From a virus, in the IMG/VR virus record IMGVR_UViG_3300025543_000288, positions 1 to 20,251 of that record: a stretch of DNA of 20,251 bases; one strand, written 5' to 3'. The position numbers and the translations under genes are program-made. Under the pieces are notes generated by a model. The model was not told the DNA's origin. It made no database searches and was given only the letters and a program-made list of their open reading frames with translations. Positions within the stretch are counted from its first letter, which is position 1. Each line of letters begins with the position of its first letter. Shown one piece after another: positions 1 to 20,251 of the stretch.

Positions 1-2208
1 TGAATAACTCTTTACACCAACACCAGAATCTGTTGAAGCATTCCAACAAAGTATAAATGATGTCGCAGTTAAGTTTGAACTTGTTAAACTTGTTGGTACA
101 GTTGGAGGTGTTGTATCTGGTGGAATCGTTGGAGCTGGAGGTAAATAAATATCATTCAGTAATTCCAAATCAGACTTTCCAGTTAACATATTTGTTTTGA
201 TACTATTTATTTTATAAGTAGTTCCACTAATATTAAATCTGTCGGCTAGTGTATAATTAAGTAAAATTCTTAATGGTAAATATGCAGTTAATTTTGTTAA
301 CCTATTTGTTACATCAAACACATCAGAAATATAATCTTTATGGTATGCTTCAAATAAAGTATTTGTAAACTCATTATCTGCTGGGTCTGATAAAGCTCCA
401 TACTCATTAAACTCTTGATTGAAATTTATATTGTACTTACTTGTAGCAGATGACAAAGCAACACTATTTGATGGTATGTTATAATTTACAATTTCTGAAT
501 GAGTTGTACTATCTTCAACAAAAGAAATATTATTACCATTGTTTCTAATTGGATAAAACAATAAAGGCTTTCCGTAATATGGCTCTTGATTATCATCAAC
601 AAAATAACCATATTGAATTGATGTTACTGCATCTGTGTTATAGTCTCTTAATCTTTCATATTTCAATTGCGAGAAAGGTGTTTTAACCTTGTAAATATCC
701 CCACCAAAATCTATTCCTCCTACTTGATTGTAATGCATCTTTCCCCAAGTCTGAGCTGCTAGTTGTTCGTGTTGTTTTGCAAGTAGTGTTTTTGTGTCTC
801 CGTGTTCAAATGTTATTTCCTTGAATGGTAAAGCAACATTTACTGTGCTTTTGCTTCTGTCAATAAATTCTGTTATGTCATAAGAAACACCCCCAGAATA
901 ATAATTATCTAAAGTTTTTACAATTACCTCTCCAGTATTATCATCAACATAAGATGTTAAATTAAACATTTTAAAAACACCAGTTAAAAAGTCTATTGTT
1001 TTTAAATCTGGTATCTGTTGTGATATGATAAAACTAAAAGAATTATTATGCGTAAAAGAAGCAGATGTAAATCGTGTAATAAATGACCCAGTACCAATTC
1101 TAGTTTCTAAAACCCAAGTTACTTCAGAAAAGGTTATATTGTCAGCAGATTCAATTATCACATTATAACCTCCAGCAACTAAATTATACTCAGTTTCAGA
1201 TATATCTAAATCTCCAGATGCATCAATTACTCTATGCACCTCTTGACCATTTATTTGAATTGATACATTATAAGAGTCAGTACTTGTTGTTCTTAGCTCT
1301 AAATCTAATCCTCCAAATTGAAAAAATGAATTTGATGATGGATTTAAAGTTGTTGATGTTATATTTAAAGTAGATACATTTATTATTCCAGTCTGAGTTG
1401 GGTTGTGTGTTACTGTCCAAGTATTAACTAAAGATTGTGCTAATATATTTCCAGTTCCAGTTGATGTAACATCTCCCTTTTTTCTATGCAACCACATAAA
1501 CAAATTGTAGTATGGTTCGTTTGTACTTGTAAAAAAATCATTACTAAAAGTTATACCATATTTTATTTCTATTGCTTGTATAATTCTATCTAATCTTAAA
1601 GCATATTTTAAATCATTCCAAGAAACTCCGTGTACATTTGAACCACCTCCAGAACTAGAATAATGCAAATTTCCAACATCATTTGCTGATGAATGACTAT
1701 TATAAGTTAATCTTTGTGTATGTGTTATAAGAGGAACAATAACATCGTTTGTTGATGGATTATCTTGAAATGAACTTTTTATACTTGAAGAGTCATAGAC
1801 TAAATTAATACTATCCAAGCTATTCAAAGCGTTTAATTTATCTTCTCCAAGTAAGTCTTTTAAAGTTACTGTATTACCAGTAAATCTAACCTTGTAAGAT
1901 GATGGTACATTGTTCTTTAAATCAACACCTTCTAGTTTTATCTTACCCTTTTTGAATTTTAAATGATTTAATTCTAAAGTAGCACTTACCCTCTTCCTTC
2001 CATCAAATCCATTTGTAATTGAATTGTTGTAATAATGTCTAAATATTTTATTATTCTCTTTTGTTGCTGGTAATGAAAAGGATTTTGAATAGTCTGTAAA
2101 TACCTTCTGGACATCTTTTACATTTTGAATAGTCTGCGTCAAAACAACACTTTCATCATCAAATAAATCTACTCTTTGACCTTGTATATATAGTTGTATT
2201 TTTTGCAT
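1..2208 (-). CDS. Large tail structural protein, 3' end cut by window edge, with fibronectin type III domain
   Basis: An open frame of 736 codons runs from an ATG at 2208 to the left edge without a stop, so the C-terminus is missing. The ATG follows directly on the TAA of the preceding gene (TAAATG), which suggests translational coupling. The N-terminus (MQKIQLYIQGQRVDLFDD, then a stretch with TDYSKSFSLPATKEN) resembles large tail proteins of flavobacterial phages, from memory. The middle is beta-rich and Ser/Thr/Asn-rich, including a segment around residues 270-350 that looks like a separate sandwich domain. From about residue 698 a fibronectin type III repeat begins: a DTTPPTVPTSL linker, then the conserved Trp and the NASTDSGVGV turn. 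FN3 domains are common in exposed tail proteins. It is probably a tail-tip, baseplate or receptor-contact protein. The exact role is inference. Confidence 0.8.
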   Translation of the reverse strand, partial: MQKIQLYIQGQRVDLFDDESVVLTQTIQNVKDVQKVFTDYSKSFSLPATKENNKIFRHYYNNSITNGFDGRKRVSATLELNHLKFKKGKIKLEGVDLKNNVPSSYKVRFTGNTVTLKDLLGEDKLNALNSLDSINLVYDSSSIKSSFQDNPSTNDVIVPLITHTQRLTYNSHSSANDVGNLHYSSSGGGSNVHGVSWNDLKYALRLDRIIQAIEIKYGITFSNDFFTSTNEPYYNLFMWLHRKKGDVTSTGTGNILAQSLVNTWTVTHNPTQTGIINVSTLNITSTTLNPSSNSFFQFGGLDLELRTTSTDSYNVSIQINGQEVHRVIDASGDLDISETEYNLVAGGYNVIIESADNITFSEVTWVLETRIGTGSFITRFTSASFTHNNSFSFIISQQIPDLKTIDFLTGVFKMFNLTSYVDDNTGEVIVKTLDNYYSGGVSYDITEFIDRSKSTVNVALPFKEITFEHGDTKTLLAKQHEQLAAQTWGKMHYNQVGGIDFGGDIYKVKTPFSQLKYERLRDYNTDAVTSIQYGYFVDDNQEPYYGKPLLFYPIRNNGNNISFVEDSTTHSEIVNYNIPSNSVALSSATSKYNINFNQEFNEYGALSDPADNEFTNTLFEAYHKDYISDVFDVTNRLTKLTAYLPLRILLNYTLADRFNISGTTYKINSIKTNMLTGKSDLELLNDIYLPPAPTIPPDTTPPTVPTSLTSSNLTATSFILCWNASTDSGVGVKSYS

Positions 2209-3624
2209 TTATCTGATGTCATTTAAAACATTATAAGAGTTATCAAACTCAATTGTGTATTCAACTAATTTATCATTTAACCTCGTCTTGTAATTAATAC
2301 TACTTGTCTTAATATTGATTGGCAGTACTTGATTATTTGTGCTTGTTATCCAAACCCTTTCAGACAACATAAGTTGTTTAAATACTTCGTTGTTTGATTC
2401 GCTTACAAATCCACTACTCAAAGAAATTGATTCATTGCCAATTATATTAAAATCTCTATTTGTATGATTAGATGTGCTATAAGTATTACTTGATGTTAAT
2501 GTATTTGCTTTGTAATTCTCTCTTTTTGTAGTCATTTTTTCAATTGACTTTTTAAAGAAATACATATCTTGAAGAACTCCAAACCTATTCGTAAAAGTTA
2601 CTTTATATGGTTCAAATTTATCTGGACATTGTTCGTTTAATTGTAATAAAGTTATACTATCATCATCGGTTATTCTTATGCTACTTACATCTACAGTCTT
2701 TTTAACAGATACATTATCAATAGAGAAAGTAAGAGGTGTTGTTAAATCTGTTGCTTGTGCTTCAAATTGTATTCTTTCGGTAGCCTCTCCAACTCCAGAA
2801 ACTCTGTATACTCCATTCCTTGTAATTGGAATAGGAAAAGGGTATCTCATTTTAGCAGTACCAGTTCCACTAAAATTTGTCACAGTAAATTCAGAGGTAA
2901 TATTTACCCCATCAGTTAAACCAGCAGAAGATTGAAATAATCTATCAATTGCTAAATCAGAAGAATTTAAAAAACTTGCTCCATTGTTTATTGTCCAATC
3001 AGTAGTTTCTTTTGTCCATCCACTATCTGTTGTGAAATTTCCGTTTACACATAGTTCTGGAAATAACTCAACTGATTCTATTTGAGCATTGCTTTGTGTG
3101 CTTGTGGTATATGATACTGTTCTTTGTGTTGCTCCAGCAGAATCCAAGAATAATAATGTTGGATTTTTTTCTGTGTATATTGGTATTCTGTAATCTGCAA
3201 GAGGTGGTGTATTTATATCTCTTTGAGACATCAACAAAGCTCTGTAAAAAAGTGAAAAGGTGTTTGGTTCTTGAAAATATAAGAAACTATCAAAAGCTAA
3301 ATCTGTGCTTATTGTCTGTGATAATTGTACACCATTCCCATCCTTTGCAGTTAAGATAGTTCTTACCCATTTAGCAGAACCCTCAGCAGTTGTATCATAG
3401 TCTCCATTAAAAGAAGCATCTAAATAGTCTCTTATTAGTTCAGCTATTTCAAAAGATATTTGCGTTGTGGTTAATATTATTTGTTTACTTAAAGAATAAG
3501 TTGGTGTGCCAGTATAGCCAGTTGTTTTGTCTCCAGTATAAATCTCTATATCTAAAGTTGCAGTTGCTAAATCAGTATCTGTTACAGATATAAAGTAGGG
3601 ACTCCTAGCGTTTATTATTGCCAT
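2209..3624 (-). CDS. Tail-associated structural protein with carbohydrate-binding-like insertion
   Basis: This is a 471-residue protein starting at ATG 3624 and overlapping the upstream gene by 20 bases. The N-terminal third (MAIINARSPYFISVTDTD, then beta-strand-rich sequence) and the C-terminal third are typical of minor tail proteins in phages of this kind, by recollection. Residues about 190-310 read as an inserted jelly-roll module. They open with ELCVNGNFTTDSGW, contain a TDWTINNG strand, and close with SIDNVSVKKT, the pattern of carbohydrate-binding domains of the CBM4/9 type. Such inserts in tail proteins are thought to bind host glycans. No enzymatic motif is visible. The next gene starts immediately after the stop, so the two proteins are probably made together. 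The structural role is likely; the exact position in the tail is unknown. Confidence 0.75.
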   Translation of the reverse strand: MAIINARSPYFISVTDTDLATATLDIEIYTGDKTTGYTGTPTYSLSKQIILTTTQISFEIAELIRDYLDASFNGDYDTTAEGSAKWVRTILTAKDGNGVQLSQTISTDLAFDSFLYFQEPNTFSLFYRALLMSQRDINTPPLADYRIPIYTEKNPTLLFLDSAGATQRTVSYTTSTQSNAQIESVELFPELCVNGNFTTDSGWTKETTDWTINNGASFLNSSDLAIDRLFQSSAGLTDGVNITSEFTVTNFSGTGTAKMRYPFPIPITRNGVYRVSGVGEATERIQFEAQATDLTTPLTFSIDNVSVKKTVDVSSIRITDDDSITLLQLNEQCPDKFEPYKVTFTNRFGVLQDMYFFKKSIEKMTTKRENYKANTLTSSNTYSTSNHTNRDFNIIGNESISLSSGFVSESNNEVFKQLMLSERVWITSTNNQVLPINIKTSSINYKTRLNDKLVEYTIEFDNSYNVLNDIR

Positions 3625-4120
3625 TGGTTGTAAATTTTAATAGTTCTTCAACATCTAATTCGTATGCTTTTATTATGTCTGCATCTAATCTCTTAAATGC
3701 TCTTTCAAATGGTTTAGTAAAAAATAAACTTGGTTTTATACCATTATTAAAAATACCTCTTGCAATCATAAACTGTAATGATTTTCTTGAAATGAATTTA
3801 CCTTTCTTGTCTCTTATTCCTTTTAACCCTTTTCTTACTATCCACTTATCTAACTTGCTTGGTGGTGGCATCTTATCCTTGTAACTAAATGGAGTATTAT
3901 ATTTTACCTTCTTTCCACTTACACCCTTGTCTTGATAGATACCATATTCCTCCATTAAGAAACTTAGAGCAAAGCTATTTGGACTAACAGTTAAATCATA
4001 ATCTAAACTATTGTACAAGTCCTTTGAACTATTCTTTTTGCCCTTTGTTAGATTCGTTCTTGATTGTTGTATAACATATTTTGAAAATCTATTTAGTTCT
4101 TGTTGAACATTCTTTAACAT
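3605..4120 (-). CDS. HK97 gp10-like neck/tail completion protein
   Basis: The protein has 171 residues and starts at ATG 4120. Its beginning overlaps the end of the upstream gene by 7 bases and its end overlaps the next gene by 20. The N-terminal helix is rich in Lys, Ser and Asn. The middle contains MEEYGIYQDKGVSG followed by a Pro-rich linker and PPPSKLDKWI. The C-terminal part has RGIFNNGIKPSLFFTKPF and then a long helix. The combination of EYGxYxDxG and GIxPSxFFTxPF is what I associate with HK97 gp10-like neck or tail-completion proteins in Bacteroidetes phages. The position among tail genes agrees. Assignment is by family resemblance only; no catalytic motif is expected or seen. Confidence 0.65.
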   Translation of the reverse strand: MLKNVQQELNRFSKYVIQQSRTNLTKGKKNSSKDLYNSLDYDLTVSPNSFALSFLMEEYGIYQDKGVSGKKVKYNTPFSYKDKMPPPSKLDKWIVRKGLKGIRDKKGKFISRKSLQFMIARGIFNNGIKPSLFFTKPFERAFKRLDADIIKAYELDVEELLKFTTNGNNKR

Positions 4121-4569
4121 ATATTTATATCGTTATTTACAATAACATCAAATGTCATTGCCCAACCAGCCATCTCATTTTCAAACCTATCGTAGAATGG
4201 TTCTAAATTAGTTGTTCCTTCTAATTGGTATAAGTCTTGAAATAATGTTCCACCTCTTAACACTTGTGCTAATTTATTAAGTACTGCTAATTGAGTATTT
4301 AATATATCTTGTTCATTGTTATTCCCTCTGAATATATCTACAGATTTCTTTTTCGAAATATTAACAATATCCATAGACAAAACAGATAAATTGAAACGTA
4401 AAATGTTGTCATCATTACTTACATTATTTACAATTATGTGTGATAAAGGATAAATAGTCTGCTTTGATAAATCAATATTTGTTATATCCCCAGTTGTAAC
4501 TGTTTTTACATTTGGGTCAGATAACAATTGAGTCTTTATTGTTTCCGTTACTTGGTAAAATCCTTTCAT
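4114..4569 (-). CDS. Tail terminator-like protein
   Basis: The protein has 151 residues. Its ATG (4569-4567) overlaps by one base the TAA that closes the -1 frame of the upstream tail chaperone gene (TAATG), which implies coupled translation. The protein is alpha/beta with the segments LSKQTIYPLSHIIVNNVS and LSVLSMDIVNISKK. It then has FRGNNNEQDILNTQLAVL and ends with GWAMTFDVIVNNDINIC. This pattern of a short strand, a helix and paired strands, together with the location next to a gp10-like gene, fits tail terminator or minor tail proteins of siphoviruses. I recognise the family from uncultured marine flavobacterial phages but know of no experimental function, so the terminator label is inference. 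Confidence 0.6.
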   Translation of the reverse strand: MKGFYQVTETIKTQLLSDPNVKTVTTGDITNIDLSKQTIYPLSHIIVNNVSNDDNILRFNLSVLSMDIVNISKKKSVDIFRGNNNEQDILNTQLAVLNKLAQVLRGGTLFQDLYQLEGTTNLEPFYDRFENEMAGWAMTFDVIVNNDINIC

Positions 4570-4820
4570 TAAAATTTACTTTTTATTTGTTGTGCTTCTA
4601 TCTCTGCTTTCTCCTTCTCAAATGATAACATTGTTAAACATTGATGTGCGTTTAATTTAGTGATATCTTCAAGCCTTGTAACATCTCCTCCAGAGAGAGA
4701 ATAAAGGGATGAGTACCATCCATATCGCTTGTTGAAATTAGCTGCTCTTGTATATTCTCCATCTCCTCCAGATTTGAATAGAGTATCGTATGTTTCGATA
4801 ATTCGAGTCCTAAATTCAAG
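4569..4820 (-). CDS. -1 frame extension of tail chaperone gene (gpGT-like T segment), expressed by frameshift
   Basis: This reading frame lies one base back from the 216-residue frame. It opens after a TGA about 23 bases upstream of the T10 run, and from the slip site codes for 83 residues to a TAA at 4571-4569. It has no ATG until close to its end, so it cannot be started independently. The peptide is well formed: FKSGGDGEYTRAANFNKRYG, then WYSSLYSLSGGDVTRLED, ITKLNAHQCLTMLSF and EKEKAEIEAQQIKSKF. That is a Trp/Tyr-rich core followed by an amphipathic helix. Its stop overlaps the next gene's ATG by one base. If ribosomes slip -1 in the T run, the product is a fusion of about 244 residues, similar in design to the lambda gpG/gpGT tail chaperones. 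Confidence 0.7.
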   Translation of the reverse strand, partial: LEFRTRIIETYDTLFKSGGDGEYTRAANFNKRYGWYSSLYSLSGGDVTRLEDITKLNAHQCLTMLSFEKEKAEIEAQQIKSKF

Positions 4821-5302
4821 AAAAAAAAAACTGCACCAATTGCTGCATCAAGAGGCATATCTTTTAACGCTTCTGGATTTGATACATTATAATCTTCAAT
4901 ACTATATTTATCTCCTTTCTTTATTTTAATTGGTCTGTATAATACGTTCATTGCTTTGTGCATTTCTGCCCAACTAATAATATTATTATCTAAATCAATA
5001 TACTCTCCTAAACTCATTTCGTCTAAGTCTGGAATAAATCCATATTGAACTCCATTCAATGTAAACTTCTCAACGTGATTTGGTGTTACAGATAGCATCT
5101 CGTTTAGTATATCAATTATTGCTGATACACTTGACATCTTTAACTTGTAACTATCAGATAAAGGAATACCACAAAAGATTTCTATCATTTTAGCATTGAG
5201 AAAATTACCCTCTGGATTCTCTTCAGCTATCTTTAAGAACTTCTGATACTGCTCTAATGTAATTTCGTTTAACAATGTTGGTACTGTAATTTCAATCTTC
5301 AT
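4652..5302 (-). CDS. Tail assembly chaperone-like protein (frame 0 product)
   Basis: The protein has 216 residues from ATG 5302. It is mostly helical, with a family-like core: ITLEQYQKFLKIAEENPEG near the N-terminus, then MIEIFCGIPL, NGVQYGFIPDLDEMSLGEYI, MHKAMNVLYRPIK and GDKYSIEDY. I recognise this set (GFIPxLxExxxGEYIDLD, MHKAMxVLYRP) from phages of Bacteroidetes, where the gene sits with tail genes. The T10 run falls at codons 158-161 (GAVFFFLNLG). Frame 0 then continues for about 55 residues to LSLEEMLQGLKISLN and a TAA at 4654-4652. The -1 frame across the same bases also codes for a plausible peptide. Position, length and two-frame design point to a gpG/gpGT-type tail assembly chaperone. 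The function is inferred, not shown by a catalytic motif. Confidence 0.65.
   Translation of the reverse strand: MKIEITVPTLLNEITLEQYQKFLKIAEENPEGNFLNAKMIEIFCGIPLSDSYKLKMSSVSAIIDILNEMLSVTPNHVEKFTLNGVQYGFIPDLDEMSLGEYIDLDNNIISWAEMHKAMNVLYRPIKIKKGDKYSIEDYNVSNPEALKDMPLDAAIGAVFFFLNLGLELSKHTILYSNLEEMENIQEQLISTSDMDGTHPFILSLEEMLQGLKISLN
4820..4831 (-). promoter_or_regulatory. Putative -1 slippery site: ten consecutive T in the coding strand
   Basis: The coding strand reads GCAG, ten T, then CTTGAA. In frame 0 the codons are GTT TTT TTT TTC. After a -1 slip the codons become TTT CTT GAA, which continue an open frame of 83 codons. A U-UUU-UUU heptamer is a valid slippery sequence, and long U runs also favour transcriptional slippage. 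About 20 bases downstream there is a small hairpin (TATCG/CGATA, positions 4784-4800); this is farther away and weaker than usual stimulators. The run is also a typical place for sequencing indels. Confidence 0.6.
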
Positions 5303-5322
5303 ACTTATATAATGATAATAGT

Positions 5323-5475
5323 CTATATTTTTATAAAAAAACCCTTACAAATTTCATATGCTTTTGATAATAGTAAAAAATGATTTGGTCTTGTTGGTTT
5401 GGCTATGCGTATTTCTTTGCCAGTTTTATGATGTATAAAGCATTCAACAACTGCAATCATCTGTTCGTTGCTCAT
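5323..5475 (-). CDS. Small hypothetical protein after TerL
   Basis: This 50-residue frame starts at ATG 5475, overlapping the TerL stop by one base (TAATG), and ends at TAG 5325-5323. The sequence begins MSNEQMIAVVECFIHHKTGK and continues with a basic segment (IRIAKPTRPNHF) and a helix ending CKGFFIKI. No known domain is apparent. The start/stop overlap and the tight spacing to the next gene (20 bases) support it being a real coupled gene. The product is basic and soluble. A packaging or DNA-binding accessory role is possible from context but has no direct support. Confidence 0.6.
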   Translation of the reverse strand: MSNEQMIAVVECFIHHKTGKEIRIAKPTRPNHFLLLSKAYEICKGFFIKI

Positions 5476-6641
5476 TACCTTATAAAGTATTTCCCCTTAT
5501 TTGGATTGCTTAACTGAGATGTAATAGCGTAACGACAACTATCGATGCAATGGTCAAAACCTTGAATCGGTTTATTAATAGTATTCCCCTCTCTGTCTTT
5601 CATCCAAGTATAAGACTGCAACTCTTTAATAAGGTTATTGCTTCTGCTTGTTACAAAGATTTTGTTTTGGTTAATTAGATTGATTCCATATACAATAGAA
5701 TCCTTACCTTTAGTACAAGGTAATATATTATGTCTGTATGTTCTTAATTCTGCTATTGATTTTGGTTCAGCAGAATCTGCATAAACTATCTCTTTTACAT
5801 TGTGTTCTTTTAATAGATTTGAGATGTCTACATTTAAAAGTTTCTTTTGATAAAATACTTCATCGAAGATATATGAATCATTGTATTTGTATAATCTAAT
5901 GTAAGTGCTTGGGTCATTACTATATCCGAAATCCATCCCTCCACATAATAATCTTGCTTCTTCTGGCAGTTTCTCCATCTCTCTCCAATCCTTTATACAT
6001 ACACCTTCTAAACTTCCTATCTGTCCAAGTCCGTAAACCTTCCACCAGTTGCTCCAATATTCGCTTGTCTTTGCTTTCTCTCTTGCTGATTCAATATCAT
6101 CTACAATGGTTTGTGGTAATGCTTCATTATCTAAGTAAGTAAGGGTAATAAAATCTGCATCATCATTTCCGACAACTTCTTTATGTGCCCAAAAGTTTGC
6201 AGTTGGGTTAAAGTCAATCCAAATGTCTCCAGATGTTCTTATTGATAATTGGTTGTATGCTTCAAAAGGAACATTGTTTGCTTCATTAACATACAATACA
6301 TTCCTTCTTGCCCCTCTTAATTTATCTGGTTGCTCAACACTAAAAAATTCTATGTAGCTTCCATTTGTAAATGTGTATTTTAAAGCTGACCTATTCCATT
6401 GATTATCTCGGAATCTATTAGTTGATACCATAATCTTTAGAAAGTCCTTCATTGCTCCTCTTCGTAAATGTGGAATTGATTCAGATACTACACTTGTTTC
6501 TGTTAGTGGATATCTAATACACCTATCAATAAGAATTGGGATGATGCCAAATGTCTTACCAGCTGACGTTCCTCCTTGAATGACTTTTTTACGCTTTGTA
6601 AGAGCGTGTAATTTCTTTATGGCAGTTGTTGATTGAAACAA
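5475..6641 (-). CDS. terL: Terminase large subunit (ATPase/nuclease)
   Basis: This is the motor that pumps phage DNA into the procapsid and cuts concatemers. The ATPase domain has Walker A GGTSAGKT (residues 23-30) and Walker B VLYVNE (115-120). The coupling motif IWIDFNPT is at about 140-147. The C-terminal RNase H-like nuclease shows MDFGYSNDP with Asp237, VYADSAEPKS with Asp289, and GFDHCIDSCRYA with Asp363/Asp367. At 388 residues it is on the short side for the family. No ATG lies upstream of Walker A in this frame. The best start is TTG 6641-6639, three bases after the TerS stop; ATT and ATA codons precede it back to an in-frame TGA. Initiation is therefore probably coupled to TerS translation. 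The architecture resembles PBSX/SPP1-type terminases. Confidence 0.95.
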   Translation of the reverse strand: MFQSTTAIKKLHALTKRKKVIQGGTSAGKTFGIIPILIDRCIRYPLTETSVVSESIPHLRRGAMKDFLKIMVSTNRFRDNQWNRSALKYTFTNGSYIEFFSVEQPDKLRGARRNVLYVNEANNVPFEAYNQLSIRTSGDIWIDFNPTANFWAHKEVVGNDDADFITLTYLDNEALPQTIVDDIESAREKAKTSEYWSNWWKVYGLGQIGSLEGVCIKDWREMEKLPEEARLLCGGMDFGYSNDPSTYIRLYKYNDSYIFDEVFYQKKLLNVDISNLLKEHNVKEIVYADSAEPKSIAELRTYRHNILPCTKGKDSIVYGINLINQNKIFVTSRSNNLIKELQSYTWMKDREGNTINKPIQGFDHCIDSCRYAITSQLSNPNKGKYFIR

Positions 6642-6643
6642 TA

Positions 6644-6889
6644 TTATAATTCAAATAAAGGTTGCTCTGATGTAATTGAGATATCTTTTGTCTCCTTTGG
6701 TTTACCATACATATAATTCATATATAATTGTATAGCTTTAAAATCACCCTCATCAATCATTAATTTTAATTTAACAATTGCCTCATCTTTATCAATATGT
6801 TTATTTAACATACTGACTAACTCCATTTCTTCAGACTTGCTTTTCCTTCCAGCAGTCTTATGCCCTCCGTTATTTTTTCTTCCATCCAT
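6644..6889 (-). CDS. terS: Terminase small subunit-like protein
   Basis: The protein has 81 residues from ATG 6889 and ends two bases before the TerL start. The N-terminus is basic (MDGRKNNGGHKTAGRKSKSEE), followed by a helix and ending with YMNYMYGKPKETKDISI. The basic GRKxxGG...GRK opening and the YGKPKE segment are what I know from small terminase or terminase-associated proteins of Bacteroidetes phages. It would recognise the packaging site and recruit TerL. It is shorter than most TerS proteins and may represent only the DNA-binding and oligomerisation core. Position immediately before terL is the strongest argument. Confidence 0.75.
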   Translation of the reverse strand: MDGRKNNGGHKTAGRKSKSEEMELVSMLNKHIDKDEAIVKLKLMIDEGDFKAIQLYMNYMYGKPKETKDISITSEQPLFEL

Positions 6890-6937
6890 AATTAAAAAAA
6901 ATTATTATTAATTTAATGATATAGTTATATAATGAAA

Positions 6938-7648
6938 TTATAACCTCAATTTATTTTGTTGACCTATTATTTTAGCACTTTTAATTAAATTATCCTCTGC
7001 CCATAATGGTTGAAGATTAGAATAATGACATAATTTTTTTAATCCTTCTTCTGTTTTTGCAGATGCTAATGGGATAATATGGTCTATGTGCCATTCTCCG
7101 TGATTGCTCCACTTCATACCTTTTTTAAATTGCCTTTCAATATGTGCCTTGCATACTTCCCAATCAACCCCAAGCATTTCTTGTGTTTCAGATGTTTTAC
7201 AATATCCTTTGTTTTTAAATGCTTTAGATGTTCTATTCCTTAAATTACAAGACATTTTAAAAAGTGGGTCGACTTTCATCCTCTCTCTTCTTAATTCATT
7301 TATTCGTTTTTTATTGTTTTTATAGTATTGTTTCTTTTGTTCACTTATGCGTTCTTTATTGTTTTTATAGTATTGTTTTCTGTGTTCTTTATTGGCTAGA
7401 TAGTATTCTTTATTAATTTCTTTTATACTTTCTTTATTGTTTTCATAGTGTTGTTTAAAATATTCTTTTCTACGTTCTTTATTGTTTTCTCTGTATTCGC
7501 TCTGTATTGCTTTTATACGTTCTTTATTGTTTTCTCTATATTCTTTACTACAAGACTTACAAGTGTATGTTAACCCATCTTTAGTATGCCTATCTTTATT
7601 AAACTCCGTAACCTCCTTTTCTATTTTACATTTTCTGCAAGTTTTCAT
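6938..7648 (-). CDS. HNH endonuclease with zinc finger and repeat linker
   Basis: This is a 236-residue nuclease. An N-terminal zinc-ribbon-like motif has Cys4-x2-Cys7 and Cys30-x2-Cys33. Residues 36-119 are six tandem charged segments built on NNKER, with period 15 except for one of 11, probably a long helix. The C-terminal HNH core has WHIDHIIPLA (Asp189, His190), then SNLQPLWAEDN (Asn211, Asn220). HNH enzymes of this form cut DNA in a metal-dependent way. Many are homing endonucleases, while those next to terminases can also take part in packaging. The ATG overlaps the stop of the upstream 98-aa gene (ATGA), and TerS follows 48 bases downstream, so it is integrated into the late operon. 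Whether it is a selfish insertion or a packaging factor cannot be decided here. Confidence 0.9.
   Translation of the reverse strand: MKTCRKCKIEKEVTEFNKDRHTKDGLTYTCKSCSKEYRENNKERIKAIQSEYRENNKERRKEYFKQHYENNKESIKEINKEYYLANKEHRKQYYKNNKERISEQKKQYYKNNKKRINELRRERMKVDPLFKMSCNLRNRTSKAFKNKGYCKTSETQEMLGVDWEVCKAHIERQFKKGMKWSNHGEWHIDHIIPLASAKTEEGLKKLCHYSNLQPLWAEDNLIKSAKIIGQQNKLRL
7292..7543 (-). repeat. Tandem 45-bp coding repeats inside the HNH gene
   Basis: Six degenerate units encode residues 36-119 of the HNH protein. NNK (or ANK) motifs fall at residues 40, 55, 70, 85, 96 and 111, giving spacings of 15, 15, 15, 11 and 15 residues. On the plus strand they show as recurring TTCTTTATTGTTTT blocks. The one short spacing implies loss of four codons in one unit. 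Such repeats can change in number by slippage and would alter the reach between the zinc finger and the HNH domain. Confidence 0.8.
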
Positions 7649-7941
7649 AATAGCTCTTCATCTAAATCTGCAATCCATTTAATTAGCTTTGGCTTATCAC
7701 AACAAATTTCTTGATACTTATGATTAAAATATTTTGAATGAAGACTACAGAGAGTTTTCCAATCTGCATTCAACAACCTTGATGTGGTTCTATCTTTTAC
7801 CCCTCTCCAGATTATTGTATCTTCTGATTCTTTTTTTGGTTCAGCTTTCCACTTCTTATATTGTTTGTATTCTTTTGAGCGTTTATCAATTGTTACAAAG
7901 TACCCTTGCTTTTCAAGCTCTCTAAATTCTTTATCTACCAT
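7645..7941 (-). CDS. Hypothetical 98-aa late protein
   Basis: This frame starts at ATG 7941, nine bases after the cytosine methyltransferase stop, and overlaps the HNH start by four bases (ATGA). The N-terminal half is highly charged (KEFRELEKQGYFVTIDKRSK). The C-terminal half contains LCSLHSKYFNHKYQEICC followed by PKLIKWIADLDEELL. I have seen the LHxKYFxHK...CxC...IxxWIxDL arrangement in hypothetical proteins of flavobacterial phages. The cysteines and histidine may bind metal, but only two adjacent Cys are present here. Function is unknown. The operon position between a methyltransferase and packaging genes suggests a DNA-related late role. Confidence 0.75.
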   Translation of the reverse strand: MVDKEFRELEKQGYFVTIDKRSKEYKQYKKWKAEPKKESEDTIIWRGVKDRTTSRLLNADWKTLCSLHSKYFNHKYQEICCDKPKLIKWIADLDEELL

Positions 7942-7949
7942 AATTTTTT

Positions 7950-8795
7950 TTATTTTAAGATACCTTTAAATATATGACTTACTATATCAGTAGTCCATCC
8001 GTCACCAATTAAATCTCCCGCTTTTTTTTGATTTACAATAGATGTGTAACCTTTTGGAATATTATGTAATCTTTCCAACTCGTTTTGATTTACAGTCCTT
8101 ACAGTTCCATTATCTTCATAAATCAATGTAATCATACCAGTAGTATTATTTCTATGTCTTAAATACTCTTGCTTTCCTCCAACACCAGAAGATGTGTTTA
8201 AACAAGTATGTTTTCTTTTTGGTGCAACTCCACTATCTAAAACACTTTGCAAAGTTGTTAAAGTATCTTTTGGCTGTGTTATTTGACTTATTAACCTACC
8301 AGTTAAATCATAACTAAAAGGAGGTATATTTGTCCAATACAATCTATCTCTCAATGCACCACTTACTAAGCTACCACAAAGTCTTACTGGTTCGCAATCT
8401 AATTCATTACAAATAAACCAATAATTATAATCAGACATAATTACGTTTTCAAGTAAAAAATACTTTGGTTTACATTCTTTTAATAATCTTACATATTCAA
8501 AAAATAAACTACTCTTTGTCCCATCAACACCTTTACGTTCTTTATTTGCTCTGCTAAAATCTTGACAAGGAGAACCACCAATTAATAAATCTATTTTAGG
8601 TAAATCCTTTGCTTTTACCTTTGTAACATCTCCTAATTGTATTGTATTTGGATAATTGTGTTGCGTTACTTCTATTGCGTGTTTTTTAATTTCAGCAGCA
8701 TAATAATTATCTACTTTAATTCCCGTGCGTTCTAATGCAATTTGACCACAACTCATTCCGTCAAACAAACTTAATACGTTTATTTTATCTACCAT
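7950..8795 (-). CDS. DNA (cytosine-5) methyltransferase, Dnmt3-like
   Basis: The protein has 281 residues. The cofactor-binding motif I is LSLFDGMSCGQIAL (residues 8-21). Motif IV carries the catalytic cysteine in GGSPCQDFS (Cys77), motif VI is LLENV (114-118), and motif VIII is LRDRLYWTNI (148-157). The C-terminus NELERLHNIPKGYTSI plus GDLIGDGWTTDIVSHIFKGI corresponds to motifs IX and X. The FDGMSCGQ and GDGW patterns are closer to the Dnmt3-like branch than to classical Dcm enzymes. The target-recognition region is short. No cognate restriction enzyme lies nearby, so this is probably an orphan phage methylase that protects phage DNA from host restriction. Its start overlaps the stop of the 43-aa gene upstream (ATGGTAG). 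Confidence 0.93.
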   Translation of the reverse strand: MVDKINVLSLFDGMSCGQIALERTGIKVDNYYAAEIKKHAIEVTQHNYPNTIQLGDVTKVKAKDLPKIDLLIGGSPCQDFSRANKERKGVDGTKSSLFFEYVRLLKECKPKYFLLENVIMSDYNYWFICNELDCEPVRLCGSLVSGALRDRLYWTNIPPFSYDLTGRLISQITQPKDTLTTLQSVLDSGVAPKRKHTCLNTSSGVGGKQEYLRHRNNTTGMITLIYEDNGTVRTVNQNELERLHNIPKGYTSIVNQKKAGDLIGDGWTTDIVSHIFKGILK

Positions 8796-8920
8796 AATTC
8801 AATATCGTTTAAATTCTCTTGTCTTTTATCACACCCACAGTCTTCTCCCCATATCTTTTTGACTATCCATTTGATACCAGTATAATATGTAATGCGTTCA
8901 ATTAAGTTTCCTAGTTTCAT
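8789..8920 (-). CDS. Small 43-aa protein with CxC and KRQ motif
   Basis: ATG 8920 opens a 43-codon frame that ends at TAG 8791-8789, seven bases inside the methyltransferase gene. The peptide begins MKLGNLIERITYYTGIKWI and ends with EDCGCDKRQENLNDIELW. The pattern of a short N-terminal helix, a CxC(D/K)KRQExLN motif and a very short length is familiar to me from small conserved proteins of flavobacterial phages. The overlap with the next gene and the position in a compact operon support it. Function is unknown; the two cysteines might bind metal when the protein dimerises. Confidence 0.65.
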   Translation of the reverse strand: MKLGNLIERITYYTGIKWIVKKIWGEDCGCDKRQENLNDIELW

Positions 8921-8932
8921 TCTTTTATTCTT

Positions 8933-9406
8933 TTATTTATTTATCTTTTGTTTTAACCTCTTTTTAACCTTTCTAAACGTATTATATAAAGAATGGTAGG
9001 ATATAGTTGTTTTATTACTTAACTCTGTTATAGTGTACTCATTCTGAATCATATTGTATACTTTCCTATCATACCAATGTAACCTTTCTAATTCATCTTC
9101 AACTTTATTGTTTTCTGTTTCAAAATCAATATACTCTCCAGATTCTAAGTTATAAACTAAATCAATTGATTTCTTACCCTCCTTTTCCTTTCTTTTCTTT
9201 AGCTGCAAGAATGAGGTTTTTAATGTCAAGTAGATATAATAATAATTTACATCATCCCCATAAGAGATATCTAAACCTTTTGTAAGCATCTTACCAATGA
9301 TACAATACATATCTCCAACGATGTCCTCAGCTTCTTCTTGTGAGCATCCAAATTTAAGAACTGTGTTAATCCACTTGTTATGTGCGTCAAATATTTTTTC
9401 AAGCAT
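8933..9406 (-). CDS. Sigma-70-like regulator, candidate late transcription factor
   Basis: The protein has 157 residues. An N-terminal region 2-like helix contains CSQEEAEDIVGDMY (about residues 21-34), the usual ExAEDIxxxxF/Y signature. A charged linker follows, then a region 4-like helix-turn-helix: YDRKVYNMIQNEYTITELSN and a recognition helix with SYHSLYNTFRKVKKRLKQ. Family members bind host RNA polymerase core and direct it to new promoters. The gene is the first after an intrinsic terminator and a 300-base gap, and lies upstream of the methyltransferase, terminase and tail genes. That is the expected place for a late-gene switch. The region 2 match is weak, so a non-sigma DNA-binding role remains possible. 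Confidence 0.7.
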   Translation of the reverse strand: MLEKIFDAHNKWINTVLKFGCSQEEAEDIVGDMYCIIGKMLTKGLDISYGDDVNYYYIYLTLKTSFLQLKKRKEKEGKKSIDLVYNLESGEYIDFETENNKVEDELERLHWYDRKVYNMIQNEYTITELSNKTTISYHSLYNTFRKVKKRLKQKINK

Positions 9407-9470
9407 TGTATTAGTTTTCTAAAAGATAAGTATTTTAAATTATATAAAAAAAGATATTTATTAACACTTT

Positions 9471-9491
9471 AAAAAAGGGTATAGCTACCCC
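9471..9491 (-). terminator. Rho-independent terminator after the middle operon
   Basis: On the minus strand the sequence reads GGGGTAGCTATACCC followed by TTTTTT. The stem GGGTA/TACCC has a four-base loop and a six-T tail. It lies downstream of the 184-aa gene and before the sigma-like gene, separating the middle and late transcription units. The stem is short, so termination may be partial. Confidence 0.65.
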
Positions 9492-9534
9492 AAGTCATCT
9501 AAGTATATTTTTATTATAATATCAAGAGATATGG

Positions 9535-9550
9535 ATGTATCTGAATACAT
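9535..9550. repeat. Perfect inverted repeat ATGTAT-CTGA-ATACAT
   Basis: Two six-base arms flank a four-base spacer in the non-coding region between the middle and late genes. It could be a protein-binding site or a small hairpin. The six-base arms are short enough to arise by chance in AT-rich DNA. Confidence 0.4.
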
Positions 9551-9708
9551 AAGAGTAAATCAGTTATTAAATAAACATATAATTATATAATGATTTTAGA
9601 ATGACTTTTTATAAAAAAACAGTAACTATTTTTATTATTTATATTTATTTTAAATAATACAACTAAGCACAAAGCACATTAAAACGTGCCTTGTACAATC
9701 TGTTGTAT

Positions 9709-10263
9709 CTACCAATGCATCCCATCCATTGATGTACTTGATTCAATAATCTCACACTGGTCTTTACTTTTCCAACTCCAAGACTTTATCCTCAAATTAA
9801 CAACATTAAACACCTCTTCTCTTCTTTCCTCTGGTACAGTATCAATTAACATATTAAGTCTATCAGAATCAACCCTAGACACAATCTGCTTAATGTTCTT
9901 TGTTCTTGCTTTTAGCTTCTCTAATCTTATTCTTTCCCTTTTAATATTCTCCTCTCTTCTATCATTAAAATAGATATCATAAACAACTCTAAATGGTCTT
10001 GATGAATTGTAATAAGTACCAACCTTTTTTAATGCGTGAAAGATAGATGACCTATTACGCACAATTTTCTGCTCTTTAAACCATTCTGATATCATTCTAT
10101 CATTCATATCGTTTAGTTCATTTAGAACCTTGTAGAGTAAAGCTCTGAATGCTGGAGCATCTCCATACCTTGAACCATCTTTTAAGTTTATCCTTGCTAT
10201 CTGGCAAAAGTCTTTTGCTAATTCATCTGCAAAGGTTTTATCGTAGTTTCTTCTTTCTAACAT
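9709..10263 (-). CDS. DNA-binding-like protein with DnaA domain IV-type motif
   Basis: The protein has 184 residues from ATG 10263; the ATG shares one base with the stop of the upstream gene (TAATG). Residues 60-82 contain EWFKEQKIVRNRSSIFHALK, which resembles the DnaA domain IV signature (RDHTTVLHAxxK) that contacts DNA. A helix lies before it (ALLYKVLNELNDMNDRMI) and a conserved-looking RPFRVVYDIYF follows. Residues 101-125 are a charged helix rich in Arg, Lys and Glu. There is no AAA+ ATPase domain, so it cannot act as a full initiator. It may bind the phage origin or regulate transcription. The call rests on one motif and needs a profile search. Confidence 0.55.
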   Translation of the reverse strand: MLERRNYDKTFADELAKDFCQIARINLKDGSRYGDAPAFRALLYKVLNELNDMNDRMISEWFKEQKIVRNRSSIFHALKKVGTYYNSSRPFRVVYDIYFNDRREENIKRERIRLEKLKARTKNIKQIVSRVDSDRLNMLIDTVPEERREEVFNVVNLRIKSWSWKSKDQCEIIESSTSMDGMHW

Positions 10264-10613
10264 TAATCTAATTTTAAAAATTCTGCTGATGCGTGTTTCT
10301 TAAACCATTCTTCATTTTCAATATATTTATCAATAACTGCATCAACCATTATCAATTCATCAATATCAAATCCTTTTATCTTATCCATTAAAGAACTTAC
10401 TTTCCTTAATACATTTGTTGTCATCTCTTGATTGTTAAGATATACCTCGTCATAATCTTCTTGTACATATTGCTCCAGCATCTTCAAGAACTTATTACCT
10501 TGATTCTTTATGCTTTGCTTGTACTTGTTTGTTCCTTGCAAATCTTCAATTGCTTCTATTGTAAGTTGCCCAAGCAATACTGCTTTTAAATAGTGTAATT
10601 GTCTATCTTTCAT
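10263..10613 (-). CDS. Hypothetical helical protein, 116 aa
   Basis: The protein starts at ATG 10613, two bases after the methyltransferase stop, and its stop overlaps the next ATG by one base. The sequence is almost entirely helical, with segments LKAVLLGQLTIEAIEDLQG, KFLKMLEQYVQEDYDEV and MVDAVIDKYIENEEWFKKH. No recognised domain, signal or membrane segment is present. It is part of a tightly coupled run (ParB-like, methyltransferase, this gene, DnaA-like motif protein), so a role in phage DNA metabolism is plausible but unsupported by motifs. Confidence 0.7.
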   Translation of the reverse strand: MKDRQLHYLKAVLLGQLTIEAIEDLQGTNKYKQSIKNQGNKFLKMLEQYVQEDYDEVYLNNQEMTTNVLRKVSSLMDKIKGFDIDELIMVDAVIDKYIENEEWFKKHASAEFLKLD

Positions 10614-10614
10614 T

Positions 10615-11238
10615 TTAAAACATTGTTAATTGTTGTTGATGTTCTTTTAATCTTTTCATTGCTGCATCGTAGTATTCTTTATCAAGTTCACAAGCGGTTA
10701 AATCATATCCTAAATTATGACACGCTAAAGCTATTGAGCCACTCCCTAAATGAGTATCAAGTATTTTATCGCCCTCTTTAGCATAGTTCATTAATAGCCA
10801 TTCGTATAATTTAACTGGTTTTTGTGTTGGGTGTATTCTTACTTTGTCTGCACCTAAAAACCCTTTATATATAATTGGTGCAATTCTTAATACTTTATCA
10901 AAACTGCACCAAGCTAACTCTCCATCAGCAAAATCACAGTCTCCGTTTATTCCCTTATCCCAAAAAATATAACACCTTGATGGATTTAATTTATCTGCAA
11001 AATAATTACCTCCCCAAATTATTTGATTTTTAGATACTCTTTGTAATTCATTAAAATACTCTAAACTTGGGGTTTCATTATCCCATTTTTTGCCTTTTTT
11101 ATATTTCTTATTCTTACCATTTCCCATAGTCATCTCCGAAGCATTTATACCATAAGGCGGGTCAACTATTGCAAGGTAAAAGTAGTTATCTTCATACCTT
11201 GCCATTAGTTCCATATTATCCTCGTTTGTTATATTCAT
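10615..11238 (-). CDS. DNA amino-methyltransferase (N6-adenine or N4-cytosine), beta-type motif order
   Basis: This is a 207-residue enzyme. The catalytic motif IV is VDPPYG at residues 25-30. The C-terminal half has HPTQKPVKLYEWLL (136-149) and motif I DTHLGSGSIALACHNLGYDL (161-180), followed by CELDKEYYDAA. The order of catalytic motif first and AdoMet motif last defines the beta class. The target-recognition region between them is short (about 100 residues). The base methylated cannot be read from sequence; DPPY is used by both N6-A and N4-C enzymes. It directly follows a ParB-like gene, with a two-base gap between ATG and stop. No partner restriction nuclease is seen, so protection of phage DNA or regulation is likely. 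Confidence 0.9.
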   Translation of the reverse strand: MNITNEDNMELMARYEDNYFYLAIVDPPYGINASEMTMGNGKNKKYKKGKKWDNETPSLEYFNELQRVSKNQIIWGGNYFADKLNPSRCYIFWDKGINGDCDFADGELAWCSFDKVLRIAPIIYKGFLGADKVRIHPTQKPVKLYEWLLMNYAKEGDKILDTHLGSGSIALACHNLGYDLTACELDKEYYDAAMKRLKEHQQQLTMF

Positions 11239-11239
11239 A

Positions 11240-12007
11240 TTATTTTATATTGTTTTTTAAGTTTCTTTGCATATAAAAATCGTTTAAATACACCTCCATT
11301 AATGGTTTAAATTTTGATATTGATGTTGCGGATGGGTGTTCTGTTTTTGCAAGATTTCCATATTGTTTAAAAATATAATCAATTGCATCATAATCTTTGT
11401 AAGCTTTTGAAAATGCAGTATAAATCATTTCCCTAACACAATAAGCTTGTATATTTGTTTTTGTGTATTTAACGACTAAATTAGATATTTTTCTTAAAAT
11501 GTATAAAGAAAATTTTAAATCTATTATTTTTGAATTACCTTTTTTAAATTCCATTCTACTTGCGTTACCAAAGAAAGCATTAGCAACGTTACCAACAGAG
11601 ATATTATTTGAATGTTTTAAATATGCTTTATGAACTATTTTATAATCGTAATTATCTCTTGAATATGCCTTTAAATAATCAGCAGTAGTCCAAGCTTTGT
11701 TTCCGTTGTTTAGTCCTATAATAGCTTTTAAATGCTCTTTTTCATCTCCAGTATTAACCCAATCAATAACATATGCTGGAATTGTTTTTTGTTTTAAAAG
11801 TTTTGCACATTCGATTCTATTATGACCCTCGATAACATCCCCCTTTGAAGATATAACAATTGGCATCATCCAGCCAAACTCGTTTAATTTTGATTTGAAA
11901 CTTTCAACGTGCGACATCACTAAATCCCTATTCATTTCTGCCATTTTTAATTCACTTATTGGGTAATAAGCATTGTACTCTCCTCTTTTAATTTCTTGTG
12001 TGTTCAT
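11240..12007 (-). CDS. ParB/Srx-like N-terminal domain protein
   Basis: The protein has 255 residues. The N-terminal domain contains YYPISELKMAEMN (residues 14-26), FGWMMPIVISSKGDVIEGHN (44-63) and the signature GHNRIECAKLLK (61-72). That is the ParB/RepB nuclease-fold motif GxHRxxAxxxL with Asn in place of the first Arg-side residue. The C-terminal 150 residues are helical and of unknown function, with KAWTTADYLKAYSRDNYD and a HTH-like stretch (SVGNVANAFFGNASRMEF). In phages, such proteins often sit beside DNA methyltransferases, as here. Possible roles are DNA binding, nicking or CTP-dependent loading on DNA. It is not evidence of plasmid partition, because no ParA is present. The A-rich leader AATTAAAAACAAACAAG precedes the ATG. 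Confidence 0.85.
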   Translation of the reverse strand: MNTQEIKRGEYNAYYPISELKMAEMNRDLVMSHVESFKSKLNEFGWMMPIVISSKGDVIEGHNRIECAKLLKQKTIPAYVIDWVNTGDEKEHLKAIIGLNNGNKAWTTADYLKAYSRDNYDYKIVHKAYLKHSNNISVGNVANAFFGNASRMEFKKGNSKIIDLKFSLYILRKISNLVVKYTKTNIQAYCVREMIYTAFSKAYKDYDAIDYIFKQYGNLAKTEHPSATSISKFKPLMEVYLNDFYMQRNLKNNIK

Positions 12008-12018
12008 CTTGTTTGTTT

Positions 12019-12321
12019 TTAATTGTTAAAATCTATATAATTATAATTGTGTTCTTGATAATAATTCTTTGTTTTTTCTATCTCTTTTGCCAATAATGTC
12101 TGCAAATAAATATAGATGTAATTTACCTCCTCTTGTGTTGGATGATATTGCTCCTCTCCATCCCAGATGTTAGTTTTTAAGACTTCATCTTTAAAAGACA
12201 CATCTATTAGATGTCTTTCGTTATCTTCTTGAATCTCTACCTCATTTGGCAATGGATTTATGAATTGGTCTGAGTTTCTGTACTCTGGTGCTATACTATC
12301 AATTATTTTAATTAGTTCCAT
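12019..12321 (-). CDS. Hypothetical acidic protein, 100 aa
   Basis: The frame starts at ATG 12321, overlapping the upstream gene by 14 bases. The protein is acidic, with NPLPNEVEIQEDNERHLIDV and a helix around EEVNYIYIYLQTLLAKEIEK. The C-terminus is rich in Asn and Tyr (NYYQEHNYNYIDFNN). No domain is recognised. A helical central segment and a low-complexity tail suggest a small soluble protein. It belongs to the chain of short genes leading into the ParB-like and methyltransferase genes. Confidence 0.7.
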   Translation of the reverse strand: MELIKIIDSIAPEYRNSDQFINPLPNEVEIQEDNERHLIDVSFKDEVLKTNIWDGEEQYHPTQEEVNYIYIYLQTLLAKEIEKTKNYYQEHNYNYIDFNN

Positions 12322-12496
12322 TTTGTAGGCTTTTATAAACTTCTATTTTTGCGTTGTTCTTTTCAATTCCAATCTGTACTTCAAGAATGTCTATCCTTCT
12401 TTCAAGCCACCAATCGTCTTTGCTTTTTACATAATTTTTAATAATCTCTAATGTTGCAAGAGTTTCTTCTGATAAATTGTTTTCGTTTGTTGCCAT
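12308..12496 (-). CDS. Hypothetical coiled-coil protein, 62 aa
   Basis: ATG 12496 opens a 62-codon frame. The product is helical and charged: NLSEETLATLEIIKNYVKSK followed by DDWWLERRIDILEVQIGIEK. It has the look of a small dimerising coiled coil. An A-rich leader (AAAACAAAAAACAA) precedes the start. No family is recognised. The 14-base overlap with the next gene favours a real coupled pair. Confidence 0.65.
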   Translation of the reverse strand: MATNENNLSEETLATLEIIKNYVKSKDDWWLERRIDILEVQIGIEKNNAKIEVYKSLQNGTN

Positions 12497-12508
12497 TTGT
12501 TTTTTGTT

Positions 12509-12625
12509 TTATGAGTTAAATAATACTAATATCATTGATGCAAAGAATAGTGTAATATACGCTGCAATACATATCATAATTATTGCAAACAATAAATAAA
12601 ATCCTCTTTTTATAAATCTAATCAT
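12509..12625 (-). CDS. Tiny single-pass membrane protein, 38 aa
   Basis: The frame runs from ATG 12625 to TAA 12511-12509. The peptide is MIRFIKRGFYLLFAIIMICI followed by AAYITLFFASMILVLFNS: a positively charged start and then a continuous hydrophobic segment. That predicts one transmembrane helix with the N-terminus inside. The ATG overlaps the end of the 52-aa gene by eight bases. Small membrane proteins of this kind in phages can act on host cell functions or on superinfection, but no specific role can be read here. Confidence 0.55.
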   Translation of the reverse strand: MIRFIKRGFYLLFAIIMICIAAYITLFFASMILVLFNS

Positions 12626-12776
12626 TTTGGTATTTGTTTTTTAATAATAAGAAGAACTTATCATTGTCGGTTAATTTAAGTTTAAGCAAGTCTTGCTTGG
12701 CTTCTTTTCTTCTGTTGCTTACTGGTAGTTTGTCTACAAGTTGCTGAATCTTTTGAATTAATTTTTTTCTGTACAT
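12618..12776 (-). CDS. Small basic protein, 52 aa
   Basis: ATG 12776 to TAG 12620-12618. The peptide begins MYRKKLIQKIQQLVDKLPVS and continues NRRKEAKQDLLKLKLTDNDK. It is Lys/Arg-rich and helical and could bind nucleic acid. It overlaps the next small gene by eight bases. No family is recognised. Support comes from the regular chain of short, nearly contiguous frames and from the absence of a better reading. Confidence 0.5.
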   Translation of the reverse strand: MYRKKLIQKIQQLVDKLPVSNRRKEAKQDLLKLKLTDNDKFFLLLKNKYQND

Positions 12777-12785
12777 AATTTGAAT

Positions 12786-12872
12786 TTAAAGGTTAAAAAC
12801 TAAGCCGATTATAAATCTACTTATAAAGTAGCTTGGTGCAATTATTAAGATTAATGTTTGTAATTTTTTCAT
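12786..12872 (-). CDS. Possible 28-aa hydrophobic peptide
   Basis: ATG 12872 to TAA 12788-12786. The peptide is MKKLQTLILIIAPSYFISRF plus IIGLVFNL: a basic N-terminus and a hydrophobic segment. The leader AATTAAAAACAAAACAG is nearly the same as the leader of the ParB-like gene, which is the main reason to call it translated. It would be the first gene after the terminator at 12966-12996. Frames this short are often spurious, so confidence is modest. Confidence 0.4.
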   Translation of the reverse strand: MKKLQTLILIIAPSYFISRFIIGLVFNL

Positions 12873-12895
12873 CTGTTTTGTTTTTAATTATGGTG

Positions 12896-12928
12896 TAAAT
12901 ATACAACCAATTATATGTTATAAACAAA
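12896..12928 (-). promoter_or_regulatory. Candidate Bacteroidetes-type promoter before the tiny-ORF operon
   Basis: On the minus strand a TTTG (12928-12925) is followed after 21 bases by TATATTTA (12903-12896). The Bacteroidetes consensus is TTTG, a 17-23 base spacer, then TAnnTTTG, so the last base of the -7 box is wrong. The ATG of the 28-aa frame lies 23 bases further. Position after a strong terminator makes a promoter necessary here, which supports the call. Confidence 0.4.
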
Positions 12929-12939
12929 CTATTAACAGA

Positions 12940-12958
12940 TTTTAACATTTCTTTAACA
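12940..12958 (+). repeat. 19-base motif TTTTAACATTTCTTTAACA, copy 1
   Basis: The motif lies between the terminator at 12966-12996 and the candidate promoter at 12896-12928. An identical copy in the opposite orientation lies upstream of the promoter at 18857-18864. It contains two TTTAACA half-units. TTAACA-rich stretches are common upstream of flavobacterial promoters, so it may be a recognition or upstream element. Confidence 0.5.
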
Positions 12959-12965
12959 TTTTAAC

Positions 12966-12996
12966 AAAAAAAAAGAGAAGCTATTTAACCTCTCTT
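12966..12996 (-). terminator. Strong rho-independent terminator overlapping the DUF3310 gene end
   Basis: The minus strand has AAGAGAGG, an eight-base loop, CTTCTCTT, then nine T. The eight-base-pair stem includes one G-T pair. The left arm lies inside the last codons of the DUF3310 gene and the stop codon TAG sits in the loop. It ends the operon that begins at 16583. Confidence 0.85.
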
Positions 12997-13184
12997 AATC
13001 TCTGTATCTCCCTCTCCAGATAGTCCTTTGCCTTTAGCAAGTCCCCTAGTTCATCCTTTTTCTTTCCAGCTCTACAAATATACTTTAGTATGTTACCTCT
13101 GCTAAAATTTAGGTTAAAATCGTTTATGATATCAATTACATCATAATCTTTGCCATTGTCGTAGTGTGTTTGTGTGCTTCTCAT
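12981..13184 (-). CDS. DUF3310 domain protein
   Basis: The protein has 67 residues. The whole protein matches the short DUF3310 pattern: HYDNGKDYDVIDIINDFNLN, then FSRGNILKYICRAGKKKDEL, then GDLLKAKDYLEREIQRL. The YDVIDxIxxxxLxFxxGNxxKYxxRxGKK...DLxKAxxYLxxEI arrangement is the hallmark of this family. It is widespread in phages and sometimes annotated as nucleotide-kinase-like, although no kinase activity motif is visible here. The last codons form one arm of the operon terminator. It starts five bases after the preceding gene ends. Confidence 0.85.
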   Translation of the reverse strand: MRSTQTHYDNGKDYDVIDIINDFNLNFSRGNILKYICRAGKKKDELGDLLKAKDYLEREIQRLREVK

Positions 13185-13189
13185 CGTAT

Positions 13190-13597
13190 TTATAAATTTA
13201 TTATTGTTGCATAAGATTTTTTAAGAACCCAAAATTCTTTCTTTACCCTTTCATTATTATTAAAATCAGTTGTTGCTGGTACGTTATAGAATCTCTTTGG
13301 TATTGAATGTAAATTAAGTTTACTGATATTAAAAACATAAACACCAGTTTCATCTGCTTGTATGTAAAGATAATCTTTATTTTCTTCTTTTGCTTTCTTG
13401 GTATTTATAACAGTTTTATTAACCTCTAAAAATGGTTCTTTATGGTTTGCTCTTCTGTTTTTAATCTCAACAATGTAATTGTCATCAAATGCATCATAAG
13501 AACTAAATTTATCTGTGTGTTCAATTAGTTTAGTACCAGAAATTTTATTTATAAAGTCAACTGTTTGTTTTTGATTCATTTTATTTTTGCTTATCAT
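13190..13597 (-). CDS. PD-(D/E)XK nuclease-like protein, copy A of a paralogous pair
   Basis: This 135-residue protein has a candidate active site: Asp35 in SSYDAFDDNYIVEIKNR, with Glu44-x-Lys46 in VEIKN. That D...ExK spacing fits small restriction-fold nucleases. The C-terminal half (GVYVFNISKLNLHSIPKRF, then VPATTDFNNNERVKKEFW) aligns with the protein at 14908-15300 (GIYLFNLNKIDLKWFEKSL, then PATSEFKNRRWIKKEV). The two are therefore paralogs within one operon. Such proteins might act as resolvases or nickases in phage recombination, next to the exonuclease and helicase. Activity is inferred only from the fold-like motif. The start overlaps the preceding small gene by four bases (ATGA). Confidence 0.65.
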   Translation of the reverse strand: MISKNKMNQKQTVDFINKISGTKLIEHTDKFSSYDAFDDNYIVEIKNRRANHKEPFLEVNKTVINTKKAKEENKDYLYIQADETGVYVFNISKLNLHSIPKRFYNVPATTDFNNNERVKKEFWVLKKSYATIINL

Positions 13598-13752
13598 TTC
13601 TGGTATATTAAAGTTAAAATTATTTGAAAGATTCCAATGTATAATACTATATCTTCTTCATAGATTTCTTCATCATAAAAATGGTAATGTCTAACCCCAA
13701 ACAAAAAGCCTTTAAAAAATCCAGCTTTAATCTCGTATCTTATTAATTTCAT
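13594..13752 (-). CDS. Small hypothetical protein, 52 aa
   Basis: ATG 13752 to TGA 13596-13594, ending in a four-base overlap with the next gene (ATGA). The start overlaps the previous gene by 26 bases. The peptide is MKLIRYEIKAGFFKGFLFGV, then RHYHFYDEEIYEEDIVLYIG and IFQIILTLIYQK. A basic start, an acidic middle and a hydrophobic C-terminal strand or helix are visible. I recall similar short proteins in flavobacterial phages (FGxxHYxxEDxxxxxxxxYLxxFQI). Function is unknown. Confidence 0.65.
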   Translation of the reverse strand: MKLIRYEIKAGFFKGFLFGVRHYHFYDEEIYEEDIVLYIGIFQIILTLIYQK

Positions 13753-13972
13753 AATTGTAAATTTTAGTGTATAAATCCCAAATAGCTTGAGATGATTGTT
13801 CTTTATTAAATTGCTGACCTTTCATATAATAATTTCCTTTTATCCTATTACAGTATATTTTAAACATATTACCATATGGTTCTGGATAAATTAAAAAACC
13901 ATTCTTAAAACAATACTGTTGAGCTTTGTAATTGCAGTTCTTTATTACTATATTCTTTCTAGCTTTTGCCAT
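13727..13972 (-). CDS. Hypothetical protein, 81 aa
   Basis: I chose ATG 13972 (MAKARKNIVIKNC). The frame extends seven codons further only through a TTG at 13993, which would deepen the overlap with the upstream gene from 14 to 35 bases. The protein is basic and cysteine-containing: NYKAQQYCFKNGFLIYPEPY, then GNMFKIYCNRIKGNYYMKG and a helix QAIWDLYTKIYNYE. The KAxxYxxxNGFxIYP...G.YKI layout suggests a small alpha/beta protein seen in related phages. No catalytic motif. It belongs to the overlapping chain of genes between the exonuclease and copy A of the nuclease-like pair. Confidence 0.7.
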   Translation of the reverse strand: MAKARKNIVIKNCNYKAQQYCFKNGFLIYPEPYGNMFKIYCNRIKGNYYMKGQQFNKEQSSQAIWDLYTKIYNYEINKIRD

Positions 13973-14162
13973 TCCATTCTTCGTGAATATCAATTAATTC
14001 AAGTGCTTTCTCAACTCCTTTTGCTTCACAGAATCTATGTTCGTTAAATAAATAAAGCCAGTATTCAACTATATCTTTTTTATCTCTTTGGCTAAAATAG
14101 GTATCTATACAACTTTTATAGGCTACATTCTCTAAGGATTTACAATGTGGACTTTGTAACAT
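13959..14162 (-). CDS. Hypothetical protein, 67 aa
   Basis: ATG 14162 to TAG 13961-13959, overlapping the exonuclease gene by 23 bases. The peptide has MLQSPHCKSLENVAYKSCID, then YFSQRDKKDIVEYWLYLFNE and HRFCEAKGVEKALELIDIHE. It is helical, with three cysteines and a histidine scattered through it. No family is recognised. The long overlaps on both sides show a compact operon and support real translation. Confidence 0.65.
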   Translation of the reverse strand: MLQSPHCKSLENVAYKSCIDTYFSQRDKKDIVEYWLYLFNEHRFCEAKGVEKALELIDIHEEWNGKS

Positions 14163-14907
14163 AATTATCTATGTCTTTTATTTTTAAATAATCTAAATAT
14201 CTTTCTGTTGCCAAATCTAACTTTCTTCTTCCTCCATCAATAAAATTATCTGAACATTTAAATATGCCCACATCAAGTGTGCTTTTATCAACTACAATAA
14301 ATTCAAAATCAAAAGCATTAAACAACTCTAAATATAAAGCAGCTTGTAAATCATAAGAAAAATGATGAGCTGACCTTTCAAAAGATTTAATGTCAGCAGT
14401 TGTTTTTAAATCTATTACAAGTCCATCTTTTAAAATATCTGCTTTTCCTCTAAATGGCAAATCATTGTAGGTGTGAATTGCTGGTATTTCAAACCTTGCA
14501 CCCTCTAGCATCTTCTTAACCTCAGTTACATTTCTTACCCTTTCAGATATCTTTCTTGATTTCTGATACTCGGCATTTGTAAACACATTATGTGAGCCAA
14601 CTTCTTCAACTGCTAGTTTATATTTCTTTGATGCTTTTGTACCTTCTGTAAATGTTAAGTATTCAACCTTTTCTGGTTCAAGAACCATAAGATGAATTAG
14701 TTGACCATCTCTTAACGCTTGTACGTTTGTTTGCTTCTCAGTCAATGAACGATGATACGAATAAGGAGAGTCTAAAAGTTTCTTTGATGCTGAACTAGAT
14801 AATGCATTTACACCAAGATAGCCATAATAAAATTCATCATCTAACATCTTTTTTAAAATGTCTTGCTTGTCAAATACTTCGTTGTTTAATAGTTTAATTG
14901 TTTCCAT
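14140..14907 (-). CDS. RecE-like PD-(D/E)XK exonuclease
   Basis: The protein has 255 residues and resembles the exonuclease VIII/RecE catalytic domain. N-terminal SSSASKKLLDSPYSYHR (residues 37-53) is the family's entry helix. GQLIHLMVLEP gives His72. The active site is Glu140 (FEIPA), Asp157 in FRGKADIL, and Asp166-Leu-Lys168 in VIDLKTT, followed by FSYDLQAALYLELF with Gln188. The enzyme would degrade one strand of a DNA end and expose single strands. The ERF-type annealing protein encoded at 17893-18426 could then use these strands. Its ATG follows directly on the stop of copy B (TAAATG). It is shorter than full E. coli RecE, as usual for phage versions. Confidence 0.9.
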   Translation of the reverse strand: METIKLLNNEVFDKQDILKKMLDDEFYYGYLGVNALSSSASKKLLDSPYSYHRSLTEKQTNVQALRDGQLIHLMVLEPEKVEYLTFTEGTKASKKYKLAVEEVGSHNVFTNAEYQKSRKISERVRNVTEVKKMLEGARFEIPAIHTYNDLPFRGKADILKDGLVIDLKTTADIKSFERSAHHFSYDLQAALYLELFNAFDFEFIVVDKSTLDVGIFKCSDNFIDGGRRKLDLATERYLDYLKIKDIDNYVTKSTL

Positions 14908-15300
14908 TTATTTTAGTTTTATTGCTTGTTTTATATCAATTTCTGTTACTTCTTTTTTAATCCATCTTCTGTTCTTAAATTCAGATGTTGCTGGTAATGA
15001 TTTTTCAAACCATTTTAAATCTATTTTGTTTAAGTTAAATAGATATATCCCCTCTGGCGTACTATTAATATATATTGGCACATCAAAGTGTTTATTTGAT
15101 TCTTTTACTAAAGCATCGTATTTAGACTTTTCAAGTAATAAAGTATCATAGTGTTTTTTTCTGCATTTCAACTCTATTCTGCTTTGAGTTTCAATATCGT
15201 AACAGTCCCACCTTGATATTGGATTTTTACTGTTTACTAAACTTTTATAATAGTTTAAATCTAACCAATCAAATAAATCTTTTTCTTTCCAACTTTGCAT
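14908..15300 (-). CDS. PD-(D/E)XK nuclease-like protein, copy B of a paralogous pair
   Basis: The protein has 130 residues from ATG 15300. The putative active site is Asp32 or Asp35 in SRWDCYDIETQSRIELKCR, with Glu43-x-Lys45 in ELKCR. The rest reads as alternating strand and helix (YDTLLLEKSKYDALVKE, then VPIYINSTPEGIYLFNLN). The C-terminal half aligns with copy A at 13190-13597, as described there. The stop abuts the exonuclease start, so the two proteins are probably made in equal amounts. A nuclease or resolvase role is inferred; it could also be a non-catalytic partner. Confidence 0.65.
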   Translation of the reverse strand: MQSWKEKDLFDWLDLNYYKSLVNSKNPISRWDCYDIETQSRIELKCRKKHYDTLLLEKSKYDALVKESNKHFDVPIYINSTPEGIYLFNLNKIDLKWFEKSLPATSEFKNRRWIKKEVTEIDIKQAIKLK

Positions 15301-15325
15301 AGTTGCAATATAAGGTTTTCATTTA

Positions 15326-16180
15326 TTAAAATTCAAAATCATTATTAACAAATTCTGGTAAACCTTTATCATTAACTTTAAAGGAAAATGGTTCAAATCC
15401 TCTGTTTCTGCTCCTCTTACATTCAACAGTAATCCATCCTTTGTTGACCTCGTTTTTTTCTAACTTGATTTGTGTTTCTGCTTTTTTCTCTAATGCACTT
15501 CCTAAATTTCCAGTTGGTTTATCACTTCCGAAATTCTGATGTAAAACTGTCATTAAATGACAAGATAACTTAGATGTCCAAGTCATAACCTTTTGTACAA
15601 TAAAATTTGATTGCTCCATATTGTTGACATCGCTTACCATATCTGCAATTCCATCTAATATAATTAAACCAATTTCTTTTCCTTCAAATAAATCAAATAA
15701 AATATAATCAATAAATTCAATTCTTTCTTGATGGTTCATTGAACGCAAAGCATAAATATGATAGTTATCATCGTTTTTTAAATTATTCATCATTAGTGGT
15801 CTCCTTGCTAACTTACTAACGTGAAACTTACCTTGTTCAGTATCAAAATGAATTATCTTTCTTCCTCTTCTATGTCCTTTAATAATTCCAGTATATTGAT
15901 TGATTCCACTTTGATAAGCAGATACAATTAAACTCATTAAAAATGATTTACCAACTTTAGGAAATGCTTGTACAAAAGAGAAATTACCATCTGTGCCAAT
16001 TGGTATTGGATATTCTGTTTTATTACCTCTAAAATCTGTATCAATGTAAGTGCCACAACTAATAGAAACTGGGGGGTATTTAATAACTTCTGAAACATTA
16101 ATGTTTGCATCTGCTTCAAGAAGCTGCATCATCATTCTCTGCTCTTCAATCTCTTCATTCGTCTTTGTTTTTTGAATCAT
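15326..16180 (-). CDS. RecA-fold ATPase, probable RepA/DnaB-like helicase or Sak4-like recombinase
   Basis: The protein has 284 residues. Walker A is AFPKVGKSFL (residues 72-81), a degenerate P-loop with GKS. HFDTEQGK (111-118) provides a likely catalytic Glu115. Walker B is LIILDGIADM (172-181), and VLHQNFG (212-218) is a sensor-like motif. The GNLGSALEKKAETQIKLEK segment followed by RSRNRGFEPF is typical of AAA_25/RepA-type helicases. No primase domain is fused. It probably unwinds DNA or loads strand-exchange proteins during replication. The start overlaps the GIY-YIG-like gene by 26 bases. Distinguishing helicase from Sak4-like recombinase needs profile comparison. Confidence 0.8.
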   Translation of the reverse strand: MIQKTKTNEEIEEQRMMMQLLEADANINVSEVIKYPPVSISCGTYIDTDFRGNKTEYPIPIGTDGNFSFVQAFPKVGKSFLMSLIVSAYQSGINQYTGIIKGHRRGRKIIHFDTEQGKFHVSKLARRPLMMNNLKNDDNYHIYALRSMNHQERIEFIDYILFDLFEGKEIGLIILDGIADMVSDVNNMEQSNFIVQKVMTWTSKLSCHLMTVLHQNFGSDKPTGNLGSALEKKAETQIKLEKNEVNKGWITVECKRSRNRGFEPFSFKVNDKGLPEFVNNDFEF

Positions 16181-16583
16181 CTATGTATTTTTGAATTTTT
16201 TGTTTGTAATATTTGCCAAGAATATTATCGTTTAAGAATTTATCACTTTCTAAAACATCGTTGGTAAATTGTAATTTTGTCTCATAATAAGACATCATTG
16301 TTCGATTGTAGCAAATGTATATTATTTCTCGGTAACAATTTTCTATTTTCCATTTTTTACTTTCTGCATTGCTTCCAGTATAAGTTTTCCAGTTGCTTTC
16401 AACGTATGTTACTCGCTTTCTTTTATACCCCTTTAGAGGAGGCTTAGTTCGTTTATTAAGCAGTATCTTTTTACCAATGTAAACTTGTTCCGTTTGTCTG
16501 TTAAAGATTCTGTAAACAAAGCCAACTGCATCTGCTGGTAAATCTTTTCTTTCTTTTATTCTTTGTCCTTTATAGTTCCACAT
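16155..16583 (-). CDS. GIY-YIG-like endonuclease domain protein
   Basis: The protein has 142 residues. GFVYRIFNRQTEQVYIGKK (residues 21-39) corresponds to the two GIY-YIG strands (VYR...YIG). It is followed by NWKTYTGSNAESKKW and a helix containing the catalytic-type Glu in MMSYYETKLQF. The C-terminus FLNDNILGKYYKQK matches what I recall of SegE-like phage nucleases. These may be homing enzymes or recombination nucleases. It is the first gene of the operon ending at 12966. An AGGAG lies one base before the ATG, too close to act as a normal Shine-Dalgarno site. Two inverted repeats lie upstream. Confidence 0.75.
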   Translation of the reverse strand: MWNYKGQRIKERKDLPADAVGFVYRIFNRQTEQVYIGKKILLNKRTKPPLKGYKRKRVTYVESNWKTYTGSNAESKKWKIENCYREIIYICYNRTMMSYYETKLQFTNDVLESDKFLNDNILGKYYKQKIQKYIDDSKNKDE

Positions 16584-16621
16584 ACTCCTCTAACTTATCT
16601 AAATGCCTTTTGTTATTAAAC

Positions 16622-16654
16622 TTTGTCGCATATTTATACTATATTTGCGACAAA
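16622..16654. repeat. Nine-base inverted repeat TTTGTCGCA ... TGCGACAAA, operator candidate
   Basis: The two perfect nine-base arms (16622-16630 and 16646-16654) are separated by 15 AT-rich bases. The centre-to-centre distance of 24 bases, just over two helical turns, suits a dimeric DNA-binding protein. The repeat lies 38 bases upstream of the GIY-YIG-like start codon, in the leader or promoter of the recombination operon. The GC-containing arms stand out in a very AT-rich stretch. There is no following T run, so it is not an intrinsic terminator. Confidence 0.65.
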
Positions 16655-16674
16655 ACCTTGCCATACACAAACCT

Positions 16675-16702
16675 TTGTAAAACATTAAAACGAATTTTAC
16701 AA
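16675..16702. repeat. Eight-base inverted repeat TTGTAAAA ... TTTTACAA
   Basis: The arms at 16675-16682 and 16695-16702 are perfect, with a 12-base spacer. It sits 20 bases from the larger inverted repeat and shares the TTTGT beginning of its left arm. It may be a second binding site for the same regulator, but the arms are AT-rich and could be fortuitous. Confidence 0.4.
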
Positions 16703-16723
16703 CAAAGAATATAAATAATAAAA

Positions 16724-16891
16724 TTACTTACGTTCTGCTTTTAAATCTTCAATTTTATCATTAACTTTTGTAAGCTTTATAGTCAATGAACTATACATTG
16801 AGCCATCAATCCAAGGATTGTCCATTAGTTTTAAAATTGAGTTTCTTACTTCTATAAAGTCCTCTACTGTTTTTGGCGGTTCTATTATCAT
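16724..16891 (-). CDS. Small hypothetical protein, 55 aa
   Basis: ATG 16891 to TAA 16726-16724. The peptide is MIIEPPKTVEDFIEVRNSIL, then KLMDNPWIDGSMYSSLTIKL and TKVNDKIEDLKAERK. It looks like a short helical protein with a coiled-coil end. It stands alone between the terminator at 17018-17051 and the inverted repeats. No family is recognised. Codon use and the clean ATG support a real gene. Confidence 0.6.
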   Translation of the reverse strand: MIIEPPKTVEDFIEVRNSILKLMDNPWIDGSMYSSLTIKLTKVNDKIEDLKAERK

Positions 16892-17017
16892 AATTCGTAA
16901 TTTAAAAATTCATATTCTAATTCGTTGTCGTTAATATTTCAGTGATTATGATAGTCAAAGTAGTTTGTCTTTAATTTATACACACTAAATAATATACAAT
17001 TTATTTGTAAAACATAT

Positions 17018-17051
17018 AAAAAAAAGGAGGAGATTTCCCCAAATCCCCCCC
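17018..17051 (-). terminator. Strong rho-independent terminator after the SSB-like gene
   Basis: The minus strand carries GGGGGGGATTT, loop GGGG, then AAATCTCCTCC and eight T. The stem is 11 base pairs with two G-T pairs. It lies nine bases after the SSB-like stop and ends the early recombination operon. Confidence 0.9.
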
Positions 17052-17060
17052 TAGTTTTAA

Positions 17061-17435
17061 TTAAAATGGCAAATCATCATCAACTAGTGGTGCTGATGCT
17101 TTTTCTTTGCCTTGTTCTGATTTTTGTACAAATCCTTGTAAATCATCAGAAGCATAGTAAATCTTACCATTGGCAACATACCTTTTATTTTCCTTATTTT
17201 CTCGCTGCTCCTTTGTTTGTGGAATAGTAAAAGATATATTTTGACCGAAATTACCTTCCTCAAAAATAGAAATATTTAATTTAAGTTTTTTTAACTCTTT
17301 TCCATCTTCCCCTTTCTTTGGGACTAACTCTCTTGATGCATTGTAAGTCTTCACAGTTTCATAAAATTGTGATACACTCTTTAACTGGTCAAGGCTAAAC
17401 TCAACACTTCCTAATAAATAACTTTTTGTACTCAT
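17061..17435 (-). CDS. ssDNA-binding protein candidate with SSB-type acidic tail
   Basis: The protein has 124 residues. The C-terminus LVDDDLPF (residues 117-124) closely matches the DDDIPF tail by which bacterial SSB recruits partner proteins. The body is beta-rich: KLKLNISIFEEGNFGQNISF, then KRYVANGKIYYASDDL, with a basic stretch (ELVPKKGEDGKELKK). It fits a small OB-fold protein, although I cannot confirm the fold by motif. It would coat single-stranded DNA made by the RecE-like exonuclease and work with the ERF protein. It is the last gene before a strong terminator, consistent with the abundant expression needed. Confidence 0.75.
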   Translation of the reverse strand: MSTKSYLLGSVEFSLDQLKSVSQFYETVKTYNASRELVPKKGEDGKELKKLKLNISIFEEGNFGQNISFTIPQTKEQRENKENKRYVANGKIYYASDDLQGFVQKSEQGKEKASAPLVDDDLPF

Positions 17436-17456
17436 AATTCTAATTTTAAATTTAAT

Positions 17457-17597
17457 TTATATTGATATATTATTGTCTATCACTTCTATAATGTGCCTAA
17501 AGGTACTTCTTTCTTGCTCTCCAGTAACATCAACTCCATTAATGAAGAATCTATAATGGTCTTTTTTTTCCGTTGGTCTTAATTCAAATTCATTCAT
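17457..17597 (-). CDS. Small hypothetical protein, 46 aa
   Basis: I chose ATG 17597 (MNEFELRPTEKKDHYRFFIN). A longer frame exists only from a TTG 45 bases upstream, deep in the previous gene. With the ATG the overlap is eight bases. The remainder is GVDVTGEQERSTFRHIIEVI, a charged beta-turn and helix. No family is recognised. Position between two DNA metabolism genes hints at an accessory role only. Confidence 0.55.
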   Translation of the reverse strand: MNEFELRPTEKKDHYRFFINGVDVTGEQERSTFRHIIEVIDNNISI

Positions 17598-17883
17598 AAG
17601 TTTTAAAATATATTTCAGTTTCTGTATTTTCACTTTTATCAATAGCAGTTACAGTGTGTATTTGATATTTTAATAAAAAATTTGAAAAAGTATCATAACC
17701 AAAGAAATCAAGTGATTTATCTGGATTAGAGAAAAACTCTACATCATAATATACTATTCCGTTTTTTTGATTTGGTATTACTGTTCTAAAAGTAAATATA
17801 CCATCTGATATAAATTCAAATTTCAAAGGTGTTTCAAAACCAATTAAATTTATTACATCTGCTTCTGTTGTTAATTGTGTCAT
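17590..17883 (-). CDS. Hypothetical beta-rich protein, 97 aa
   Basis: ATG 17883, nine bases after the ERF gene stop. The sequence is strand-rich (LKFEFISDGIFTFRTVIPNQ, then GIVYYDVEFFSNPDKSLDFF, then FLLKYQIHTVTAIDKS). It ends in an acidic segment (ENTETEIYFKTYE). It may be a compact beta-sandwich. No motif is recognised. The tight operon linking it to ERF and SSB-like genes suggests a recombination accessory, by context only. Confidence 0.7.
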   Translation of the reverse strand: MTQLTTEADVINLIGFETPLKFEFISDGIFTFRTVIPNQKNGIVYYDVEFFSNPDKSLDFFGYDTFSNFLLKYQIHTVTAIDKSENTETEIYFKTYE

Positions 17884-17892
17884 AATTTATAT

Positions 17893-18426
17893 TTATTTAG
17901 TTAATAATTCTTTTACTTCTTTTGATATTCTGTACTTATCTTCAACTTTAGATAATTGACCACCTCCCTTTAAGTAAGTCTGTGCTTTCTTAAATTCTGG
18001 AGTACCTTTATTTAACCAAGTCTTTTCAGTTGTTGTGCTTCCTTTTCCGTGTGTATTTGTTGCGTCAGCATCTTTTGTATCATCAATCAAAAATAAACCA
18101 TTTAAACAGTACTTACGAGAATAACTGCTACTGCTTCCAAAACTCTGAGCAATATCCATCCCTTTTCTGTTTGGGTCTATTCCAGCTTGTGCTATTGTAT
18201 GAACTGAATCTTCTCCATCTGATATAAATGCAGTTGATTGAACGTAAACCAAACCAGCAACTTCTTTAATCTCGTCTGATATTGTTAATGTACATTGATA
18301 CTTACTTAGAAGAGGTTTAAGAGCTTCTAAGATATCTTCACAACTTCTGTAGTTGTATTTACCAAAGTTATTTCTTTGGTTCTTTGGTGCTTTTAATTCT
18401 GCTTGAATCTTTCTTAATTTTTCCAT
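17893..18426 (-). CDS. erf: ERF-family single-strand annealing protein
   Basis: The protein has 177 residues. The N-terminal core has LKAPKNQRNNFGKYNYRSCE (11-30) and DILEALKPLL, the standard ERF opening (KNxxNxFxKYxYRSxEDIxxAxKPLL). SYSRKYCLNGLFLIDDTKDA (101-120) is the second conserved block (SYxRKYALxGLFxIDDxKDxD). The protein pairs complementary single strands in phage recombination. A RecE-like exonuclease and an SSB-like protein, also encoded in this window, complete the usual set. The C-terminal 50 residues after KDADATN are a Gly/Thr/Lys linker and a small helix, less conserved in the family. The gene starts one base after the stop of the 51-aa gene. Confidence 0.93.
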   Translation of the reverse strand: MEKLRKIQAELKAPKNQRNNFGKYNYRSCEDILEALKPLLSKYQCTLTISDEIKEVAGLVYVQSTAFISDGEDSVHTIAQAGIDPNRKGMDIAQSFGSSSSYSRKYCLNGLFLIDDTKDADATNTHGKGSTTTEKTWLNKGTPEFKKAQTYLKGGGQLSKVEDKYRISKEVKELLTK

Positions 18427-18427
18427 T

Positions 18428-18583
18428 TTAATCTATTGTTACATTTAATTTAATAATATTTTTAATTCCATTATTTTCCTTTACTTGATAGTTAATTAAA
18501 ACATCTGTAATGTTAGCGTCTTGTTCTGTATGCATCTCAATAGTAGATTTTAAAGCATCCCAGACTGAATTGTTTACTTTCAT
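18428..18583 (-). CDS. Small hypothetical protein, 51 aa
   Basis: ATG 18583 to TAA 18430-18428, one base before the ERF start. The peptide is MKVNNSVWDALKSTIEMHTE, then QDANITDVLINYQVKENNGI and KNIIKLNVTID: a helix followed by two strands. No family is recognised. The start codon is only eight bases downstream of the T run of the terminator at 18592-18614, so any ribosome binding site lies within the terminator sequence. Its translation may be linked to terminator read-through. Confidence 0.65.
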   Translation of the reverse strand: MKVNNSVWDALKSTIEMHTEQDANITDVLINYQVKENNGIKNIIKLNVTID

Positions 18584-18591
18584 AATTTATT

Positions 18592-18614
18592 AAAAAGGGA
18601 GGTTTTACCCTCCC
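18592..18614 (-). terminator. Intrinsic terminator directly upstream of a start codon
   Basis: The minus strand reads GGGAGG, loop GTAAAA, CCTCCC, then TTTTT. The perfect six-base-pair GC-rich stem lies 11 bases after the 65-aa gene stop and eight bases before the next ATG. It resembles the terminator at 18907-18933 in sequence. It may act as a partial terminator or attenuator in front of the ERF operon. Confidence 0.85.
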
Positions 18615-18625
18615 GTTGTTATTGT

Positions 18626-18823
18626 TTAAAAGTTTTTTACTAAAGATAAAAATAAGTTTTCTTGTGATTTAGTATATTTACCTCTAACATAATACATTGT
18701 AGCAACAACATCGTTGTGTAAAAAGTTTTCTTTAAGAATATCTCTTAACTCATCGTATCTTTCAACACTTATATCACTTGATAATAATTGCTCTACTAAT
18801 TTGATAATGTTTAATGGTTTCAT
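18626..18823 (-). CDS. Small early protein, 65 aa
   Basis: I chose ATG 18823 (MKPLNIIKLVEQLLSSDISV). A TTG at 18859 would extend the frame by 12 codons but overlaps the -7 promoter box. The protein is helical: ERYDELRDILKENFLHNDVV, then ATMYYVRGKYTKSQENLFLS. No family is recognised. It has its own promoter (TACTTTTG at 18864-18857) with a predicted leader of about 30 bases, an A-rich leader (TTAAAACAAAATATATT), and is bounded by terminators on both sides. It is the first gene of the early region, a place often taken by host-takeover proteins. Confidence 0.65.
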   Translation of the reverse strand: MKPLNIIKLVEQLLSSDISVERYDELRDILKENFLHNDVVATMYYVRGKYTKSQENLFLSLVKNF

Positions 18824-18856
18824 AATATATTTTGTTTTAATTATTATTTGTTTCAG

Positions 18857-18864
18857 CAAAAGTA
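18857..18864 (-). promoter_or_regulatory. Bacteroidetes-type -7 promoter element TACTTTTG
   Basis: This matches the TAnnTTTG -7 consensus exactly on the minus strand. A start point about 7 bases on would give a leader of roughly 25-30 bases before ATG 18823. The usual -33 TTTG is absent; at that distance lies the TTTAACA end of the 19-base motif at 18886-18904, which may substitute. It is the clearest promoter in the window. Confidence 0.7.
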
Positions 18865-18885
18865 TAGAATAATAATATAAAAAAG

Positions 18886-18904
18886 TGTTAAAGAAATGTT
18901 AAAA
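18886..18904 (-). repeat. 19-base motif TTTTAACATTTCTTTAACA, copy 2
   Basis: Identical to the copy at 12940-12958 but on the opposite strand. Here it lies between the terminator at 18907-18933 and the -7 element at 18857-18864, with its downstream end about 21 bases from that box, where a -33 element is expected. Confidence 0.55.
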
Positions 18905-18906
18905 TT

Positions 18907-18933
18907 AAAAAAGGGAAGCTTTTACACCTCCCT
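18907..18933 (-). terminator. Intrinsic terminator between the lysis block and the early region
   Basis: The minus strand reads GGGAGG, loop TGTAAAAG, CTTCCC, then TTTTTT. The six-base-pair stem includes one G-T pair. It would stop transcripts coming from the lysis genes before the early promoter. Its sequence is very similar to the terminator at 18592-18614. Confidence 0.8.
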
Positions 18934-19082
18934 AAATCAAAAACAAATGATAAAACAAACCTTAATTCAAAAAGATTAAAATATTATGAAAAGAATAATA
19001 ATTATACTCAAAGATAAACTTTATTTAATTAATAATAAAATTTAGTTATTAACAGAAGCAATTATAAACATTCCCCAACATT

Positions 19083-19217
19083 TATCTTTATTTTTAAATC
19101 TATTAATAATTTTGTTTTATTTTTAACCTAAATCAAGGTTTATTTGAATACTTAAGTATAAAAGAATACTTAAATATGTACTTAAAAAAATGCTAAGTTA
19201 TATCTTTATTTTTAAAT
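19083..19217. repeat. 17-base direct repeat TATCTTTATTTTTAAAT (two copies)
   Basis: Identical copies lie at 19083-19099 and 19201-19217, both reading on the plus strand, 118 bases apart. The sequence is low in complexity, which lowers its weight, but an exact 17-base match within one gap is unusual. The copies bracket the TACTTAA cluster. Confidence 0.5.
19146..19186. repeat. TACTTAA repeat cluster with 12-base palindrome
   Basis: GAATACTTAA occurs at 19146-19155 and 19164-19173, and a related GTACTTAA at 19178-19186. The TACTTAA cores are spaced 18 and 12 bases apart. The first core is part of the perfect palindrome ATACTTAAGTAT (19148-19159). This layout of a full site plus half sites is typical of operators or origin iterons. 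Confidence 0.55.
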
Positions 19218-19231
19218 AAAAAAGTATTTAT

Positions 19232-19681
19232 TTAATTTTTTCTAATCTTCTCTAAAGTTCTTGCACCAAAATAACCTCCATAAGCTAACATTAATAGATT
19301 GCCTAATAATGATATCCATTGAGCGTCTATTTTAAACCCTTCTAAAGAACTATCTAATATTACATAGATAAATAGACTAAGAGTCAAAAAAGCTAAACAC
19401 ATTGGTCTTATATTCCTAGCTAAAAAAGAGTCTGCTTTGTTGTCGGACTGCCATCTCTTAGTGACTTCTTGCATCTCGATGACATCTTGCTCTAATTCTT
19501 TTACTAGCATTTCTTTCTCTAATGCAGTTAGCTCTTTACTGCCTCCGATGGCTTCTAAAATGTCAGAGACTTTGCCTCCAGTAATTGCGTCAAAGACTGG
19601 AGATACTTTTTTACCAGTTGCTACTACACCCCTTAAAAGATTGCCAAAGAATGTTCCTTTTTTTTTCTTTAGTATGTCCAT
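19232..19681 (-). CDS. Holin-like protein (3TM/GTA holin type)
   Basis: The protein has 149 residues. After a basic start and a Gly-rich helix, a charged helix runs from ALEKEMLVKELEQDVIEMQE into RWQSDNKADSFLARNIRP (76-93). The RWxSD...FLxRNIRP motif is the mark of this holin-like family. Two membrane helices follow: about 94-110 (MCLAFLTLSLFIYVILD) and about 123-140 (ISLLGNLLMLAYGGYFGA). A basic end (RTLEKIRKN) completes it. It would permeabilise the inner membrane so that the endolysin can reach the wall. The start overlaps the endolysin gene by 13 bases. It is the last lysis gene before the intergenic region. Confidence 0.8.
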   Translation of the reverse strand: MDILKKKKGTFFGNLLRGVVATGKKVSPVFDAITGGKVSDILEAIGGSKELTALEKEMLVKELEQDVIEMQEVTKRWQSDNKADSFLARNIRPMCLAFLTLSLFIYVILDSSLEGFKIDAQWISLLGNLLMLAYGGYFGARTLEKIRKN

Positions 19682-19992
19682 ATTATGTCTTGTCGTTTGC
19701 CATAGTCCATATCAACGTGTATAAATGTATCAGCGATACCTATTCTTTTAAAACCTACAAAAATAAGTGCATCAATAATTTTAAATCTTGTTGCATTGTC
19801 AGTTGCTTTTATGTCTACTGCTAAACCCTTTATATGAGATGAACTAGGGTTTTTTATTGATAAAGGATGGTTTGGACTTCTATACGCTGAGTTTATAATA
19901 AATGGAATGTCTGCAAACGCTCTTGCTTGGTCGAGCCTTTGTAAGAACTCTTCATCCATATTATCCTCAATTTCTTTGAAGAATTTACTCAT
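19669..19992 (-). CDS. Endolysin, M15-family peptidase
   Basis: The protein has 107 residues. The zinc site is visible as SSSHIKGLAVDI (His53, Asp60, the SxHxxGxAxD motif) and FIHVDMD (His92, Asp94). INSAYRSPNH (33-42) is the conserved substrate-side segment. M15 peptidases such as phage L-Ala-D-Glu or D-Ala-D-Ala enzymes cut peptide links in peptidoglycan. The protein is a single domain without a signal peptide, so it needs a holin for export. Holin-like genes lie on both sides, with overlaps of eight and 13 bases, giving a compact lysis cassette. Confidence 0.92.
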   Translation of the reverse strand: MSKFFKEIEDNMDEEFLQRLDQARAFADIPFIINSAYRSPNHPLSIKNPSSSHIKGLAVDIKATDNATRFKIIDALIFVGFKRIGIADTFIHVDMDYGKRQDIIWTY

Positions 19993-20140
19993 CTTTTTTC
20001 TTTAGGTTTACAATTTTTAAAACTGTATAGACAATAGATACAGTTAGTAATACTAATTTCAAACCTAGCTCGACATTTGAGAAGCTCATAGAGAAAGTGA
20101 ATAAATTAATTAACGCTAGTTTAATGTCTTGCATATCCAT
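19985..20140 (-). CDS. Small holin-like membrane protein, 51 aa
   Basis: ATG 20140 to TAA 19987-19985, overlapping the endolysin start (ATGAGTAA). The peptide has MDMQDIKLALINLFTFSMSF, a short polar turn (SNVELG), then LKLVLLTVSIVYTVLKIV and a basic tail NLKKKDE. Two hydrophobic segments with a basic C-terminus and position directly before the endolysin fit a class II-like holin, or a partner that tunes the larger holin-like protein. A second in-frame ATG two codons on offers a dual start as in lambda S, but this is not evidence by itself. Confidence 0.65.
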   Translation of the reverse strand: MDMQDIKLALINLFTFSMSFSNVELGLKLVLLTVSIVYTVLKIVNLKKKDE

Positions 20141-20143
20141 ATC

Positions 20144-20251
20144 TTATATTTTAGGTACTTCTGCGTTTCTTGGAAATCCATAGAATTGATGTGCTGCATT
20201 GTCAGCTGGATACACCTCATTGCTTCCAAAGTCTAAAGTATCCGTACTCAT
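20144..20251 (-). CDS. Small protein at the right edge, 35 aa (possibly 5'-truncated)
   Basis: The frame begins with an ATG in the last three bases of the window and ends at TAA 20146-20144, four bases before the holin-like gene. The peptide is MSTDTLDFGSNEVYPADNAA plus HQFYGFPRNAEVPKI. It is acidic to neutral and lacks a membrane segment. Because the window ends at the ATG, the true start could lie upstream. No family is recognised. It may be the end of a tail gene or a small lysis-linked protein. Confidence 0.5.
   Translation of the reverse strand: MSTDTLDFGSNEVYPADNAAHQFYGFPRNAEVPKI

Follow-up and report, generated by a model that had tools for sequence, protein, structure and literature searches.

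The sequence analysed, hereafter the window, is a 20,251-base IMG/VR virus record that carries on its minus strand, from 5302 to 4569, an apparent frameshift gene whose two reading frames meet at a run of ten T. The positions, sequence and frames of this run and of both open reading frames were rechecked in the window and are as given in the original prediction, which also had the product lengths of 216 and 244 residues right. The gene and its neighbours are laid out as follows.

5475..6641, minus strand: terminase large subunit (TerL; Pfam Terminase_3C, E 5e-20), with one small ORF between it and the frameshift gene
4652..5302, minus strand: frame-0 ORF of 216 aa for the putative short, G-like product; residues 1-160 are common with the long product
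4821..4830, minus strand: T10, the candidate slip site, in the context GCA GTT TTT TTT TTC TTG
4820..4829, minus strand: in-phase heptamers within T10, T TTT TTT (4829-4823) and T TTT TTC (4826-4820), as read from the sequence
4569..4847, minus strand: -1 open frame; frame 0 up to the run plus the -1 tail would give a GT-like product of 244 aa
4652..4820, minus strand: dual-coding overlap of 55 codons, marked by the substitution pattern and a recoding test
4569..4651, minus strand: part coded in the -1 frame alone, with changes mostly at -1 third positions
4114..4569, minus strand: next gene, 151 aa, putatively tail-terminator-like by position (PHROG_30964; P12024L gp42 by position)
3605..4120, minus strand: 171-aa gene, HK97 gp10-like by eye, a putative function (PHROG_29822)
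2209..3624, minus strand: 471-aa tail-module gene (PHROG_35281)
1..2208, minus strand: gene of at least 736 aa, incomplete in the window (PHROG_38559; 30% identity to P12024L gp46)

Frame 0 is 216 codons long, with a stop that ends at 4652. In the window TGA at 4850-4848 and TAA at 4571-4569 bound the -1 frame, the TAA overlapping the ATG of the next gene (TAATG); this frame has a single start codon, the ATG at 4631, close to its end. A single continuous -1 frame would require 11 or 8 T. The original prediction held that either nine or eleven T would restore one frame; this is true of eleven and not of nine, since nine T enters the +1 frame, which closes within 3-11 codons among the representatives of the family described below. 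The run itself is not rarer in the window than chance, nine-T matches numbering 4 against 7.7 in dinucleotide shuffles. What exceeds chance is the conservation of the run together with an open -1 frame.

The order of genes on the minus strand of the window is a TerS-like gene, TerL, a 50-aa ORF, the frameshift gene and the genes of 151, 171, 471 and at least 736 aa. In longer relatives the homologue of the last of these stands just before the tape measure gene; in L148 it is followed by a gene for a 624-aa protein of tape-measure character and then by genes for a prohead protease, a probable major capsid protein and the portal, and in L149 the counterpart of the tape measure gene gives weak matches to PHROG tape measure profiles (E ~1e-6 to 1e-7). 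The phages that carry the gene thus look like siphoviruses, with the frameshift gene in the tail and packaging block. L148 and L149 belong to one 40.5-kb contig that has a second, different portal gene and a second tape-measure-like gene, suggestive of a chimera or of a join between two related phages.

Relatives were collected by an IMG/VR search with the frame-0 protein, which gave 526 confirmed by tblastn. All 80 of the closest loci have the T run in this position, 9, 10 or 12 long, and in 79 of them the -1 frame is open to the stop at the next gene, the contig of the remaining one (L034) ending earlier. Distant relatives at 25-35% identity, found from gp40 of Nonlabens phage P12024L, likewise have T9 or T10 followed by an open -1 frame, except for loci truncated there. 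Later searches included the -1 tail alone as query and 80 of 460 loci were found by the tail alone, so that the T run was not a search criterion. Among these 460 loci (public viral contigs holding both parts of the gene), an uninterrupted run of at least nine T stands between the two parts in every one, with lengths of 9 T (n=334), 10 T (n=118) and 12 T (n=8). The same -1 relation is kept in 458 of the 460, down to about 25% protein identity, so that the check named in the original prediction, conservation of the T run and of both frames in homologues, came out in its favour. Both exceptions come from a single contig, represented by L227 and L335; in L227 (~2482-2560) an indel seems to lie between the T9 run and the WGWY motif, and the tail is not in the -1 frame.

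In all complete representatives but one the -1 frame is open for 80-94 codons. At a nucleotide divergence of at least 10%, 459 of the 460 loci collapse to 174. The frame-0 tail varies in length (19-87 codons), the overlap having a median of about 59 codons. The same layout is present in a cultured isolate, Nonlabens phage P12024L. Bacterial genomes gave matches in two contigs only, one of them binned as Winogradskyella. One flavophage-type copy of the gene (L312) is on a contig binned as an Epsilonproteobacteria MAG and is probably misbinned phage DNA.

Selection was examined through pairwise differences at frame-0 codon positions 1, 2 and 3 in 24 non-redundant close relatives. Before the run the differences are 0.17/0.11/0.38, the signature of frame 0; in the overlap they are 0.14/0.18/0.20, the signature of both frames; and after the frame-0 stop they are 0.04/0.32/0.11, the signature of the -1 frame, whose third positions are frame-0 second positions. 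The suppression of synonymous change proposed as a check on the overlap is thus seen as a fall at frame-0 third positions from 0.38 before the run to 0.20, and the same drop occurs in four groups with other tail lengths. When the -1 tail of the window was recoded synonymously, frame 0 stayed open in 0.4% of trials (probability 0.004), and over the representatives in a median of 1.2%. The -1 tail is conserved as protein, beginning right at the T run; its F-F, W and L residues are the same in all of 42 diverse members, and a motif around [KR][WY]GWY is conserved. The frame-0 tail is predicted at low confidence (pLDDT mostly 40-53) and may be flexible, and part of its conservation depends on the overlapping frame. 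These substitution patterns indicate that both frames are under selection across the overlap, and the relatives uphold an N-terminus common to the two products, the -1 offset between the frames at the T run and the protein-coding nature of either tail. The long overlap would offer an unusually clean case of two proteins on the same DNA.

Judged from these comparisons, the T10/-1 layout is real, has so far gone unannotated and is no sequencing error. Homopolymers are error-prone and one contig (L227 and L335) has a disturbed frame, but the frame relation recurs in 458 of 460 loci drawn from many metagenomes, and also in the genome of an isolate; with both frames under selection as well, an assembly or sequencing error, or a decaying gene, has a negligible chance, and conservation rejects both error and pseudogene.

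The frame-0 protein matches PHROG_32199, of unknown function (E 2e-18), and PHROG_38404, also of unknown function, is the same -1 tail in P12024. The N-domain is predicted well over residues 1-165; a search of the PDB with its fold returned nothing above noise, which does not show that the fold is new. Searches of Pfam, NCBIfam, PHROG and the PDB gave no chaperone match, and tblastn of two -1 tails against annotated phages gave no match. BFVD matches are mostly to unnamed phage proteins, the nearest annotated chaperone match being weak (E 0.013). The models of the N-domain and of the -1 tail both match nine BFVD proteins that are single chains, an indication that the two parts are joined in one polypeptide elsewhere and that not every lineage may need two products.

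The single-chain homologues also bear on the annotation of P12024L, in which the -1 tail is a separate gene (gp41) that would be started by reinitiation. A TAATG at the end of gp40 in that phage is compatible with such a start, but the -1 frame lacks an ATG ahead of the conserved core in 100 of 106 representatives, lacks start codons of every kind there in 69 of the 106, and shows conservation of the tail from the run onwards. Reinitiation is accordingly very improbable, and a start of its own for the -1 tail was rejected, most relatives being without a start codon.

We propose a model whereby one gene would give rise to two proteins that start with the same N-terminal domain, about 160 residues long. 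The short product would come from normal decoding, and a longer one, ending in a helical C-terminal domain, from a -1 shift at the T run. The two would together act as the tail assembly chaperone, as lambda gpG/gpGT do: the tape measure protein would be coated by the common domain, and the tail tube protein recruited by the long form, the less abundant of the two. RNA polymerase slipping on the T run would add one U to the mRNA, at least partly causing the shift, and ribosomes may perhaps also slip on the in-phase T TTT TTT heptamer. The observed part of this explanation is the architecture, its conservation and the selection on both frames of the overlap; we infer the shift itself, its efficiency and the chaperone role, and on the whole consider a two-product recoded tail chaperone gene probable.

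Lambda-type chaperone genes lie directly before the tape measure gene. The frameshift gene does not occupy that place, after the major tail protein gene and directly before the tape measure gene; it follows TerL and about four genes separate it from the tape measure gene. Two overlapping frames joined by a conserved -1 relation, another mark of the lambda G/GT type, are found in 458 of 460 loci. Because of its location the gene is best described as working like lambda G/GT and not as a proven member of that class. Chaperone function, the most likely role, is suggested by context and the two-product layout and not by homology. The chaperone label of the original prediction is plausible in view of the tail module and the presence of a tape measure gene, and is weakened by the unusual gene position and the lack of a match to any chaperone family in the searches above.

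A different function for a recoded two-product gene, for example as a packaging, connector or early tail assembly factor, would suit a gene that comes right after TerL, with the tape measure gene five genes further on, as well as the lack of homology to known chaperones. We consider it unlikely, given the tail-module synteny combined with a conserved -1 two-product layout typical of chaperones, and a BFVD structure match, though weak, that is annotated as a tail assembly chaperone. Furthermore, there is no chaperone candidate in the usual place in L148 and L151, because there the 736-aa homologue adjoins the tape measure gene. On the chaperone reading, flavophages that lack an annotated chaperone would gain a likely one. 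The locus also brings PHROG_32199 and PHROG_38404 together as parts of a single recoded gene, present on hundreds of marine phage contigs.

The original prediction left open whether ribosome or polymerase slips, and here the evidence leans mildly to transcriptional slippage. If ribosomes alone slipped by -1, as in lambda, tRNAs would shift their pairing on T TTT TTT or T TTT TTY; every representative has an in-phase heptamer of the X XXY YYZ form (T TTT TTY). U-rich heptamers are known -1 frameshift sites. The lambda precedent is itself ribosomal (PMC5009743), and sliding-window folding gave a weak dip just downstream of the run (mean z -0.72), slightly stronger than in shuffles. Ribosomal slippage alone is thus a serious contender, if one with somewhat less than an even chance, and we give the same weight to its corollary, that the T run is long only because two frames both code Phe and hydrophobic residues there.

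Several features are not readily accommodated by the ribosome alone. A requirement for a heptamer would be satisfied by shorter runs or other sequences, yet neither a run of 7 or 8 T nor a different heptamer occurs among representatives and the 460 loci. A homopolymer of at least nine T in 460/460 loci falls in the range expected for transcriptional slippage, an A or T run of about 8-9 or more kept by purifying selection; homopolymers of eight or more are typical of that process (PMC3711429). In 12 loci the codon before two Phe codons gives one T only, and two extra T follow the Phe codons; where the preceding codon has no T, there are three Phe codons, all TTT. The second Phe codon is TTT in all phase-1 representatives despite TTC making up 18% of Phe codons in these phages, and in the common layout TTC at this codon would be synonymous in both frames with the heptamer retained. 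RNAalifold on 30 close relatives found no pairs and no consensus downstream structure, an SD-like stimulator showed no enrichment, and an Rfam search gave chance-level matches only. Bacteroidia ribosomes generally fail to recognise SD sequences, and prfB frameshifting is common there (PMC8710568). In other genes A runs of at least nine are strongly avoided (7 versus 38.9 expected), T runs of at least seven occur at about 0.4 of expectation, and the avoidance of 7-T runs shows no dependence on ribosomal phase. This avoidance fits slippage at the level of the polymerase, but could also reflect replication errors. An A9 run is present in the window at 19658-19666 (minus strand), at codon 5 of a 149-aa gene (19232..19681), despite the strong avoidance of such runs in the family.

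Polymerase slippage is favoured, at least as a contributor, because the run is at least nine T, its T are compensated when a neighbouring codon lacks them, the second Phe codon is always TTT and no structure or SD element is conserved; we put it at slightly better than even as the main route. Caveats apply: any 9-T run contains an in-phase heptamer, some of the flanking T may follow from the residues encoded in the two frames, the weak folding dip could be a ribosomal stimulator, and kinship among loci weakens the argument from run conservation to mechanism. Transcriptional slippage is, in our reading, at least as likely as ribosomal, and we do not regard the question as settled. That the marine flavophage chaperone family as a whole sets its product ratio by polymerase slippage at nine or more T and not by the ribosome, with a dual-coding overlap of ~20-90 codons, has a little under an even chance. 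The family may offer a natural phage tail gene system in which slippage by polymerase and by ribosome can be separated.

The closest homologues among annotated phages are gp40/gp41 of the Nonlabens (Persicivirga) phages P12024L and P12024S (PHROG_32199 and PHROG_38404), which have the same gene order and, in P12024L, the same T9 and -1 frame as the relatives. They differ in that the halves are annotated as two hypothetical proteins and the frame-0 product is shorter, at 175 aa. The annotated 55-aa gene gp41 (NC_018272.1 24473-24640) is actually the end of the -1 tail, and the same split gave rise to PHROG_38404.

Shigella spa13 and mxiE are transcriptional slippage genes. In Citrobacter rodentium, tssM1 slips transcriptionally at A11, with heterogeneous mRNA demonstrated (PMC4256274). 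With these genes the flavophage gene shares a long A or T run, a lack of recognised translational stimulators and, as predicted for it, two length variants. In the SEA-PHAGES tail chaperones of the PRFect set the distance from slip site to frame-0 stop averages 26 nt (PMC10885494); -1 recoding in tail chaperones is common to both, but the overlap here has its median at about 59 codons.

In lambda, gpG and gpGT arise by ribosomal -1 slippage (Levin 1993; Xu 2004, 2013, 2014, reviewed in PMC5009743). The flavophage gene resembles them in its predicted products, two from one start through a -1 shift with an extra C-terminal domain in the long form, and in its place in a siphovirus tail module. 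It differs in having a T9-T12 homopolymer instead of GGGAAAG, an overlap of 55 codons instead of a few, and a position after terL, with no detectable homology. It also departs from textbook chaperones in that its T homopolymer is always at least nine and no stimulator is conserved.
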